Of a stretch of 64,000 bases of DNA, positions 1 through 64,000 are shown one piece after another. Positions within the stretch are counted from its first letter, which is position 1. Each line of letters starts with the position of its first letter. This DNA comes from Stackebrandtia nassauensis DSM 44728. Its GTDB lineage: Bacteria; Actinomycetota; Actinomycetes; Mycobacteriales; Micromonosporaceae. The translations under genes and the position numbers were made by a program. The stretch is taken from assembly GCF_000024545.1 (NCBI RefSeq), contig NC_013947.1, positions 4,216,001 to 4,280,000 on the forward strand. The letters run 5' to 3'. Under the pieces are notes generated by a model, which was given only the letters and a program-made list of their open reading frames with translations, was not told the DNA's origin and searched no databases.

Positions 1-186
1 GTTCACCCACGGGATGCCGTCGCCGTCGGCGCCGGTCAGGCCCGCCAGCCGCAGCACCGTGCGCTCCACGGCGACGGTGGTGTGGCTCTTGGCCATGTCC
101 ACGACCGGCTGGCCCGCGCGCCGCGCGAGTTTGCGAGCCCGGTCGATGGTGCCGTCGTCGAGCGGCAGCCGCGCCAGTTGGTTCAT
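1..186 (-). CDS. kamD: Lysine 5,6-aminomutase alpha subunit, N-terminal fragment
   Basis: Only the first 62 codons lie in the window; the gene continues past base 1. The fragment starts MNQLARLPLDDGTIDRAR and contains KSHTTVAVERTVLRLAGL, which matches the conserved start of the large subunit of the B12/PLP-dependent lysine 5,6-aminomutase (the HTTVTVERAV-type motif). The enzyme moves the terminal amino group of beta-lysine to give 3,5-diaminohexanoate. A GAGGAG ribosome site sits inside the end of the preceding amidohydrolase gene, so the two are probably translationally coupled. The nearby kdd and kamA genes support the call. The B12-binding and catalytic parts are not visible here. Confidence 0.85.
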   Translation of the reverse strand, partial: MNQLARLPLDDGTIDRARKLARRAGQPVVDMAKSHTTVAVERTVLRLAGLTGADGDGIPWVN

Positions 187-191
187 TCCTG

Positions 192-1730
192 TTACTCCTC
201 GTCGAAGATGACCGTGCCGTTGTGGACGGTGCGGCGGCAGCGCGGGTTGACCGAGTCGGGGCCGACGTCGGGAAGCCCGGGCTGGCGGTGGTCCCACACC
301 GCCAGGGTCGCGGGCGCTCCGGGCGCCAGCACCCCGGCCTCGTCGTCGCCGGTGGCGCGCCAGCCGCCCCGGGTGTGGGCGGCGAAGGCGGCGGTGGGCG
401 ACAGCCGCTGCGATGGGTTGTGGTGGTTGACCGCGGCGCGCACTCCGCCCCACGGGTCCAGCGGCGTGACCGGGCTGTCGGAGCCCAGTGCCAGCGGGAC
501 GCCGACCCCGGCCAGCGAGCCGAAGGGGTTGGCGGCCAGTGAGCGTTCGGCGCCCAGGCGGGTCGCGTACATGGCCTCGGTGCCTCCCCAGCGGGCGTCG
601 AAGGACGGCTGCACGCTCGCGTACAGTCCGAAGGAGACGAACCCGGCGATCATCTGCTTGTCGAGCAGCTCGGCGTGTTCGACCCGGTGGCGTCCATTGC
701 GGATGACCTCCAGGCCCACGGTCTGCGCGGCGGCGGCGATGCCGGTGAGGACATTATGGATGGCCTGGTCGCCGATGGCGTGGAACCCGCCCTGCAGGCC
801 CTGTCCGGAGCAGTTGATGATGTGCTGCTCGACGTCCTCGGCCGACAGGTAGGCGTGGCCGGTGGTGTCGGCGTCGGCGTAGGGCTGCGTGACGGCGGCG
901 GTGTGGGCGCCGATCGAACCGTCCACCGACAGGTCACCGGCGCAGGCGTGGGCGCCCAGTTCCCGGGCCTTGGCGGCGGCGCACAACTCTCCCCAGTAGC
1001 CGAACACGCGCGGCAGCGGCTCGCCGGAGGCGGCCAGTGCCAGCAGTCCGGTGAAGTCGTCCTCGCCGACGCTGGAACCCGGGGTCACCATCCCGCACTC
1101 GACGACCGCGGCGATGCCGAGACTTGCCGCGTGCTTGAGCGCCACCCGTTGCACCTGGGTGCGCTGGGTGTCGGGGATGGCGGCCGCCGCGGCTGCCCGG
1201 GCGGCCTTGTGGGCGTGCAGCGTCAGCACGCCGGAGTCGTCGTAGCCTTCCAGTTCGGCCAGGTCGGGGCGCTCCAGCAGCAGTGCCGCCGAGGCGATGC
1301 CGGTGTGTCCGCAGGTGCGCGACAGGTAGGCGCGACGGCCACCCACCGCGCGCGCCAGTTCGACGCCGGTGGGCAGCGCCGGGTCGTCCCACTCGGTCTC
1401 GTCGAAACCGTGCCCCATGATGATCGCGTGCTGCGACGTCGCCTTGGCGGCGTCGGCGACCCGGTCCAGCAGCTCGGTGGCCGAGCCGGTGCCGTCCAGG
1501 TTCAGGCCCGACAGCGCGTTGCCGGTGCCGGTGACGTGCGCGTGCGAGTCGACGAAGGCCGGGGTGACCAGGCAGCCGTCCAGCTCGACGGTCTCGTCGG
1601 CGGCGGGCGCGTCGGCGTCGACTCCCAGCCAGCTGACCCGTCCGTCGGTGATCGCCAGCGCGGTCGCGTTCGGGTAGGCGGGGCTGAGGACGTGTCCGCC
1701 GCGGTACAGGGTGGTGTGAGTTGCGTTCAT
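192..1730 (-). CDS. YtcJ-like metal-dependent amidohydrolase
   Basis: A 512-residue protein of the amidohydrolase-3 (YtcJ) type. It has an N-terminal beta-sandwich segment, the DSHAHVTG metal-binding motif, an HAIGD motif near the middle, and the late LALGSDSPVTPLDPWGG motif typical of this family. Members hydrolyse amide or imine bonds of small molecules in the cytoplasm; the substrate cannot be read from sequence. The start chosen (MNATHTTLYRGG) lies 5 bp after the kdd stop, although the frame stays open further upstream. It sits between kdd and kamD, so a role on a lysine-derived amine or lactam is possible, but this is inference from position only. Confidence 0.85.
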   Translation of the reverse strand: MNATHTTLYRGGHVLSPAYPNATALAITDGRVSWLGVDADAPAADETVELDGCLVTPAFVDSHAHVTGTGNALSGLNLDGTGSATELLDRVADAAKATSQHAIIMGHGFDETEWDDPALPTGVELARAVGGRRAYLSRTCGHTGIASAALLLERPDLAELEGYDDSGVLTLHAHKAARAAAAAAIPDTQRTQVQRVALKHAASLGIAAVVECGMVTPGSSVGEDDFTGLLALAASGEPLPRVFGYWGELCAAAKARELGAHACAGDLSVDGSIGAHTAAVTQPYADADTTGHAYLSAEDVEQHIINCSGQGLQGGFHAIGDQAIHNVLTGIAAAAQTVGLEVIRNGRHRVEHAELLDKQMIAGFVSFGLYASVQPSFDARWGGTEAMYATRLGAERSLAANPFGSLAGVGVPLALGSDSPVTPLDPWGGVRAAVNHHNPSQRLSPTAAFAAHTRGGWRATGDDEAGVLAPGAPATLAVWDHRQPGLPDVGPDSVNPRCRRTVHNGTVIFDEE

Positions 1731-1735
1731 GGCTG

Positions 1736-2854
1736 TCAGTCTGCCGATGTCCGGGCGCTGAACGCCGAGCGGGCGCCGGGGTGGGACCGCACCAGGTCGA
1801 GCGCGTAGGCGGCGTGCCCGGGTGTGTAGCCGTTGCCGATGAGCATCTCGACGTCGGCGGCCAGTCCCTCGGCGCCCAGCGCGGCGGTGGGGAAAGAGGT
1901 GGCCATGGAGAAGAAGATGACGGTGCCGCCCTCGGCGGTCGACAGGATGGCGCCGTGTTCGCAGCCGGGCACGTCGACGCACACGACGGTGATGTCGGCG
2001 CCGGTGATCATCTGGCGGCGTTCGGCGTCGGTGAGCATGTCGTTGGCGCCGGGGTCGTCGGCGGCGGCCAGCCGGTCCAGGACGGCGGCCGACACGGCTA
2101 CCGCGTCGGTGGCGTCGGCGACGGCGATCTCGTCGGTGAGTCCGCGCGCGGCCAGGGCCTTCGCCTCGGCGGCGGTGCGGACGATGCCCACGGCGGTGCC
2201 CGCGCCCCGGTCGCGGGCGGCGGCCAGCGACAGGGTGCCGCTCTTTCCGGCCGCGCCCAGTACCGCCACCGACGGGGCCTTGCCGGTGGCGCGGCGGTGC
2301 CGCTCGACCACCCGGGCGGTCATGGCGGGGGCGCCGCACACGTCGAAGACGGCAAGCGCCTCGGTGTCGGGCAGGTCTTCGGGAAGAACGGCGGCGATGG
2401 AGCGGGCGAACAGGATGGCGTGCCCGTCGCAGGGAACCTGTTCGGAGCCGCCGTCCCAGTCGGCCAGCTCGTCGTGGATGGCCAGCGGGGTCAGCGTCAG
2501 CGACACCAGGGTCGCGACCTTGTCCCCGGCCTTGAGCCCCAGCGGCGATTCCGGTCCGGCCTCCTCGACGGTGCCGATGAGCATGCCGCCCGAGCCCGTG
2601 ACCGGGTTGTGCATCTTGCCGCGTTCGGCGATGATCTCGCGCACCGCGCGACGCACGGCCGCTCCGTCGCCGTCGTGCGCCTCGCGCAGCTGCCGGTACG
2701 AGGCCGCGTCCAGATTGAGGCGCTCGACACGTATCCGCACCTCGTCGGGCCGGATCTCGGGGCTGGCGTCCAGGCGCAGCGCCGCCTGCGGCAGCACTCC
2801 GACGGGCTCCAGCACCCGGTGCAGGCCGATGGGCGAACCGGACGGGACAGGCAT
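1736..2854 (-). CDS. kdd: L-erythro-3,5-diaminohexanoate dehydrogenase
   Basis: A 372-residue protein whose N-terminus (GLHRVLEPVGVLPQAALRLD, then the LNLDAASYRQL segment) matches 3,5-diaminohexanoate dehydrogenase of the lysine fermentation pathway. A Rossmann motif, AVLGAAGKSGTLSLAA, lies in the middle. The enzyme oxidatively deaminates 3,5-diaminohexanoate to 5-amino-3-oxohexanoate using NAD(P). The start is the ATG at 2854 because a GGAGGTGG ribosome site ends 2-6 bases before it; an in-frame GTG at 2866 lies within that site. First gene of the minus-strand kdd-amidohydrolase-kamD run, divergent from kamA. Confidence 0.88.
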   Translation of the reverse strand: MPVPSGSPIGLHRVLEPVGVLPQAALRLDASPEIRPDEVRIRVERLNLDAASYRQLREAHDGDGAAVRRAVREIIAERGKMHNPVTGSGGMLIGTVEEAGPESPLGLKAGDKVATLVSLTLTPLAIHDELADWDGGSEQVPCDGHAILFARSIAAVLPEDLPDTEALAVFDVCGAPAMTARVVERHRRATGKAPSVAVLGAAGKSGTLSLAAARDRGAGTAVGIVRTAAEAKALAARGLTDEIAVADATDAVAVSAAVLDRLAAADDPGANDMLTDAERRQMITGADITVVCVDVPGCEHGAILSTAEGGTVIFFSMATSFPTAALGAEGLAADVEMLIGNGYTPGHAAYALDLVRSHPGARSAFSARTSAD

Positions 2855-2918
2855 GTCCACCTCCACCTTTACTTTGGGGTTCGGCTGAGGATAGCCGAAA
2901 AATCTCCGTCAGAGTACC

Positions 2919-2946
2919 TTGACATATGGAAGTCTTCCGCTATTGT
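2919..2946 (+). promoter_or_regulatory. Predicted kamA promoter with spacer palindrome
   Basis: TTGACA (2919-2924), a 16-base spacer and TATTGT (2941-2946) form a good vegetative promoter 38 bp before kamA. A perfect inverted repeat, GGAAG-T-CTTCC (2928-2938), lies between the two hexamers, where a bound regulator would block polymerase. No regulator gene is visible next to it. Confidence 0.6.
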
Positions 2947-2983
2947 CTCGCGGAGGCAGTGGAATCTAGCGAAGGTGGTCGCG

Positions 2984-4411
2984 ATGTCGCACCAGTTGAC
3001 GGGCCAGCCGTACGAATACAAGCGCACCCCCCTGGTCGAGCCCGACTGGCGACGCTTCCCGGGCTGGGCCGAGGTCACCGAGGAGGAGTGGTCCAGCGCA
3101 CAGTGGCAGCGTGTCCATTGTGTCAAGAATGTGGCGCAGCTGCGCGGCGTCCTGGGTGACCGGGTCGACGACGCCTTCTACGACGACCTGGCCGCCGACG
3201 GCGACAAGCGCGCCACCATGTCGATGCTGCTGCCGCCGCAGATGCTCAACACGATCGCGCCGACGCTGGAGACGACCGCGCCGGGCTCGTGGACCGAGGC
3301 GTACTACGCCGACCCGATCCGCCGCTACATGCTGCCGGTCTTCTCCGACCGCCGCACCGACTGGCCCTCGCACCCGCACGCCACCCGCGACTCGCTGCAC
3401 GAGCACGACATGTGGGTCGCCGAGGGTCTGACCCACCGCTACCCCACCAAGGTGCTGGCCGAGCTTTTGTCCACCTGCCCGCAGTACTGTGGACACTGCA
3501 CCCGCATGGACCTGGTCGGCAACTCCACCCCCACCATCGACAAGCTGAAACTCAAGCTCAAGCCGATGGCGCGCTACGACGCCATGATCGAGTACCTGCA
3601 GTCCCACCCGGGCGTACGCGACGTGGTCGTGTCGGGCGGCGACGTGGCCAACGTCCCGTGGAAGAACCTGGAGAACTTCATCTCCCGGCTGCTGGAGATC
3701 GAGTCCATTCGCGACATCCGGCTGGCCACCAAGGCGCTGATGGGCCTGCCGCAGCACTGGCTTCAGGACGACGTCGTCGACGGCATGGGCCGGGTGGCCA
3801 CCGTCGCCCGCGAACGCGGCGTGAACCTGGCCATCCACACCCACGTCAACCACGTCCAGTCGCTGACACCCACGGTGGCGCGGGCAGCGCGGGCGATGCT
3901 GGACGCGGGAGTGCGCGACGTCCGCAACCAGGGCGTACTCATGAACGGCGTCAACAACTCCCCCGAGGCCCTTTTGGACCTGTGCTTCGCCCTCCAGGGC
4001 GAGGCCAACATCCTGCCGTACTACTTCTACATGTGCGACATGATCCCCAACTCCGAGCACTGGCGCACCTCGGTGTCCGAAGCGCAGGCCCTGCAGACCG
4101 CCATCATGGGCTACCTGCCCGGCTACGCCACCCCGCGCATCATCTGCGACGTCCCGTTCGTGGGCAAGCGCTGGGTCCACCAGGTCGGCCGCTACGACGC
4201 CGAGCACGGCATCTCGTACTGGACCAAGAACTACCGCACCTCCATCGAGGCCGCCGACCCCGACGCGCTCACCCGCGAGTACCCGTACTACGACCCGATC
4301 CACACGCTGCCGGAAGCCGGTCAGGCCTGGTGGCGGGACCAGTTCCCGCCCAGCCAGATCGCCGAGGCCGGTCACGCCGCCGCCGCACTGTCCCGGGCCG
4401 CCAGCGTCTGA
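2984..4411 (+). CDS. kamA: KamA-family radical SAM protein (lysine 2,3-aminomutase)
   Basis: A 475-residue radical SAM protein. The cluster motif CPQYCGHC gives C165, C169 and C172 (CxxxCxxC) for the 4Fe-4S cluster, preceded by the GLTHRYPTKVL segment typical of lysine 2,3-aminomutases. The enzyme converts L-lysine to L-beta-lysine with SAM and PLP. It is about 60 residues longer than the clostridial enzyme. The usual PLP-lysine motif PGGGGK is replaced by DVPFVGK (K395), which I take to be the equivalent site. The start has GAAGGTGG 6 bases upstream. Proximity to kdd and kamD supports a catabolic role; beta-lysine for an antibiotic is the alternative. Confidence 0.85.
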   Translation: MSHQLTGQPYEYKRTPLVEPDWRRFPGWAEVTEEEWSSAQWQRVHCVKNVAQLRGVLGDRVDDAFYDDLAADGDKRATMSMLLPPQMLNTIAPTLETTAPGSWTEAYYADPIRRYMLPVFSDRRTDWPSHPHATRDSLHEHDMWVAEGLTHRYPTKVLAELLSTCPQYCGHCTRMDLVGNSTPTIDKLKLKLKPMARYDAMIEYLQSHPGVRDVVVSGGDVANVPWKNLENFISRLLEIESIRDIRLATKALMGLPQHWLQDDVVDGMGRVATVARERGVNLAIHTHVNHVQSLTPTVARAARAMLDAGVRDVRNQGVLMNGVNNSPEALLDLCFALQGEANILPYYFYMCDMIPNSEHWRTSVSEAQALQTAIMGYLPGYATPRIICDVPFVGKRWVHQVGRYDAEHGISYWTKNYRTSIEAADPDALTREYPYYDPIHTLPEAGQAWWRDQFPPSQIAEAGHAAAALSRAASV

Positions 4412-4440
4412 CAGCCGTTGCGGCACAAAGAAACGAGATA

Positions 4441-4488
4441 TTGACACACGTACATGTTTCAGATAGGCTCTGCCCAGGTTACTAACCT
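4441..4488 (+). promoter_or_regulatory. Promoter and inverted repeat upstream of GH16 gene
   Basis: TTGACA (4441-4446), a 17-base spacer and TAGGCT (4464-4469) form a near-consensus promoter. The inverted repeat AGGTT-ACT-AACCT (4476-4488) begins at the expected transcription start, a usual place for a repressor operator. Confidence 0.55.
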
Positions 4489-4527
4489 GTAAGTAAGTGC
4501 CCATCCATCCTCCCCCGCGAGGTCGTC

Positions 4528-5484
4528 ATGAGACATGACAGTTCCCCATCCGCGACCAAACCCACCAAACGGCGGCTGCTCACGGCAGCCGCCGTCCTGC
4601 TGCTGTCGGCAGCCCTCCTGGCCGTCCCCGGTACCGCCCAGGCGTCCATCCCCACCAATCCGGGCTGGACCCAGGTCTTCGGCGACGACTTCGACGGTGC
4701 CGCAGGCTCCCTGCCCTCCACCGACCGCTGGCGCTTCAGCATCGGCCACGGCTACCCCGGCGGCCCCGCCAACTGGGGCACCGGCGAGATCGCCTACCAC
4801 ACCGACGATCCCAACAACGTCAGTGTGGACGGCAACGGCAACCTCAACATCACCCCCCGCCGCGACGGCTCCGGCAACTGGACCTCGGCCCGCATCGAGA
4901 CCAACAAGCAGGACTTCAAACCCCCGTCGGGCGGCGTCGTCCGCATCGAGAGCCGCCTCCAGATGCCCAACGTCACCGGCGAAGCCGCCAAGGGCTACTG
5001 GCCCGCCTTCTGGGCCCTGGGCTCCCCCTACCGGGGCAACTGGTGGAACTGGCCGGGCATCGGCGAGTTCGACGTCATGGAGAACGTCAACGGCATCGAC
5101 TCCGTCTGGGGCGTCCTCCACTGTGGCACGGCTCCCGGCGGTCCCTGCAACGAGAACAACGGCATCGGCGCCAGCCGCCCCTGCCCCGGCGGCACCTGCC
5201 AGAGCGGCTTCCACACCTACACCTTCGAATGGGACACCAGCGTCAGCCCCCACCAACTCCGTTGGCTGGTGGACGGCCAACAGTTCCACAGCGTCCGCCA
5301 GGACCAGCTGCCCGCCGACACCTGGAACCAGATGACCAGCCACGCCGGCTACTTCATAATCCTCAACGTCGCCATCGGCGGCGCGTTCCCCGACGGCGTC
5401 GCGGGCCACCAGACCCCCACCGCCGCCACCGTCCCCAACCACCCCATGGTCGTCGACTACGTCGCCGTGTGGACCAAACCCTGA
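4528..5484 (+). CDS. Secreted GH16 endo-beta-1,3-glucanase (laminarinase type)
   Basis: A 318-residue exported glycoside hydrolase of family 16. Residues 1-39 are a signal peptide (KRR charge cluster, hydrophobic stretch, AQA cleavage site). The catalytic motif EFDVME gives E180 as nucleophile and E185 as acid/base, with D182 between them. Flanking aromatic residues (GYWPAFWALG, WWNWPGIG) and the C-terminal MVVDYVAVW strand are family hallmarks. It probably cuts beta-1,3-glucans outside the cell; laminarin or fungal wall glucan is the likely substrate by family. There is no carbohydrate-binding module. It stands alone, with its own promoter and a strong terminator. Confidence 0.92.
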   Translation: MRHDSSPSATKPTKRRLLTAAAVLLLSAALLAVPGTAQASIPTNPGWTQVFGDDFDGAAGSLPSTDRWRFSIGHGYPGGPANWGTGEIAYHTDDPNNVSVDGNGNLNITPRRDGSGNWTSARIETNKQDFKPPSGGVVRIESRLQMPNVTGEAAKGYWPAFWALGSPYRGNWWNWPGIGEFDVMENVNGIDSVWGVLHCGTAPGGPCNENNGIGASRPCPGGTCQSGFHTYTFEWDTSVSPHQLRWLVDGQQFHSVRQDQLPADTWNQMTSHAGYFIILNVAIGGAFPDGVAGHQTPTAATVPNHPMVVDYVAVWTKP

Positions 5485-5497
5485 CCCGCCTGACAAC

Positions 5498-5527
5498 GTG
5501 AGCCCGAACCGGGTGGTTCGGGCTCAC
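5498..5527 (+). terminator. Hairpin after the GH16 gene
   Basis: A perfect 13-bp stem (5498-5510 with 5515-5527) and a GGGT loop, 13 bases after the stop codon. There is no T-run; it is probably a terminator of the U-less type common in GC-rich actinobacteria. Confidence 0.7.
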
Positions 5528-5588
5528 GAGTCCCCCCACCCAGCTCGCCGATATGATGCCGCTTCCATCACCTGCGAGGAAAGCGACC

Positions 5589-6134
5589 ATGGAACTAAGG
5601 CGAAGCCTGAACCCGATGCCCTTCGAACTGCGCACCAAGCGCGACGTCGAAGCCAAACAAATGCTGCTGCCCGCCCTGGCGGCACTCCTCGTGGGCATCT
5701 CGATGGCCCTCATCCTCGACCTGAGCACCTGGCCCAGCTGGGCCCTGCTGGGCTGCGTCGCCCTCGTCATCGTCTTCAGCCTCTTCATGTACCTGCGCTT
5801 CGGCGGCCGCCCCGTCCTCGCGGCCGACACCGAACGCCTGTGGATCCGCATCGGCGCGGCCACCTTCGTCGGCCTGTCCTGGTCCGAGGTCGACAACCTC
5901 CGCCTCACCACCCGCGACGTCCACAAATACCTCCTCTGGGACGCCCCCACCGCCGTGGACGAACTCCAGGCCAGCCCCAAACTCTGGAAGACCACCAACG
6001 GCACCCGCGTAGCCTTCGACACCCCCTTCGCGATCGGCTTCACCAACAAGGACCGCGACCGCCGCTCCACCATCAACGAACTCCGCAAACTCGCCCCCTC
6101 GGGCACCGAGTTCCGCACCGTCACCACCACCTGA
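5589..6134 (+). CDS. Membrane protein with two N-terminal helices, function unknown
   Basis: A 181-residue protein. A short cytoplasmic lead is followed by two closely spaced transmembrane helices (about residues 29-45 and 51-69). A soluble C-terminal domain of about 110 residues follows (RLWIRIGAATFVGLSWSEVDNLRL...), whose layout resembles bacterial PH-like (YdbS-type) membrane proteins. That resemblance is weak. The start ATG has GAGGAAAG about 6 bases upstream; an earlier in-frame ATG at 5553 has no ribosome site. Single gene between the GH16 terminator and the tRNA. Confidence 0.65.
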   Translation: MELRRSLNPMPFELRTKRDVEAKQMLLPALAALLVGISMALILDLSTWPSWALLGCVALVIVFSLFMYLRFGGRPVLAADTERLWIRIGAATFVGLSWSEVDNLRLTTRDVHKYLLWDAPTAVDELQASPKLWKTTNGTRVAFDTPFAIGFTNKDRDRRSTINELRKLAPSGTEFRTVTTT

Positions 6135-6263
6135 AACGCACCCCCGATAGTCGCTCGCCCGGCCCCCAACCCCTCGTGTAAAGTGTTGCCTCGCGTGCCA
6201 ATTCGGGACGCGAGTACCGTGGTGTTCCACCACGAACCCAGAGATACAACTACATATGTGCGC

Positions 6264-6349
6264 GCGCGAGTGGCGGAATGGCAGACGCGCTAGCTTGAGG
6301 TGCTAGTGCCCTATTATTGGGCGTGGGGGTTCAAGTCCCCCCTCGCGCA
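6264..6349 (+). tRNA. tRNA-Leu (GAG)
   Basis: The acceptor stem GCGCGAG (6264-6270) pairs with CTCGCGC (6342-6348), and the discriminator base is A6349. The anticodon stem CTAGC/GCTAG encloses loop TTGAGGT with anticodon GAG at 6297-6299. A long class II variable arm (TGCCCTATTATTGGGC region) and a GGTTCAAGTCC T-loop fit tRNA-Leu. CCA is not encoded. It reads CUC/CUU leucine codons. Confidence 0.95.
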
Positions 6350-6358
6350 CAGCTCAGA

Positions 6359-6403
6359 CCCCAGGTGGGCAGCCCGGTAGGGCAGCCACCTGGGGTTCTT
6401 CTA
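6359..6403 (+). terminator. Terminator after tRNA-Leu
   Basis: Stem CCCCAGGTGG (6359-6368) pairs with CCACCTGGGG (6386-6395) and is followed by TTCTTCTAT. It lies 10 bases after the tRNA. Confidence 0.8.
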
Positions 6404-6511
6404 TACCCCCCGCCGCACCCACGATGACACGGGTCGCACGATAAAGCACCTTTCGTCCCATTGAGGACCAAAGACCTCACCACGTCAGGGTCTGTCAGCT
6501 CACCACGGCGA

Positions 6512-6552
6512 CACGAAACGGTGAGGCAAACTCACCAACCAGTTCGTAACCT
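6512..6552 (+). promoter_or_regulatory. Upstream element shared with 9378-9418, copy 1
   Basis: CACGAAACG, then GTGAGGCA, 16 unconserved bases and CGTAACCT. The same blocks with identical spacing occur at 9378-9418. Within this copy GGTGAG (6520-6525) and CTCACC (6531-6536) form an inverted repeat. It lies 114 bp before the small gene at 6667. It looks like a promoter/operator for a common regulator or alternative sigma factor. The rest of the 6404-6666 gap holds nothing else I can support. Confidence 0.5.
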
Positions 6553-6666
6553 TGCGTTCGCGGGCACGGCAACCCTCCACACGCCACCCCCATTCAGTCC
6601 ACTCCGGACCAGCACCGGAGCCGGCGCCCTGCTCATCCTGCCCGCTGCGACCACATAGGCCCCTCC

Positions 6667-7116
6667 ATGACACCCAAAACCCGCGCCGCGGTTGTCACAG
6701 TCGAAACATTGACGGAGACCGTGACCGTCAGTCTGGACGGCGCCAACCCCGTACCAGGCATCCTCGACATCTACCCCGACCCGGCCGCCAGCGCGTTCGG
6801 GCTCGCGATCCAGTGGACCATCACCGTCAACGGCACCATCGGCGCCACGTTCCAGGTGCCGCCGCAACACGTCCAGATGCGCATCACCTACGGCAAGGGC
6901 CAGAAAGCCGGAGGCGGCGGCATCATCCGCGCCGGATCCCACCAGAACGGCACGACCGTCATCTACGGGGAAGGACCGCTGTCGGGCTGCCTACACGAAC
7001 GCTTCGATGACGTCGAGTTCACCGCTCCGGGAACCGGACGCGTCCGCCGCCTTCGCGTATGCCAAAGCTGCGACCTGTTCGTCGACCGCACCAAGATCCC
7101 AATCCGACTAAAGTAG
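6667..7116 (+). CDS. Small hypothetical protein with C-terminal CxxC
   Basis: A 149-residue protein not recognised as a known family. It is rich in beta-prone segments (TVTVSLDG, WTITVNGTIGATFQV) and has two cysteines in LRVCQSCDLF near the end plus one in LSGCLHERF, so a structural metal site is possible. No signal peptide or transmembrane helix. There is no strong ribosome site (GGCCCCTCC precedes the ATG), so the start is uncertain. It carries the same upstream element as the small zinc-ribbon gene at 9481, which suggests shared control. Confidence 0.5.
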   Translation: MTPKTRAAVVTVETLTETVTVSLDGANPVPGILDIYPDPAASAFGLAIQWTITVNGTIGATFQVPPQHVQMRITYGKGQKAGGGGIIRAGSHQNGTTVIYGEGPLSGCLHERFDDVEFTAPGTGRVRRLRVCQSCDLFVDRTKIPIRLK

Positions 7117-7214
7117 ACACCATGCCCGAGCACCTGTTCCGCGCTGGCATGTCCGTACACGTCGTCATGTGTTCGCCGAGGCATACGAAGCTTGGGACAG
7201 GTGGGGTGACCGCT

Positions 7215-7607
7215 ATGAAGCTTTGGATCCCCATAGCCGTGACCAGTGTGGCCGTCGTCAGTGGCGCCGCGTGGATCACGCTCGTAGGCACGTCCGAGCG
7301 TGGCCCCTTCGTCGAGGGCCTCGATCCCGGTGAGGTCGCTTGCGTCGACTTGATCTCCGGGGACCTGCTCACCTTGCCGCAGGACGACTACCTCGCCTGG
7401 AGCACCGATGTTTACGAGCTTGCCCGGAGCGCGGCCGAGTCGCGTGACTACGGCGTGGTCACGGCCGCTGATGTGATCGTCGACGACTACGACGACGGCG
7501 AGATCAGCCCCATTGAACTGCATTTCGAGACCAGCGACTTCGCCGATGCCTGCGCGGCCGCGGATTTCGTCAGCGAAACGCAGGTCTACAACGCGAAGCA
7601 GCGGTGA
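7215..7607 (+). CDS. Small exported or membrane-anchored hypothetical protein
   Basis: A 130-residue protein. MKLWIPIAVTSVAVVSGAAWITLVG forms a signal or anchor helix at residues 1-25, followed by an acidic extracellular domain of about 100 residues (VIVDDYDDGEISPIELHFE) with two cysteines. No family is recognised. The ATG at 7215 is chosen because AGGTGGGG lies 8 bases upstream and the hydrophobic segment follows directly; the longer open frame from 7059 overlaps the previous gene. Confidence 0.6.
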   Translation: MKLWIPIAVTSVAVVSGAAWITLVGTSERGPFVEGLDPGEVACVDLISGDLLTLPQDDYLAWSTDVYELARSAAESRDYGVVTAADVIVDDYDDGEISPIELHFETSDFADACAAADFVSETQVYNAKQR

Positions 7608-7717
7608 CACCGTCTGCGAACTCGGCCTGGCTGTCGCGGTATTAAGCGAATGTTAAGCGCCTATGGGGAAGCTTGCCGACGCGCGAAACGCGTTTCTCTG
7701 GAGGAAAGGGCCGGTAA

Positions 7718-8296
7718 ATGGCAAGCAGGAAGTGGACGATCGCCGCCGTGGCAGCCGCGACCATCGCGGTCGCCGGTGGCACCGCGGGATGGGCCGCGGC
7801 CGACAGCGTCGACACCAAGGCGTCGACCTATGTGGATGGTCTCAACAAGGTGACCGACGACTGGAACGACCACTACCGGGAACTGGGTGGTTCACTGTGC
7901 GACGGGTGCGAGAACTCCGACAACACCGACCTGGTCGTGCTGTGGCAGTCGGTTCTGGTCGTCGACGGGTTCCTGGCCACTGAGGACCCCATCGACGGGT
8001 ACTTCGGGCCCGACACCAAGCGCGCCACCGCCATGTGGCAGGACCACTTCGGTGTGAAGCAGACCGGCAAGGTGAACGCCGCCACCTGGGCCGAGGCCAG
8101 CAGTCACCTGAGTGAGACCGACGGCACCGTCTACTACGCCAAGGAGGGTGGCGGCGAGGTTCGTTTCACCCGACACGAGGACGGTTCCTACACCTTTAAC
8201 AAGGTGCTGATCCCGGGTGGCGAGGAACTGGTCAACAACGGCGGCAAGCGGATCGAGTTCTACAAGCGGACCGTCAAGCTAGCTCCGGTCGGATAA
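7718..8296 (+). CDS. Secreted protein with peptidoglycan-binding-1 domain
   Basis: A 192-residue exported protein. The signal peptide is residues 1-28 (basic start, AAVAAATIAVAGGTAGWAAA). The segment DGYFGPDTKRATAMWQDHFGVKQTGKVNAATW is a peptidoglycan-binding type 1 domain of the three-helix kind. The C-terminal 60 residues (GGGEVRFTRHEDGSYTFNKVLIPGGEE) have no recognised enzyme motif. It probably attaches to the cell wall. GGAGGAAAGG precedes the start. Its end overlaps the convergent DoxX-like gene by 18 bp. Confidence 0.75.
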   Translation: MASRKWTIAAVAAATIAVAGGTAGWAAADSVDTKASTYVDGLNKVTDDWNDHYRELGGSLCDGCENSDNTDLVVLWQSVLVVDGFLATEDPIDGYFGPDTKRATAMWQDHFGVKQTGKVNAATWAEASSHLSETDGTVYYAKEGGGEVRFTRHEDGSYTFNKVLIPGGEELVNNGGKRIEFYKRTVKLAPVG

Positions 8297-8698
8297 GTTC
8301 GCGGCGGCCGGGACGGTTTCGGGTTTGCGTTGGCGCAGCAGGCGGAATCGTCCCCAGGCCGTGAACGCCGCGATGGCGGCGATGACGACGGTGAGGCCGA
8401 CGGCGGGCCACTCGCTCAGGGTCGCGTGGGTGATGGCGGCGCCGATCATCATCAGGACGAGTCCGGTGGCCGCCAACGGGGTGAGGATTTCGACGATGCC
8501 GAACGCGGCGGGCAGGATCAGGCCGATCGCCGCGAGCATTTCGAGTGCGCCCAGGATCGGGACGGTTCCGGACGGGAAGTACTCGATCCAGGTCATCGTG
8601 TCGGCCAGGGTGCCAATGGGTTGGGAGACCTTCGCGAACCCCGCGTTGGCGAAGAACAGGGCCAGTGCCACTTGCAGGATCCAGAGCAGGATTTTCAT
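8279..8698 (-). CDS. DoxX-like membrane protein
   Basis: A 139-residue protein with four predicted transmembrane helices. The start, KILLWILQVALALFFANAGFAKV, is characteristic of the DoxX/DoxX_2 family. Members are small integral membrane proteins linked to redox or stress responses; the reaction is unclear. The start at 8698 has TCGGAGGT just upstream. Divergent from a MarR-type regulator, with two palindromic sites between them, so it is the probable regulatory target. Confidence 0.8.
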   Translation of the reverse strand: MKILLWILQVALALFFANAGFAKVSQPIGTLADTMTWIEYFPSGTVPILGALEMLAAIGLILPAAFGIVEILTPLAATGLVLMMIGAAITHATLSEWPAVGLTVVIAAIAAFTAWGRFRLLRQRKPETVPAAANLSDRS

Positions 8699-8713
8699 GT
8701 CAACCTCCGATAT

Positions 8714-8761
8714 TTGAACTTTCAAGTGTCGTGGGCGACGATAGCACATTTGAACGTTCAA
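8714..8761. promoter_or_regulatory. Two palindromic operators between the DoxX and MarR genes
   Basis: TTGAACTTTCAA (8714-8725) and TTGAACGTTCAA (8750-8761) are 12-bp palindromes of the form TTGAA-N2-TTCAA with centres 36 bp apart. MarR proteins bind palindromes of this kind as dimers. One lies next to each start codon, so both genes can be repressed together. Confidence 0.75.
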
Positions 8762-8781
8762 GCAATGGTTAAGATGGTGTC

Positions 8782-9288
8782 ATGAGTGGACCGTGGCTTG
8801 ACGACGTCGAACAGTCGACCTGGCGTGCGTTCCTGTGGTCGACACAGTTGTTCCACGAGGCCCTCGACCGGCAGCTGCAACGGGACTCGGGCATCCCGCA
8901 CACGTATTACATGATTTTGGCGATGCTGTCGGAGTCATCGCAGCGGACGCGGACGATGACGGAGTTGGCCGCGGCGACCCGGTTCTCGCCGAGCCGGTTG
9001 TCCCACGCGGTGTCGCGGTTGGAGAAGAACGGCTGGATCAAGCGCAAGCGGCACCCCCACCATGGACGTTCCATTGTCGCGGAGTTGACCGACGAGGGGT
9101 TCGCGGCGTTGCGGGAGGCCGCGGTGGGGCATGTCGCCGAGGTGCGCAAGCTCTTGTTCGACCCGTTGACGTCGGACGAGCAGGAGCAGTTGCGCGGTCT
9201 GTGCGAGAAGATCCTCGTCGGGCTCCCCAACACCCGTGGCTGCGCGGCCGAGCCGGAGACCGGGGAAGGTGCCGACGCGGAGCGCTGA
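8782..9288 (+). CDS. MarR-family transcriptional regulator
   Basis: A 168-residue winged-helix protein. The DNA-binding core is TMTELAAATRFSPSRLSHAVSRLEKNGWIKRKRHPHHGRSIVAELTDEGF (about residues 58-107), including the recognition helix and a wing with the family-typical D/H-x-R pattern. Flanking helices would form the dimer interface. It probably represses itself and the divergent DoxX-like gene through the paired TTGAA-N2-TTCAA sites, and releases on a small ligand or oxidant; the ligand is unknown. Confidence 0.9.
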   Translation: MSGPWLDDVEQSTWRAFLWSTQLFHEALDRQLQRDSGIPHTYYMILAMLSESSQRTRTMTELAAATRFSPSRLSHAVSRLEKNGWIKRKRHPHHGRSIVAELTDEGFAALREAAVGHVAEVRKLLFDPLTSDEQEQLRGLCEKILVGLPNTRGCAAEPETGEGADAER

Positions 9289-9377
9289 TCTTCCGTGTTC
9301 GCAACGGAATCGCACCCAAAGTCCGAAACGGGACCTAAACCTCTGACAAATCGATCCCGATCGTTTACCCACAGTGG

Positions 9378-9418
9378 CACGAAACGTTGAGGCAGCATTG
9401 CCTCCCGCTGCGTAATCT
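9378..9418 (+). promoter_or_regulatory. Upstream element shared with 6512-6552, copy 2
   Basis: CACGAAACG, TTGAGGCA, 16 variable bases, CGTAATCT: same order and spacing as copy 1. Here the inverted repeat is GAGGCA (9389-9394) with TGCCTC (9399-9404); its arms differ in sequence from those of copy 1 while pairing is kept. It lies 62 bp before the gene at 9481. Confidence 0.5.
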
Positions 9419-9480
9419 CGATATCAATGGGCACCGGCAGCCCCCTACCCCGTCCATACCAGCCGGAAAACGAGCTCACC

Positions 9481-9729
9481 ATGATCACCGCTACGGGGAC
9501 CGCCGCCACGGACACGACCGTGGCCTTCGACACTCCATCACAGACTGTCGCCACGGAATCGACGGTGCCCATCAGAACTCCGTCAGGTTCCTGTCGCGAG
9601 TGCGGAAACCTCATCCGGGTCACCTACGTCGTCGCTGGCGACATCGTCGTGCCCGGCCTGTGGCAGTGCACGCACTGCCCGGCGGGCCGTCATTCGTGGC
9701 CCAGGACCGACGAGTACCGGTGCAAATGA
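9481..9729 (+). CDS. Small zinc-ribbon protein, function unknown
   Basis: An 82-residue protein with two CxxC pairs (SCRECGN and QCTHCPAG) about 20 residues apart, so a zinc ribbon is likely. The N-terminal 38 residues are Thr/Ala-rich and probably disordered. No enzyme motif. The start could also be the ATG at 9427, which would add 18 residues; 9481 is preferred because it leaves the normal distance from the shared upstream element. The family is not recognised. Confidence 0.5.
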   Translation: MITATGTAATDTTVAFDTPSQTVATESTVPIRTPSGSCRECGNLIRVTYVVAGDIVVPGLWQCTHCPAGRHSWPRTDEYRCK

Positions 9730-9754
9730 CCGGTCAGCACGGTTGGCGGCGTCG

Positions 9755-9928
9755 TCAGGCCGCCTCGGTCGTCAGTTCGCGCAGGTCGCGCGGGAAATCG
9801 TCACGGCGCGACGGACGCGAGTCCGCACCGTGGGTGCGAACCTCCGTCGCCATCTCATCGATCGAAACGGACTGACCGGAGTCGACGATACGCATCATCG
9901 AGTCGACCACGGGGTACTCACAACTCAT
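9755..9928 (-). CDS. Possible small hypothetical protein
   Basis: A 57-residue open frame, MSCEYPVVDSMMRIVDSGQS..., charged and soluble. It fills an otherwise empty gap in the right orientation relative to the next minus-strand gene. AGGTGG lies directly before the ATG, closer than ideal. No homologue is recognised; it may not be real. Confidence 0.3.
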   Translation of the reverse strand: MSCEYPVVDSMMRIVDSGQSVSIDEMATEVRTHGADSRPSRRDDFPRDLRELTTEAA

Positions 9929-10052
9929 CCACCTGCCCATCCGTCATGTGTACCCGCGCTGAGCTGCGTCAACGCTCAGGTAAACGGTTCGTTTCCACTG
10001 GGCACTCGGACCACTTACCGTCTAACGGGCACGGTTTGGCGGCGATCGGTCA

Positions 10053-10691
10053 TCACGCGCTGCCGGAAGGTGGCTCCTTACCTGGTCCGGTCGGCAGCGG
10101 CAGGTTGGAGCGACTGCGGTATTCGTAGTAGGTCTCGCGGATCATCGCCTCGGCGTCCTGCCAGGAACCCGCCCGCCGTTTCGCGGCGGTGTGGACGTTC
10201 GTCGAGTTGGTGAAGGTGATGACGGGCTTGCCCTGCTCCTGCAACCGCAGGATGTTCTGCTCCGCGTCCTCCACGTAGAGGTCGGCGTCCACAAGGTCCT
10301 TGTCCTTCATGAAGCACAGGTCGTGGTAGAGGAAACCGTGGCGGTCCAACCAGGTCGTGGTCTGGGTGACGGCGATCTGGTGGAAGTGCGGGATGAACAG
10401 CCGGTGGGTGATGATGCGAATGTGGATGCCCTCGTTGCTGAGCCGACGCAGCGCGGGCACCGCCCCGGGGATCGGCTTCATGGAGTCGAACAGTTTTCGT
10501 TGCGTCACCGCGAATCGGTGGATGCGCCGGTACTCCTCGATTCCGTCCACACCCCACTCGGCCAGCCCGAAGCTCACCTGGCCGGGCAGCGAGTCGATGG
10601 GCACCTCGTTGAGTTCCGCGACGATCTCGCGCATCCGCCCGTAGAAGTCGGCGCACACTCCATCCAGGTCCAAACCGAGTACGAAGTTCAT
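10053..10691 (-). CDS. 5'(3')-deoxyribonucleotidase-like HAD phosphatase
   Basis: A 212-residue HAD-superfamily protein. Motif I is GLDLDGVCADFYG with the nucleophile and acid Asp residues, followed by RIITHR (motif II region) and late acidic residues in DADLYVEDAEQN (motif IV). Length and the DLDGV-AD motif fit the NT5C/YorS deoxyribonucleotidase family, which dephosphorylates deoxynucleoside monophosphates. Substrate is assigned by family only. The start at 10691 has CAGGAGCG upstream; longer in-frame starts lack this and do not fit the HAD fold. Confidence 0.75.
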   Translation of the reverse strand: MNFVLGLDLDGVCADFYGRMREIVAELNEVPIDSLPGQVSFGLAEWGVDGIEEYRRIHRFAVTQRKLFDSMKPIPGAVPALRRLSNEGIHIRIITHRLFIPHFHQIAVTQTTTWLDRHGFLYHDLCFMKDKDLVDADLYVEDAEQNILRLQEQGKPVITFTNSTNVHTAAKRRAGSWQDAEAMIRETYYEYRSRSNLPLPTGPGKEPPSGSA

Positions 10692-10910
10692 AACGCGCTC
10701 CTGCCGTTGATCCGTTACGTCCTCCATGGTGACGCGCCGAAAGCCGAATCGCCCGAAAAGAGGCCCACTGGGTTGATGTACCCGGAATCGGAGGCCAATG
10801 ACCGCTGTCACATGTACACCCGGTCACCTAGCCTTGGCGCCCTCGTATTCGGGGCAATTCCGATCCTGTCCCCCTCCAGGCCGGGCTGCCGGAAGACTAA
10901 GGAAACTCCC

Positions 10911-11141
10911 ATGCGAAAAGAACCGCTGATCACCGTCGCCACGATCACCGCCCTGGCTTCGGCGGTATTGTCCGCGCTCGTCGCTTTCGGCATCAACCTG
11001 ACCGAAGCCCAGTCGACCTCGATCCTGGGACTCGTGGCCGTCGCCGCGCCGCTGGCCGTCGCCTGGTTCGCGCGCAGCAAGGTGGCCTCACCGAACACGG
11101 TGGAGAAGATCCAGGCCGAGCAGACCGCGAACGCGGAGTGA
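10911..11141 (+). CDS. Small holin-like membrane protein
   Basis: A 76-residue protein with two transmembrane helices (about residues 6-26 and 37-55), a short turn between them, and a charged C-terminal tail (KIQAEQTANAE). This size and topology match the small phage-type holin-like proteins of actinobacteria. AAGGAAA lies 7 bases before the ATG. An endolysin-like gene lies 8 kb away at 19027, so the pair may be phage remnants, or may serve host wall turnover. No lysis cassette order is preserved. Confidence 0.55.
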   Translation: MRKEPLITVATITALASAVLSALVAFGINLTEAQSTSILGLVAVAAPLAVAWFARSKVASPNTVEKIQAEQTANAE

Positions 11142-11182
11142 CCTGACGCCACCGGCGTCGCGGGTGAGGCACAATCGTCGCC

Positions 11183-12103
11183 GTGACTGCTGTGGACATT
11201 CCCGGCCTGCTCGCCGACATCGCCACCGAGGTGGAACCCGAGATCGGACGCGGGACGGTCGCCGACTACATCCCCGCCCTGGCGCGCGTCGACATCCGAC
11301 GGTTCGGCATGGCGGTGGCGAATCTGGACGGTTCGGTCCACGGCGTCGGCGACTGGCGGGAACCGTTCTCGATCCAGAGTGTGTCCAAGGCGTTCACACT
11401 GGCGCTGGTGCTGTCGCGCCCCGACGGCGACCGGGTCTGGCGACGGGTCGGCCGGGAACCGTCCGGCAACCCCTTCAACTCCCTGGTGCAGCTGGAGTAC
11501 GAGAACGGGATCCCGCGCAACCCGTTCATCAACGCCGGGGCACTTGTCGTCACCGACGAACTGGGCCACGACGGCGACGCCGCCGAAGCGCTGCTGGCCT
11601 TCCTACGCGCCGAGTCCGGTTCCGACGCGGTGTCGGTGGACGCCGAGATCGCCGCCTCCGAAGCCGAGCACGCCAACCGCAACCTCGCGCTCGGCTACCT
11701 GATGGCGTCCTACGGCAACATGCGGCAGGAACTGCCGGACGTCGTCGAGCAGTACATCCGGCAATGCTCCATCACGATGAACTGCGCCCAGCTCGCCCGA
11801 GCCGGACTGTTCCTGGCCCGGCACGGCGTCCGCAACGACGGCAACCGCCTCCTGACCCGCAGCCAGGCCAAACGGGTCAACGCGGTGATGCTCACCTGCG
11901 GGGCCTACGACGCGGCCGGAGAGTTCGCCTTCCGCGTCGGCCTGCCGGGCAAGAGCGGCGTGGGCGGCGGCATCCTGGCGGTGGTCCCCGGCCGCTGCGC
12001 GATCGCCGTGTGGAGCCCGGGACTGGACGCCCGAGGCAACTCGGTGGCGGGCGTCGCCGCCCTTGACCGGTTCACCACCGTCACCGGCTGGTCGGTGTTC
12101 TGA
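11183..12103 (+). CDS. glsA: Glutaminase
   Basis: A 306-residue serine-dependent glutaminase (beta-lactamase-like fold). The SxxK motif is S66-V-S-K69 within FSIQSVSKAF. Other family motifs are NPFINAGAL, NRNLALGYLM and the late GKSGVGGGI loop. It hydrolyses L-glutamine to glutamate and ammonia in the cytoplasm. The length matches the family. The start is GTG; the gene appears monocistronic and ends 6 bp from the convergent AIPR-amidohydrolase gene. Confidence 0.93.
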   Translation: MTAVDIPGLLADIATEVEPEIGRGTVADYIPALARVDIRRFGMAVANLDGSVHGVGDWREPFSIQSVSKAFTLALVLSRPDGDRVWRRVGREPSGNPFNSLVQLEYENGIPRNPFINAGALVVTDELGHDGDAAEALLAFLRAESGSDAVSVDAEIAASEAEHANRNLALGYLMASYGNMRQELPDVVEQYIRQCSITMNCAQLARAGLFLARHGVRNDGNRLLTRSQAKRVNAVMLTCGAYDAAGEFAFRVGLPGKSGVGGGILAVVPGRCAIAVWSPGLDARGNSVAGVAALDRFTTVTGWSVF

Positions 12104-12109
12104 CGTCCA

Positions 12110-13018
12110 CTACAGACCGAACAGCCGCGCGGCGTTGTCGTGACACACCGCCCGCAACCACTCCTCCCCCAACCCGGTGCACTCCAACGCCGCCAACGCG
12201 TGCGCGTACGAGTAGGGGATGTTCGGAAAGTCCGTGCCCAACAGCACCCGGTCCCCCAGATCCCCCAGCCGTGGCAGCGCCCGGTCCGGAAACGGCAGCA
12301 TCGCCTCGGTGAACCTGGTGAACGCCATCGTGGTGTCCAACATGACCCGCTCATACCGCTCGGCGAGCCCCAGGAAGTCCTCGTACTCCGGCATCCCGAG
12401 ATGTGCGACCACCAACGGCAACCGGGGATGCCGCTCCAATAGCGCGGCCATCGGCTCGGGTCCGGTGTGCGCGCCGGGAATCGGCCCGGATCCACAATGG
12501 GTCACCACCGGAATCCCGGCGTCGGCCAGCAGTCCCCACACCTTGTCCAACAGCGGGGAGTTGGGGTCGAAGCCGCCGACCTGGAGGTGGCATTTGAAGA
12601 CCCGCGCGCCCTGGTCGACGGCGCGGGTGACGTCGTCGATCGCGCCGGGTTCGTCGAAGAATGTCGCCGTGTGCAGGCAATCGGGTGTGCGGGCGGCGAA
12701 GTCGGCGGCCCAGTCGTTGAGCCAGCGCGCCATGCCGGGCTTGTGCGGGTACAGCATGGAGGTGAACGCGCGGACGCCGAAACCGCGCAACAGTCGCAGC
12801 AGTCTCTCTTCCTCGTGGCGGTAGGTGATCGGCCACGCCCGACCCATCACCGGTCCCGCCAGATCGAAGTAGGCCCAGACCTTCGCCAGCACCCGTCGCG
12901 GCATGAAGTGGGTGTGGACGTCGATGATGGACTCGATGCCGATGCGTTCGCGGAACGCGGCGACCGCCGCCGAGTCGTCGTGATCGATGGTTGCCGATGG
13001 CTCGGCCCGCGAGGTCAT
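12110..13018 (-). other. Amidohydrolase-2 domain, possibly also translated separately
   Basis: The last 302 residues of the fused frame form a complete TIM-barrel amidohydrolase: IIDVHTHFMP (HxH metal site), VTHCGSG, VVAHLGMPEYE and LLGTDFPN. Stand-alone proteins of this size are common in actinobacteria. An ATG at 13018 begins the domain, but no convincing ribosome site precedes it. It may once have been an independent gene into which the AIPR frame now reads. Confidence 0.6.
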
Positions 13019-14764
13019 GGCGTCCAGCGTGCCACCGGTGTGAGTGGCGCGCGCTGGCCGGGGTAATCGGCGCGGCTGTTGCCGGGCGAGGGCCACTACT
13101 GTTTTGCCGAAGGTGATCGACGCGGCCGCGGTCTTCGGGTCGGGTGAGGACGACTGGGTCAGCGCTTTGTCCAGGACGGATTGGATGTCGAGGGCGAGCA
13201 GTTCCCAGCCGCCGTCCGACCAGAGCACCTCGTCGACGGGGTCCAGCCGTTTGCCCTTGGCTTTGTGGTCGCCGACGAGCGGCCGGACGCCGTACAGCAC
13301 GCCCAGCACGGCGATCGCCTGGTAGCCGAGCGATCGGTAGCGTTTGTGGATGCGTCTGGTGTCGGCCAGCCAGTCCCAGCGGTACAGTGCCGCACCGGCG
13401 GTGTAGAACTCGCGCTCGGAGGCGTTGCCGAAGTGTTCGTCGAACGCGGTGTCCAGATCCCGGTGACCGCTGGACGGTGCGGGTCGGCCGAACATCGCGA
13501 CATGGGCGCGCAGTTGCGGGTTCATGCCGATGACGCCGCGGCGCAGGTCGTTGGCGCCTTTGCCGGGGCGCCTGGCGAAGTAGAGCGGCCGATTCTCGTC
13601 GTATTGATGGCGATAGTGGACTTCCAGGCGCCGCATCAGCTGGTTCCGGTTGGTGAAGTACACCTTGGGGATCTCGGTCTGCCGGTTGGTCGCGGTGACG
13701 ATCTCGTTGATGACCTCGTCGTCGTCGCATTCGATGATCTGCACCTTCACGGCGACGCCGTCGAGCCGATCGGATTCCTCGGCGAGCACGTAGCAGGTCT
13801 GGCAGCCGTTGACGACCTGGAAGTCGCGGATGACCACTTGGGAGTCCTGCCAGGCTCGCAGTGATCGTGCCACGATCGTGATGCCGTTGTTGAGGACGGC
13901 GAAACGGCGGCGGGTCGCCTCGTCGCGCAGGGTTTCGCGGATTTCGTCGTTAACGGGTGCGGCGGGCTGGTATTCGCGGATGTTCTCGCTGAACAGGTTG
14001 GGCTTCGGGTCGCCGGAGGCATCCGCTATGGCCTGCACGAGTTCGGCGGCCGGGACCAGCCCCTGCCGGGCCTGGGTGATGCCGGGGTCAACGGGCAGGG
14101 CGTAGTGGCCGGTGAAGGTCAGTTTCGCTTTGGAGGACCACTGTGCTCGTTCGTAGCGGCGGCTGAGTTCGGTACGGCCGAGGAACTCGAACCTCACCTC
14201 ACCGATGATCCCGTTGTGGGCCAAAGCTTGCGCGGCGCGGGATGCTTCGCGGCGCAGCTCGTCGTTGGCGCCCAGCGAGGTGCTGGCGTAGGCGATCTCG
14301 AGGCGCACGCCGCGGCTGTTGAGGCGGTCTCGGTGTTTCTTGATCCGGCGCAGGCACTCTCGCAGCGGTTCGACGTCGGCGGCGTGGTCGAGCGGCTCCT
14401 CGGTCCGCAGAATGTACTCGACGCGAACCCGCAGATCGGCGATGGTCGCCCGGCTCATGCTGGCCGAGGTCTTGGCCTGGACGACGACGATCGTCGGTGA
14501 GATGTCGGTGGTGGCCAGAAGACAGCGTTCCACGTCGTCGGGGGCGTTGAACAGGTTTTCGTTGATCACCACGGCGTAGCCGTCGATACCGCCGTCCTCG
14601 CTGCCGCCGATGCGGTAGTCGACAGCTTCGAAACTGTCGAAGGTGTGGTCACTCAGTACACAGTGGGTGGCGAACACCTCGAACTTGTCCGGGTCTCTCC
14701 ACGACGACAGTCCCTTCTCGGCGCAGAACTCGGTCATCAGCTGTTGAACCACCGGGTTCATCAT
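12110..14764 (-). CDS. PD-(D/E)XK-AIPR defence protein fused in frame to an amidohydrolase
   Basis: The open frame is unbroken for 884 residues. Residues about 1-130 look like a restriction-endonuclease fold: D61 in GGIDGY and Q96-x-K98 in VVVQAKTS give a D...QxK active site. Residues about 250-560 carry the AIPR (abortive infection/phage resistance) hallmarks LNNGITI, VVNGCQT and TNRQTEIPK. After a low-complexity bridge (ARQQPRRLPRPARATHTGG) the frame enters an amidohydrolase-2 domain at M583. The gene overlaps the HerA-like gene by 4 bp (ATGA), so it is the last gene of that operon. The likely role is DNA cleavage in phage defence. No stop separates the two parts; whether a true fusion, a recent stop loss or a sequence error cannot be decided here. 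Confidence 0.8.
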   Translation of the reverse strand: MMNPVVQQLMTEFCAEKGLSSWRDPDKFEVFATHCVLSDHTFDSFEAVDYRIGGSEDGGIDGYAVVINENLFNAPDDVERCLLATTDISPTIVVVQAKTSASMSRATIADLRVRVEYILRTEEPLDHAADVEPLRECLRRIKKHRDRLNSRGVRLEIAYASTSLGANDELRREASRAAQALAHNGIIGEVRFEFLGRTELSRRYERAQWSSKAKLTFTGHYALPVDPGITQARQGLVPAAELVQAIADASGDPKPNLFSENIREYQPAAPVNDEIRETLRDEATRRRFAVLNNGITIVARSLRAWQDSQVVIRDFQVVNGCQTCYVLAEESDRLDGVAVKVQIIECDDDEVINEIVTATNRQTEIPKVYFTNRNQLMRRLEVHYRHQYDENRPLYFARRPGKGANDLRRGVIGMNPQLRAHVAMFGRPAPSSGHRDLDTAFDEHFGNASEREFYTAGAALYRWDWLADTRRIHKRYRSLGYQAIAVLGVLYGVRPLVGDHKAKGKRLDPVDEVLWSDGGWELLALDIQSVLDKALTQSSSPDPKTAAASITFGKTVVALARQQPRRLPRPARATHTGGTLDAMTSRAEPSATIDHDDSAAVAAFRERIGIESIIDVHTHFMPRRVLAKVWAYFDLAGPVMGRAWPITYRHEEERLLRLLRGFGVRAFTSMLYPHKPGMARWLNDWAADFAARTPDCLHTATFFDEPGAIDDVTRAVDQGARVFKCHLQVGGFDPNSPLLDKVWGLLADAGIPVVTHCGSGPIPGAHTGPEPMAALLERHPRLPLVVAHLGMPEYEDFLGLAERYERVMLDTTMAFTRFTEAMLPFPDRALPRLGDLGDRVLLGTDFPNIPYSYAHALAALECTGLGEEWLRAVCHDNAARLFGL

Positions 14765-17700
14765 GGTTGTCGCCGCTTCGATCGAGCTCGTTCGGAGATC
14801 TCGCCTTCCTCCAGTGGTGGCCCGTGGTGGCTCAGGCACATGGGGACCGTCGTTTGGGTGAGCGGGTGGCCCTCCAGTGAGACATAGAACCGCCCGGCGG
14901 TCAGCTGGGAGATCGGCGGCGGTTCGTCGCCTCGGGCCCTGGCCATGTCGTTGACGGCGCCGACGTGCGGGGGAACCACCACGCGGCCGTAGACGTGGGT
15001 GGCGGCGTTGCCGGTGATACGACTGTCGATCCCGCGCGGTGCCTGGGTGGCGTAGACGAGGCCGAGCCCGTATTTGCGGGCCTGTGAGGCGAGATTGCGG
15101 GTGCTCTCGGTGCACGGGGTGTTTCGTCCGGACGGGATGAACGTCTGCGCCTCATCCATGATGAACAGTCCACTGAGTGGTTTGTCGCGAGCCGGGTGGC
15201 GCTTGATCCAGGTGAACAGCGCCATCTGGAGCCGGTTGACGAACGCGGGACGGTTCTCGTCAGGGATTCCGGCGAGGTTGATCACCGAGACCCGGGCCCG
15301 GTAACCGTTCGCGGGAGCCAGCAGCCGATCGGGGTCGAAGTGGACGCCTTCGCCGTCGAACAGCGGATCGTTGGAGCGCGCGTACGCCAACGCCGAGGCC
15401 ACGTAGGTGGCGTGCCGGTCGGCTGACGGCAGCGCGGCCAGCACCTCATCGGACGGTTCGCGAAGCAGTTCGATGAGCTGCCCCAGGTCACCGCCGCCGC
15501 GACGCGCGAACTCCCGCAGCGTCACCCGCAGCACTGCGCGACGGCCGTCCGCCTGGTGGTTCTCGGCGTCGATCCGAGCGCGGGGAGCCAGCGACGCGAC
15601 GGCGGTCTCGATGGCCAGCCGTAGGTCGTCCGGGTCGTCGCGCACGGCGGTGAAGTCAGGGAAGGGTTGCAGGGTCAAGGGGTTGCCGCGGCTGACTCCT
15701 GGAGTCCACACCACGACGTCGGTGTTCTTGAGATAGTCCAGACTGCGTTCTTCGTCGCCGGGCCACCAGCCGTCCGGGTTGGACGGCCAGGCGTCGCCGA
15801 GACGGGCCAGGTCGTTGTTAGGGTCCAGGACGATGGTACTGACGCCACGAAGAGCGCACTCCTCGATGATGCGTCGCAACAGGACGGTCTTGCCTGATCC
15901 GGAGGCGGCGAACATGGCGACGTGTTTGCGCAGCGCCGGTAGCTCGATGGTGACCGGTTCGCCTCGGGGGTTGAGACCCAGTGGGATCACGGTTTCGGCG
16001 ACCATGGGCGGCGCGTCGGTCAGCTTCGGTGTCGCCGGTGGGGTCGCGTCTGGTGTCTTAGGCGAGGAATCCAGTGGGGTGCCGGATTCGGGTTTGACGA
16101 GTTTGAGCAGTGCCCTGCCCAGCTCGGTTCCGCTCACGGGTCGGGTGTCGCGCAGCCATTGGCGCACTTCGTCGGTGTCGCTGGTGGTGGTGAGCTGGAC
16201 GGCGCGCAGGGTTCGCAGGTCGTCGTCGCTGATCTCGGTGACGACCCCGTTCGAAGCCGCCAGTTCGTTGGTCACGGACTTGATGCGGGTGGTCGGTTTC
16301 CAGGGGTTCGTTCGCACGATGAACAGGTGAACGGAGTCCGCGGTCTCGGCCGCAGCGACCGCCCTGGCGTTGTCGACGCGTTGACCGACGTGCGCGGCGC
16401 TGATGGTGTTGATGCCGCGTATGAGGATCTTGGCTTTCGCCGCGGTGGTGATCTCGCAGTGGATGGAGGCCTTCTCGGCGCCGCGACACGCGTCGCGAAC
16501 CTGGGTGCTCTCACCGAGACCGGCCTCCGTGGCCAGGGCCCGTGCGGCGCCGGTCAGCACGTCGGCGAGATCGCGTTCGGCGGAGGTCTCCTTGAGACCG
16601 TCCACATGCAGTGTTCGCCGGTGGGAGAGATACCGTGTCTGCGTTTCCGACGCCTCGGGATCCTCCGGTTTGTCAGCCGTCCCGGTACCGTCCGGGGGTC
16701 GGCGGCGATTCTGAAAGACCGTCACCGGCACCAGTTCACCGGCAGCCACACACTCGCGGACGTGTTCACCGACGAGTTGGATCAGTTGCCGGGGTCGATG
16801 CTGGGCCGCTTCGTCGAACGCGGCCGGGGGAATCGGCCAGGTGTCATACGGCGGCGCGAATCCCAGTCGCTGAAACTGCGGCGCCAGGAAGACCGCCGCG
16901 AGGCGGCGGGCGGTGTCCCCGTTGGGGATCGGATTCAGCCGCAAAGCGCCGTGGAACCGGTCCAGGGCCGACCGGGCCGCGCGGGAGCGAATCGTCTCCC
17001 AGGTGTGCTCCAGGCAGGAGATGAGCGTGATGCTTCGGGTCAGTTTCTCGCGGATCGTCATCAACGCGGCGGCCAGATCGGCAGACTCCCCGTCCGATGC
17101 CGCCGACTCCGTAGACTGCGCGGAGCGGACCACCAGTTCGTCGATCTGGTCCACGACGAACAGGGACGGCCCGGTCTTGGCCAGCAGCTGCGACAGGTGC
17201 CGCACCACCTCGTCGGGTGAGGCGGGCCGGACCGGCCGCAGGTCCCAGTTGTGCCGCGAGTCCATTTCGTCGTCGCTGTCGTGCAGGTAGGCCCAGCCGG
17301 CGGCGTTGGCGTCGTCATCGTCGATCGCCAGCAGCGCGAGGGCCAGGGCGACGTTTCGCAGTCCCCGGCTCGGGTGGCGGGAACGCACCCCGTCGGTGAA
17401 GGCGCGCAGGTACGAGCGCGACTGTTCGGTGTCGACGCGCTTTCGGCCGCTGACGACCGCCCGCGCCGGTTCGTCGAGACCCACGTCCTTGGCCAGCCGT
17501 TCCACCGCCAACGCCAGTTGGGTGGTCACGGTGGGCGGCAGCTGGTGCGGGTCCATGGGCTCACACAGGTCCCGGACCATCGAGGCAAGCACCCGTGTCC
17601 ACAAGGTTTCGGGAGCGCCGTCGGGTTGGATGTTGAAATAGTAGCCACCGATACCGGCGATGAACTTGCGCGCCCACCAGACGATGTGGCTCTTTCCCGA

Positions 17701-17907
17701 ACCAAACTCGCCGTGGACGACCAGCCCGGGCGGTGAGTCGATCATTCCGGGGTGAAGGGCCGTGATCTCGTGCCGGAGCCGGTCGTAGACCTGCTGGTTC
17801 AGGTCCGGCAGATGCGGCAACCGCCCGCCCCACAGTGTCTTCTCGGTCGGAGCCGCGTCGAAGCGCAGTGACTCCAATATCGTTCGTTCCCGTGCGTCCA
17901 TTGTCAT
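14761..17907 (-). CDS. Double P-loop ATPase: AAA-type plus HerA-like translocase
   Basis: A 1048-residue protein with two nucleotide-binding modules. The N-terminal one has Walker A GEFGSGKS (66-73) and Walker B LFVVDQIDE (about 240). The C-terminal one has AASGSGKT (about 667-674), then TIVLDPNNDLARLG, the Walker B GLFIMDEAQTF (about 920) and an ASQARKYGLGLVYATQ sensor region, as in HerA/FtsK-type DNA translocases. The middle part has no recognised domain. Such ATPases pump or remodel DNA and partner with nucleases. ATGA overlaps join it to the winged-helix gene upstream and the AIPR gene downstream, which indicates fixed stoichiometry. Confidence 0.85.
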   Translation of the reverse strand: MTMDARERTILESLRFDAAPTEKTLWGGRLPHLPDLNQQVYDRLRHEITALHPGMIDSPPGLVVHGEFGSGKSHIVWWARKFIAGIGGYYFNIQPDGAPETLWTRVLASMVRDLCEPMDPHQLPPTVTTQLALAVERLAKDVGLDEPARAVVSGRKRVDTEQSRSYLRAFTDGVRSRHPSRGLRNVALALALLAIDDDDANAAGWAYLHDSDDEMDSRHNWDLRPVRPASPDEVVRHLSQLLAKTGPSLFVVDQIDELVVRSAQSTESAASDGESADLAAALMTIREKLTRSITLISCLEHTWETIRSRAARSALDRFHGALRLNPIPNGDTARRLAAVFLAPQFQRLGFAPPYDTWPIPPAAFDEAAQHRPRQLIQLVGEHVRECVAAGELVPVTVFQNRRRPPDGTGTADKPEDPEASETQTRYLSHRRTLHVDGLKETSAERDLADVLTGAARALATEAGLGESTQVRDACRGAEKASIHCEITTAAKAKILIRGINTISAAHVGQRVDNARAVAAAETADSVHLFIVRTNPWKPTTRIKSVTNELAASNGVVTEISDDDLRTLRAVQLTTTSDTDEVRQWLRDTRPVSGTELGRALLKLVKPESGTPLDSSPKTPDATPPATPKLTDAPPMVAETVIPLGLNPRGEPVTIELPALRKHVAMFAASGSGKTVLLRRIIEECALRGVSTIVLDPNNDLARLGDAWPSNPDGWWPGDEERSLDYLKNTDVVVWTPGVSRGNPLTLQPFPDFTAVRDDPDDLRLAIETAVASLAPRARIDAENHQADGRRAVLRVTLREFARRGGGDLGQLIELLREPSDEVLAALPSADRHATYVASALAYARSNDPLFDGEGVHFDPDRLLAPANGYRARVSVINLAGIPDENRPAFVNRLQMALFTWIKRHPARDKPLSGLFIMDEAQTFIPSGRNTPCTESTRNLASQARKYGLGLVYATQAPRGIDSRITGNAATHVYGRVVVPPHVGAVNDMARARGDEPPPISQLTAGRFYVSLEGHPLTQTTVPMCLSHHGPPLEEGEISERARSKRRQP

Positions 17908-18806
17908 CCCACCGCGTACAGATGCTTCTCGTCACCCACGATGTGCAGCGCCGCCTCGCGGTCCCGGTGGGTCAGCGTCTTCTGGTTCACCTCGGCGATC
18001 AGCTTGATCCGCCCGTCCCGGAACAACGCCGACAGCACCTCGTCCAGCTCCTCGCGCTCCACATCAGACATGTGTTCGCGCAACCGCGTCAGACTCACCC
18101 AACCCCCGGGCTCGTAGACCAGCTCGTCGTACGCGTCGATGATCCGCGCGCCGACCGTCTCGGCCGCCACCTTCCGTGGCGCGGCGGCCTGCTTCGTGGA
18201 CATGTCCACATACGACTCGGCGTACATGTCGGTCAGGCCCAGCCCGCGGGTCCGCAGCCCGGCCAACAGCAGGCAGAAGTGGTGGTGGAGCAGCTTCAGC
18301 AGCGGCGGGTCGTCGGCTTCGGCGGGACGTGAGAGCTCCGCTTCCGCTACGGCCCAGCCCTTCTCGGTCAGCTCGAACCGCAGCGGGCCTTCGACCACGA
18401 CGACCAGGCCCTTGTCGGCCAGCGTATGGCGGAGGCCCTCGCCGATGGCGATGCCCAGGGTTCGTTTCACCTCGGCGTAGGACACCTGCAACGACGGCGA
18501 CAGCAAGGCGAACAACGCTTTGCGCTCCTCGGCGCCGAGCCGCTGGTCCGGGGCGTGTCTCGACGGCTGTTCGGCGCCGTCGAGCTCGTCGCTGGCCATG
18601 TCCATGCCGTCGGCGGTCAGCGTGAACGTACTGGCCCGGCCTGCCTTGCCGACGACGAGGTAGCCGGGTTCGGTCAGCTTCTTCTGCTGGGCCGAACTGA
18701 ACGATCGGCCGGAACGGGCGCGGATCTCGTTGGCCGACAACGTCTCCCCGCCGCTGAGCGCGCGGAGGATGTCGATGAGTGCCGGGGAGTTTCGAAACTT
18801 GGACAC
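17904..18806 (-). CDS. Winged-helix protein, first gene of the AIPR/HerA operon
   Basis: A 300-residue soluble protein. Residues 1-65 form a winged helix-turn-helix (ALIDILRALSGGETLSANEIRARSGRSFSSAQQKKLTEPGYL), and a second similar module may lie around residues 95-150 (VSYAEVKRTLGIAIGEGLRHTLADKGLV). The C-terminal 120 residues are helical and unassigned. It could be the operon repressor, the DNA-binding sensor of the complex, or both. GTG at 18806 is chosen as start (AAAGGG 10 bases upstream); the frame is open further to 18923, but that would cross the predicted promoter. Confidence 0.65.
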   Translation of the reverse strand: MSKFRNSPALIDILRALSGGETLSANEIRARSGRSFSSAQQKKLTEPGYLVVGKAGRASTFTLTADGMDMASDELDGAEQPSRHAPDQRLGAEERKALFALLSPSLQVSYAEVKRTLGIAIGEGLRHTLADKGLVVVVEGPLRFELTEKGWAVAEAELSRPAEADDPPLLKLLHHHFCLLLAGLRTRGLGLTDMYAESYVDMSTKQAAAPRKVAAETVGARIIDAYDELVYEPGGWVSLTRLREHMSDVEREELDEVLSALFRDGRIKLIAEVNQKTLTHRDREAALHIVGDEKHLYAVG

Positions 18807-18861
18807 GACTCGGGGACCCTTTCGGACACTGGAACGGCGAGCGGCATGTCTTGGGGGGCAA

Positions 18862-18907
18862 CAGTGACTAGTCCACTCATCGTATTCAACACATGCACAT
18901 ATCGCAA
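18862..18907 (-). promoter_or_regulatory. Predicted promoter of the defence-like operon
   Basis: On the minus strand TTGCGA (18907-18902), a 17-base spacer and TACGAT (18884-18879). CAGTGACT (18862-18869) overlaps the predicted start region. The direct repeat AGTGACTA recurs at 18931-18938, and the inverted copy AGTCACTG is at 18951-18958, so a regulator could bind on both sides of the promoter. Confidence 0.55.
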
Positions 18908-19026
18908 CAGGCACATTAATCACCCGGGCGAGTGACTACACAGGGCCACAAGTCACTGTCAATTCGGCCACCAGTCGAAGCATCCTGATGACCATCCCCG
19001 GAGCCCGCATCATGAAGGGATGTCAT

Positions 19027-19686
19027 ATGGCTTGGCGGCTCGCGCGCAGCCTTGAGAACCTGCGACGCGAAATCAACCAAATCGCTCCACATAGGTCGAA
19101 GGTTTCGGATGGGACCATCGGTGATGGGGCGCATCAGTCCGGTCCGTCCGACCACAACCCGAACTCGTCCGGGGTGGTGTGCGCGTTCGACGCGACCCAT
19201 GATCCCGATAGTGGCGCCGACATGCGCAAGATCGCGGAACACTTGCGTACCAAGAGACATCGGGCGATCAAGTACGTGATCTTCAACCGGCGCATCGCTT
19301 CGGCGGCGTCGGGGTGGCGTTGGACCGGTTACTTCGGGAAGAACCCGCACACCCAGCACATGCACGTTTCGGTCGGGCGTGGGCCCGACGGCAGATCTAC
19401 TGGACCGTATGACGATCCCGGCCCGTGGGGGTTGGGCACAACTCGAGGAGACGACGTGATTGGACTGCGCAAGGGCGACTCAGGGGAACGGGTGAAGGGA
19501 TTGCAGGCCGTGCTGGAGCGGGCCGGTTTCAAGGTCACTGTGGATGGTGATTATGGACCCAAGACCGCGGCGGCGCTGTTGGCGTGCCGCAAGTCGATGG
19601 GTTCGACCGCCGACGACGGCAACTCGGTCACCGGGTACGCGTACGCGCAGTTGCTGACGGCGCTGGCTCGTAAGCAGGACGACTGA
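19027..19686 (+). CDS. Endolysin-like protein: peptidase M15-type domain plus peptidoglycan-binding domain
   Basis: A 219-residue protein. Residues about 15-125 contain SDHNPNSSGVVCAFDATHDP and HTQHMHVSVG, the H...D...H zinc set of actinophage-type M15 peptidases. After a Gly/Pro linker, residues 150-210 hold a peptidoglycan-binding-1 domain (GLRKGDSGERVKGLQAVLERAGF). It probably cleaves wall peptides. No signal peptide, as in phage endolysins, which depend on a holin. GAAGGGA lies 6 bases before the ATG at 19027; the upstream ATGs at 18988 and 19012 lack a ribosome site. Confidence 0.8.
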   Translation: MAWRLARSLENLRREINQIAPHRSKVSDGTIGDGAHQSGPSDHNPNSSGVVCAFDATHDPDSGADMRKIAEHLRTKRHRAIKYVIFNRRIASAASGWRWTGYFGKNPHTQHMHVSVGRGPDGRSTGPYDDPGPWGLGTTRGDDVIGLRKGDSGERVKGLQAVLERAGFKVTVDGDYGPKTAAALLACRKSMGSTADDGNSVTGYAYAQLLTALARKQDD

Positions 19687-19698
19687 GGTGGTGGGGAT

Positions 19699-19745
19699 GG
19701 CACGGCCCTGACGGGGTCGCCGACGCGATGTCGCAGGGCCGTGCC
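19699..19745 (+). terminator. Long hairpin after the endolysin-like gene
   Basis: GGCACGGCCCTG (19699-19710) pairs perfectly with CAGGGCCGTGCC (19734-19745) across a 23-base loop. It lies 12 bases after the stop codon. No T-run; probable terminator. Confidence 0.55.
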
Positions 19746-19756
19746 AGGGTCTGGGC

Positions 19757-20317
19757 ATGCCGAAGACCGTCTACAACACCGCCACGACCATCAACGGGTT
19801 CCTCGCCGACGAGAACGACTCGTTGTCCTGGCTCTTCGAGGTGAACCAGAAGGACGACAACGACGGGTTCGCCAGGTTCCTGGCGGGCATCGGGGCGATG
19901 TGCATGGGTTCCACGACGTATGAGTGGGTGCTCCGGGAGGAGAAGCTGCTGGAGAAGCCGGAGCGGTGGCAGGAGTTCTACGGGGAGCGACCGACGTGGG
20001 TGTTCACGCATCGGCAGTTGCCCGCGATTCCCGGGGCGGACATCCGGTTCGCCTCCGGGGATGTCGGGCCGGTGCACGACGAGATGGTGGCGGCCGCGGG
20101 CGAGCGGGATGTGTGGATCGCCGGCGGGGGCGAGTTGGTGGGGCAGTTCGCCGATCAGGGGCGGCTGGACGAGCTGCGGTTCAGTGTGGCTCCGGTGACG
20201 CTGACGGGTGGGGCGCCGTTGTTGCCGCGCCGGTTGACCGCGTCGCGGTTGGAGTTGGTTTCGGTCAATCGGAACGGACAGTTCGCCGAGCTGACATATC
20301 GGGTCATGAACGCTTGA
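19757..20317 (+). CDS. Dihydrofolate reductase-like (RibD C-terminal domain) protein
   Basis: A 186-residue protein of the RibD_C/YwjB type. It begins with VYNTATTINGFLADENDSLSWL, has GSTTYEWVL and WVFTHRQLP in the middle, and DVWIAGGGELVGQF with LRFSVAPVTLTGGAPLL near the end, the usual NADPH-binding frame. Such proteins reduce unknown pterin-like or other substrates; true folate reduction is doubtful. It stands alone, 71 bp after the endolysin-like gene. Confidence 0.85.
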   Translation: MPKTVYNTATTINGFLADENDSLSWLFEVNQKDDNDGFARFLAGIGAMCMGSTTYEWVLREEKLLEKPERWQEFYGERPTWVFTHRQLPAIPGADIRFASGDVGPVHDEMVAAAGERDVWIAGGGELVGQFADQGRLDELRFSVAPVTLTGGAPLLPRRLTASRLELVSVNRNGQFAELTYRVMNA

Positions 20318-20370
20318 GGCACAACGGGTTTCGTTAGCGTTACGTCACATTCGGGTGTTAACTTCGCGGA

Positions 20371-20910
20371 ATGAACGGTTATCCGTCACTTGCACCAGAG
20401 GCACAGATCTACCAGTACTGCCCTAAGTGCACTAAACCGTTGCGGGACTATCGCGATCCGGTCAACGGGCAGTTGCGGCCGACGTGTGTGGGGTGCGGCT
20501 GGGTGTACTACCCGTGTAATCCGCTCGCGGCGATCGCGGTGGTGGAGACCGACGAGGGCATCGTCATGACCCATCCGGCGGGTGGGATGCCGCAGGCTCC
20601 GGCCTCGCTGCCGGGTGACTACATCGAGTACGGCGAGACGCCGGAGTCCTGTCTGGCGCGGGCGGTGTGGGAGCAGACCGGGTTCGAGGTGGAGACGGTG
20701 GCCGAGCTGGTGCGGTTCCTGCAGTTGGGGACGTCATTCGGGCCCGCGCTCATGTTCGGGTTTCGGGTGCGGGTCGTCGGGGGCAGGTTGCGGACGGACG
20801 GGCCGGAGGGGCCAGCGGCGGTGTACCCGCTCAACGAGATGCCCGCGCTGATTCCGGTGCGGCAGGCCAATCGGCGGGTGATGGACGCGTATCTGGCCAC
20901 CCGGATCTGA
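20371..20910 (+). CDS. Zinc-ribbon Nudix-fold protein with a degenerate Nudix box
   Basis: A 179-residue protein. An N-terminal zinc ribbon (CPKC...CVGC, residues about 17-41) precedes a Nudix domain. The Nudix box reads GDYIEYGETPESCLARAVWEQTG. The consensus RE-x-x-EE-x-G is altered: the Glu after Arg is Ala, and the second Glu of EE is Gln. Two metal ligands are therefore missing, so hydrolysis is probably weak or lost and a binding or regulatory role is possible. The rest of the fold looks intact. Ends 4 bp from the convergent hrpB gene. Confidence 0.8.
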   Translation: MNGYPSLAPEAQIYQYCPKCTKPLRDYRDPVNGQLRPTCVGCGWVYYPCNPLAAIAVVETDEGIVMTHPAGGMPQAPASLPGDYIEYGETPESCLARAVWEQTGFEVETVAELVRFLQLGTSFGPALMFGFRVRVVGGRLRTDGPEGPAAVYPLNEMPALIPVRQANRRVMDAYLATRI

Positions 20911-20914
20911 GGGG

Positions 20915-23440
20915 TCAGCGGCGTTTGACGCGGCTGGTGGCCTCGGCGGTGGTGGGGTCCTCGGGCCACGGGTGTTTGGGGTAGCGGCCGCGCAGCTCGG
21001 CGCGAACCTGCGGGTAGCCGGTGCGCCAGAACGATTCCAGGTCACCGGTGACGGCGGCGGGACGGCCAGCGGGTGACAGCAGGTGCACGACGAGCTTGGC
21101 GCGGCCGTCGGCGATCGTGGGGGTGGTGGTCCAGCCGAAGAACTCCTGCAGTTTGCCCGCGAGCTTCGGGGCGGTCGGGTCGGTGTAGTCGACGGCGAGC
21201 TTGGAGCCACTGGGGACGGTGACGCGGGACGGAGCGACCCGGTCGAGGGCGGCGGCCTGTTCCCACGGCAGCAGCCGCCGCAGCGCGCTGGCGACGTCGG
21301 CGCGTTCCAGGTCGGCGCGGCGGCGGGCCTTGGCCAGTTCGGGGCCGAGCCAGTCGTCGAGGCGCAGCAGCAGCGCGGCGTCGTCCACATCGGGCCATGG
21401 GTCCCCGAAGACGTGGCGGCAGAACGCGAGCCGGGAGCGCAGGGTTTCGGCTTCGCGGCTGGGGCGCAGCAGGTTGAGGCCTTCGGCGCGCAGTCCGTCG
21501 CGCAGAGCGGCGCTGGCTTCGTCGGGCTTGGGGGTGAGTGGGCGTTCGACGAGGGTGATCGCGCCGAGGCTTTCGCGGCGGTGGGCCCGGACATCGCCGT
21601 CGCGCCAGGCGATGTCGCGGGTTTCGGTGAGCAGCGGCGCGGCGGCGGCCAGAGCGGTCTCGGGGTCGCAGGGGGCGGCCAGCCGGACCCGGGCGGCGGC
21701 CCGGCCGGGCTGCCGGTCGGCGCTGGCGATGGCGAGCCATTCCACTCCGGAGACTCGGGAGCCCGGCGCGAGCTCGGCCTGGGTGCCGCCGGTCATGAGG
21801 TAGACGCGACCGTCGGGGGTGGTGCGGCGGGCCAACCGTTCCGGGAAGGCCAGCCCGACGATGAGGGCGGCGGCCTGGTCGGCTGAGCGTGGGGCGGCTG
21901 GCCGGGTGGCGTCGGCCAGGCGTTTGGGGAGGCTGGATTCGAGGCGGCGGGTCTCGGTCTGCCAGGCGCGGTCGCGGCGTTGCCGCAGTGCGCGCAGTTC
22001 GGCGGCGAGGTCGTCCGTGGACGGTGACGTGTCGGCCGACAGCAGCGCGACGACCTCGCAGGACTGCCGGGCCCCGATGGAGTCGGCACCGTCCAGCAGC
22101 GCGCGGGCCAGTCGCGGATGGGTGCCGATGGCCGCCAACGCTTCGCCGCGCTGGGTTATGGTGCCGGTGCCGTCCACCGCACCGAGCGTGCGCAATGTGG
22201 ACATGGCGGTTTCGGTGGCGGAGTCGGCCGGACGGTCCAGCAGCGGAACCTCGCCGCCCCACCGCGCCAGGTGCAGGATGAACGCGGTCAGGTCGGCGGT
22301 GGCGATCTCGGGCCGCGGGTAGGCGGGCAGCCGGTCGTGCTCGAACTCGGGCCAGCAGCGGTAGACGGTGCCGGGCGCCTCGCGGGCGGCTCGACCGGCG
22401 CGCTGGGTGGCCGAGTCCCGCGACACCCGCACGGTCACCAGGCTCGGCAGTCCCCGGGCGTGGTCGACGCGGGGTTCGCGCGACAGTCCGGCGTCGACGA
22501 CGACGCGCACGCCGGGAACGGTGAGGCTGGATTCGGCGACGGCGCTGGCCAGCACCACCCGCCGCCGCGCGCCGGGCTGGAGCGCGGCGTCCTGTTGGCG
22601 GGAGTCCTGGCGGCCGTGCAGGGTGAGGACGTCGACGTCGGGCACAGTGGACAGGCGTGCGGCGACCTTGTCGATCTCCCCGGCTCCGGGCAGGAACACC
22701 AGGACGTCGCCCTCGCGCTCGGCGAGAGCCTTGTGGACGGTGGCGGCGACGTGGTCGAGCAGCTTCGGGTCGACCCACAGGCCGTGCGGCGGTGACACGG
22801 GTCGGGCCGGTGGTGCCCACACGGTGGTGATCGGGTGCGGCGAGGCGGTGGCGGTGACGATGGGTGTGGCCGTGCCCATGAACGAGGCGAGTTTCTCGGC
22901 GCGCGCGGTCGCCGACGTCGCCAGCAGCCGCAGATCGTCGCGCAGGTTGGCGCGCACGTCGACGGCGAAACCGAGCGCCAGGTCGGTGTCGAGGTGGCGT
23001 TCGTGGCATTCGTCGACGACGATCGCGGCGACGCCGGGCAGTTCCGGGTCGCGGTGCAGCCGCTGCACCAGGACGCCCGTGGTCACGACCTCGACGCGGG
23101 TGCGCGCCGAGGTCTTGCGGTCGCCGCGCACGGTGTAGCCGATCTCCTCGCCGAGCCGGGTGCCGCTCAGCGCGGCCATCCGTCGGGCGGCGGCCCGCAC
23201 CGCGACCCGCCGGGGCTCGGCGACGATGACGCGCCCGTCCAGGTGATCGGCGAGCGCCAACGGAACCAGCGTGGTCTTGCCGGAGCCCGGCGGCGCGACC
23301 AGCACGGCGCGACCGTTGCCGTCCAAGGCTTCGCGAAGTTCCGGCAGAACGTGGCGGACCGGCAGGTCACCGCCGGGCACGGTCGCGGGTTCGGGAAGCA
23401 GCACCTCGACAGTGTCGGGCAGTCCCGAACCGCACGGCAC
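20915..23440 (-). CDS. hrpB: ATP-dependent RNA helicase HrpB
   Basis: About 841 residues. DEAH-box helicase motifs are present: APPGSGKTT (I), AEPRR (Ia), VDECHERHLDTD (II), TSATA (III), SAVAESSLTVPGV (V), QRAGRAARE (VI), followed by the HrpB-specific C-terminal region (WLGPELAKARRRADL, LPWEQAAALDRVAP). The cellular role in actinobacteria is not well defined. The frame stays open into a tandem repeat upstream, so the true start is uncertain. GTG at 23440 gives the usual family length; GTG at 23404 is an alternative. Confidence 0.88.
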   Translation of the reverse strand: MPCGSGLPDTVEVLLPEPATVPGGDLPVRHVLPELREALDGNGRAVLVAPPGSGKTTLVPLALADHLDGRVIVAEPRRVAVRAAARRMAALSGTRLGEEIGYTVRGDRKTSARTRVEVVTTGVLVQRLHRDPELPGVAAIVVDECHERHLDTDLALGFAVDVRANLRDDLRLLATSATARAEKLASFMGTATPIVTATASPHPITTVWAPPARPVSPPHGLWVDPKLLDHVAATVHKALAEREGDVLVFLPGAGEIDKVAARLSTVPDVDVLTLHGRQDSRQQDAALQPGARRRVVLASAVAESSLTVPGVRVVVDAGLSREPRVDHARGLPSLVTVRVSRDSATQRAGRAAREAPGTVYRCWPEFEHDRLPAYPRPEIATADLTAFILHLARWGGEVPLLDRPADSATETAMSTLRTLGAVDGTGTITQRGEALAAIGTHPRLARALLDGADSIGARQSCEVVALLSADTSPSTDDLAAELRALRQRRDRAWQTETRRLESSLPKRLADATRPAAPRSADQAAALIVGLAFPERLARRTTPDGRVYLMTGGTQAELAPGSRVSGVEWLAIASADRQPGRAAARVRLAAPCDPETALAAAAPLLTETRDIAWRDGDVRAHRRESLGAITLVERPLTPKPDEASAALRDGLRAEGLNLLRPSREAETLRSRLAFCRHVFGDPWPDVDDAALLLRLDDWLGPELAKARRRADLERADVASALRRLLPWEQAAALDRVAPSRVTVPSGSKLAVDYTDPTAPKLAGKLQEFFGWTTTPTIADGRAKLVVHLLSPAGRPAAVTGDLESFWRTGYPQVRAELRGRYPKHPWPEDPTTAEATSRVKRR

Positions 23441-23456
23441 GCGGGGCCTGGCGACA

Positions 23457-23732
23457 GCGTGGGAATCGGGTTCCGTCGCGAGCCGCTTCCACGCACCGCC
23501 GAGCGGGCGCGCAGCCAGAATGGAGTTCCCACGCGAAGCCCAGGGCCTGCGTGGGAATCGGCTTCCGTCGCGAGCAGCCTCCAGGCACCGCCGAGCGGGC
23601 GCGCAGCCAGAATGGAGTTCCCACGCGAGGCACAGGGCCTGCGCGGGAATCGGCTTCCGTCGCGAGCAGCCTCCAGGCACCGCCTGGTGGGCGCGCAGCA
23701 GGAATGGAGTTCTCACGCAGCCGCCAAGCTCG
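23457..23732. repeat. Three tandem copies of a 92-bp unit
   Basis: Copies start at 23457, 23549 and 23641, exactly 92 bp apart, and differ at few positions. Each unit carries an inverted repeat, GCGTGGGAA near its start and TTCCCACGC about 60 bp later, so each could fold as one hairpin. The array fills most of the 300 bp between hrpB and the next gene and is open in several frames, which spuriously lengthens neighbouring frames. No spacer structure, so it is not CRISPR. Confidence 0.9.
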
Positions 23733-23747
23733 TCCGGCTCGGCGCGC

Positions 23748-25193
23748 CTACTTCTCCGGTTCCTGCTGCGCCTTGGCCGCCGCCTGGATGCGTGCGAGCT
23801 TGGCCGATTCGACGGCCAGCAGCCGCTCGCGTTCGGCCGGGGTGGCCTCGGCGAGCAGCCGCGACAGCGTGATCGGGTTGAGCAGCGGTTCGTCGGCTTC
23901 GGCCGTCGTTGGCTCGGTCTCGGGTTCCTCGGCGGGCGGGTCGATCCGCGACGGGTACACCGCCGATCCCTCGGCCGGGCGCACCCACGGGGTGCGGCCC
24001 CACTCGGGAGTGGCTGGGCGCGTGGGGGTCGCGGGCGGCGCGGGGGCCGCGGGTTCGACGGCCGCCACGATGGGGGCCCGTGTCCACTGCGGAGTCGGCG
24101 GGGCGGCCGGGGCCGGGGGTTTCGGCGTCACCGACGGCACGGTGGCCGCGCGCACCAGGGGATTGCGGGTCCACTGGTAGGTCCGCGCCGCCTCGGTTGC
24201 CACCACCGTCGCGCGCGCCTGGGGTGTCGCGCGCCCCGCCGTGACCAGCGGCGAGGTCAGCGTCCGGGGCGGCACCGGGGGCCGGACGGCGATGGGAGGC
24301 CGCCCCAACACCCCCGGCCGCGGTCCGGTCACCGTCGTGACCGGCCGTACCACCGCGGGCCGGGGGTGTGCGGGAATCGTCGAGGCGACGCCGGTGCGAG
24401 GCACGGCGCGCGGCGTCGCCGACGGAGGCGCCACCATCGTGGTGCGGGGCATGGCCGCTGGTGGGTTCCGGACGATTCCCAGTCCGGGCGTGCCGACAAG
24501 GCTTCGGGGTGTCATGGGTGGCGGGGCGACGATGGGACGCGGCGGGATGACCGTCATCGGCGGCAGCGCCCCGGGCACCGGCGGAGTGGCGACGACAGTG
24601 GACGGTGGCGCGGCGACCGGTGTGGTCGGCGGCGGCGCAGACGGCAGGCTGGGCGAGCCCTGAAGCTGCGGCTGCGCGTTGTCGGGCAGCACGCCCCGGA
24701 ACTCCTGCGGCGGCGCGAGATACCCGTTGTTGTACTGGTGATAGGTGTTGTTGGCCTCGAGCAGCCGCGCCCGCGACTTCTCGCCGTACTCCTGGTCCAG
24801 CTTCTGGATCTTTGGCAGCGCCTGCTCCGGCGGCTGCTGCTCGAAGGCGGCCCGCTTGCCGCGGTATTCGTCGGCCAGCTGCTTGGAGTCGTCCTTGAGC
24901 CGACGCATGGTCTCGGCGACGACCGGCAGCGCGTCGGTGTGCGCCTGTAGCACCGTGCCCATCTCGTTGACGTCGTCGTGGACGATCTGGGCTTCCTGCG
25001 CGAACCGGGCCGCCACCGCGCCGTTCCAGTGCTGACGCAGTTCGGTGAAGTGGGAGCCGAAGCTGTTCTTGGCGTACTCGTAGGCGCTCCACAGGTGTGC
25101 CGCCGCGCGGGCGTTGCGGTCCATGGCGTCGGGGTCGTCGGCCGCGCCGATGGCCTCGACGTCCTCCACCGTCAGTTTGTCGAACGCGGTCAT
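23748..25193 (-). CDS. WXG100-like/proline-rich protein, probable type VII secretion partner
   Basis: A 481-residue protein. Residues about 1-150 are helical with a W-centred turn (ELRQHWNGAVAARF), like the helical hairpin of ESX/WXG100 or PPE proteins. Residues 180-410 are Pro/Ala/Thr/Val-rich, with repeated short motifs such as WTRNPLVRA, WTRAPIVAA and WGRTPWVRP. The C-terminal segment is a charged helix. Last gene of a four-gene operon, joined to the preceding gene by an ATGA overlap. Export by a type VII system is inferred from the N-terminal fold; no secretion ATPase is in the window. Confidence 0.65.
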   Translation of the reverse strand: MTAFDKLTVEDVEAIGAADDPDAMDRNARAAAHLWSAYEYAKNSFGSHFTELRQHWNGAVAARFAQEAQIVHDDVNEMGTVLQAHTDALPVVAETMRRLKDDSKQLADEYRGKRAAFEQQPPEQALPKIQKLDQEYGEKSRARLLEANNTYHQYNNGYLAPPQEFRGVLPDNAQPQLQGSPSLPSAPPPTTPVAAPPSTVVATPPVPGALPPMTVIPPRPIVAPPPMTPRSLVGTPGLGIVRNPPAAMPRTTMVAPPSATPRAVPRTGVASTIPAHPRPAVVRPVTTVTGPRPGVLGRPPIAVRPPVPPRTLTSPLVTAGRATPQARATVVATEAARTYQWTRNPLVRAATVPSVTPKPPAPAAPPTPQWTRAPIVAAVEPAAPAPPATPTRPATPEWGRTPWVRPAEGSAVYPSRIDPPAEEPETEPTTAEADEPLLNPITLSRLLAEATPAERERLLAVESAKLARIQAAAKAQQEPEK

Positions 25194-25639
25194 GACTGTT
25201 CGTTCTCCCTCACGGCGGCCTCCAATATGGCCACCTGTTCGGCCCGGTGCTGTTCGACGGCGCTGCGCGCCATCGACGCGAACTCGCCGAACCGGGCCAC
25301 GTCCATGGCGTTCTGTTCGTCGATGGTCTGGTGTTCGCTGGCGATGGCCTCGGCCAGTTCGGCCATGAACCGCAGGCTCTCGATGAGGCGGCCCAGGTGT
25401 TCGGCGACGCCGCGCAGGTTCAGTTCGATCCCGGCGCCGATCCACTGTGCCGCCGGGTTGAGTTCGTGGTTGCCCAGCGCCTGGTTGGGTCGGCTGCCGC
25501 CCAGGCTCGCCCAGATCTCGTTGTACACCGAGGTGTGCGCCGGTTGCAGCACGAAGTCGATGTCGTACCGCAGCTGCGCGGCGAAGGTCTGTAGGTCGGT
25601 GACGTTGAGGTTGACCGGTTCGGGGTGGATGTCCTGCAT
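25190..25639 (-). CDS. Small helical protein of the WXG100-like operon
   Basis: A 149-residue protein. LNVTDLQTFAAQLRYDIDFVLQPAHTSVYNEI and the later amphipathic helices suggest an ESX-type helical hairpin with an extended coil. No signal peptide. The start at 25639 (MQDIHPEPV) is 13 bp after the previous gene; the ORF overlaps the following gene by 4 bp. It may act as a dimer partner for the proline-rich protein. Not recognised as a named family. Confidence 0.6.
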   Translation of the reverse strand: MQDIHPEPVNLNVTDLQTFAAQLRYDIDFVLQPAHTSVYNEIWASLGGSRPNQALGNHELNPAAQWIGAGIELNLRGVAEHLGRLIESLRFMAELAEAIASEHQTIDEQNAMDVARFGEFASMARSAVEQHRAEQVAILEAAVRENEQS

Positions 25640-25652
25640 GGTCGGTGCCCTC

Positions 25653-27767
25653 CTAGTCGTTCTCCACCAGTTGCCGCGCGGATCCGTAGGTCTGGAAGAA
25701 CTCGGCCGAAACGCTCGCGGCCGCACCGGCCGGGTCTTCGTGGCCGAGCCGCGTCAGCATGTGTTCCACAGTGGCTTGTACTTGGTAGTCGTGGCTGCGA
25801 CGGTTGTTCTCGTTGATCTCCTCGACCTCGCCCTCGGCGGCCGAGGACGCCTCGGCGAGGTTGTCCTCCATCGCCGGGCCCAGGACGAGTTCGTTGACGC
25901 CGGTCGATATCGGTCCGGCGGCCGGGTGCGGGATGAATCCCCCGGCGGTCACGCCTTTGCTCAGCGCGTCGAGGAAACCGTTGCGGTTCTCGGCGGCTTC
26001 GAGGTGTTCGTCGTTGACGATCTCGGTCCAGCCCTGGTCCATGACACCCATGACGGTCCCGTGTCCCTGCGCCAGGTGGCCGAACGCGACCTGATCGGAG
26101 TTCTCCGAGGCCGCCAGCGCCGGTTCGACGGTCCGTTCCAGCACGGCGAGGCTGCCGCCCATGGTGGTGGCGTAGGCGTCGGGGTCGCGCGAGATCGCGG
26201 CCAGGAACTGGTTCAGGCTCGCGTCGTCGCGTCCGGCGAAGGCGTTGACCGGGTTTCCGGCGGCATCCACCGAGATGGTCGGCGGCACCATGGATCCGTC
26301 GCCGTCGTCGGCGTAGGTGCGGTGGATGTCCTCCATGTAGTCGGCCGCCACGACCCCCAGGTGCGGGGTCACCGGCGACAGGTCGCCGTCGGGCGCGAAC
26401 TCGCCGGGGTTGTCGGCGACGTATTCCACGACGCTGTTGGCGACCTCGGCCATCCGGGGCGAGTGCTCGACCCGCACGCCGTCGGGGGTCTGCGAGGACA
26501 GTCCGGTGGCGCCGGATTCGATGACGCCGCCGAGCACCGCGTCGTCGAGCAGTTCGGGATAGTTGCCGTCGGCGGCGATGTCCAGCAGCGCGGTCACGTT
26601 GTCGTCGGCGGGTTCCAGCTCGTCGCCGCCACCGTCGACATAGGGCATGTCGCGGTAGGCGTCGGAACCGGTCAGCAGCGACGTGGCGGCGGCCGGGTTG
26701 CGTTCCACAGCCGACAGTGCCGAGGTCAGCGGGCTGTTCTCGCCGGGATCGGGGTACGGGACGCCGATGTCGTCGCGCACGCCCTCCAGCCGGATCAGGT
26801 GTTCGGCGACCGGGACGATGAAGTCCTCGTGGTAGTCGCCGTGTTCCAGAAGTGGTGCGGCGGAGAGGTAACCGGTGGCGGCGCCCTCGGTCATGAACTC
26901 CCCCACCCATTCGGTGTCGACCCGGGGCTGGTTGTCGGTGTTGGTGGCGGTGGCGAGGGTTTCGCCGAGGTTGGCGAGGATCTCGTCGTCGAGTTCGGCG
27001 TCGTCGCCTTCGGTGTCGCTCATCAGGACCTCGGACTGGATGAGCAGTTCGGCCGGTCCCAGTCCGGACATGAGCCGTTCGGCGAACACCGGGTTGCCGG
27101 TGTTGCCGTCCAGCAGCGAGTTGAGTTCCCGCAGCGCGTCTGGCGACAGCGGCAGGTTGTCGGAGCGGAACAGTTCCACCACCCGGTCGGCGTCGGCGCG
27201 GGTCTGCGCCAGGGCCTCCAGGTCGAGGGCCTGGCCGTTGAAGGTGTTGTCGGCGCCGTTGTCGGTCTCGGACGCCAGCGACAGTGCCTCGGCGATCTCC
27301 TCGTCGGCGGTCTGGGCGTCGTCGATCGCGGAGTCGACCTGGCCTTGCAGGTTGCTGATGTGGAAGGCCCACAACGCTTCCACGAGTCCGCCGCCGGCCG
27401 CCGGGTCGAGTTCGACCTTGCCGCCGTCGGTGATGCGCAGTTCCGCGATCGCGTCGACCTGGGCGATCGCGTCGGTCAACGCGGTCTTGGCGGCGCCGAA
27501 CCGTTCCACGCCGGTGGACAGAATGTCGCGCACGGCGGCGGCCTCGGTGGCCCCGGCCTCGATGAGCGCGTGCAGTTCGCCGCTGCGGATACCGGCCTGT
27601 TCGGCGGCGGCCCCGGCCCAGTCGTCGCTGTCCATCGCGGCGTGGACGTCGGCGGAGTACAGCGCCACCGAGTCGGTCATGCTGCCGGTGACGGCGTTCC
27701 ACGCGTCGACCCGGTTGCGCAGCTCGGTCAGGTCGAGGTCGCGCAGCGCCTGGAAATCAACCGCCAT
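25653..27767 (-). CDS. Large acidic helical protein, DUF6571-like
   Basis: A 704-residue, very acidic protein. It starts MAVDFQALRDLDLTELRNRVDAWNAVTGS, resembling WXG100-containing large proteins (DUF6571 type) of actinomycetes, with long alanine-rich helices and the recurrent SPRMAEVANSVVEYVADNPGEF pattern. No catalytic motif recognised. It overlaps the preceding small gene by 11 bp, so the two are translated together. It is probably a type VII secretion substrate or surface protein; that is inference from the N-terminal segment and its neighbours. Confidence 0.65.
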   Translation of the reverse strand: MAVDFQALRDLDLTELRNRVDAWNAVTGSMTDSVALYSADVHAAMDSDDWAGAAAEQAGIRSGELHALIEAGATEAAAVRDILSTGVERFGAAKTALTDAIAQVDAIAELRITDGGKVELDPAAGGGLVEALWAFHISNLQGQVDSAIDDAQTADEEIAEALSLASETDNGADNTFNGQALDLEALAQTRADADRVVELFRSDNLPLSPDALRELNSLLDGNTGNPVFAERLMSGLGPAELLIQSEVLMSDTEGDDAELDDEILANLGETLATATNTDNQPRVDTEWVGEFMTEGAATGYLSAAPLLEHGDYHEDFIVPVAEHLIRLEGVRDDIGVPYPDPGENSPLTSALSAVERNPAAATSLLTGSDAYRDMPYVDGGGDELEPADDNVTALLDIAADGNYPELLDDAVLGGVIESGATGLSSQTPDGVRVEHSPRMAEVANSVVEYVADNPGEFAPDGDLSPVTPHLGVVAADYMEDIHRTYADDGDGSMVPPTISVDAAGNPVNAFAGRDDASLNQFLAAISRDPDAYATTMGGSLAVLERTVEPALAASENSDQVAFGHLAQGHGTVMGVMDQGWTEIVNDEHLEAAENRNGFLDALSKGVTAGGFIPHPAAGPISTGVNELVLGPAMEDNLAEASSAAEGEVEEINENNRRSHDYQVQATVEHMLTRLGHEDPAGAAASVSAEFFQTYGSARQLVEND

Positions 27768-28143
27768 CGGGCGGCCCCACGGGTGGACGGTCGTCGGTGT
27801 ACGGCTGCGGGCGGGTCCACGGCGGCCCGTCGGCCACGACCGGGCTGCCCGCCGGGTATACGAACTCGGCGTTGTCGGCGTCGGTGGTTGCCAGTGTGGA
27901 AGCCGTGGCGCGCAGGGCTTCGGCGAAGTACTCCACCGAGTCCCGGCAGGCGGCCGACTTGGAGAGCCAGCGTGCCCACACGTCACCGACGACATCGGCG
28001 GTGGCAAATCCGTCCATACCGCTGGCCGACGCGACCGCGCCGCCGTCCGACAGCGTCTGGGTGGTGCCGTCCACCAGACTGGCCGCCTCCTCGGCGGAAC
28101 CGGCCATCGTGTTAACGGTATCGGCGTTGATTTGTATGGTCAT
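27757..28143 (-). CDS. WXG100-like small protein, first gene of operon
   Basis: A 128-residue protein, MTIQINADTVNTMAGSAEEAASLVDGTTQTLS, followed by a second helix with WARWLSKSAACRDSVEYFAEAL. This is the two-helix layout of ESX-type substrates, with a Pro-rich tail. GGAGTG lies 6 bases before the ATG. It opens the minus-strand operon and is divergent from the SARP regulator at 28281, which may control it. Confidence 0.65.
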   Translation of the reverse strand: MTIQINADTVNTMAGSAEEAASLVDGTTQTLSDGGAVASASGMDGFATADVVGDVWARWLSKSAACRDSVEYFAEALRATASTLATTDADNAEFVYPAGSPVVADGPPWTRPQPYTDDRPPVGPPDGG

Positions 28144-28240
28144 CGCACTCCATGTGGACAAATGCCATCGACAGGGGCCGATGTATCGGTTCCGTCGCGG
28201 CAGTGAACAATGAGCTCTGTGTCACATGATGCCCGGCCGT

Positions 28241-28260
28241 GGTTTCACCACGGTTTCACC
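28241..28260 (+). promoter_or_regulatory. Direct repeat typical of SARP binding
   Basis: GGTTTCACC occurs at 28241-28249 and again at 28252-28260, an 11-bp period. SARP/AfsR proteins bind such heptamer-type direct repeats spaced one helical turn apart. It lies 20 bp before the SARP start codon and 98 bp from the divergent WXG100-like gene. Confidence 0.6.
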
Positions 28261-28280
28261 GCCCACGGGAGGTTCGGACG

Positions 28281-31169
28281 ATGTTCCTGTCAGTGCTCGG
28301 TCCGTTAACGGCCGACATCGACGGGCAGGACGTGCCGGTGCCCGCGGGGATGCAGCGGCTGCTGTTGGCGGCGCTGCTGCACCGGGTGCGGCGGCCGGTG
28401 TCCATCGACACCCTGGCCGAGGCACTGTGGCCCGACGAGACGCCCACCAAGCCGGACAAGGCGATCCAGCTGTACGTCCACCGGCTGCGCAAGCTCCTGG
28501 GTGACCCGGGCCGGATCATCCACGGCCCGGCCGGGTACAGCCTCATCGCGTCGCGGTCCGAACTGGACTGGCAGTGTTTCGAGGACCTGCTGCGCACCGC
28601 CCGCGAGGCGAGGCACGCGGGATCGTGGGACACCGCCACCCACCGGTACGTCGAAGCGTTGGCGCTGTGGCGATCCGACCCCTACGAGGACGTGCCCGGC
28701 TGCCACCTGCTGACCCCGGAGATCCAGCGCCTCACCAGTCTGCGGGTGGAGGCCCGGGTCGAGCAGGCCGAGGTGATGGTCGACAGGGGACGGCACGTCG
28801 AGGCCGAGCCGGTGATCTCGCGGCTGCTGTCGGAGTTCCCGCACCGCGAGGGGCTGTACGCGCTGCTCATGCTGGCGTACTACCGGGCCGGACGGGTCGG
28901 CGAGGCTCTGGACGTGTACCGCACGGCGCAGCGGCTGCTGGCCGACGAGCTGGGCGTCGATCCCGGACCGAAGCTCAACACGGTGCACCGCGCGATCCTC
29001 AACCGCAGCCCGGGGCTGGACGGCACCGCCGCCGCCCCCGCGTCGCCGGTCCCGGCGCAGCTTCCGGCGCCGATCTCGGCGCTGGCCGGTCGCGAAGCCG
29101 AGATCGAGGAACTGACCCGCGCCGATACCCCGGGCCGCCGCGGCCTGGTGCGCGCCGTCGACGGCATGGCGGGCGTCGGGAAGTCCACACTGGCCATCGC
29201 CGCCGCGCACCGGCTCGCGCCCCGGTACCCGGACGGCCAGCTGTTCGCCGACCTGCGCGGCTTCACCCCCGGCGTGGAACCCAGCCAGCCCGGCGAGGTC
29301 CTGGGGCGGCTGCTGGAAGGGCTCGGCGTCACCGGCGACCGGCTGCCCCACGACACCGAGGCACGCGCGGGCCTGTGGCGGGGCATGTCGCGCGGCAAGC
29401 GGATCCTGTTGCTGCTGGACAACGCGGTGGACGCGAACCAGTTGCGGCCGTTGCTGCCCGCCGATCCCGGCTGTCTGGCCATCGTCACCAGCCGCCGTCG
29501 GCTCACCGATCTCGACGACGTTCGCAACCTCACCCTCGACGTCCTGCCCAAGCCTGCCGCCGTGCAGCTGTTCACCAACGTGGTCGGCGCATCCCGGCTG
29601 AGCGACCAGGAGGCACTGGACGAGGTGCTGGCCAGCTGCGGCGGCCTGCCGTTGGCGTTGCGGCTGACGGCGTCCCGCTTCCGTGACCGGCCATCATGGA
29701 CGCTGTCGCAGTTGGCCGAACGGCTGCGTCGCGACCGCCCCGAGGTGCTCTCCAGCGACGGTGTCGCCAGTGCCTTCGGCATCGCCTACGAACGGCTCAG
29801 CGACGAGCGGCGGCGGCTGTTTCGGCGGCTCAGCCTCCATCCCGGTGTCGACATCGGATCCGCTGCCGCCGCCGCGCTGGCGGAATCCGGCGACGCCGAG
29901 AACGAGCTGGAAGCGTTGGTGGACACGCATCTGCTGCTGTCACCGGACTTCGGCCGCTACCGGTTCCACGACCTGATGCGCCGCTATGCCGAATCGCTGG
30001 TCACCGACACCGAACCGGCCGCCGACCGCGAGGCGGCTTTGCGTCGGCTGACCGACCACTATCTGGGCTCGACCCGAAACGCCGTCGAAGCAGCGGGTCT
30101 GGCCCCGGCGCTGCCCACTACCGGGCTGGCCAGCGGGAGCGGCGCGGCCGACCCCGGTGAGCCGTCCGGACACGCCGAGGCCGAGACCTTCCCCGACGCC
30201 GCCTCGGCACTGTCCTGGCTGGACACCGAACGCGCCAACCTCGTCGCCGTCACCCGTCGCGCCGCCGAGCACGGCTGGACCGACCACGTCGTGGCCCTCG
30301 CGACGCTTTTGGCCCGGTACCTGTCGGCCGGAACGCATGCGGGCGAGGAACTGACCGTGCACCGACTCGCCGCCCGCATGGCCGCCGAACGCGGCGACAC
30401 CCCCGCCCAGGCCATCGCCTGGCACCACCTCGGCGGCACCTACCTGGCGCTGGGCCAACGCGACAAGGCACTGGCCTACTACGGCGAGGCCCTCGTCGTG
30501 TTCCAGGAGACCGGCGACGACCGCGCCGAGGCCGTCGCCCGCCACGCCGTCGCCAACGCCCTCGACATGGGCGACCAGCTCGTCGAGTCGCTGGAACACC
30601 GCGAACGGGCACTGGAACTGGCCACCAAGACCGCCGACGCCGTCGGACAGTGCCGCGCCCACCTGGGGCTGGCGATCTCACTGCGCAGGCTCGGCCGATA
30701 CCCGGCCTCCGGCGAGCATTGCCAACGCGCCCTTGACATCGCCGTCGAAGCCGGACACCACGCCTACCACGCCGCCGCGCACGAGCACCTCGGCCACCTC
30801 CGGCTGGCCTGCCGCGAGTACCCGGCGGCCGTCGAGGCGTTCGAACAGGCCCTGGACCGGTACCGCGACTCCGGCAACCGGCGCGGCGAATACCAGTCGC
30901 TCAACGGATTGGGCCGATCCCTGTGCGCGCTCGGCGAGATCGACGCCGCCCTGGAGCACCAGCGGCAGGCCATGGACATCGTGCGCGACACCGACGATCC
31001 CAACGCCAAACTGGAGGGTCACCTGTGGCTCGGCGAGGCGCTGGCCGCCGCCGGGCAACCGCGCGACGCCCGCCGCCACCTCGACACCGCCCTGGAGCTG
31101 GCCGCGAAACTCGGCCAGCCGGAGGACGAACGACAGTGCCGGGCGCTGCTGGCGACACTGGATCGCTAG
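28281..31169 (+). CDS. AfsR/SARP-family regulator with NB-ARC and TPR domains
   Basis: A 962-residue regulator. Residues 1-90 form the OmpR-like winged helix (LGPLTADIDGQDVPVPAGMQRLLLAALL... LRKLLGDP), followed by a bacterial transcriptional activation domain to about 245. The NTPase carries Walker A GMAGVGKST (about 295), then RILLLLDNA and CGGLPLALRLTASRF (NB-ARC pattern). The C-terminal 300 residues are TPR repeats. Such proteins activate secondary metabolism or secretion genes. GGGAGG precedes the ATG at 28281. The divergent WXG100-like operon is the nearest possible target. Confidence 0.9.
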   Translation: MFLSVLGPLTADIDGQDVPVPAGMQRLLLAALLHRVRRPVSIDTLAEALWPDETPTKPDKAIQLYVHRLRKLLGDPGRIIHGPAGYSLIASRSELDWQCFEDLLRTAREARHAGSWDTATHRYVEALALWRSDPYEDVPGCHLLTPEIQRLTSLRVEARVEQAEVMVDRGRHVEAEPVISRLLSEFPHREGLYALLMLAYYRAGRVGEALDVYRTAQRLLADELGVDPGPKLNTVHRAILNRSPGLDGTAAAPASPVPAQLPAPISALAGREAEIEELTRADTPGRRGLVRAVDGMAGVGKSTLAIAAAHRLAPRYPDGQLFADLRGFTPGVEPSQPGEVLGRLLEGLGVTGDRLPHDTEARAGLWRGMSRGKRILLLLDNAVDANQLRPLLPADPGCLAIVTSRRRLTDLDDVRNLTLDVLPKPAAVQLFTNVVGASRLSDQEALDEVLASCGGLPLALRLTASRFRDRPSWTLSQLAERLRRDRPEVLSSDGVASAFGIAYERLSDERRRLFRRLSLHPGVDIGSAAAAALAESGDAENELEALVDTHLLLSPDFGRYRFHDLMRRYAESLVTDTEPAADREAALRRLTDHYLGSTRNAVEAAGLAPALPTTGLASGSGAADPGEPSGHAEAETFPDAASALSWLDTERANLVAVTRRAAEHGWTDHVVALATLLARYLSAGTHAGEELTVHRLAARMAAERGDTPAQAIAWHHLGGTYLALGQRDKALAYYGEALVVFQETGDDRAEAVARHAVANALDMGDQLVESLEHRERALELATKTADAVGQCRAHLGLAISLRRLGRYPASGEHCQRALDIAVEAGHHAYHAAAHEHLGHLRLACREYPAAVEAFEQALDRYRDSGNRRGEYQSLNGLGRSLCALGEIDAALEHQRQAMDIVRDTDDPNAKLEGHLWLGEALAAAGQPRDARRHLDTALELAAKLGQPEDERQCRALLATLDR

Positions 31170-31179
31170 CGCGCGAAGG

Positions 31180-32952
31180 TCACCGGGTCTGCGCCACCCA
31201 GGAGTTGTGCAGCCCCGCGTAGATCGAACCCTCCTGGGTCACCAGCTCGCGGTGTGGTCCACGTTGGACGAGACGTCCCGCGTCGAACACCAGCACCTCG
31301 TCGGCCGCCTCGGCGGTCGACAACCGGTGCGCGATGACGACGGTGGTCCGGCCCCGCGTGACGGTCTCCAGGGCGCGGGCCAGCCGTACCTCGGTGGCCG
31401 GGTCGACGGCGCTGGTGGCCTCGTCGAGGACGAGCAGGTCCGGGTCGGCGACATAGGCGCGCGCCAGCGCCACCAGCTGCCGTTCGCCGACGCTCAGCGA
31501 CTCGCCGCGTTCGCCGACCTGGGTGTCCAGGCCGTGCGGCAGGTTGTCGATCCAGTCGGCCAGCCCCAGCTCCGAGAACGCCACGTACAGTTCGGCGTCG
31601 GTCAGTTCCGCGTCGGCGAAGCGGACGTTGTCGGCGACGTTGGCGTCGAACAGGAAACCCTCCTGCGGCACCATGACGACGCGACGCCGCAGCGACGCGA
31701 AGGTGACCTCGGTGAGCGGGATCCCCGACAGCGAGATGGTTCCGGCCGCCGGGTCCATCAGCCGGGTCAGCAGTTTCGCGAAGGTGGTCTTGCCGCTGCC
31801 GGTCTCGCCGACGACGGCAACGGTGGTCTGCGCCGACAGCCGGACGTTCACATCGGACAGTACCGTCGGTCCGCCCGGATAGGCGAACTCCACACCGTCG
31901 AAGTCCACCGACACCGCCCCTTGTGGCAGGTCCTTGCCGTTGGGTCCCGGGTCGGCGACGTCGGGTTCGGTCTCCAGGATGTCCAGCACCCGCCCCCAGC
32001 CGGAGATCGCGTTCTGCGCCTCGTTGAGGGTCTCGGTGGCCATCATGAGCGGTTGCACGAACAGCGTCACCAGGAACAGGAACGCCGTCAGCTCGCCGAC
32101 GGTGAGGTTGCCGCCCGCGCCGAGGAAGACCCCGGCGACGATGACCGCCGAGATCGCCAGGCCGTTGATGGTCTCACCGGCGGTGAAGCTCCACACGCTG
32201 CGTTTCAGGGCGCCGAACTGGGCGTGCCGGAAACCGTCGATGGACTCGTCGAGGCGTTCGCTGGTGCGTCCGGCGACCCCGTAGGAGCGGATCACCGGCG
32301 CGCCCACGACGGTCTCGGCGATGCCGCCCAGCATGACGCCGACGCGTTCGCGCACCGCCTTGTAGGCCGCGGCCAGTTGCCGTTGCAGGAACCGCACCAC
32401 CCACACCAGCGGCAGGAAGCACAGCCACACCACCGCGGCCAACAGCGGCGAGTAGATGAACATCACGACCGTGGCCATGATGATCTGTCCACTGTTGACG
32501 ATAAGGATGATGCCGCCGAACTGGAGGAACCGGCTGATCGTGTCGACGTCGGTGGTGACCCGCGCGGTCAGCGCGCCGCGCCGCTCCCCCTGCTGGTGCA
32601 GCATCGACAGGTCGTGGATGTGCCGGAAAGTCCTGGTGCGCAACGAGGCCAGCGCGGTCTCGGACACGGTGAACAGGCGCACGTTCATGAGGTATCCGGC
32701 CACCACCGACACCAGCAGCACCACGACCCCGGTGACGGCGACGGTCGTGACGACCTCGGCGTCGGGGCCGTTCTCGCCGAGCAGTCCCTTGTCGATGCCC
32801 TGCTGGATCGCCACCGGCACCACGCCCTTGCCGATGGTGGCGATGAGCGCCAGCAACAGCGTGACACCCAGGCCGCGCCGCAGCTCCGGCGACAGCGCCA
32901 GGCCGCGTTTGAGGGTGGCCAGCGGTTTGACCTTCGCGGTTTCCTCGCTCAT
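31180..32952 (-). CDS. ABC exporter half-transporter, subunit with canonical Walker B
   Basis: A 590-residue protein: six-helix exporter membrane domain (to about 320) followed by a nucleotide-binding domain. Walker A is GETGSGKTT, Walker B LLVLDEATS with the catalytic Glu, and the switch is AHRLS with His. The signature motif is LSVGERQ instead of LSGGQ. Its partner gene overlaps by 4 bp. The two should form a heterodimer with one competent and one degenerate ATP site, as in TM287/288 or BmrCD. Substrate unknown; drugs or lipids are usual. Confidence 0.92.
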   Translation of the reverse strand: MSEETAKVKPLATLKRGLALSPELRRGLGVTLLLALIATIGKGVVPVAIQQGIDKGLLGENGPDAEVVTTVAVTGVVVLLVSVVAGYLMNVRLFTVSETALASLRTRTFRHIHDLSMLHQQGERRGALTARVTTDVDTISRFLQFGGIILIVNSGQIIMATVVMFIYSPLLAAVVWLCFLPLVWVVRFLQRQLAAAYKAVRERVGVMLGGIAETVVGAPVIRSYGVAGRTSERLDESIDGFRHAQFGALKRSVWSFTAGETINGLAISAVIVAGVFLGAGGNLTVGELTAFLFLVTLFVQPLMMATETLNEAQNAISGWGRVLDILETEPDVADPGPNGKDLPQGAVSVDFDGVEFAYPGGPTVLSDVNVRLSAQTTVAVVGETGSGKTTFAKLLTRLMDPAAGTISLSGIPLTEVTFASLRRRVVMVPQEGFLFDANVADNVRFADAELTDAELYVAFSELGLADWIDNLPHGLDTQVGERGESLSVGERQLVALARAYVADPDLLVLDEATSAVDPATEVRLARALETVTRGRTTVVIAHRLSTAEAADEVLVFDAGRLVQRGPHRELVTQEGSIYAGLHNSWVAQTR

Positions 32953-34778
32953 GCCGACACCTCCGAGTCGTCAATGAATTCGCCCTCGGCGGCGCGTTCG
33001 GCCTCGGCGCGTTCGTAGGCGGTGACCAGGTTGGCGTAGCCGGGAACCTTGGCCAGCAGGGTTTCGTGGCTGCCGCGGGCGACCACGGTCCCGCCCTCGA
33101 GGTACACGACCTCGTCGGCCAGTGCGATGGTCGCGCGCCGGTAGGCCACCACCAGGACGCTGGCGGGGTTGTCGCTGTCCTTCAGACCGGCCAGGATCGC
33201 CGATTCCACTTTGGGGTCGACGGCGCTGGTGGCGTCGTCCATGATGAGCAGTCGCGGCCGTCCGGCCAGGGCGCGGGCCAGGGTGAGGCGCTGCCGCTGC
33301 CCGCCCGACAGCGAGGTGCCGCGCTCGCCGACCTGGGTGTCGAGGCCGTCGTCGAGTTTGGCGACGAAACCGTCGGCCTGCGCGATGCGCAGCGAGTTCC
33401 ACACCTGCTCGTCGGGGTCGGACGAGCCCAGGTCGCGGCCCAGCGTGATGTTGCCGCGCACGTCGTCGTCGAACACGAACGGCACCTGCGGCACCAGGGC
33501 GACGCTGGCGGCCAGTTCGGCGTGCTTGAGGGTGCGCGAGTCGGTCTCGTCGACGCGGATCACGCCGCCGTCGGGGTCGATGAGCCGCGTCGCCAGCGAG
33601 GCGATCGTCGACTTGCCGGAACCGGTGGGACCGACCAGGGCGATGGTCTTGCCCGGCGCGACGTCGAAGGTCACGTCCCGCAGCACCTTGGTGCCGTCCT
33701 CGTAGGAGAACGAGACCGAGTCGAACGCGAGCCGGGCCGGGCCCTCGCGGTCCAGGGCACCGTTGCCGTAGGTCATGTCGCCGGTGGCCTTCAGGACGCC
33801 GTGCACCCGCTCCCAGCCCACGACGCTGGCAGGCAGGTCGGCCAGCACCCAGGTGATGGCGCGGACCGGGAAGGCCAGCACCGAGAACAGGAACGTCACC
33901 GAGACGATCTCGGCCACCCCGATGGCACCCGAGGACAGCCGCCACACGCCCACGACCAGCACCGCGAGCGTCCCGATGTCGGGCAGCGCCGACATGATCG
34001 GGTCGAACAGACCGCGCAGCCGTCCCACCCGGATCAGCGAGTCGCGCAGCTCGTCGGCCGAGACGTTGAAGCGGGTGGTCTCCTCGGCCTCGCGGCCCAT
34101 GGTCTTGACGACGAGCGCGCCGTCGAAGCTCTCGTGCGCCACGGCCGAGACCTCGGCGCGCAGCTGCTGCGCCCGGGTCATGCGCGGCGACATCTTGCGG
34201 GAGTACACGACGTTGAGCAGGAACAACGCCGGGAAGATCAGGGTGCCGACCAGCGCCAGCGCCCAGTCGGTGGCGAACAGCGCCACCATCGCGGCGGCCA
34301 GCATCACCAGGGTGCCGACGGCGAACGGCAGCGGCGCGATCGGCACGAACGCGGCCTCCACGTCGGCGTTGGCGTTCGACAGCAGCGTGCCGGTCTGGTG
34401 CTTCTGGTGCCACGACACCGGCAGGCCCAGGTAGCGGCGGGTCACCAGGCGGCGATGCCGGGCCTGCAACCGGAACTGCATGGCTCCGGCACCCAGCCGC
34501 CGCGAGATCATGCCCGCGATCTTGAGGAGGCTCACGAAGATGAGGACGACCACCGCGATCGCCAGCGCGGCCAGCGCGGGTTCACCGTTCTCGACGGAGG
34601 GCACGACGACCATGTCCACGATGGCACCGGACACGAACGCCCCCGCGATCGTGGTGCCGGAGTGGACGATGGCTCCCAGTGCGCCGAGCGTGAACATGAA
34701 CGGTTCCATGCGGATCGCGCGCAGCAGCACCCGCATGCCGCGCCCGATGATGCCCTTGCTCGTGATTTCCTCGTCCAC
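32949..34778 (-). CDS. ABC exporter half-transporter, subunit with degenerate ATP site
   Basis: A 609-residue exporter half: membrane domain (to about 345) plus nucleotide-binding domain. Walker A GPTGSGKST and signature LSGGQRQ are canonical. Walker B ends LLIMDDATS, so the catalytic Glu is Asp, and the switch His is Tyr in VVAYRRA. This is the complement of the partner's defects: its good signature pairs with the partner's good Walker B. The start is GTG at 34778 with GGAGGT upstream. First gene of a two-gene operon. Confidence 0.92.
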   Translation of the reverse strand: MDEEITSKGIIGRGMRVLLRAIRMEPFMFTLGALGAIVHSGTTIAGAFVSGAIVDMVVVPSVENGEPALAALAIAVVVLIFVSLLKIAGMISRRLGAGAMQFRLQARHRRLVTRRYLGLPVSWHQKHQTGTLLSNANADVEAAFVPIAPLPFAVGTLVMLAAAMVALFATDWALALVGTLIFPALFLLNVVYSRKMSPRMTRAQQLRAEVSAVAHESFDGALVVKTMGREAEETTRFNVSADELRDSLIRVGRLRGLFDPIMSALPDIGTLAVLVVGVWRLSSGAIGVAEIVSVTFLFSVLAFPVRAITWVLADLPASVVGWERVHGVLKATGDMTYGNGALDREGPARLAFDSVSFSYEDGTKVLRDVTFDVAPGKTIALVGPTGSGKSTIASLATRLIDPDGGVIRVDETDSRTLKHAELAASVALVPQVPFVFDDDVRGNITLGRDLGSSDPDEQVWNSLRIAQADGFVAKLDDGLDTQVGERGTSLSGGQRQRLTLARALAGRPRLLIMDDATSAVDPKVESAILAGLKDSDNPASVLVVAYRRATIALADEVVYLEGGTVVARGSHETLLAKVPGYANLVTAYERAEAERAAEGEFIDDSEVSA

Positions 34779-34987
34779 TCAACCTCCAGGGGATGTCGCG
34801 CCGCTCGCGCCCGGTAGCGATCCTGACGTGTGAATGTCGGTACCGCAACCGTGATTCGGTCCTTACTGACCCGCAGCGCCGAAACCGACGTCGATCCACT
34901 TAGACCGGAAGGGCTGGGTCGGGCGCTCCTACTGGGCAAACCTATGCGATGCCTGCGATATTTCCCACGTGGTGTCATGATGGCCAC

Positions 34988-35599
34988 ATGTCGTCGATCG
35001 TGCGAACCGAGCGCGAAGCCCTGACCACTCTGCTGACGACCCTGGGCCCGCAGGCTCCGACCCTGTGCACCGGCTGGACCACCGCCGACCTGGCGGCGCA
35101 CCTGGTGGCCCGGGAACGGCGGGCCGACAGCCTGCCCGGCCTGATGGTGCCGCTGCTGGCGGGTCACACCGAACGCGTCCGGCGCGGCTACCGCGACCTG
35201 GACTACGACAAGCTGCTGGACCTACTGCGTCGGCCACCCTGGTGGGCGCTGACCACCACGATCGAATCCTTCGACCTGGCAGAGTGGTTCGTGCACCACG
35301 AGGACGTGCGCCGAGCCGCCCCCGACTGGCAGCCCCGACCGCTGCCCCGCCCGTTCGGCGAGGCGCTGTGGGACAAACCGTTCCTGACCCAGGCGCTGCT
35401 GTTTCGCACCGGCTTCGCGGTCACGCTGGAGGCACCCGGCTACGGGCGCCGCACCGTCGGCCGGGGCCCGTCGGCCGCGACGGTCACCGGCGAGCCCGGC
35501 GAGATCCTGCTGTTCTGCTTCGGGCGGCAGGCGCACGCGCGCGTCGACGTCGAGGGCCGCAAGGCCGCGAAACTGCGCCGCGCGAAGCTGGGGCTCTAG
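34988..35599 (+). CDS. TIGR03085-type metal-binding protein (DinB/MDMPI fold)
   Basis: A 203-residue protein. The N-terminal LCTGWTTADLAAHLVARERRAD and later FDLAEWFVHHEDVRRA carry the His residues of the DinB/mycothiol-dependent maleylpyruvate isomerase fold, in the TIGR03085 arrangement found across actinobacteria. The function of that group is not established; mycothiol-related chemistry is a guess. The C-terminus (RKAAKLRRAKLGL) is conserved in the family. Divergent from the ABC exporter; no clear ribosome site. Confidence 0.8.
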   Translation: MSSIVRTEREALTTLLTTLGPQAPTLCTGWTTADLAAHLVARERRADSLPGLMVPLLAGHTERVRRGYRDLDYDKLLDLLRRPPWWALTTTIESFDLAEWFVHHEDVRRAAPDWQPRPLPRPFGEALWDKPFLTQALLFRTGFAVTLEAPGYGRRTVGRGPSAATVTGEPGEILLFCFGRQAHARVDVEGRKAAKLRRAKLGL

Positions 35600-35610
35600 C
35601 TGGCTCGTCT

Positions 35611-35740
35611 AGCGCTGTGCCCCAGTTCGCGCGTCTAGCGCTGTGCCTCAGCTCGCTCTCCGAGCGCTGTGCCTCAGCTCGCTCTCCGAGCGCTGTGCCT
35701 CAGCTCGCTCTCCGAGCGCTGTGCCTCAGTTCGCTCTCCG
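35611..35740. repeat. Five tandem copies of a 26-bp unit
   Basis: Units starting AGCGCTGTGCC recur at 35611, 35637, 35663, 35689 and 35715, exactly 26 bp apart, with a sixth start (AGCG) at 35741. The inner copies contain CGCTC-TC-CGAGCG, a short palindrome. The array lies between two convergent genes and supplies the stop codon and last codons of the minus-strand small gene. Perfect periodicity suggests a variable-number repeat. Confidence 0.9.
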
Positions 35741-35905
35741 AGCGAAGTGAAGCCACCCCTCGCCCCGGCAGAACCAGCACTCGTCGCTGACGACACCGGC
35801 GACGATCTTGCCGTCCTTGACTCGGGCGGCCTGCCGTTCCAGATCACCCGAACCCGAACAGGTCAGGCACAGGGTACGCAGGGATTGGGGGTCGGCGTTG
35901 GACAC
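35726..35905 (-). CDS. Small zinc-binding protein with two CxxCxGxG motifs
   Basis: A 59-residue protein with LCLTCSGSG and ECWFCRGEG, the DnaJ-type zinc motif repeated twice. Such small proteins are widespread in actinobacteria; function unknown. The start is GTG at 35905, 5 bp after the endonuclease V gene, so it is probably co-transcribed. Its last six codons (FARRAN) and stop are inside the 26-bp repeat, so the C-terminus may vary between strains. Confidence 0.65.
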   Translation of the reverse strand: MSNADPQSLRTLCLTCSGSGDLERQAARVKDGKIVAGVVSDECWFCRGEGWLHFARRAN

Positions 35906-35910
35906 GCGCT

Positions 35911-36582
35911 TCAGCCTAGCGCCTCGGCCAAAGTGTCCCGCGACAGCCGATCGGCGGCCCGGGTGGTGGCGGGCAGCCGAAACCGCGGCGACAACCGCAA
36001 CGCCACCTCCACCGCCTCGTCCAGACCAATACGATGACCGACCGAGACATAAACGGGTTTCACATTGTCCTGTGTGCGCAGACAAGCGCCCACGACATCG
36101 TCCCCATTGAATATCAATGTGGACGATCCGCGTCGCTTTCCCGGTTCATTGACAGCGAATTCGGGAGGATTCTTCGCAATTCCCATTGTCGGTTGATTCA
36201 TGTGGACACCCAGATGGCACGCCATTCCGAACCCCCGGGGATGCGCCAGCCCGTGCCCGTCGCAGACCACCAGCTCAGCCGCCACGTCCAACCGTTCCAA
36301 CACCTGGGACGACAATGGCACCTCCCGAAATCCCAACAACCCCGGCCGATACGGGAACTCCACCCGCCCCACCACCGTCGCGGTGGCCACCACCGCCAGC
36401 GATCCCAGCTCAAAGGCCACCGCCGCCGCGGCGGCCAGCTCGGAATCTTTGTCATAGGCGATATCGACCCCGGCCACCACCCCAGGGGCCACCCGAACGC
36501 CCTCGCGACACACCCGGGTCCGCAACGACTCCTGCAACTTCTCGGCGGTCTCGACGTCGGTCGGCCATGGGTATTTCGTCAC
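35911..36582 (-). CDS. nfi: Endonuclease V (deoxyinosine 3'-endonuclease)
   Basis: A 223-residue protein. Family motifs: VVAGVDIAYDKD with the metal-binding Asp, FPYRPGLLGFREVP (lesion-recognition region), VVCDGHGLAHPRGFGMACHLGV with the second Asp, and GIAKNP. It cuts DNA one base 3' of deoxyinosine, starting repair of deaminated adenine. Length matches the family. It is followed by the small zinc protein. Confidence 0.94.
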   Translation of the reverse strand: MTKYPWPTDVETAEKLQESLRTRVCREGVRVAPGVVAGVDIAYDKDSELAAAAAVAFELGSLAVVATATVVGRVEFPYRPGLLGFREVPLSSQVLERLDVAAELVVCDGHGLAHPRGFGMACHLGVHMNQPTMGIAKNPPEFAVNEPGKRRGSSTLIFNGDDVVGACLRTQDNVKPVYVSVGHRIGLDEAVEVALRLSPRFRLPATTRAADRLSRDTLAEALG

Positions 36583-36778
36583 GGCCGCAACGCTACCGGC
36601 AGCGTAATCGCTTACTCGTTACCGAGCTGATACCACAATGTGTACGTCCCGTGTCCACGTCGACCCGGATGTCGCTGCGTGAGCTGGCACACTAGCATTC
36701 CGAAAGCACCAAACACTGAACGACACCCATTCGCCCATACCCGGATAAATTGCGGGTTTTCTCGAAACAGGGACACGT

Positions 36779-37537
36779 ATGGAAAAACCGACGGATGCCT
36801 CCACCCCACTGGTCCGGCTGTCCGGGGTCAATAAGCACTTCGGCAGCAACCACGTGCTCAAGGACATCAACCTGCACGTGGACCGAGGCGAGGTTATCGT
36901 CCTCATCGGACCTTCGGGTTCGGGTAAATCCACCCTGTGCCGCACCATCAACCGCCTGGAGACCATCGACTCCGGCACCATCACCGTCGACGGCAAACCC
37001 CTTCCCGCCGAAGGCCGCGAACTGGCGAAACTGCGCTCCGACGTCGGCATGGTGTTCCAGCACTTCAACCTGTTCGCGCACCTCACCGTGCTGCAGAACA
37101 TCACCCTGGGACCCATCAAGGTGCGCCGCCAGTCCAAGGCCGCCGCCGAGAAGCGCGGCCGGGAACTCCTCGAACGCGTCGGCCTGGCCGACAAGGCCGA
37201 CGCCCTCCCCGCCCAGCTGTCCGGCGGCCAGCAACAGCGTGTGGCCATCGCCCGCGGCCTGGCCATGGACCCCAAGCTCATGATGTTCGACGAGCCCACC
37301 TCGGCCCTCGACCCCGAGATGATCAACGAGGTCCTCGACGTGATGCAGGACCTGGCCCGCGAGGGCATGACGATGGTCGTGGTCACGCACGAGATGGGCT
37401 TCGCCCGCCGCGCCTCCAACCGGGTCATCTTCCTGGCCGACGGCGCCATCGTCGAAGAGGCTCCCCCGGCCGAGTTCTTCGACAACCCCCAGACCGAACG
37501 TGCGCAGGACTTTTTGTCGAAAGTGTTGTCTCACTGA
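36779..37537 (+). CDS. gluA: Glutamate/polar amino-acid ABC transporter ATPase
   Basis: A 252-residue ATPase. Walker A GPSGSGKST, Q-loop VFQHFNLFAH, signature LSGGQQQR, Walker B LMMFDEPTSALDP and switch THEMGF are complete. The sequence is of the GlnQ/GluA polar amino-acid class, and the order ATPase, binding lipoprotein, two permeases matches gluABCD of Corynebacterium. Glutamate as substrate is assigned by that arrangement; glutamine or aspartate is possible. CAGGGA precedes the ATG. Confidence 0.9.
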   Translation: MEKPTDASTPLVRLSGVNKHFGSNHVLKDINLHVDRGEVIVLIGPSGSGKSTLCRTINRLETIDSGTITVDGKPLPAEGRELAKLRSDVGMVFQHFNLFAHLTVLQNITLGPIKVRRQSKAAAEKRGRELLERVGLADKADALPAQLSGGQQQRVAIARGLAMDPKLMMFDEPTSALDPEMINEVLDVMQDLAREGMTMVVVTHEMGFARRASNRVIFLADGAIVEEAPPAEFFDNPQTERAQDFLSKVLSH

Positions 37538-37616
37538 TAGTCGAAACCGTTGTTTTCCCGGGGTAATGTCCGCCGGGACAGACCTCGTAATACAGACCGA
37601 AAGGAAACAGGCACAG

Positions 37617-38537
37617 ATGCGTAAGTTCCGCACTGCTGTGGTCGCGGGTGTTGCCGTGGCCCTGTTCGCCCTGTCCGCGTGCGCGGGTCAGGCGTCGAAG
37701 GACAAGGAAGAAGCCGACAAGAAGAAGGAAGAAGTCGGCGACTACGTCATGGAGCAGGACAAGGATGTCCCCGAGGGCCTGCTCGCCGACGCGGTGAAGG
37801 ACGGAAAGCTCGTCGTCGGTGTCAAGCCCGACCAGCCACTGATCGGCGAGAAGAAGGGCTCCACCTACGAGGGCTTCGACATCGAGATGGCGAAGCTGCT
37901 GGGTATGCGCCTGTTCGGCAAGGGTGGCGAGGAGAAGGTCGAGTTCAAGGAGACCACCTCCGACAACCGTGAGGCCTTCCTGAACTCCGGCGAGGTCGAC
38001 GTGGTCATCGCCAGCTACAGCATGTACCCCGACCGCGTGAAGCAGTTCTCGTTCGCCGGTCCGTACCTGTTCACCGGTCAGAACGCCCTGGTGTCTGCCG
38101 AGAACAAGGACATCAAGACCATTGATGACCTGGCGGGCAAGAAGGTCTGCATCGCCAAGGGCTCGGGTTCGATCGACAACCTGAAGAAGGAGAACCCGAA
38201 GGCCAAGATCGAGACCCGCGCCAACTACGGCGACTGTGCCGCCCAGGTCAAGGACGGCACCTTCGACGCGGTCAGCACCGACGAGACGATCCTGTACGGC
38301 TACAAGAGCCAGGACAAGGAAGCGTTCCGCATCCTCGACTCCTCGGAGAACTTCACCGACGAGCCTTACGGCATCGGCATGAAGAAGGGCAACGACGCGG
38401 CCAAGGACTACATCAACGAGATGATCAAAGCGGCCTACGAGAACGAAGACTGGGACAAGGCCTTCGAGCTGACCTTCGGTGCCGCTGGCATGGAGAAGCC
38501 GGAGTACCCCGAAATCGGCAAGATCACCTCTGACTAA
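37617..38537 (+). CDS. gluB: Amino-acid ABC transporter substrate-binding lipoprotein
   Basis: A 306-residue lipoprotein. Lipobox LSAC with C22 after a basic, hydrophobic signal. A Lys/Glu-rich linker (residues 26-42, KDKEEADKKKEE) precedes the type II periplasmic-binding fold, with LVVGVKPDQPL, GFDIEMAKLLG and FAGPYLFTGQNALV, typical of glutamate-binding proteins. It captures substrate outside the membrane for GluCD. AAAGGAAA lies upstream of the ATG. A strong hairpin directly follows the gene. Confidence 0.9.
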   Translation: MRKFRTAVVAGVAVALFALSACAGQASKDKEEADKKKEEVGDYVMEQDKDVPEGLLADAVKDGKLVVGVKPDQPLIGEKKGSTYEGFDIEMAKLLGMRLFGKGGEEKVEFKETTSDNREAFLNSGEVDVVIASYSMYPDRVKQFSFAGPYLFTGQNALVSAENKDIKTIDDLAGKKVCIAKGSGSIDNLKKENPKAKIETRANYGDCAAQVKDGTFDAVSTDETILYGYKSQDKEAFRILDSSENFTDEPYGIGMKKGNDAAKDYINEMIKAAYENEDWDKAFELTFGAAGMEKPEYPEIGKITSD

Positions 38538-38545
38538 GTAACCCA

Positions 38546-38576
38546 CTGGTGCCCGCCCACTTTGGGCGGGCACCAG
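38546..38576 (+). terminator. Intra-operon hairpin between gluB and gluC
   Basis: A perfect 14-bp stem (38546-38559 with 38563-38576) and a 3-base loop, 8 bases after the gluB stop. It is followed by CCCCATAC, not a T-run. It probably stabilises the gluAB message or causes partial termination, so that more binding protein than permease is made. Confidence 0.7.
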
Positions 38577-38603
38577 CCCCATACAGACCAATAAGGAATC
38601 ACC

Positions 38604-39266
38604 GTGTTCCAAAACCTCGACTACGTGTTGCCGATCCTGGCGCAGGGTTTCGTGACCACCCTGTGGCTGACACTGGCCAGCTTCGCCCTGGCGCTGGTCA
38701 TCGGCGGGATCCTCGCGCTCATGCACGTCAGTCCCGCGCCCCCCGCCCGTTGGGCCGCGACCGCCTACACCCAGTTCTTCCGCAACATCCCCCTACTCGT
38801 CATTCTGGTGCTGTTCCTGTTCGGCTTCACCGCGCTGGGCATCGGCAAGGGCATGGCCTCGTGGATCTGGGCGATCATCGGCCTGGGCACCTACACCGGC
38901 GCGCTGGTCGGTGAGACCCTGCGCTCGGGCATCAACTCCATCTCGCTCGGACAGGCCGAGGCCGCGCGCTCCATCGGCCTCACCTTCGGACAGTCACTGT
39001 CCAGCGTGATCCTCCCGCAGGCGTTCCGGACCGTCGTACCGCCACTGGGATCGCTGTTCATCGCGCTCGTCAAGAACAGCGCGCTGGCGTCCGCGGTCGG
39101 CATCATCGAGTTGAGCGGCGTCGCCGACCAGCTCCAGGAGGACAGGAACGTCAGTGTGTCGATCTGGACGATCGTCATCGGTGTGATCCTGTTCTACCTG
39201 ATCATCAACTTGCCCGCGAGTTATCTCATCCGCGTCGCTGAGAAGCGCGCCGCGATCTCCCGGTAG
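38604..39266 (+). CDS. gluC: Amino-acid ABC transporter permease, first subunit
   Basis: A 220-residue permease with five predicted transmembrane helices. The cytoplasmic EAA loop reads SLGQAEAARSIGLTFGQSLSSVILPQAFRTVVPP, the contact site for the ATPase. FFRNIPLLVILVLFLF is typical of the polar amino-acid (HisMQ/GluCD) class. Start GTG at 38604, with AAGGAA upstream. Co-transcribed with gluAB through a possible attenuating hairpin. Confidence 0.9.
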   Translation: MFQNLDYVLPILAQGFVTTLWLTLASFALALVIGGILALMHVSPAPPARWAATAYTQFFRNIPLLVILVLFLFGFTALGIGKGMASWIWAIIGLGTYTGALVGETLRSGINSISLGQAEAARSIGLTFGQSLSSVILPQAFRTVVPPLGSLFIALVKNSALASAVGIIELSGVADQLQEDRNVSVSIWTIVIGVILFYLIINLPASYLIRVAEKRAAISR

Positions 39267-39285
39267 CGACTGCGAAAGAACTCTC

Positions 39286-40218
39286 ATGAGCAAACAAGAA
39301 ACCTCCGTCCTCTTCGACGCGCTCGGCCCCAAGGGCAAGCAACGCGCGAGGATCGTCTCCGTAGTCGCCGGGCTGTTGATTGCCGCCTTCGTCACGTACG
39401 CGGTCATCATCTTGAGCAGCAACGAATTCTTCTCCGCCGAAGCCTGGAACACCGTCTTCGACGCCCAACTCTTCGAGACGATCTGGGTCAAGGGTCTGCT
39501 CGGAACGTTGCGCGCGGCCTTCTTCGGCTGCATCGGCGCCCTGGTCATCGGCGTCATCGTCGGTATGGGGCGAGTCTCGCGCTTCAAGTTCATCCGGGCC
39601 ATCAGCGCGGTCTACGTTCAGTTCTTCCGGTCGATCCCGCTGCTGCTGCTGATCTGGATCCCGTACGCGATCAACCTGTACTACGGGTACATGGACGCCC
39701 TGTTCACCGACGAGATCTGGCAGTTGACCTCGTTCGTCGTCATCGGCCTGTCCATCTACAACGGAGCGGTGCTCGCCGAGATCCTGCGCAGTGGTATCAA
39801 CGCGCTGCCGCCGGGACAGGCGATGGCCGGACACGCCGTCGGTCTGCGGCACGGTCAGGTCATGCGATCGATCGTCATGCCGCAGGCGATCCGCAACATG
39901 CTTCCGGCGGTGTTGGCCCAGTTGATCATCCTGTTCAAGGACACCTCGCTGGGTTACGCGATCACCTACCCCGAGCTGCTCCACGAAGCCCGGCTGCTGG
40001 GATCCAACTTCAACGTCGCACTGTTGCAGAGCTTGTTCACTGTCGCGTTCGTGTACTTCATCATCGCCTACACCGCGGGCAAGCTGGTCAACGTGGTCGA
40101 CCGCAAGATGAGCCGCAAGACCGCCGGTAAGACGGTGGGCGGCACGGACGACACAGCCGGTCTGGCCGCATTGCCGATCGCCGCTGCCAGCGATGCCGAT
40201 GGCGGAGGCAACAACTGA
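39286..40218 (+). CDS. gluD: Amino-acid ABC transporter permease, second subunit
   Basis: A 310-residue permease. EAA loop: PPGQAMAGHAVGLRHGQVMRSIVMPQAIRNMLPA. The N-terminus carries a soluble extension (about 24 residues), as in GluD. The C-terminal tail, RKMSRKTAGKTVGGTDDTAG, is cytoplasmic and unusual in length. It pairs with GluC to form the membrane channel. Last gene of the operon, followed by a strong terminator. Confidence 0.9.
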   Translation: MSKQETSVLFDALGPKGKQRARIVSVVAGLLIAAFVTYAVIILSSNEFFSAEAWNTVFDAQLFETIWVKGLLGTLRAAFFGCIGALVIGVIVGMGRVSRFKFIRAISAVYVQFFRSIPLLLLIWIPYAINLYYGYMDALFTDEIWQLTSFVVIGLSIYNGAVLAEILRSGINALPPGQAMAGHAVGLRHGQVMRSIVMPQAIRNMLPAVLAQLIILFKDTSLGYAITYPELLHEARLLGSNFNVALLQSLFTVAFVYFIIAYTAGKLVNVVDRKMSRKTAGKTVGGTDDTAGLAALPIAAASDADGGGNN

Positions 40219-40230
40219 CGTCCAGCTGAC

Positions 40231-40264
40231 AACGGCCCCGCGCGATTCGCGCGGGGCCGTTTTT
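40231..40264 (+). terminator. Rho-independent terminator of the glu operon
   Basis: Stem 40231-40244 pairs with 40248-40261, loop ATT, and the T-run TTTTT at 40260-40264. It lies 13 bases after the gluD stop. Confidence 0.92.
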
Positions 40265-40299
40265 CTTGGCCAGAACCGACGAGTCCCTACACTGGCCGA

Positions 40300-41073
40300 A
40301 TGACCACGGCAGGGCTGCGACTCAACGTACTCGGCAGCGCCACCCCATACCCGCGCCCTGACAATCCGTGCTCCGGCTACCTGCTCACCAGCGGCGACAC
40401 GAGGATCTGGCTGGACGCGGGAACCGGAACCCTCGCCGCGCTGCAACGACACGTCCGCCTCACCGACCTCGACGCCATTTGGATCTCCCACGCCCACGCC
40501 GACCACAGCGCCGACCTTTTGACCGCGTACTACGCCTTGCTCTACGCGGACCTTCGCCTCACCGCACCGCTCCCGCTCTACGGGCCACCCGGCATCGCCG
40601 ATCGGCTAGCCGACTTCCTCACCAACGGCCCCGAACGAAGCCCCGTCGAGCGGGCCTTCACCATCCACGAACTACACGACGGGCATCGCGCCGAGATAGG
40701 TCCACTGTCACTGACTACCCGGGCGGTCGAGCACGGGCTCCCGGCATTCGCGGTCCGCGTCGACGACGGTGACGTCTCGCTGGTCTACTCCGGCGACACC
40801 GCGCCCTGCGCCAAGCTCACCGAACTGGCCACCACCTGCGACACGCTGCTATGCGAAGCCGACAGCGCCGAACCCAGCACCCCACCGGTTCACCACACTC
40901 CCGAAGACGCGGGCACGACCGCCACCGCAGCTGGCGTGGGCCGATTGATCATCACCCACGTCGGCCCGTTCCTCACCCCCGAGCAAGCCGTCGACCGAGC
41001 CGCCGCGACGTTCTCCGGCCCGATCGGCTACGCCGCGCCAGGAACCACCATCGACATCACGCCGATGCCCTGA
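40300..41073 (+). CDS. Metallo-beta-lactamase-fold hydrolase (RNase Z-like)
   Basis: A 257-residue protein. The zinc motif is SHAHADHSAD (HxHxDH), followed by VEHG, VYSGDTAP (metal Asp), CEADS and a late ITHVGP. The LNVLGSATPYPRPDNPCSGYLL start resembles RNase Z and cyclic-nucleotide phosphodiesterase-type members. It may process a tRNA or hydrolyse a small ester; the specific substrate cannot be assigned. It ends 11 bp from convergent hisF. Confidence 0.82.
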   Translation: MTTAGLRLNVLGSATPYPRPDNPCSGYLLTSGDTRIWLDAGTGTLAALQRHVRLTDLDAIWISHAHADHSADLLTAYYALLYADLRLTAPLPLYGPPGIADRLADFLTNGPERSPVERAFTIHELHDGHRAEIGPLSLTTRAVEHGLPAFAVRVDDGDVSLVYSGDTAPCAKLTELATTCDTLLCEADSAEPSTPPVHHTPEDAGTTATAAGVGRLIITHVGPFLTPEQAVDRAAATFSGPIGYAAPGTTIDITPMP

Positions 41074-41084
41074 CCACCGGAACG

Positions 41085-41849
41085 CTACCGCCGCACGGTG
41101 GCCCCGGACGCGGCCAGCGCGTCCTTGACCTCACCAATACTCAACTGCCCGAAGTGGAACACACTCGCGGCCAACACCGCGTCGGCCCCGGCCTCCACCG
41201 CCGGAGCGAAATGGTCCAGCTCCCCCGCCCCACCCGAAGCGATCACCGGGATGTCAACGGCGGCACGGACAGCGCGTATCAACGGCAGATCGAACCCGTC
41301 CTTCGTACCGTCGGCGTCCATCGAGTTGACCAGCAACTCCCCCGCCCCCAGCTCGGCGCCCCGTTTCGCCCACTCGACCGCGTCGAGCCCGGTCCCCTGA
41401 CGGCCGCCGTGCGTCGTGACCTCCCAGCCGCTCGCGGTCTCCCCGGTGTGGCGGACGTCCAGCGACAACACCAGCACCTGGTTCCCGAACCGCTTCGCGA
41501 TCTCAGCGATGAGCTCCGGCCGGTTGATCGCGGCGGTGTTGACTCCAACCTTGTCCGCCCCGGCCCGCAGCAACGCGTCCACGTCCTCCACCGACCGCAC
41601 TCCCCCACCCACGGTCAGCGGAATGAACACGGTCTCAGCGGTGCGGCGCACGACATCGATCATGGTGGCCCGGTCGTCAACCGACGCGGTGACATCCAGA
41701 AACGTCAGCTCATCGGCCCCGGCCGCACCATACGCGGCGGCCAGTTCCACCGGATCCCCCGCGTCGCGCAACTCCTTGAACTTGACCCCCTTGACGACGC
41801 GGCCAGCGTCGACGTCGAGGCATGGAATGACACGAACGGCCAAAGACAT
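41085..41849 (-). CDS. hisF: Imidazole glycerol phosphate synthase cyclase subunit HisF
   Basis: A 254-residue TIM-barrel enzyme. Catalytic Asp residues lie in [14 protein letters not shown] (D12) and LSLDVRHTG (about D131); phosphate-binding loops are [15 protein letters not shown] and ASGGAG. It uses ammonia from HisH to make IGP and AICAR. The start at 41849 ([11 protein letters not shown]) fits the family. In most actinobacteria hisF is in the same operon as hisH and priA; here a SARP gene separates them. Confidence 0.96.
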
Positions 41850-41989
41850 GGTGACCACGATAACCGCGCGTTGACCTGCTGCGATCAACAGACCCCACCG
41901 GGTTCAGCGCGCCAGGATTTGAGACCGGGAAACTGTAATCGCGCGTGTATAGTCCCATCGACATCGGTTGAAGTCGAACGGGAGTCGGC

Positions 41990-44900
41990 GTGGAGTTCTC
42001 GATACTCGGACCGTTGCGAGTCCAGCACGGCGGCCGTTCCGTCCCGATCTCCGGTCGCCACGCTCCCAAGCTGCTTGCGGTATTGCTGGTCGACGCCGGG
42101 CGTCTCGTCACCGTCACCCGTCTGATCGAAACGCTGTGGGCCGAGGATCCACCCGCCACAGCGAAGCGACAGGTCCAAAACGTTATGGCGGCGTTGCGCC
42201 GCGCGTTGCCGGAACCGGATGCCATCGAGGCGACCGGCAACGGCTACCGATTGGAGCTTGAATCGGCCACTGTGGATCTGCGGGAGTTTGAGCGATTGCG
42301 GTCGCTCGCCCGAGCGGCCGAACCACGGGAGGCATTGCGATATCTGCGAGAAGCGTTGCGACTGTGGCGGGGCGAGGCCCTCGCGGGCTTGACGGGGAGC
42401 AGCATCGAAGCGGCGGCGGCGAAGCTCAACGAGGCGAGGATCTCGGCCATCGAGGAACGCGTCGAGCTCGAGCTGGACCTGGAACGACGTTTGGACGTCG
42501 TCGGCGAACTGCGGGAGCTGCTGGTGGCGCACCCGTTCCGGCAACGGTTGACGGGACAACTGATGCGGGCGCTTTGGTACGCGGGGAGCAAGTCAGAGGC
42601 GTTGGAGGTCTACCGGAAACTGCGGAAACGATTGGCCGAGGGGCTGGGTCTGGATCCGGACGCCGAACTGGCGCGGTTGCACTCGGCGATCCTGCGGGGT
42701 GAGCCCGAAACCCCCGCTGCCGACCGGACCACAGCGGCGGTGCGGGAGCGGACGGTCCCGGCACAGCTGCCCGCCGCTCCGTCGACGTTCACGGGTCGGC
42801 GTAAGCAGGTGGTGGCGCTGGACGAGCTACTGGAGCAGGGGCGGAACACGGCGGTGGTGTCAGCGATCGCGGGGATGGGTGGTGCGGGGAAGACGGCGCT
42901 GGCGTTGTATTGGGGGCACCGGGTGCGGGAGCGGTTTCCAGACGGGCAGTTGTACATCAACTTGCGCGGGTACGACGAAGCGAAACCGGTCGCCGCGATC
43001 GACGCGCTGGGGCGGTTTCTGGTGGCACTGGGGCAAACCAGTACGACTGTCCCATCCGATGTGGATGAGGCGGCGGCATTGTTCCGGTCGCTGCTGTCCG
43101 AGCGGCGGATGCTCGTCATTCTCGACAACGCCCGCGAGGCAGCCCAGGTCCGACCGCTGCTGCCGGGCGGCGCCGGGAACCTGGCGATCGTGACCAGTCG
43201 GGATCGGCTGGCAAGCCTCACCGCACTTGAAGGCGCTGAGCCGATTCGGCTGGATACCTTGAGCCAGACGGAGTCACTGGAGTTGCTGGCGAACATCGTG
43301 GGAGCCGGGCGGCTGGACACTGACCCGGAAGCGGCACATCGGATCGCCGAGCTGTGCGGACGGCTGCCGTTGGCCTTGCGGATCGCGGGGGCGAGCTTGG
43401 CGGCGCAGCCAGACCTGGCACTCGGTGAGTTCACCGATGTACTGGGCGGGCCGGATCGGTTGCGGCGATTGGCGCTTGACGGGGACAAGCTCGCCAGCGT
43501 GTCCAACGTGCTCGAATTGTCCGTGGCAGCACTCGATGACACGAGCCGCGAACTGCTGCTGAAGCTGGCGCAGATCCTGGGCGACGACTTCTGTCATGGA
43601 CTGGCGGTCCACCTGTCCGAACTGGACGAAACCGGGGCCGGGCGAAATCTGGCGGCCCTGGAGGCCGCACATCTCATTGAGCAGCACATCCCGTCCCGGT
43701 ACCGTATTCACGACTTGACTCGCGATTACATGAGACAACAGGGTCGCCGGACCTTCGACGACGTTCGTCTTCACGACATTCAAACCTGTTTCATCACTTG
43801 GCATTACGCTGTCCGGCGCGAAATTTCCGTCACAGAGGCATCGAATGTCGTTTCCGCGTTCAACGCGTGGCGAGAACATCCTGAGATCTGGAAACTCGCG
43901 ACGATGTTCTCAGTCTTCAGCGGGACCGAGTACAAGCCCACTCAGCTACTTCAGTTGGCCGAGTGGGCACTCGTCGCGAGAAAAGACGGCATGGATCCCA
44001 TGGGCAACGCGTATCTCCTCATGGAGATCGCGATTCTGTATCGCGCCATGGGAAACCGGAATCTGGCGGTCCGCGAAGCAGAGAAGGCCATCGATGTCGT
44101 TCACCGAGCGGGTCTGGAGGATCCCGACGGGCGTTTCCGGGGGAATCTGGCATTGATGTACATGGAGGTGGGCCAGTACATCCAAGCCGAGACGCTCATG
44201 CGAGACGCGCTGCGATCGGCGCGAGAGTCAGGTGACGCCCAGAACATCAAGTCCTGTTCGTCGTCCCTGGCCGCCATCTGCCGCAGGTTGGGTAAGTTCG
44301 CCGACGCCGAGACACTACTCAACGGTGTCATTGACAATCCGGAGCTGCCCACACAACCCACTCTGGACATTACCGCGAAGGCCCAACTAGGCGCCCTCTA
44401 TCTGGACATCGGCCGCCTTACCGAGGCTCTCACGGTCCTTGACGAGGTGCACTCGCTGCCGCCGGACGTGGGAGGAATGCGATCACGCACGTTCTCGCGA
44501 ATCCTGCGTACTGAGGCTCTCTGCGCGCTGGGCCGGTACGAATCCGCGCGTCCAGAGTTGACCGACGTACTCGCTGTCGCCGTTCGCATGGACCTCACCG
44601 GGGCGGTCATGCTGGCTACGATCCAGTTGGCGCACCTCCACAGCGATTCGGGAGATCAACAAGCCGCGCTACGAGCCCTGGACACACTCGGCCCCCATCA
44701 CCTCAACGAATCCGACCAGAAATTCGCCGCTGAGATCGCGCGGCTGCGGTGCATCACCAACACCCGGCTTCGACGGTTCGCGAAAGCCGTCACGTTCGGC
44801 GGTTACGCGTGTGACCGCTACGCGAACATGTCCTATCCGCTGATGCACGCCAGGTCGCTGGCGGCGCTGGCCAACGCGTACGAGGGTGCAAACAATCCCG

Positions 44901-45001
44901 CCCAAACTACGGCCTGTCGCGCGCAGGCCTTCGATATCTTCTCCCGGCTGGGCGTCCCCGAAGCGGACGAACTCCGCGAGCTCCTCGGCCCCGCCCCGTA
45001 A
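41990..45001 (+). CDS. AfsR/SARP-family regulator inserted in the his region
   Basis: A 1003-residue regulator. OmpR-like winged helix (MEFSILGPLRVQHGGRSVPI, KLLAVLLVDAG) and activation domain to about 235; Walker A GMGGAGKTA (about 300), MLVILDNARE and CGRLPLALRIAGASL of an NB-ARC domain; C-terminal TPR repeats (AILYRAMGNRNLAVREAEKAI). Start GTG at 41990 with GGGAG upstream. Its target is unknown. It is divergent from hisF and ends 2 bp from the convergent DUF4126 gene, splitting the his genes. Codon use in its C-terminal part is less GC-rich than in its neighbours. Confidence 0.9.
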   Translation: MEFSILGPLRVQHGGRSVPISGRHAPKLLAVLLVDAGRLVTVTRLIETLWAEDPPATAKRQVQNVMAALRRALPEPDAIEATGNGYRLELESATVDLREFERLRSLARAAEPREALRYLREALRLWRGEALAGLTGSSIEAAAAKLNEARISAIEERVELELDLERRLDVVGELRELLVAHPFRQRLTGQLMRALWYAGSKSEALEVYRKLRKRLAEGLGLDPDAELARLHSAILRGEPETPAADRTTAAVRERTVPAQLPAAPSTFTGRRKQVVALDELLEQGRNTAVVSAIAGMGGAGKTALALYWGHRVRERFPDGQLYINLRGYDEAKPVAAIDALGRFLVALGQTSTTVPSDVDEAAALFRSLLSERRMLVILDNAREAAQVRPLLPGGAGNLAIVTSRDRLASLTALEGAEPIRLDTLSQTESLELLANIVGAGRLDTDPEAAHRIAELCGRLPLALRIAGASLAAQPDLALGEFTDVLGGPDRLRRLALDGDKLASVSNVLELSVAALDDTSRELLLKLAQILGDDFCHGLAVHLSELDETGAGRNLAALEAAHLIEQHIPSRYRIHDLTRDYMRQQGRRTFDDVRLHDIQTCFITWHYAVRREISVTEASNVVSAFNAWREHPEIWKLATMFSVFSGTEYKPTQLLQLAEWALVARKDGMDPMGNAYLLMEIAILYRAMGNRNLAVREAEKAIDVVHRAGLEDPDGRFRGNLALMYMEVGQYIQAETLMRDALRSARESGDAQNIKSCSSSLAAICRRLGKFADAETLLNGVIDNPELPTQPTLDITAKAQLGALYLDIGRLTEALTVLDEVHSLPPDVGGMRSRTFSRILRTEALCALGRYESARPELTDVLAVAVRMDLTGAVMLATIQLAHLHSDSGDQQAALRALDTLGPHHLNESDQKFAAEIARLRCITNTRLRRFAKAVTFGGYACDRYANMSYPLMHARSLAALANAYEGANNPAQTTACRAQAFDIFSRLGVPEADELRELLGPAP

Positions 45002-45003
45002 CG

Positions 45004-45642
45004 TCACTGGCTCTTCGAGTACCGCTCCGCGATCTTGGCGACCTTGCGGTCGGCTCGACGTTTCTTCCAGCGTCGTCGGGCCCGCCACAGGAAGATGATG
45101 GCGATCAGGACGAAGATCAGCGCGATTCCGGCCAGGATCGGGGCGAAGATCGACAGCAGGCTCATGCCGAACGAGCCGGTGTCCTCGGCGGCGCTGGCGA
45201 CGGGTGTGCCGAAGCCCAGGGTGCCCGCGTTGATCATCGGGCGGATCACGACCTTGGTGATGTGGACGGCTAGGGCGAGGGCGATGCCCGCGATCCAGGC
45301 GACCGTGGGGTTGTCGATGGCCGCTACCGCTGTGCCCGTGGCTTCGTCGAGTTCGCTTGCCGCTGTGGTGGCCGAGAGGACGGCGCCGCCGCTGGCGGGG
45401 CGGATGAGGGTTTGGATGATGTCGTTGACGTGGTCGACCACGGCGATCTTGTCGACCACGAACTCGACGATCAGCAGGACGGTCATGACGGTGAGGGCCC
45501 ACCAGGTGGACAGCCAGTCCCAGCTCGGAGGGAGGGAGATCTGGTCGGTGAACTTGGATATCAGGCCCACCAGGAGCAGCGGGATGTAGGCGTTGAGCCC
45601 GGCCGACACCGACAGTCCGGCACCGGTCAGCACAGCGAACAT
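45004..45642 (-). CDS. DUF4126 membrane protein
   Basis: A 212-residue protein with several transmembrane helices. The start MFAVLTGAGLSVSAGLNAYIPLLLVGLI is characteristic of DUF4126 proteins. A long amphipathic stretch (DIIQTLIRPASGGAVLS) and the last helix with a basic tail (RRRWKKRRADRK) follow. Function unknown. It lies 9 bp after ridA and is probably the last gene of the his operon. Confidence 0.8.
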   Translation of the reverse strand: MFAVLTGAGLSVSAGLNAYIPLLLVGLISKFTDQISLPPSWDWLSTWWALTVMTVLLIVEFVVDKIAVVDHVNDIIQTLIRPASGGAVLSATTAASELDEATGTAVAAIDNPTVAWIAGIALALAVHITKVVIRPMINAGTLGFGTPVASAAEDTGSFGMSLLSIFAPILAGIALIFVLIAIIFLWRARRRWKKRRADRKVAKIAERYSKSQ

Positions 45643-45651
45643 GGGGGCTCC

Positions 45652-46041
45652 TCAGTCCTGGTGGTATGCCTCGACTTCCACTTCGACGAGTTGGTCGGGG
45701 TGGAGGAGGTGGGAGACGACGACGAGGGTGGCCGCGGGTTTGACGAGGCCGAACAGTTCGCCGTGGGCGCGGCCTACCGGGTCGGCGTGGACCGGGTCGG
45801 TGACGTACATGCGGGTGCGGACGACGTCGGTGAGGCTGGCTCCGGCTTCCACGAGCGAGTCCAGGGCGATGCGGAAGGCTTCCTTGGCCTGGGCGGCGAC
45901 GTCGCCGACGTGGACGACCTTGCCGTCGACCGTTGAGGTGCAGCCGGAGCTGATGACCCAGGGTCCGGCCTTGACGGCGCGGACGTAGCCGTAGAGCTGT
46001 TCCCAGGGGCCGCCGGAGGCGATGCGTTTGATGTCGGTCAT
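45652..46041 (-). CDS. RidA-family protein
   Basis: A 129-residue protein of the RidA/YjgF family. [39 protein letters not shown] (containing the substrate-binding Arg) and [11 protein letters not shown] are family features. RidA enzymes deaminate reactive enamine/imine intermediates. ATGA overlap with priA; this position is common in actinobacterial his operons. Confidence 0.88.
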
Positions 46042-46769
46042 CTGTGGCCTTCCGTGACGGCGAGGGCTTCGGCGACGGTGAACTTGCCCTCGTACAGGGC
46101 GGTGCCGATGATGGCTCCCTCGACGCCGGTGTCGACGAGGGTCATCAGGGTGCGGATGTCGTCGAGTGTGGAGACTCCGCCGGAGGCGATGACGGGTTTG
46201 TCGGTGTGGGAGCAGACCTGGCGCAGCAGGTCGACGTTGGGGCCCGACAGCATGCCGTCGCTGTTGACGTCGGTGACGACGTAGCGGGCACAGCCGGCGG
46301 TTTCCAGGCGGGCCAGGGTTTCGAAGAGTTCGCCGCCTTCGCGGGTCCAGCCGCGGGCGGCGAGGCGGCCGCCTCGGACGTCGAGGCCGATGGCGACGCG
46401 GTCGCCGTGGGCGGCGATCGCGTCGTCGCACCATTGTGGGTCTTCCAGGGCGGCGGTGCCGATGTTGACGCGGGCGACCCCGGCGTCGAGGGCGCGGTTG
46501 AGGGAGGCGTCGTCGCGAATGCCGCCGGACATCTCGACGTTCATGGAGACGCGTTCGGCGACCTTGGCCAGCAGGGCGGCGTTGTCGCCGCGGCCGAAGG
46601 CGGCGTCGAGGTCGACCAGGTGCAGCCAGGTCGCTCCCTGGTCCTGCCAGGCCAGGGCGGCGTCGATCGGGTCGCCGTACTGTTTGCCGCTTCCGGCGAC
46701 GCCCTTGACGAGTTGGACGGCCTGGCCGCCGGTGACGTCGACCGCGGGCAGCAGGGTCAATGTGGTCAC
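46038..46769 (-). CDS. priA: Bifunctional HisA/TrpF isomerase PriA
   Basis: A 243-residue TIM-barrel isomerase. The catalytic Asp residues lie in [16 protein letters not shown] (D11) and [10 protein letters not shown]. Actinobacteria lacking trpF use this enzyme for both histidine and tryptophan synthesis (ProFAR and PRA isomerisation). The assignment as PriA rather than single-function HisA rests on taxonomy and the GSGKQYGDP segment. Start GTG at 46769 with GAGGAG upstream, overlapping the hisH stop (TAGTG). Confidence 0.92.
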
Positions 46770-47392
46770 TAAAGGCTCCTCACCCAGTTGGACAGCAGTG
46801 TCAGTCCGGCCGAGCCGGATTTCTCGGGGTGGAATTGGGTCGCCGAGACGGTGTCGCGGCTGATCGCGGCCACGAAGGGGTCGCCGTAGTCGCAGGTGGC
46901 GACCTGGGCGCCGGGGATGGTTCCGTGGACGGCGTAGGAGTGGACGAAGTAGAACCGGGCGTCGGGGGCCAGGCCCTCGAACAGCGGCATGCCGGTCTGG
47001 TCCACCGTGTTCCATCCCATGTGGGGGACGCGTTCGGCGCGCAGCGCGGTGACCTCGCCGTCGAAGACGCCCAGGCCGGTGGTGCGGGTGCCGTGCTCGG
47101 TTCCGGCGTCGAACAGGATCTGGGCGCCGACGCAGATGCCGAGGACGGGGGTCGCGGCGGCGCGGCGTTCGGCGATCACCTTGTCGCCGCCGCAGGAACG
47201 GATTCCGTCCATACAGGAGGCGAAGGCGCCGACGCCGGGGACCACCAGGCCGTGGGCGCGGACCGCGGCGGCGGTGTCGGCGGTGACGGTGACGTCGGCG
47301 CCCGCGTGTTCCAGGGCGCGCGCGGCCGAGCGGAGGTTTCCGGAACCGTAGTCGAAGACGACGACCGACGGCTTCACGTGGGCCACAGCCAC
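46769..47392 (-). CDS. hisH: Imidazole glycerol phosphate synthase glutaminase subunit HisH
   Basis: A 207-residue class I glutamine amidotransferase. The catalytic triad is C87 (GICVGAQ), H188 and E190 (QFHPEKSG). The start motif [14 protein letters not shown] is typical. It supplies ammonia to HisF. The upstream 53-residue membrane gene overlaps its start by 19 bp. HisF is encoded about 5 kb away, across the SARP gene. Confidence 0.96.
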
Positions 47393-47535
47393 AGGATGCC
47401 GCCCGCGATGGCCACGGCCGCGAGGACGCCCAGCACGATCGCGGGGAGCGGTTTCTTGGCCTTGGCGGCCGAGACGACACCGCCGATGAGGAACCCTCCC
47501 ACGCCGATCATGAGGATCGGCACGACACTCTCCAC
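47374..47535 (-). CDS. Small membrane protein between hisB and hisH
   Basis: A 53-residue protein, read from GTG at 47535 directly after the hisB TAA to TGA at 47374. Two hydrophobic helices ([18 protein letters not shown] and [19 protein letters not shown]) are joined by a KAKKPLP turn. It overlaps the hisH start by 19 bp. Small membrane proteins occupy this place in other actinobacterial his operons. Function unknown. Confidence 0.65.
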
Positions 47536-48147
47536 TTACAACACGCCTTTCGTACTGGGGACCTCGTCGAGGCCGTCCAGTTCGGACGCCGAGCGCAGCG
47601 CGCGGGCGAGCGCCTTGAACTGGGCCTCCACCACGTGGTGCGCGTCGGGACGCTGACCGTGGTTGGCGGCGCGCAACACCGAGACGTGCAGCGTAATACG
47701 GGCGTGGTGACCGAAGGATTCCAGGATGTGGCGGGTCATGCTGGTCGGGTAGTCGGTGTTGATGGTGGGGGCCAGTTCCAGCGGTTCCTCGTGCACGACG
47801 TAGGGGCGGCCGGACAGGTCGACCACGGCGCGGGCCAGGACCTCGTCCAGCGGCACGGTGGCGTCGGCGAAGCGGCGCACGCCCCGGCAGTCGCCAAGGG
47901 CCTGGCGGTAGGCCTCGCCCAGGGCGATGGCGGTGTCCTCCATGGTGTGGTGGGCGTCGATGTGCAGGTCGCCCTCGGTGCGCACCGTGAGGTCCATGGC
48001 GCCGTGTTTGCCCAGCTGGTTGAGCATGTGGTCGAAGAAGCCGACGCCGGTCGACACCTCGATGATCCCCTGGGGAGCGTCGAGGTCGAGTGAGACGTGT
48101 ACCGAGGTCTCCTTGGTGGTACGGCTCACGGTTCCGGTGCGGCTCAC
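47536..48147 (-). CDS. hisB: Imidazoleglycerol-phosphate dehydratase
   Basis: A 203-residue enzyme. Metal sites: the duplicated motifs [16 protein letters not shown] and [17 protein letters not shown], together with [11 protein letters not shown] and SFGHHA. It dehydrates IGP to imidazole acetol phosphate. It is the monofunctional IGPD, with no phosphatase domain. ATGA overlap with hisC upstream. Confidence 0.97.
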
Positions 48148-49229
48148 GGGTTCTCCTTCAGTACGGCTGTCAGTGCTTCGAGGAACGCGGTGGTCTCGTC
48201 GGGGGTTCCGGCGGTGACGCGCAGCCAGCCGTCCAGGCCGACATCACGTATCAGCACCCCTCTATCTACCAACGAGCGCCACACGGCTTTGGAATCGGCC
48301 AGGGAGCCGAACAGTACGAAATTCGCGTCGCTGGGCGCGACGGCCAGACCCAGCCGGGTCAGTTCGGTGACGACGCGGTCCCGTTGCTCCTTGATGGCTG
48401 CCACTGTGGACAGCAGGGTCGGGGCGTGGCCGAGGGCCGCGCGCGCCGCCGCCTGGGTCAGCGAGGACAGGTGGTAGGGCAGCCGCACCAGTTGCAGGGC
48501 GTCCACGACCGCCGCGTCGGCGGCCAGGTAGCCCAAGCGGGCCCCGGCGAAACCGAAGGCCTTGCTCATGGTGCGGGTGACGACCAGCCGCGGGTTGCCC
48601 CCCAGCAGCCGCAGCGCGCTGGGCACGCCGTCGCGGGCGAACTCGGCGTAGGCCTCGTCCACGACCACCAGGCCGGTTCCGGCTTCCAGCACGGCTTCCA
48701 CGACGTCGAGGCCGAGCGCGGTGCCGGTCGGGTTGTTGGGCGAGCACAGGAACACCACGTCGGGACGGTGCCGTGTCACCTGGTCGACGGCGCGCTCGGC
48801 GGACAGTCCGAAGTCGGCCTCGCGGTGGCCGTCGACCCAGGCGGTGCCGGTGGACGCCGAGATGAGCGGGTGCATGGAGTAGGCGGGCGTGAAGCCCAGC
48901 GCGGTCCGGCCGGGTCCGGCGAAGGCCTGTAGCAGTTGCTGCAGGATCTCGTTGGATCCGTTGGCGGCCCACAGGTTCGCCACGTCGAGGTCGTGGCCCA
49001 GGTAGTTGGCCAGGTCGCGACGCAGTTCGACCGCGTCCCGGTCGGGGTAGCGGTTGAGGTCGCGCACCACACCCGACAGTGCTTTCTCGATGGACGCGGC
49101 GACCTCGCCCGGCAGCGGGTACGAGTTCTCGTTGGTGTTGAGCCGCACCGCGACGTCCAGTTGCGGCGCGCCGTAAGGGCTGCGGCCGCGCAGGTCGTCG
49201 CGCAGCAGCCGCTGGATCTCGTCGGTCAC
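48144..49229 (-). CDS. hisC: Histidinol-phosphate aminotransferase
   Basis: A 361-residue PLP enzyme. The Schiff-base lysine is in [17 protein letters not shown]; the CSPNNPTGT loop and [10 protein letters not shown], with the PLP-N1 Asp, are present. It converts imidazole acetol phosphate to histidinol phosphate. Start GTG at 49229, overlapping the hisD stop by 4 bp (GTGA). Confidence 0.95.
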
Positions 49230-50515
49230 CGGCCGAACCTCGCCGTGACCGCCTTGCCGTGCGAGGGCAGGTTCTCGGCCTCGGCCAGCCGGACCACGTC
49301 GTCGCTGACGGCTGCCAGGGCCTCGCGGTCGTACTCGATGACCTGGATCGGCCGCAGGAAGCTCGTGACGGACAGGCCGGACGAGTGCCGGGCGCAGCCG
49401 CCGGTGGGCAGGATGTGGTTGGACCCGGCGCAGTAGTCGCCGAGCGAGACCGGCGAGTACGGGCCGACGAAGATGGCTCCGGCGTTGGTGACCCGCATCG
49501 CCAGTTCGCGGGCGCCCTCTGTCTGGATCTCCAGGTGCTCGGCCGCGTAGGCGTCCACTACCGACAGTCCTTGTTCGAGGTCGTCGACCAGGACGATGCC
49601 CGACTGCGGGCCCGACAGCGCGATCCGGATCCGTTGCGCGTGACGGGCTTCGTCGACCATGGCCTTGACTTCGGCGTCGACGGCGTCGGCGAGGGCCGCC
49701 GAGGGCGTGACGAGCACGCTGGCGGCCTCGGGGTCGTGTTCGGCCTGGCTGATCAGGTCGGCGGCCACGTGGGCGGCGTCGGCGGTGTCGTCGGCCAGCA
49801 CCGCGATCTCGGTGGTTCCGGCCTCGGCGTCGATGCCGACCAGGCCCCGCACCGCGCGTTTGGCGGCGGTGACGTAGATGTTGCCCGGGCCGGTGATCAT
49901 GTCGACCGGCGCGCATTCGTCGGCGCCGTAGGCGAACATGCCGATGGCGGCGGGACCGCCGACGGCGTAGACCTCGGTGACGTCCAGCATCGCGCACACG
50001 GCCAGGATCGTGACGTCGGGCAGTCCGGTGGCGCGCTGCGGCGGCGAGGCGACCGCGATCTGCGGCACCCCGGCCAGCTGCGCCGGCACCACGTTCATGA
50101 CCACACTGGACGCCAACGGTGCCAGCCCGCCGGGGACGTAGAGCCCGACGCGCCGCACCGGCACGAACCGCTCGGTGACCACGCCGCCCGGAGCGACCTC
50201 GGTGACGAGGTTCTCGCGACGCTGGGCGGAGTGCACCGCGCGCACCCGCGAAACGGCCTCCTCCAGCGAACCCCGCAGCGCGGGGTCCAATGAGTCCAGT
50301 GCGTCGCGCAGGGCCTCGGCGGGTACCCGCAGGCTGTCCAGCTCGACGCCGTCGCGTTCGGCCGTCACGCGTCGGATCGGGTCGGCACCGTGATGCGCGA
50401 TGGCGTCCAGCAGCGGCTGGATCTCGGCCAGCGCGGCGGCGACGTCGAAGCGCGCCCGGGGAAGCAACCCCGCGGGAATGTCGGTGGACCCTCGTAGATC
50501 GATGCGTTTCAGCAC
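49226..50515 (-). CDS. hisD: Histidinol dehydrogenase
   Basis: A 429-residue enzyme. The conserved [38 protein letters not shown] and the late [14 protein letters not shown] carry zinc ligands and catalytic His residues. It performs the last two oxidations to L-histidine. Start GTG at 50515 (LKRIDLRG), the usual family start; there is no Shine-Dalgarno sequence, so a leaderless message is possible. First gene of the his operon. Confidence 0.96.
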
Positions 50516-50623
50516 GCCATCGAGGGTAGTCGCCCTCGACTCATCGATGTCTGGGTGTTTCGCGTAGTGGGAGCTGCGGCTGTGTGACAACGCACTCGCG
50601 GTCGCCACGCGCGCGCCGATCCG

Positions 50624-51385
50624 TCAGAAGTCGTCCTCGCCGGGCAGCCGTTCGGCGCGCAGCGACGCGTACTTGGACCAGCCCGCGCACACCGTGTAGA
50701 TGAACGCGGCGGCGAAACCCATGGTGGCCAGCACGCCCAGCGACAGGTGGTCCCACATCCCGGCCAGGTCGCCGCGAACCATTGCCTCCCAGGCGGTGTC
50801 GATCTTGCCGGGTTCGCCGGTGCCGAAGGGGTGGAAGTCGACCATGAGCAGGTCGGGGGCCCGCCAGGTGTGCCAGCCGACCCGCACCGAGTCCAGCGAG
50901 TTGAGGTAGTCGTCACGTCCGAACCGGCCGAACCGCCACGCGACGGTCTGGCACAGGATCGAACCCAGCACCAGCCCGGTCAGCATCAACGGGCCGCGCC
51001 GCGAACGCCACCCCAGCCACAGCACCAGCGCCACCGTGATCCCCGCGCCCAGGCCCAGCAGCGCGAAGACGCCGTCGTCGCCCATGTACTGCTCGGGGTT
51101 CTCCTCGGTGAAGGCCCAGCCGCCGTCGACCCGCACCATCTCCACCCGGGGCGCCAGCAGGTTCCACAACGCGCCCAGCGGAAAGCCCAGAACGGTCAGC
51201 AGCGCGACGATCCCGGTGGCGGCCAGCAGGTCCCGGCGACGGCGCGACCCGCGGCGCCACATCCGCGACAGCCGCGACTCATCCGGGTCATCGAAGGGGT
51301 CGGGCGCGACGTCGGAGGCACCCGCCGCGGCGGGTGCCAGCTCGATGGTGTCCGATTCGTCGCGCGACCGTTCGGAAGAAGTCAT
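50624..51385 (-). CDS. Membrane protein, DUF2567-like
   Basis: A 253-residue protein with an acidic N-terminal 65 residues and four predicted helices. The segment LGFPLGALWNLLAPRVEMVRV and the later RAPDLLMVDFHPFGTG resemble a DUF2567-type actinobacterial membrane protein. That match is from memory and weak. No enzymatic motif. It lies 108 bp downstream of hisD in the opposite reading sense of adjacency (hisD starts at 50515), so it is a separate unit. Confidence 0.6.
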   Translation of the reverse strand: MTSSERSRDESDTIELAPAAAGASDVAPDPFDDPDESRLSRMWRRGSRRRRDLLAATGIVALLTVLGFPLGALWNLLAPRVEMVRVDGGWAFTEENPEQYMGDDGVFALLGLGAGITVALVLWLGWRSRRGPLMLTGLVLGSILCQTVAWRFGRFGRDDYLNSLDSVRVGWHTWRAPDLLMVDFHPFGTGEPGKIDTAWEAMVRGDLAGMWDHLSLGVLATMGFAAAFIYTVCAGWSKYASLRAERLPGEDDF

Positions 51386-51444
51386 CGCCCCGATCTTTTC
51401 ATGCCCGCGCCGCAGGCCACGACCAGAGGCGGCATGGTGCCTGG

Positions 51445-52455
51445 TTAGAACGATCGGATGATCGTGGCGGCGGCGTTGAGCCACGCGTCCTGGGTGGTGT
51501 CGCGCAGCTGCGAGTACTTGATGGCCGAGCCGGGTTCCAGGGTCGGGTCGTACGGGACCACCGCGACGTCGCGGGTGCGGCTCTTGAAGTGGGCGGTCAG
51601 GTCGTCGAGCAGGGTGCCGGGGCGGGGCGTCGGGCAGGACAGCAGGGTCACCGCGTTGGCGACCAGGTCGACGTAGCCGTCGGACACCAGCAGGTCCAGC
51701 ATCCAGTCCGCGGTGAAGGCGGCGTCCTCGCGGGGCACCGAGGTCACGACGAGCTGGTCGGCGTTGGACACGACGGTGCGCCAGTTCTCGGACTCGACGT
51801 TGTTGCCGGTGTCGATGCAGATGATGTCGTGGGTGCGGGTCAGGATGTCCAGCACCCGCAGCACCGTCTCGGGATCGAGCTTGCCCGCCAGTTTCGGGTC
51901 CTCGTCACCGGCCAGGACGTCGAAGGAGCCGTCGGCCGAGTGCCGCAGGTAGTCGTCGGCGATCTCGGCCAGCTGGGTCCCGGCGGCCTCGACCTGGGCC
52001 AGGTCGTTGACGAGGTGGCGGATGGTGCGGGCGTGGCGGGCGGTACCGGCGCGCAGGCCGAGGGTGCCGCGCAGTTCGTTGTCGTCCCAGGCGATGACGC
52101 CCTTGCCGCGGGCACTGCCGAGCGCGGCGGCCGTCAGCACCGTGGCGGTGGTCTTGTGGACCCCGCCCTTGGGGTTGACGAACGCGATCACCCTGGGGCG
52201 CCCCAGATCGCGGCGCAGTTCCTTGAGCGCCGGGTGGCGGCTGAGGTCCCTGCCGGGGGACGGTTCGGCCGCACCCCAGGCCAGCGGTTGCCGCGGCGGC
52301 GGCACCACCTCGCTCGACGGGTAGTCCTGCTGCGGCGGCGGCGACAGGGTCGCGGTGTCATCACCGCGCTGTCGACTGCGGCTCAACAGGGTTCGCCACC
52401 GTGGCGTCTGCTCGGACCGCTTGGCGGACCAACCATCGGTGGTACCCACGCTCAC
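51445..52455 (-). CDS. MinD/ParA-like ATPase with altered Walker A
   Basis: A 336-residue ATPase. Proline-rich N-terminus (1-85), then the deviant Walker A region VNPKGGVHKTTATV, in which the usual Gly before the catalytic Lys is His. The switch-like AWDDNELRGTLGL and IICIDTGNN follow. The pattern resembles actinobacterial ESX-associated and partitioning ATPases. Partner and cargo unknown. It is 59 bp from the membrane protein gene at 50624, and the two may be co-transcribed. Confidence 0.75.
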   Translation of the reverse strand: MSVGTTDGWSAKRSEQTPRWRTLLSRSRQRGDDTATLSPPPQQDYPSSEVVPPPRQPLAWGAAEPSPGRDLSRHPALKELRRDLGRPRVIAFVNPKGGVHKTTATVLTAAALGSARGKGVIAWDDNELRGTLGLRAGTARHARTIRHLVNDLAQVEAAGTQLAEIADDYLRHSADGSFDVLAGDEDPKLAGKLDPETVLRVLDILTRTHDIICIDTGNNVESENWRTVVSNADQLVVTSVPREDAAFTADWMLDLLVSDGYVDLVANAVTLLSCPTPRPGTLLDDLTAHFKSRTRDVAVVPYDPTLEPGSAIKYSQLRDTTQDAWLNAAATIIRSF

Positions 52456-52620
52456 CTCCAGCTCCGGGGGAATGGCACGGTCGAGCCGCGCCTGACGACA
52501 ACTGACTCCCAGCCTACGGAATTCCCGCGAGCCCCACTAGCGGCCCGTAAAAGAATTGCCCGTCTGATGCGCGAATACCGCCACAATCTCCCCCAACGTG
52601 GGATGTGGGCTTACGCGGCG

Positions 52621-53559
52621 TCAATCCAGGCCGCGCAATACCCGCAGCGCGTGGGCGAGATCTGGTGGATCCTCGCAGCGGAACTCCACCGGCTTGGCGG
52701 TGCCGGGGTGGATGAACCCCAGCCGGTAGGCGTGCAGCCACTGGCGAGTCAGGCCAAGCTTAGACGCCAAGGTCGGGTCGGCACCGTAAATCAGGTCCCC
52801 GACACACGGGTGTCGCAAAGCCGAGAAGTGCACCCGGATCTGATGTGTGCGACCGGTTTCCAGCTGAACGTCCAGCAGGCTGGCCGCCGGGAACGCCTCG
52901 AGGGTGTCGTAGTGGGTGATGCTGGCGCGGCCACCGGCGCGGACCGCGAACTTGAAGTCGTGTCCGGGGTGGCGGGCGATCGGGGCGTCTATGGTGCCGC
53001 GCAACGGATCCGGGTGGCCCTGGATGACGGTGCGGTAGCGCTTGTCGACCTCGCGCTGTTTGAAGGCGCGCTTGAGCGCCGAGTAGGCGCGTTCGCTCTT
53101 GGCGACCGCCATCAGGCCGCTGGTGCCCACGTCGAGGCGGTGCACGATGCCCTGCCGCTCGGGCGGGCCGTGGACGCTGATGCGGTGTCCGGCGGCGGCC
53201 AGTCCCGCGACGACGGTGGGGCCGTTCCAGCCGGGGCTGGAGTGCGCGGCGACGCCGACGGGCTTGTCCACCACCGCGATGTCGTCGTCGGAGTAGATGA
53301 CGGCCAGTCCCTCGACGAGTTCGGGTTCGGGGGCCGAGGCGGGCTTGGGGGGTTCGGGCAGCAGCACCGACAGCTGGCCGCCAGCGGCCACCCGGGTCGA
53401 CTTCATGCACTCCTGGCCGTCGACGGTGACCTCTCCGGCGCTGACGAGTTCGGCCGCGACGGTGCGCGACAGCCCGAACAGCCGCGAGATCACCTGGTCG
53501 ATGCGCAGTCCGTCGAGGCCGTCGGGGACCAGCACCTCCCGCGATTCCCGGTTACTCAT
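52621..53559 (-). CDS. rluD: RluD-family 23S rRNA pseudouridine synthase
   Basis: A 312-residue enzyme: S4 RNA-binding domain (residues 15-70, [31 protein letters not shown]) and the catalytic domain with [11 protein letters not shown], whose Asp is catalytic. It converts uridine to pseudouridine in large-subunit rRNA. It overlaps lspA by 8 bp, a standard actinobacterial neighbour. Confidence 0.92.
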
Positions 53560-54139
53560 CGGCGGCTTTCGGTTCGGCCTTGGTCGCCCGGGTGCCGTCG
53601 ACGCGGCGACCGCGCACTTCCAGCAGGATCACCAGTGCGACGCCCACGACCAGCGAGGAGTCGGCGAGGTTGAAGATCGCCCAGTAGCCGCCCGCCGGGT
53701 GGAACAGGCTGATGAAGTCCACGACGTGGCCGTGCAGGAAACCCGGTTGCCGGAACATCCGGTCCACGATGTTGCCCAGCGCTCCCCCGGCGATCAGGCC
53801 CAGCGCGATGGCCCAGCCGACCGAGCCCAGTCGGCGGAACGCGTACCACACGATCAGGCACACGACGGTGATCGCGACCAGGCTCAGCGCCCAGGTGTAG
53901 TCGCTGGCCATGCTGAAGGCGGCGCCGCTGTTGCGGGTCAGGGACAGGTAGATCGCCCCGCCCAGCAGCTTGACCGGTTTGGCGGGGTCGACGGTCTGCA
54001 CGACGATGATCTTGCTGACCGCGTCGATCACAATGGACGAGACGGCCACGGCCGCGAAGAGCAGCAACAGCCGGGAACGGCGCATGGTGGGCATTCGTTT
54101 GTCGGCAGCGGGAACGACGGTGGGGTCGTTACTCGTCAC
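53552..54139 (-). CDS. lspA: Lipoprotein signal peptidase II
   Basis: A 195-residue membrane aspartic peptidase. Four helices; catalytic Asp residues in GALGNIVDR and FNLADSS. It cleaves the signal before the lipidated Cys. An N-terminal 17-residue extension and a charged tail are actinobacterial traits. It overlaps rluD by 8 bp. Confidence 0.95.
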
Positions 54140-54178
54140 CGTCGCTCCTTCGGGAAAACCGGACTCCCGTCGCGCCGG

Positions 54179-54646
54179 TCAGCGACGTTCCTCCACGCTC
54201 TTACAATCGACGCACAGCGTAGCCGACGGGAACGCGGCCAGCCGAGCGGCCGGGATGTTGGTCCCGCACTTCTCACACACGCCGTAGTCACCGTCCTCGA
54301 GCCGTTCCAGCGCCCGCTCCACCTGCACCATCCGGTCCCGGACGCTGTTGGCGAGGCTGATCTCCTGTTCCCGCTCCACGGTCTTGGAGCCGGAGTCGAC
54401 CTGATCGTCACCGGCGGAGTCGGACAACCGTTCCTTCTGCATCTCGCTGATGCCCACGATGGCCTCGGCGTGTTCGGCACGCAACTCGGCGAGCCGTTCC
54501 TCCAGAGCCAGCCGCACCTCTTCGGTGTCCTTGGCGCTGCGCTTGGACTTGGCCTTGACGGCGGTTTTCGCGGTCGAGGCGGCTTTCTTCGCCGGCGGTT
54601 CCGCGGTGGCGGTGTCCCCGGACGGCTTCTTCTTAGTAGATGTCAT
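54179..54646 (-). CDS. DksA/TraR-type zinc-finger protein
   Basis: A 155-residue protein. The N-terminal 40 residues are Lys/Ala-rich. A coiled coil (about 45-120) carries LALEERLAELRAEHAEAI, then the zinc finger CEKCGTNIP...LCVDC (Cys pairs with 17 residues between them). It probably binds the RNA polymerase secondary channel, as DksA-like proteins do. The DxxDxA tip of true DksA was not seen. Position upstream of lspA is usual. Confidence 0.87.
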   Translation of the reverse strand: MTSTKKKPSGDTATAEPPAKKAASTAKTAVKAKSKRSAKDTEEVRLALEERLAELRAEHAEAIVGISEMQKERLSDSAGDDQVDSGSKTVEREQEISLANSVRDRMVQVERALERLEDGDYGVCEKCGTNIPAARLAAFPSATLCVDCKSVEERR

Positions 54647-54740
54647 GGCGCGCTCTCAGGAGGGGTCGGCATGGACAACTGCATCCTGGCGGGATCGCGA
54701 ACTGTGGCATTACCATCCCCCAGAATTCGATAGCAAGAAA

Positions 54741-54779
54741 GCCCCTGTTATGGGGCTCGCGCGGCAGGTCTGCCGCGCG
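54741..54779 (-). terminator. Two adjacent hairpins ending the 54848 gene
   Basis: On the minus strand, CGCGCGGCA pairs across GACC (54779-54758). The second hairpin, GCCCC/GGGGC (54756-54741), is followed by TTTCTT. The second is a good terminator of the gene at 54848-55459. Confidence 0.7.
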
Positions 54780-54847
54780 GTTAAGGGAAGATGATACGCC
54801 ACAACAGTCACACAAGCAACCAATCGGCCACTCAGATGAAGCGGTTG

Positions 54848-55459
54848 TTAACGCCGCGTGGGCTCCCGCAGCAGCGACTGGGCCGGACGACACAGCGCGC
54901 AGGCGCCGAATCCCAGCTCAACGGCCTCGTAGGCGGGCAGCGGCTCGGCGTCGCGACCCACGAGGTGGACGCAGCCGCCCAGGTGGAACCGGGGCCGGCC
55001 GTCCACGACCATGACCTCGGCGTCCATCCGCATCAGGGCGGCGGCCTCGACGCTGGACATCGGCACCTCGGCGGGCTCGTCGGACGGGACCGCCTCGGTC
55101 TCGACGTCCATGTCCACGGTCGGGCGACCACCGGACTCGGCCGGGGTGTCGGCCTCATCGGGGCCGGACTCGGCGACGGGGGCGTCGTCGCGGGAGCGGG
55201 GCACCACGGCGGTGTCGTCGGCGCGGCCACGCAGCCGCGAATCGGTCTCGGCCTCGTCGGAACGGGCCGGGCGTCTGGCGCGGGTGCGCGAGGCGGCGGC
55301 GCGGCGCGACTTGGTGCGCCGGGAGGCGCCGTACAGGCACACCGCCGCCAGCAGGCTGGCGATGATCGTGCCCACCAGATACGTGTCATCGCCGCGCACC
55401 AGGCCCATCACGAGCAGGACGACTCCGGTGAGCAACAGCAGCAAACTACCGACGATCAT
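54848..55459 (-). CDS. Membrane-anchored protein with a C-terminal Cys/His module
   Basis: A 203-residue protein. Two transmembrane helices at the N-terminus (about 1-22 and 28-46), a charged Arg/Asp/Glu-rich linker of about 85 residues, and a C-terminal domain VVDGRPRFHLGGCVHLVGRDAEPLPAYEAVELGFGACALCRP. Its H-x3-C-x-H and C-x2-C residues resemble a metal-binding Ada-like or thiol-exchange module. Function unknown. Lies between dksA-like and divIVA genes, so cell-envelope biology is possible. Confidence 0.6.
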   Translation of the reverse strand: MIVGSLLLLLTGVVLLVMGLVRGDDTYLVGTIIASLLAAVCLYGASRRTKSRRAAASRTRARRPARSDEAETDSRLRGRADDTAVVPRSRDDAPVAESGPDEADTPAESGGRPTVDMDVETEAVPSDEPAEVPMSSVEAAALMRMDAEVMVVDGRPRFHLGGCVHLVGRDAEPLPAYEAVELGFGACALCRPAQSLLREPTRR

Positions 55460-55523
55460 GAGCTATAACTCCACTGGGTTCTATGGGGTCGGCGCGGCAT
55501 GGTTAAGAGTATTGGGGGATGCG

Positions 55524-55575
55524 ATATGGGTGTCGCGCGGGATGCGATCTATAACACCCCACGCGACACCCATAT
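55524..55575 (-). terminator. Perfect 14-bp hairpin downstream of divIVA
   Basis: ATATGGGTGTCGCG (55524-55537) pairs with CGCGACACCCATAT (55562-55575) across a 24-base loop. It lies 43 bases after the divIVA stop on the minus strand. GATGCGAT occurs both just before the stem and inside the loop. Terminator or processing site. Confidence 0.65.
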
Positions 55576-55617
55576 TAAGCACAACGCGCCAGACCCGTTC
55601 GGGTTACGCTCAAGCGG

Positions 55618-56382
55618 CTAGCGCACCGCGTCGTTGCCCGCCGCGGTCAGCGCGGGCGAGGGGCCCGAGGAGCGCAGTTCGCCCTGGTCGCTGGAGTCGC
55701 CCTCGATGACGCCCTCGCCGCGGCCGGTCAGGTCGCGAAGCTGGCTCTCCAGGTACGCCTTCAGGCGGGTGCGGTACTGACGCTCGAAGGTCTTGAGTTC
55801 TTCGATGTGTTTGTGGAGCGCGGCACGCTTCGACTCCAGGTTGTTCATGATCTCCTTGTGGCGCCGCTGGGCTTCCTCCTCCAGCGACTCCGCCTGGCTG
55901 CGCGCCTTGGTGAGCACCGAGTCGGCCTCGGTACGGGCCTCGGTCAGCACCGTGTCGGCCTCGGAGCGGGCGCTCTCGAGGTGGTCGTCGGCGGTGCGCT
56001 GGGCGACCATGAGCAGGCGCAGCGCCTGCTGCTCCCCGCCTTCGGGGCCCTGGGCTCCGGGTCCGTTGGACAGCGCGCCGGAACGGCGCAACTCGTCCAG
56101 CTCGGACTCAAGGGCGGCGGCGGCCTTCTCAGCCTGGACCTTCTCGTGCTGCAGCCGCTCGAACTCCGCGAGCAGTTCGGCGTTGTCCACCGATCCGGCC
56201 GGGGCTCCGGCCGCGAGCTGCTCGTTCTGCTTGCGCAGTTGGTTGTTCGCCTCGATGAGGCGCTCAAGCTCTCGCTCCACCTCGTCGAGGAAGTTGTCCA
56301 CCTCGTCCTCGTCGTACCCGCGGTTGCCAATCGGGGCCTTCTTGAACGAAATGCTATGCACATCGGCCGGGGTCAGCGGCAT
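55618..56382 (-). CDS. divIVA: DivIVA/Wag31 polar growth protein
   Basis: A 254-residue coiled-coil protein. The conserved membrane-binding N-terminus ([42 protein letters not shown]) is followed by coiled coil to about 70, a Gly/Pro-rich linker (100-115) and a long second coil. It marks curved membrane at poles and septa and directs tip growth. Length matches mycobacterial Wag31. Close to yggT and sepF in the conserved order. Confidence 0.95.
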
Positions 56383-56462
56383 CGAAAACTCCTACAAGTC
56401 TTACGGCGACCCGGTGGGGCCACTCGTTTTGCCTCAGCGTAGGTCAAGTCGTGGGCCGCGCG

Positions 56463-56762
56463 CTACCGCAGCAACCACGACCCCACCACATAGGTCTTCA
56501 GGATGAAGACAATGAGCAATAGTGCTATGAACGCAAGGTCAAGCGCCACCGTACCAAGACGCAAAGGGGGTATCAGTCGACGCAACCCTTTCAGGGGAGG
56601 GTCGGTAGCCGAAAAGATGAGTTCCAGGGCTATCGCGGTGCCCCGATTGGGTTCCCAGCGTCGGGAGAAACGCACGACCGCGCCGGCCACGAGTCTGGCA
56701 AGCAACAGAAGGTAAAACACATATAGCGCAAGGTAAAGACTCTGCATTATCGTGTCAAACAC
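56463..56762 (-). CDS. yggT: YggT-family membrane protein
   Basis: A 99-residue protein with two predicted helices at each end of a FSRRWEPNRGTAIALELIFSATDPPLKGLRRLIPPLRLG loop, the family signature. Part of the division cluster between sepF and divIVA; it is thought to help arrange division-site membranes. Function not firmly known. Confidence 0.88.
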   Translation of the reverse strand: MFDTIMQSLYLALYVFYLLLLARLVAGAVVRFSRRWEPNRGTAIALELIFSATDPPLKGLRRLIPPLRLGTVALDLAFIALLLIVFILKTYVVGSWLLR

Positions 56763-56829
56763 GTGTTATTCGCCTCGCTCGGCCGTGCGAATCGAAGCCA
56801 GTGGAAGTCCCTATGTTCGAAACACCCTC

Positions 56830-57411
56830 TCAGCTCTGATTGAAGAACCCGCCTTCGGCGATCTTCGCCTTGTCCTCGGCGGTCACCTGAATGTTCGCCG
56901 GGCACAACAGGAAAACCCGGTTGGTAACCCGATCGAAGCTACCACGGGATCCGAAGACCAGTCCGGCGGCGAAGTCGACAAGCCGCTTGGCGTCCGACTC
57001 GTCCAGTTCGGACAGGTTCATGATCACCGGGGTACCGTCGCGATAGGCCTCACCGACGGTGCGGGCCTCGTTGTACGTGGTGGGGTGCACCGTGGTGATC
57101 CGGTAGTCCGGGTTCTCGGTGACCAGCATCGGCCGTTCCCTCGCGGCCGGTTCCGGCGCGAGGGCGAGATTGTCCCTGGTCAACGAGGTGACGGTCGACG
57201 AGGGACGGGACAGGTGCCGGACGGTCGAACGCTCGGTGCCCCGGTCGGAGCCGCGCTCGGCGCGACTCAACCTCCGAACCCGCGACTGGTCATCGCTGGC
57301 GCGGACGGCACGATCGTCAAACTCGTCGGACTCGTCATATTCGTCGTAGCGACGGTCCTCGTCATCTTCGATCAAGCCGAGCCAGACGCCCGCCTTGCGC
57401 ATAGCGCCCAT
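56830..57411 (-). CDS. sepF: Cell division protein SepF
   Basis: A 193-residue protein. Start MGAMRKAGVWLGLIEDD is the membrane-binding helix; an acidic/Arg-rich linker (17-95) leads to the SepF core, VHPTTYNEARTVGEAYRDGTPVIMNLSELDESDAKRLVDFAAGLVFG. It links FtsZ filaments to the membrane and replaces FtsA/ZipA in actinobacteria. Confidence 0.95.
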   Translation of the reverse strand: MGAMRKAGVWLGLIEDDEDRRYDEYDESDEFDDRAVRASDDQSRVRRLSRAERGSDRGTERSTVRHLSRPSSTVTSLTRDNLALAPEPAARERPMLVTENPDYRITTVHPTTYNEARTVGEAYRDGTPVIMNLSELDESDAKRLVDFAAGLVFGSRGSFDRVTNRVFLLCPANIQVTAEDKAKIAEGGFFNQS

Positions 57412-57463
57412 TGACTTCTGCTCCCTCCCGGCTGACGGTTCACCTAATTACACTTGTGTACTT

Positions 57464-58213
57464 TTACTTCGTCTCGAAAGCGTACCTGAGATCATCTCGG
57501 CGTCCGAGCAATTTGCTACCCAATCTGATCTCCGTCGCGCCGAAGGAGATCGCCTCCGCGTAGTCCGCGCTCATCCCCGCCGAGACGATATTCGCGTTCG
57601 GGGCCAAGGCTTGGATCTTCGCGGCGCGTCGCGCCACCGCCTCGAACGCGCGGCCCGGTTCCCACCCCAGCGGCGCCACCGCCATCACCCCGCGCAGCCG
57701 AAGTCCCTGGCAGGCAAGGATCTGAGCGGCCAGCGCCTCGTCGTCGGCCTCCGCCACGCCGCCCCGCGCGGTGTCGGAGTCCACACTCAACTGCATCAGT
57801 ACGTCAAGTGGACTGTCGCGTTGCGAGCGTGCCTCGGCGTCGAGCGCCGTGACCAGGCTGGAGCGGTCCACCGACTCGACCATCGAGGCGTAGGACACCA
57901 CCGAACGGCACTTGTTGCGTTGCAGCCGCCCGACGAAGTGCCAGCGCACCTCGGTTCCGGACGCGGCGACCTCGGCGGCCTTGGCGGCGGCCTCCTGGTC
58001 CCGGTTCTCCCCGAAACCCCGGACCCCCAGTTCGGCCAGCGCGCACACGTCGGCGGCCGGATGGGTCTTGGAGACGACGACCAGTTCCACACCGGACGGG
58101 TCGCGACCGGCCGCCTCGCACGCGGCGGCGATGTCGGCCCGCGTGGCACGCAGGTTCTCGGCCAGCTGGGCCCGGCGAGCCTTGGTCGCCGTGCCCGTAC
58201 TACGCGAACTCAA
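57464..58213 (-). CDS. yggS: YggS-family PLP homeostasis protein
   Basis: A 249-residue TIM-barrel PLP-binding protein. [12 protein letters not shown] contains the PLP Lys; [22 protein letters not shown] and [23 protein letters not shown] are family motifs. It regulates free PLP, and is not known to be an enzyme. Overlaps ftsZ by 4 bp. The pgeF gene often found between the two is absent here. Confidence 0.93.
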
Positions 58214-59328
58214 GAATCGTTCTTCAGGAATTCGGGAACGTCCACGTCGTCGAAAAGCACCTTTCCGCTCGATGACGATCCGGTCGACGTGGTCGGTTTC
58301 GGGTCCGCGATCACCGTACGCTCCGGTTCCGGCTCCGGTTGCTTGTGGATCTTGATCGGCTCGGGGAACGAGAACTCCTCGCCGTCGTTGTCGAAACCGG
58401 CGGCGATGACGGTCACCCGGGCCTCGTCACCCAGGGCGTCGTCGATGACGGCTCCGAAGATGATGTTGGCGTCGGCGTGCGCGCAGTCGCTGACGAGTTC
58501 GGCGGCGTCGTTGATCTCGAACAGTCCCAGGTCGGAGCCGCCCGCGATGGACAGCAGCACTCCCCGGGCACCCTCCATGCTCTGTTCGAGCAGTGGCGAG
58601 GCGATCGCGGCCTTGGCGGCCTCGACGGCCCGTTCGTCGCCACGGGCGCTGCCGATGCCCATCAGGGCCGAACCGGCACCGCTCATGACGCTCTTGACGT
58701 CGGCGAAGTCCAGATTGATCAGACCCGGGGTCGTGATCAGGTCGGTGATGCCCTGGACACCCGACAGCAGCACCTGGTCGGCGAGCCGGAACGCGTCCAT
58801 CATGGTGATTCCGCGGTCACCGGTGGCCAGCAGCCGGTCGTTGGGGATCACGATGAGCGTGTCGCACTCGTTGCGCAGGTCCTCTATGCCCTCGACGGCC
58901 TGCGTCTGACGGCGCTTGCCCTCGAAGGTGAACGGTCTGGTGACCACTCCGATGGTCAGCGCGCCCAGCTTGCGGGCGATGTTGGCGATGACCGGCGCGC
59001 CACCGGTTCCGGTGCCACCCCCCTCACCGCAGGTGACGAACACCATGTCGGCGCCCTTGAGCACCTCTTCGATCTCGTCACGGTGGTCTTCGGCGGCCTT
59101 GGCCCCGACCTCGGGATTGGCCCCCGCGCCAAGCCCGCGGGTCAGTTCCCGGCCGACGTCCAGTTTGACATCGGCATCGCTCATCAAGAGCGCCTGCGCG
59201 TCGGTGTTGATCGCGATGAACTCCACACCCTTGAGTCCAGCCTCGATCATGCGGTTGACGGCGTTGACACCGCCGCCGCCGACACCAACGACCTTGATGA
59301 CTGCCAGGTAGTTGTGCGGTGGTGTCAT
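58210..59328 (-). CDS. ftsZ: Cell division GTPase FtsZ
   Basis: A 372-residue tubulin-like GTPase. GTP-binding loop [26 protein letters not shown] at the start, the [14 protein letters not shown]7 region with its Asp for GTP hydrolysis, a variable linker (315-355) and the conserved tail [10 protein letters not shown] that contacts SepF. AGGGGAGC precedes the ATG. Confidence 0.98.
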
Positions 59329-59458
59329 GAGCTCCCCTGTCCTTTCCTCTTAAGTCCGCAAGGTATGGCCTCCGGACTGCACCACTTCGGAGGTCTTCCG
59401 GCGTGTCGCCGATCTTCATGATCAACCACACCGCACCACACGGGTACACCGCTTCAAC

Positions 59459-60163
59459 TTAGCTCACCGTTGGTACGTCCGGTGCGCTGACGTCGAGATG
59501 TTTCTCGGTTCGCTTGAGCAAAGACGTCGCGACTTCGGCCTTGCGGTCCGATCGTGAAGAGTCTCCCCAAAAGACGGTACGGGACCCCTTGAGCTTCAGT
59601 TCGATCCGGGACTGGGTCGGCGCCTCGACGCTGACCAGCAGCTTCTCCAGTTCGGGTGACAGTTTCGGCAACACCGACAAAACCGCCTGCGTGGCGGCGT
59701 CGTCACGGGCCGGATCGGACACAGTGGTCTTCACCGTGCCGCTGGGCTGCTTCGACACCGTTCGAAAGGCCACACCGGCCTCGTCCACCAAGATGAATTT
59801 TCTGTCCTTCGGTACCGCCAGCCTGGGCTTGCGTTCCTTGATGGTGATGACGATGCCGTGCGGCCAGTCCCGGCTGACCGTCGCGGTGCGCACCGCCGGG
59901 ACCTTGGACACCCGCCGCGCCACCTCGTCGGTGTCCACGGCGGCGATGGCGGTGCCCTCGGCCACCCCGGCCGCCTTCGTCACCTGTTCGTGGTCGGTGA
60001 AACTCGCGCCACGCACCACAACGGACTCCACGGCGAAGGCGCCGGTCCCGTAGACGATCCACAGACTCGCCCCCGCAAGGACGGCGGCACCGGCCACGGC
60101 CGTGACCAGCAGGCGGGCCTTGCGGCCGAGGCCGCGCTTTCGTCCCGGGCGCTTGTTCACCAT
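59459..60163 (-). CDS. ftsQ: Cell division protein FtsQ
   Basis: A 234-residue bitopic protein. Short basic cytoplasmic tail (KRPGRKRGLGRKAR), one helix (about 20-40), then the POTRA domain, VESVVVRGASFTDHEQVTKAAGVAEGT, and the beta domain. It connects early and late divisome proteins. Start ATG at 60163, just inside the murC stop region; the longer open frame upstream lies within murC. Confidence 0.9.
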   Translation of the reverse strand: MVNKRPGRKRGLGRKARLLVTAVAGAAVLAGASLWIVYGTGAFAVESVVVRGASFTDHEQVTKAAGVAEGTAIAAVDTDEVARRVSKVPAVRTATVSRDWPHGIVITIKERKPRLAVPKDRKFILVDEAGVAFRTVSKQPSGTVKTTVSDPARDDAATQAVLSVLPKLSPELEKLLVSVEAPTQSRIELKLKGSRTVFWGDSSRSDRKAEVATSLLKRTEKHLDVSAPDVPTVS

Positions 60164-60165
60164 GA

Positions 60166-61587
60166 CTACTCGGTCGACTCCGGTGGCAGCAGTTCCCGCA
60201 GGATGTCGGCGGGCATCAGCGAGATCGGCGGGGCGCCCATGGTCACGACCGTGTCGCCCTCGCGGGCCCATTCGCGCACCGCGCCGGGAACATCGCTCCA
60301 CTGCGGAACGAAGCGCTTGGCCTGCGGCGGCAACGGAATCGCCTCCACCAGCGGACGGCCGCCGTCGTCGTCGGCCAGTTCCTCACCGGGACCGAAGACC
60401 TCCATGACGACGGCCAGATCGGCCAGCGCCAACGCTTCGGCGATCTCGGTGCGCAGGTCGCGGGTGCGGTAGACCCGGTAGGGCTGGAACACCACGATCA
60501 GGCGACCCGGCTCGGCGATGGTCTTCAATGTGGACAGCGCCGCGTTCATGGCGGTCGGGTGGTAGGCGTACTCGTCGTAGACGCGCACGCCGGCGACGGT
60601 GCCGGTCAGTTCGAAGCGGCGACGCACCCCGGTGAACGCGGCCAGGCCGGTGCGCAGTTCCTCGACGTCGACGTCCAGCAGCAGTCCGGCCAACAGCGCG
60701 GCGGCGCTGTTGAGGGCCAGGTGGCGGCCGGGGACGGTGACGAAGAACGAGCCGAGGTCGCGGCCCCGGTAGCTGGCGGTGTAGCGGGCACCGGAGGCGT
60801 CGATGGTGATCTCGCCGATCCGCAGGTCGGCCTCGGCGTCGGTGCCGTAGCTGACGACGGTGCGGCCCTCGGCGGCCAGCCGTTTGCCGACGGCGGCGGC
60901 GCGTTCGTCGTCGGCGCACACGATGATGCTGCCGCTGGGGTCGGTGCCGCGCAGGAACTCGGCGAAGCCCTCGACGAGTTCCTCGATGGTGCCGTAGGTG
61001 TTGAGGTGGTCGACGTCGATGTTGGTGAGAATGGACACGAACGGCCGGTACCGCAGGAACGACCGGTCGGACTCGTCGGCCTCGGTGACGAACAGCTCGC
61101 CGCTGCCGTGGGCGCCGCTGCGGCCGTCGGCCGCCGACTCGCCGCCGTTGACGAAGGACGGGTTGAGCCCGGCGGCGGCCAGCATGTCGGTGATCATGCC
61201 GGTCGTGGTGGTCTTGCCGTGGGTGCCCGAGACCACGATGGACTTCTTGCCGGTCATGGCGGCGGCCAGTGCCTCGGAGCGGTGGTAGACCCGGATGCCG
61301 CGGCGGCGGGCCTCGGCGATCTCGAGGTGGTCGTCGGGGTGGACGGTGGAACGCACCAGCGTGTCTATACCGTCCAGGTTGGAGGCACGGTGTTCGCGGT
61401 GAACGGTGACGCCCAGGCGTTCCAGCTCCGCCAGCGACGGCCATTCGTGCAGTTCGCTGCCCGAGACCGACAGGCCCCGGGTGGCGTACAGCCGGGCCAG
61501 GCCGCTCATGCCGACACCGCCGACGCCCATGAACAGGACGTGGCCGAGGTCCTCGGCAGTAATGCCCTCGTCGATGGGTGACTTCAC
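60166..61587 (-). CDS. murC: UDP-N-acetylmuramate-L-alanine ligase
   Basis: A 473-residue Mur ligase. Rossmann start GVGGVGMSGLARLY, ATP loop SGTHGKTTTTGMI, DVDHLNTYG (metal site), and YDEYAYHPTAMNAAL, the ligase C-domain motif. It adds L-Ala to UDP-MurNAc. ATGA overlap with murG. Confidence 0.97.
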   Translation of the reverse strand: MKSPIDEGITAEDLGHVLFMGVGGVGMSGLARLYATRGLSVSGSELHEWPSLAELERLGVTVHREHRASNLDGIDTLVRSTVHPDDHLEIAEARRRGIRVYHRSEALAAAMTGKKSIVVSGTHGKTTTTGMITDMLAAAGLNPSFVNGGESAADGRSGAHGSGELFVTEADESDRSFLRYRPFVSILTNIDVDHLNTYGTIEELVEGFAEFLRGTDPSGSIIVCADDERAAAVGKRLAAEGRTVVSYGTDAEADLRIGEITIDASGARYTASYRGRDLGSFFVTVPGRHLALNSAAALLAGLLLDVDVEELRTGLAAFTGVRRRFELTGTVAGVRVYDEYAYHPTAMNAALSTLKTIAEPGRLIVVFQPYRVYRTRDLRTEIAEALALADLAVVMEVFGPGEELADDDGGRPLVEAIPLPPQAKRFVPQWSDVPGAVREWAREGDTVVTMGAPPISLMPADILRELLPPESTE

Positions 61588-62702
61588 TTCCCGGCCTCCG
61601 CCACGGCCTCGATGGTCAGGCGGCGCAGTGCCTCGTCGCCGTCGCGGCGGCCGAAGGCCAGCGCGGCGGCGCCCATGTCGGTCAGCCGGGCCGGGTCGCG
61701 CAGCAACGGGATCAGCTCACGCTCGATCCACTGTGGCGAGATGTCGGCGTCGTCGCAGAACAGCCCGCCACCGGCGGCGACCACCGGACCGGCGTTCTTG
61801 TACTGCTCCCGGTTACCCCACGGCAGCGGGACGTACACGGCGGGCAGTCCGACGGCCGCGACCTCGGCACAGGTCATGGCGCCGCCCCGGCACAGGACCA
61901 GGTCGGCGGCGGCGTAGCCCAGTTCCATCTCGTTGAGGAACGGCATCGTGATGTATTTGGCGGGCAGGTTGGCCGGTACCTCGACCGGTTCGTCGCGGCG
62001 GGCGCCGATGACGTGCAGGACCTGGGCCCCGGAACCGGTGAGCGAGGCGGCGGCCCCGGCCACGGCCTGGTTGATGGAGTTGGCGCCCTGCGAGGCGCCG
62101 AACACGAACAGCGTGGTGCGGTCGGGGTCGAGTCCGAGTTTGGCGCGGGCCTCGGCCTTGCGGGCGGCGCGGTCCAGCTGCGAGATGCCGGTGCGCAGCG
62201 GCACGCCGGTCACGGTGCCGTCCTTGAGGCCCGGGACCTGCTGCGGCAGGTGCGGGAAGCCGACGGCGAGCTTGTGGTCGAAGCGCATGCCCAGCCGGTT
62301 GGCGACGCCGATCGGGTCGTTGAACTCGAAGATCACCATCGGGGTCTTGCGGCGCCACGCGCCCAGGTAGGCCGGAACCGAGACGTAGCCGCCGAAACCG
62401 ACGACGGCCTGGGCGTCGACCTCGTCCATGATGCCGCGGGTCACCTTGGTGGCGCGCATCATCCGCGGGCCGGTCTTGATGAGGTCGAGGTTGACCTTGC
62501 GGGGCAGCTGGTGGGCCGGGACCATGCGCAGGTCGTAACCGGCGGCCGGGACGAGGTCCTTCTCCAGCCCCTTCTCGGTGCCCAGACAGGTGATCCGCAC
62601 GTCGGGTTCGTGTCGCCGTAGACAGTCGGCGAAGGCCAGCAGTGGGTATACGTGGCCACCGGTACCGCCACCGGCGAGTACCACCGAACGCAGCTGAGTC
62701 AA
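61584..62702 (-). CDS. murG: UDP-GlcNAc transferase MurG (lipid II synthesis)
   Basis: A 372-residue glycosyltransferase. GGGTGGHVYPLLAFA near the start, VGFGGYVSVP, FVFGASQGANSIN, RGGAMTCAEVAAVGLPAVYVPLP (UDP-sugar binding) and GNREQYKNA are diagnostic. It converts lipid I to lipid II at the inner membrane face. ATGA overlap with ftsW. Confidence 0.97.
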   Translation of the reverse strand: MTQLRSVVLAGGGTGGHVYPLLAFADCLRRHEPDVRITCLGTEKGLEKDLVPAAGYDLRMVPAHQLPRKVNLDLIKTGPRMMRATKVTRGIMDEVDAQAVVGFGGYVSVPAYLGAWRRKTPMVIFEFNDPIGVANRLGMRFDHKLAVGFPHLPQQVPGLKDGTVTGVPLRTGISQLDRAARKAEARAKLGLDPDRTTLFVFGASQGANSINQAVAGAAASLTGSGAQVLHVIGARRDEPVEVPANLPAKYITMPFLNEMELGYAAADLVLCRGGAMTCAEVAAVGLPAVYVPLPWGNREQYKNAGPVVAAGGGLFCDDADISPQWIERELIPLLRDPARLTDMGAAALAFGRRDGDEALRRLTIEAVAEAGK

Positions 62703-63982
62703 TTCCTGTCACTCCTTGTCGTAGCGGGCCGCTCGCGGGGTCGGGGCGGCATGGGCGCCCACAGCAGACTGGCCAGTCGCTTCGAGCCGCGGGCGCGCAA
62801 CGCGCGGGCGGCATCGGGTTCGGCGCGCGCGAATGAGGCCAGCATGCCGATGGCTGCGAGCACGACGACGAGCGCGGTTCCGCCGTCGGAGATCAACGGT
62901 AGCGGTAGCCCCGTGATGGGCATCAGGCCCACCACGCCGCCGATGTTGATGATCGCCTGTACCGAGATCCACACCGACAGTCCGGCCGCGACCAGTCGGC
63001 GGAACGGATCGGCGACGCGCCCGGCGATCCGGAAACCGGAGTAGGCCAGCACCATGAACAGCACCAGCACGACCGTGCAGCCGACGACGCCCAGTTCCTC
63101 GGCGATGAGGGCGAAGATGAAGTCGTTGTGGCCGTTGGGAAGCCATTCCCATTTCTGGCGGCTCTCCCCCAGTCCGACGCCGAACCAGCCGCCGTCGCCG
63201 ATGGCGAAGTAACCCTGGATGGCCTGGTAGCCCCAGTCGTCGGCGTAGTTCTCGGGGCTGCCGAAGGAGACGATGCGTTCCATGCGGTAGCTGGCGACCA
63301 TGGTCAGGGTGAGCGCGCCGACGGCGGCGACGCCGAGCATCGCGGCGAACACCCGCAGCCGCACCCCGGCCGTCCACAGCAGACCGAAGAACATGGCGAC
63401 CAGGCACAGCATGCTGCCCAGGTCGTTGTAGCCGACCAGCAGGAACACCAGGGCCGCGACCGGGAACAGCGGCACGGCCAACTCCCGCCACAGGCCGATC
63501 TTGGCGCCGGTCTTGACCAGGACGCCGGCGGCGTACAGCAGGAACGCGAACTTCATGATCTCGGCGGGCTGGAACTGGATCTGGCCGACGCCGATCCACA
63601 GGCCGTCGGTGCGCAGCGCGCCGCTTCCGGCGGCGGGGAACAGCAGCAGCACGCCCAGAAGCAGGCAGGCGATGATGATGAGCGGTTTGCCGAGTTTGCG
63701 GTAGGTGCGCACCGGCAGTCGCTGCGCGATCCAGAACGCGACCAGACCGACGACGGCCCACAGGCTCTGCCGCACGATGGCGGCGAAGGCGTTGCCCTCC
63801 TCCTCGTAGGCCTTGACCATGGTCGCGGAGAACACCATGACCAGACCGATGAGCAGCAGCATCCCGGCCGAGGCCAGCAGCAGGTAGTACGAGGCCAGCG
63901 GCCGGTCGAGCAGGCCGCGCAGCGCGGACAGGATCGGCAGGTCCGCGAACGGGACCCGTCGTCGCTGCGTGCTGGCCGTCAT
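62699..63982 (-). CDS. ftsW: Peptidoglycan glycosyltransferase FtsW
   Basis: A 427-residue SEDS-family membrane protein with about ten helices. QPAEIMKFAFLLYAAGVL, WEWLPNGHNDFIFALIAEELG and the GLPLPLISDGGTALVV motif are SEDS hallmarks. It polymerises lipid II at the septum with its cognate penicillin-binding protein. The end is basic (ARGSKRLASLLWAP). Overlaps murG by 4 bp. Confidence 0.95.
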   Translation of the reverse strand: MTASTQRRRVPFADLPILSALRGLLDRPLASYYLLLASAGMLLLIGLVMVFSATMVKAYEEEGNAFAAIVRQSLWAVVGLVAFWIAQRLPVRTYRKLGKPLIIIACLLLGVLLLFPAAGSGALRTDGLWIGVGQIQFQPAEIMKFAFLLYAAGVLVKTGAKIGLWRELAVPLFPVAALVFLLVGYNDLGSMLCLVAMFFGLLWTAGVRLRVFAAMLGVAAVGALTLTMVASYRMERIVSFGSPENYADDWGYQAIQGYFAIGDGGWFGVGLGESRQKWEWLPNGHNDFIFALIAEELGVVGCTVVLVLFMVLAYSGFRIAGRVADPFRRLVAAGLSVWISVQAIINIGGVVGLMPITGLPLPLISDGGTALVVVLAAIGMLASFARAEPDAARALRARGSKRLASLLWAPMPPRPRERPATTRSDRN

Positions 63983-64000
63983 CAGCTCACCGGTCCGGGG
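63982..64000 (-). CDS. Last codons of the gene upstream of ftsW, probably murD
   Basis: Reading the minus strand, five codons (PGPVS) lead to TGA at 63984-63982, which overlaps the ftsW ATG as TGATG. The usual gene at this place is murD. The identity rests on conserved gene order only. Confidence 0.35.

Follow-up and report, generated by a model that had tools for sequence, protein, structure and literature searches.

Does this locus of Stackebrandtia nassauensis DSM 44728 encode an anti-phage system that has escaped description? In brief, the cassette looks like a DNA-binding protein, a double-motor ATPase and a predicted DNA-cutting enzyme, resembling a bacterial anti-virus machine.

Three genes and their predicted domains

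In the window (the whole stretch of 64,000 nucleotides that was analysed), ORF analysis gave three genes on the minus strand, on which all features below lie: gene 1 (18806-17904; 300 amino acids from a GTG), gene 2 (17907-14761; 1048 amino acids), and gene 3, whose frame stays open between 14764 and 12110 (884 amino acids). These coordinates bear out the sequence-only reading that two ATGA overlaps join the genes, gene 1 to gene 2 and gene 2 to gene 3. The one visible promoter that it had also described was not recovered: a sigma-70 scan of 18700-19200 gave 0 sites, a result of little weight for a high-GC actinomycete. Repeats, tRNAs, and the GC profile gave no sign readable as an element boundary.

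Gene 1 (17904-18806) had been described as carrying a winged helix. Its Pfam matches to HTH_27 and HTH_20 are weak and below cut-off. An alignment of 21 sequences, judged by eye, has two conserved winged-helix-like segments, with an extra N-terminal one in Stackebrandtia. Judging from these segments, the protein seems to hold more than one winged helix. With gene 1 alone as the query, no relatives were found in a search of genome contigs, and six winged-helix proteins were matched by no PADLOC 2.0 model.

Gene 2 (14761-17907) appears to encode an AAA - REase-like - HerA fusion ATPase, as suggested by Pfam, conservation, the predicted structure (pLDDT 79.7, pTM 0.45), and Foldseek. The AAA module (about residues 1-390; 16738-17907) contains the P-loop GEFGSGKS at 66-73 as well as D253, Q254, and D256. 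Pfam AAA_16 matches gene 2 at 8.4e-10, the P-loop and the DQ.D motif are conserved, and the module is AAA-like in the model. From the order of helices and strands in the model, a restriction-endonuclease-like segment was assigned to about residues 421-560 (16228-16647); three helices follow up to residue 604. No conserved D/ExK or other catalytic set was found for this segment in the column table, and it probably lacks activity. The HerA/FtsK module (about residues 640-1048; 14764-15990) contains SGSGKT at 669-674, DEAQ at 918-921, and a modelled helical insert at about 784-846. Pfam DUF87 (2.8e-9) scores 37.8 bits with a cut-off of 23.2, which identifies a HerA/FtsK pumping ATPase. Both P-loops and the Walker B sequence FIMDEAQTF, recognised beforehand, are present and conserved; across 74 full-length sequences, that of the window among them, each G, K, and S/T of the P-loops and each D and E of Walker B is the same letter in 96-100%. 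The best Foldseek match of gene 2 is the HerA of a HerA-NurA complex (1.8e-9 against HerA), and the SIR2/HerA antiphage complex and TdpAB were also matched.

The AIPR/AbiU part of gene 3 comprises 582 codons (13019-14764). Pfam AIPR matches it at 2.2e-31 (110.1 bits, cut-off 25, profile positions 1-159 of 308), and PADLOC AbiU at 1.1e-78 (263.8 bits, profile positions 2-471 of 537). A D...QxK nuclease core and AIPR motifs had been noticed in this protein, and both were found. The core is D57/D61...Q96-x-K98; E29, D57, D61, and Q96 are identical in 32/32 aligned AIPR sequences and K98 in 31/32. In a model of 561 residues (pLDDT 87.1), the N-terminus (about residues 1-200; 14165-14764) has an alpha/beta order, assigned by eye, which fits PD-(D/E)XK, and it models as such a nuclease fold. 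The motifs LNNGITI, VVNGCQT, and TNRQT lie in the AIPR core (about residues 225-400; 13565-14092), which resembles a viral AIPR protein (Foldseek, 2.5e-13). No significant match of the AIPR protein was found in the PDB by Foldseek.

The rest of the frame (12110-13018) encodes a complete Amidohydro_2 domain (Pfam 2.2e-40, profile positions 1-289 of 289), in frame with AIPR and absent from the sequence-only reading of 12110-18806. Is this a genuine working fusion with the amidohydrolase as a second effector? The frame is open throughout and both domains match their families. Against this, the AIPR relatives (9 complete ones and 30 HerA-linked ones) terminate at 565-586 amino acids, the amidohydrolase as a query matched 0 of 55 AIPR loci, and no AIPR was found in six amidohydrolase neighbourhoods, taken from the 22 other genomes that had been matched. 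The nearest amidohydrolase relative is 75% identical and has no AIPR nearby; among the loci fetched, the joining occurs in this window only. A working fusion is thus very unlikely. Most likely, the amidohydrolase is a neighbouring metabolic gene joined via loss of the AIPR stop codon and is no working part of the cassette.

The winged-helix-HerA pair and its partners

Do the three genes occur together in other genomes? The set does recur: of 47 AIPR loci, 30 have HerA as the immediate upstream neighbour, the winged helix is present in 28 of those 30, and HerA distance correlates with AIPR distance (r=0.97, 26 loci). On the other hand, 17 of the 47 lack HerA (5 of them at most 2.2 kb from a contig end). 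By comparison of match positions, HerA is also lacking in 5 of the 29 genomes with AIPR in the window's family, and 3 more are ambiguous. At the class level, no HerA was found near AIPR in eight other loci fetched (16 found), and no AIPR in 40 HerA loci fetched.

In 81 Actinomycetes loci, whose partners were typed by their similarity to a small number of query proteins, the winged helix and HerA are the constant part (within 30 nt of each other in 74 of 78 measured gaps). AIPR is the partner downstream of this pair in 11 loci. The commonest partner, of the DUF559 type (39 loci, with DUF559 confirmed by Pfam on two), lies upstream and is fused to TIR in four. A PDC-M02B-type partner lies upstream in five, and rarer partners are also upstream. 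No locus has two of the AIPR, DUF559, and M02B classes. Thus, what was proposed as a three-gene unit holds as a recurring set, but the natural unit is the winged-helix-HerA pair, with AIPR as one partner among several; by sequence comparison, relatives appear to keep this core while exchanging the partner.

The partners of two relatives (L064, L055) match DUF559 and TIR_2 in Pfam. PADLOC matched the AbiU profile in the window and in L141, and gave M02A/M02B as candidates at L071, the one PDC-M02 locus on which it was run, and M55B at L157. A DUF4365/M02B pair and an HTH/NTPase-like protein are other exchanged partners, and Cas3g is encoded three genes downstream at L147. In a quick HerA tree of 79 rows with an arbitrary root (19 rows labelled 'other'), all 11 AIPR rows are grouped within a single side of 17 rows (support 94), beside five unlabelled rows and one M55B row. 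To explain AIPR versus the labelled upstream partners, 2 changes suffice, so that many separate gains of AIPR are improbable; all seven labels, one being the mixed 'other', need 16. The long branch of L172 joins the window clade, a placement which may be wrong.

The distribution of HerA is patchy. Of the 200 genomes sampled in the window's family, 121 gave a match (E<=1e-30), as did 55 of 394 in its class (E<=1e-10), and HerA was not found at these limits in 79 and 339, respectively. Under a strict limit of 1e-60, profile A3 matched 2 of 198 in a phylum sample, and the window's genome accounts for one of these. In three Stackebrandtia relatives, two of them on short contigs, the match to the window is limited to the cassette and the flanks differ. 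HerA matches were found in three plasmid records and none in phages; a Tsukamurella plasmid record carries a cassette of the DUF559 type.

A defence-island argument was rejected. The ten neighbours analysed with Pfam, including glutaminase, NT5C, MarR, peptidoglycan-binding, RibD_C, NUDIX, and HrpB, are ordinary genes, which indicates a lone cassette. When 150 genes around 15 AIPR loci were compared with 94 control genes from six loci using PADLOC, the most frequent matches were mad3 (6 of the 150) and mad8 (4), broad models that also match other window proteins; PD-T4-6 and mad6 match control genes too. pPIWI-RE, HEC-05, PDC-S01, and JetD are among the 25 of 60 test families listed and not among the 25 of 33 control families listed. 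Since these lists are partial and broad models lead, no enrichment of neighbours for defence genes is claimed.

Predicted function

By sequence and model, a winged-helix protein, a predicted AAA - REase-like - HerA ATPase, and an AIPR protein with a PD-(D/E)XK-like fold are inherited together. I consider it fairly probable that the cassette belongs to the 'HerA/FtsK capture' kind and acts against invaders, most likely phages or plasmids; its predicted target is most likely the DNA of invaders. The winged-helix protein and the AAA module would recognise invading DNA or its replication or entry intermediates. The HerA module may form a ring that pumps invader DNA and hands it to the partner nuclease, or may switch that nuclease on. 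AIPR would then cut DNA, ending the infection or the cell, and relatives would retain the sensor-pump core while exchanging the partner. I counted for this reading the co-inheritance and tight spacing, the mutual exclusivity of partners, and their origin in defence families (AbiU, DUF559, TIR_2, M02A/M02B, M55B). The patchy presence, the flank-free cassette in Stackebrandtia relatives, and the plasmid-borne cassette were also counted for it, as were the Foldseek matches of gene 2, the conserved nuclease residues, Cas3g near L147, and the domain order of Rakesh et al. The ordinary surroundings, the breadth of the PADLOC models that lead among the neighbours, the frequency of AIPR without HerA, the separate occurrence of the two in the class-level loci fetched, and the lack of a PDB match of AIPR were counted against it. 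With a presence in 60% of the family, a cellular role of wider scope would fit as well.

Might AIPR attack the host instead of captured DNA? The cassette could be an abortive-infection switch: once the winged helix and HerA had detected an infection, the AIPR nuclease would turn on the DNA or RNA of the host, so that growth stops. AIPR/AbiU takes its name from abortive infection, and four relatives have a DUF559 partner fused to TIR, a domain which occurs in NAD-depleting effectors. The commonest partner type carries DUF559, an REase-like fold, and this argues against the switch. In the available portion of Makarova et al. (2012, PMC3506569), AIPR is placed among toxin-bearing abortive-infection proteins and an N-terminal HEPN RNase is predicted in it. 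In contrast, the N-terminus of gene 3 models as PD-(D/E)XK-like with the conserved E/D/QxK, which suggests DNA as the target. I regard the switch as unlikely, although it deserves more weight than the other alternatives. The match to HerA of HerA-NurA and the presence in 121 of 200 family genomes would fit a HerA-NurA-type machine for cellular DNA repair or end resection, in which AIPR or DUF559 replaces NurA. Such a machine is hardly to be expected, given the many family and class genomes in which HerA was not found, the exchange of partners, some with a TIR domain, and the flanks not shared within the genus.

A broader extension of the anti-invader reading is speculative and rather improbable as a whole. 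The winged helix and the AAA-REase-HerA protein would be a general actinomycete 'socket' which senses and pumps invader DNA and drives interchangeable killers (DUF559 nuclease, TIR-nuclease, AIPR). In some genomes this socket might be wired to an upstream pPIWI-RE (Argonaute-like) operon, with possible guided targeting, and the AIPR-type core might be a ParB/DndB-like nucleotide-gated clamp restraining the nuclease until HerA loads it on DNA. If the anti-invader reading is true, HerA of the 121 family genomes forms the core of a defence system that swaps its effectors and for which no name was found, and the HEPN prediction would be revised for this AIPR branch. The natural partner set on one core offers a direct test of whether HerA-type pumps activate whichever nuclease or NADase is paired with them.

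Relation to known systems

SIR2-HerA and DUF4297-HerA are two-gene antiphage systems that are not known to include a winged-helix gene. They also pair a HerA ATPase with an effector (Foldseek matches 8wld and 8zir), but the HerA chains of the antiphage PDB matches have 571-696 residues and no AAA front half. Gene 2 scores 16.6 and 17.8 bits with NCBIfam HerA_antiphage and HerA_antiphage_2, far below the cut-offs of 800 and 850, and 20.5 bits with the MzaE equivalog (cut-off 1050), which does not support MZA. In PADLOC 2.0, the HerA proteins have weak matches only, to mad8 and generic HerA. Gene 2 scores 74.1 bits with mad8, and genes 1 and 3 match no mad model. Membership in MADS was rejected because two further large proteins encoded in the window are matched by mad8 and mad3 as well. 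PDC-M02 (M02A with DUF4365, and M02B) is related in that an M02B-type gene directly precedes the same winged-helix-HerA core at the five loci mentioned; its partner differs from that of the window. By score and motifs, gene 3 belongs to AbiU/AIPR (Pfam PF10592), from which it differs in its co-inheritance with the winged helix and HerA and in its modelled PD-(D/E)XK-like N-terminus, as opposed to the HEPN domain predicted in the available portion of PMC3506569.

Among the closest known systems are the 'HerA/FtsK capture systems' predicted by Rakesh, Aravind and Krishnan (2024, PMC10853773), in which an Orc/CDC6 ATPase is combined with an inactive REase, HerA/FtsK, a wHTH, and an active REase. 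According to the available text of that paper, the active REases belong to two families, one of which is found in AbiJ; the words AIPR, DUF559, DUF4365, and AbiU are absent from its main text. The present cassette similarly has a predicted AAA+ ATPase, a putative REase-like segment between the AAA module and a helical (winged-helix-like) end, HerA with a helical insert, a separate candidate wHTH protein, and a separate predicted nuclease. As far as the model shows, gene 2 fits the domain order of that class. The cassette differs in that its predicted nuclease is AIPR and in that partners are exchanged around one core. The proposal that the system is undescribed therefore holds in part: its architecture fits a class already predicted in PMC10853773 and gene 3 is an AbiU protein, but the set itself was found in no paper among the matches listed, which also include no published description of the AIPR version or of partner swapping. 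Thus, the class is known already; the AIPR version and the swapping of partners around a winged-helix-HerA core, for which I found no paper, are apparently new.

Gene content and surroundings of the cassette

The S. nassauensis DSM 44728 genome is a single contig of 6,841,557 bases. In the window, three minus-strand ORFs overlap by ATGA at both junctions (17904-17907 and 14761-14764), just as the sequence-only reading had it. Gene 1 (18806-17904) encodes a 300-aa protein with weak winged-helix (WH) matches and no PADLOC match. Gene 2 (17907-14761) encodes a 1048-aa protein, and its proposed AAA and HerA parts were recovered in Pfam as AAA_16 (8.4e-10) and HerA/DUF87 (2.8e-9); in PADLOC it matches mad8 (3.4e-21) and generic HerA models. 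Gene 3, which starts in the 14761-14764 overlap, matches AIPR (2.2e-31) and, in PADLOC, AbiU (1.1e-78). The AIPR assignment holds for only part of this ORF; a complete Amidohydro_2 match (2.2e-40), which had been overlooked, follows in the same open frame. No NCBIfam equivalog scored over its cut-off for the cassette proteins.

Is this a true fusion? AIPR ends at 565-586 aa in nine complete relatives and in 30 HerA-linked members, and some members without HerA have a longer AIPR, up to 775 aa as called. An amidohydrolase query gave no match in 55 AIPR loci. A 75% identical amidohydrolase in genome G404 lies apart from AIPR among other neighbours, and the same was seen in five further amidohydrolase neighbourhoods. 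I read the joint as probably accidental from these sequence comparisons; a genuine AIPR-amidohydrolase fusion, or a sequence artefact, may instead lie behind the single frame.

In three Stackebrandtia relatives, the match to the window is limited to the cassette and does not extend to its flanks, although two of these relatives are represented by contigs of just 12.0 and 7.7 kb. The neighbours of the window cassette are ordinary genes. On a Tsukamurella tyrosinosolvens record deposited as a plasmid (NZ_LR134464.1, locus L222), one cassette of DUF559, hypothetical and DUF87 genes lies between ribosomal-protein genes, and the same stretch of ribosomal-protein genes encloses a VapB/PIN pair. Elsewhere in the window, four minus-strand genes at 23748-28143 encode proteins of 481, 149, 704, and 128 aa. 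None of the four has a useful PADLOC match, and the 481- and 704-aa proteins, with no Pfam match at 1e-5, look by eye like WXG100/ESX-type secretion substrates.

A WH-HerA core with exchanged partners

At E<=1e-10, 55 of 394 class genomes have a HerA relative; at E<=1e-30, 121 of 200 family genomes do. Forty neighbourhoods were fetched per search, and these 80 loci, which favour the best matches over a random sample, make 81 with the window. The WH gene lies 5′ of HerA, and of the 78 spacings measured between them, 74 are within 30 nt and 44 are exactly -4. The partner varies; its type was set by comparison with a small number of query proteins, and single examples were searched against family models. 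AIPR is 3′ of HerA in 11/81 loci (the window, L135, L136, L137, L140, L141, L152, L153, L156, L159, and L166) and was not found in the first 40 loci, which all came from the class search. A DUF559-type protein like that of L064 (1.7e-10) is 5′ of WH in 39/81; four of these (L050, L055, L061, and L062) have an N-terminal TIR domain (TIR_2 5.5e-34 for L055). In 5/81 this place is taken by a protein resembling the L071 one (PDC-M02B, 9.5e-141), with a DUF4365-type gene ahead of it in L048, L051, L066, and L071. Rarer partners 5′ of WH are M55B in L157 (4.3e-88) and a 700-755 aa protein in L042, L151, L165, and L170, which reads as HTH/NTPase-like; that of L170 has no PADLOC match and one weak TPR match. 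No two of the AIPR, DUF559, and M02B types share a locus among the 81.

Several loci have further features. The HerA relatives of L068 and L070 (1652 and 1614 aa) have a long extra stretch between the AAA and HerA halves, perhaps a built-in effector. Divergent cassette neighbours of 1342-1343 aa (L043 and L161, 57% identical; WD40 repeats for L161) and of 221 aa (L142 and L143, 60% identical; Abi_2/AbiD-like for L142) were found. Downstream of the DUF559-type cassette of L147 lies a type I-G-like CRISPR operon including Cas3g (1.4e-262, tested in L147); L150, L154, and L160 have similar downstream genes, judged by gene sizes only.

Inheritance of AIPR with HerA

A profile from a 10-row AIPR alignment (the window and nine others) found 47 AIPR loci in genome contigs. 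HerA lies directly 5′ of AIPR in 30 of the 47, a set that leans to HerA linkage since its search words came from HerA-linked members, and 28 of the 30 loci also carry WH; the two without it, L175 and L206, are on contigs that start inside HerA. The three-gene co-occurrence sought as a check was borne out in the 28 loci; 17 lack HerA, five of them being no more than 2.2 kb from where their contig ends (L199, L208, L213, L220, and L221). Measured at 29 loci, the HerA-AIPR spacing ranges from -4 to 36 nt in all but L179, whose 697 nt arises because the HerA frame as called ends early. No HerA was found near AIPR in the eight non-window class-level loci fetched of 16 found. In the family, AIPR occurs in 29/200 genomes (E<=1e-60); by matching AIPR and HerA places, HerA adjoins it in 21, five have it apart (G419, G453, G565, G577, and G590), and three (G405, G488, and G553), with HerA places partly listed, may belong to either group. 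Distance matrices of 26 loci correlate at r=0.972 for HerA-AIPR, 0.889 for HerA-WH, and 0.875 for WH-AIPR, with 0/2000 permutations as high, and shared species history adds to r. Gene content, conservation, partner exchange, and co-inheritance are all evident across the loci compared.

In 5/28 loci (L185, L186, L190, L191, and L203), genes of 865-887 aa and 1071-1104 aa lie directly 5′ of the cassette on the same strand. The pPIWI-RE models of PADLOC match 3/150 neighbour genes, most likely that upstream gene in L185, L186, and L203, and a joint pPIWI-RE/HerA/AIPR operon is possible there. In L194 (6689-9960), AIPR is 3′ of two genes that by eye resemble McrB and McrC; McrBC may be a further partner of AIPR.

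Predicted structures and likeness to known systems

The AIPR model (32 sequences, 561 residues, pLDDT 87.1, pTM 0.64) has by eye a PD-(D/E)XK order across residues 1-200. E29, D57, D61, and Q96 are invariant in 32/32 aligned sequences and K98 is present in 31/32, in agreement with the D...QxK nuclease core first read from gene 3. Foldseek gave nothing significant against PDB, ParB-N domains being among the weak matches. The best match in the viral library is a viral AIPR protein (2.5e-13), and DNA-sulfur-modification proteins are non-significant matches there. In Makarova et al. 2012 (PMC3506569), DndB is linked to AIPR and an N-terminal HEPN domain is predicted; in contrast, the window AIPR model has no HEPN at its N-terminus.

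The gene 2 model (24 sequences, pLDDT 79.7, pTM 0.45) begins with AAA, which spans residues 1 to about 390. A REase-like segment of alpha/beta order (421-560) comes next, followed by three helices up to 604 and, after a low-confidence linker, HerA with a helical insert (640-1048). The column table shows no conserved D/ExK in the middle segment, where R495 is invariant (alignment numbering, the 1048-aa product minus two). Foldseek matches include HerA of HerA-NurA (1.8e-9), SIR2/HerA, and TdpAB.

Among the matches listed from openly licensed PMC papers, no title or abstract start describes this AIPR/HerA/WH set; PADLOC-DB 2.0 dates from 2023, and a later name may exist. It is very likely that the cassette serves defence of some kind, whether by HerA/FtsK capture-like DNA targeting or by abortive attack of AIPR on host nucleic acid. 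DNA capture is the somewhat favoured mechanism: WH and AAA would recognise the target, HerA would pump DNA, the DNA would be handed over to the nuclease, and the cassette would give protection. A 2026 BREX paper (PMC12839542) again brings HerA together with Orc/CDC6, wHTH, and nucleases. As far as the gene 2 model shows, its domain order is the one given for the HerA/FtsK capture systems by Rakesh et al. 2024 (PMC10853773).
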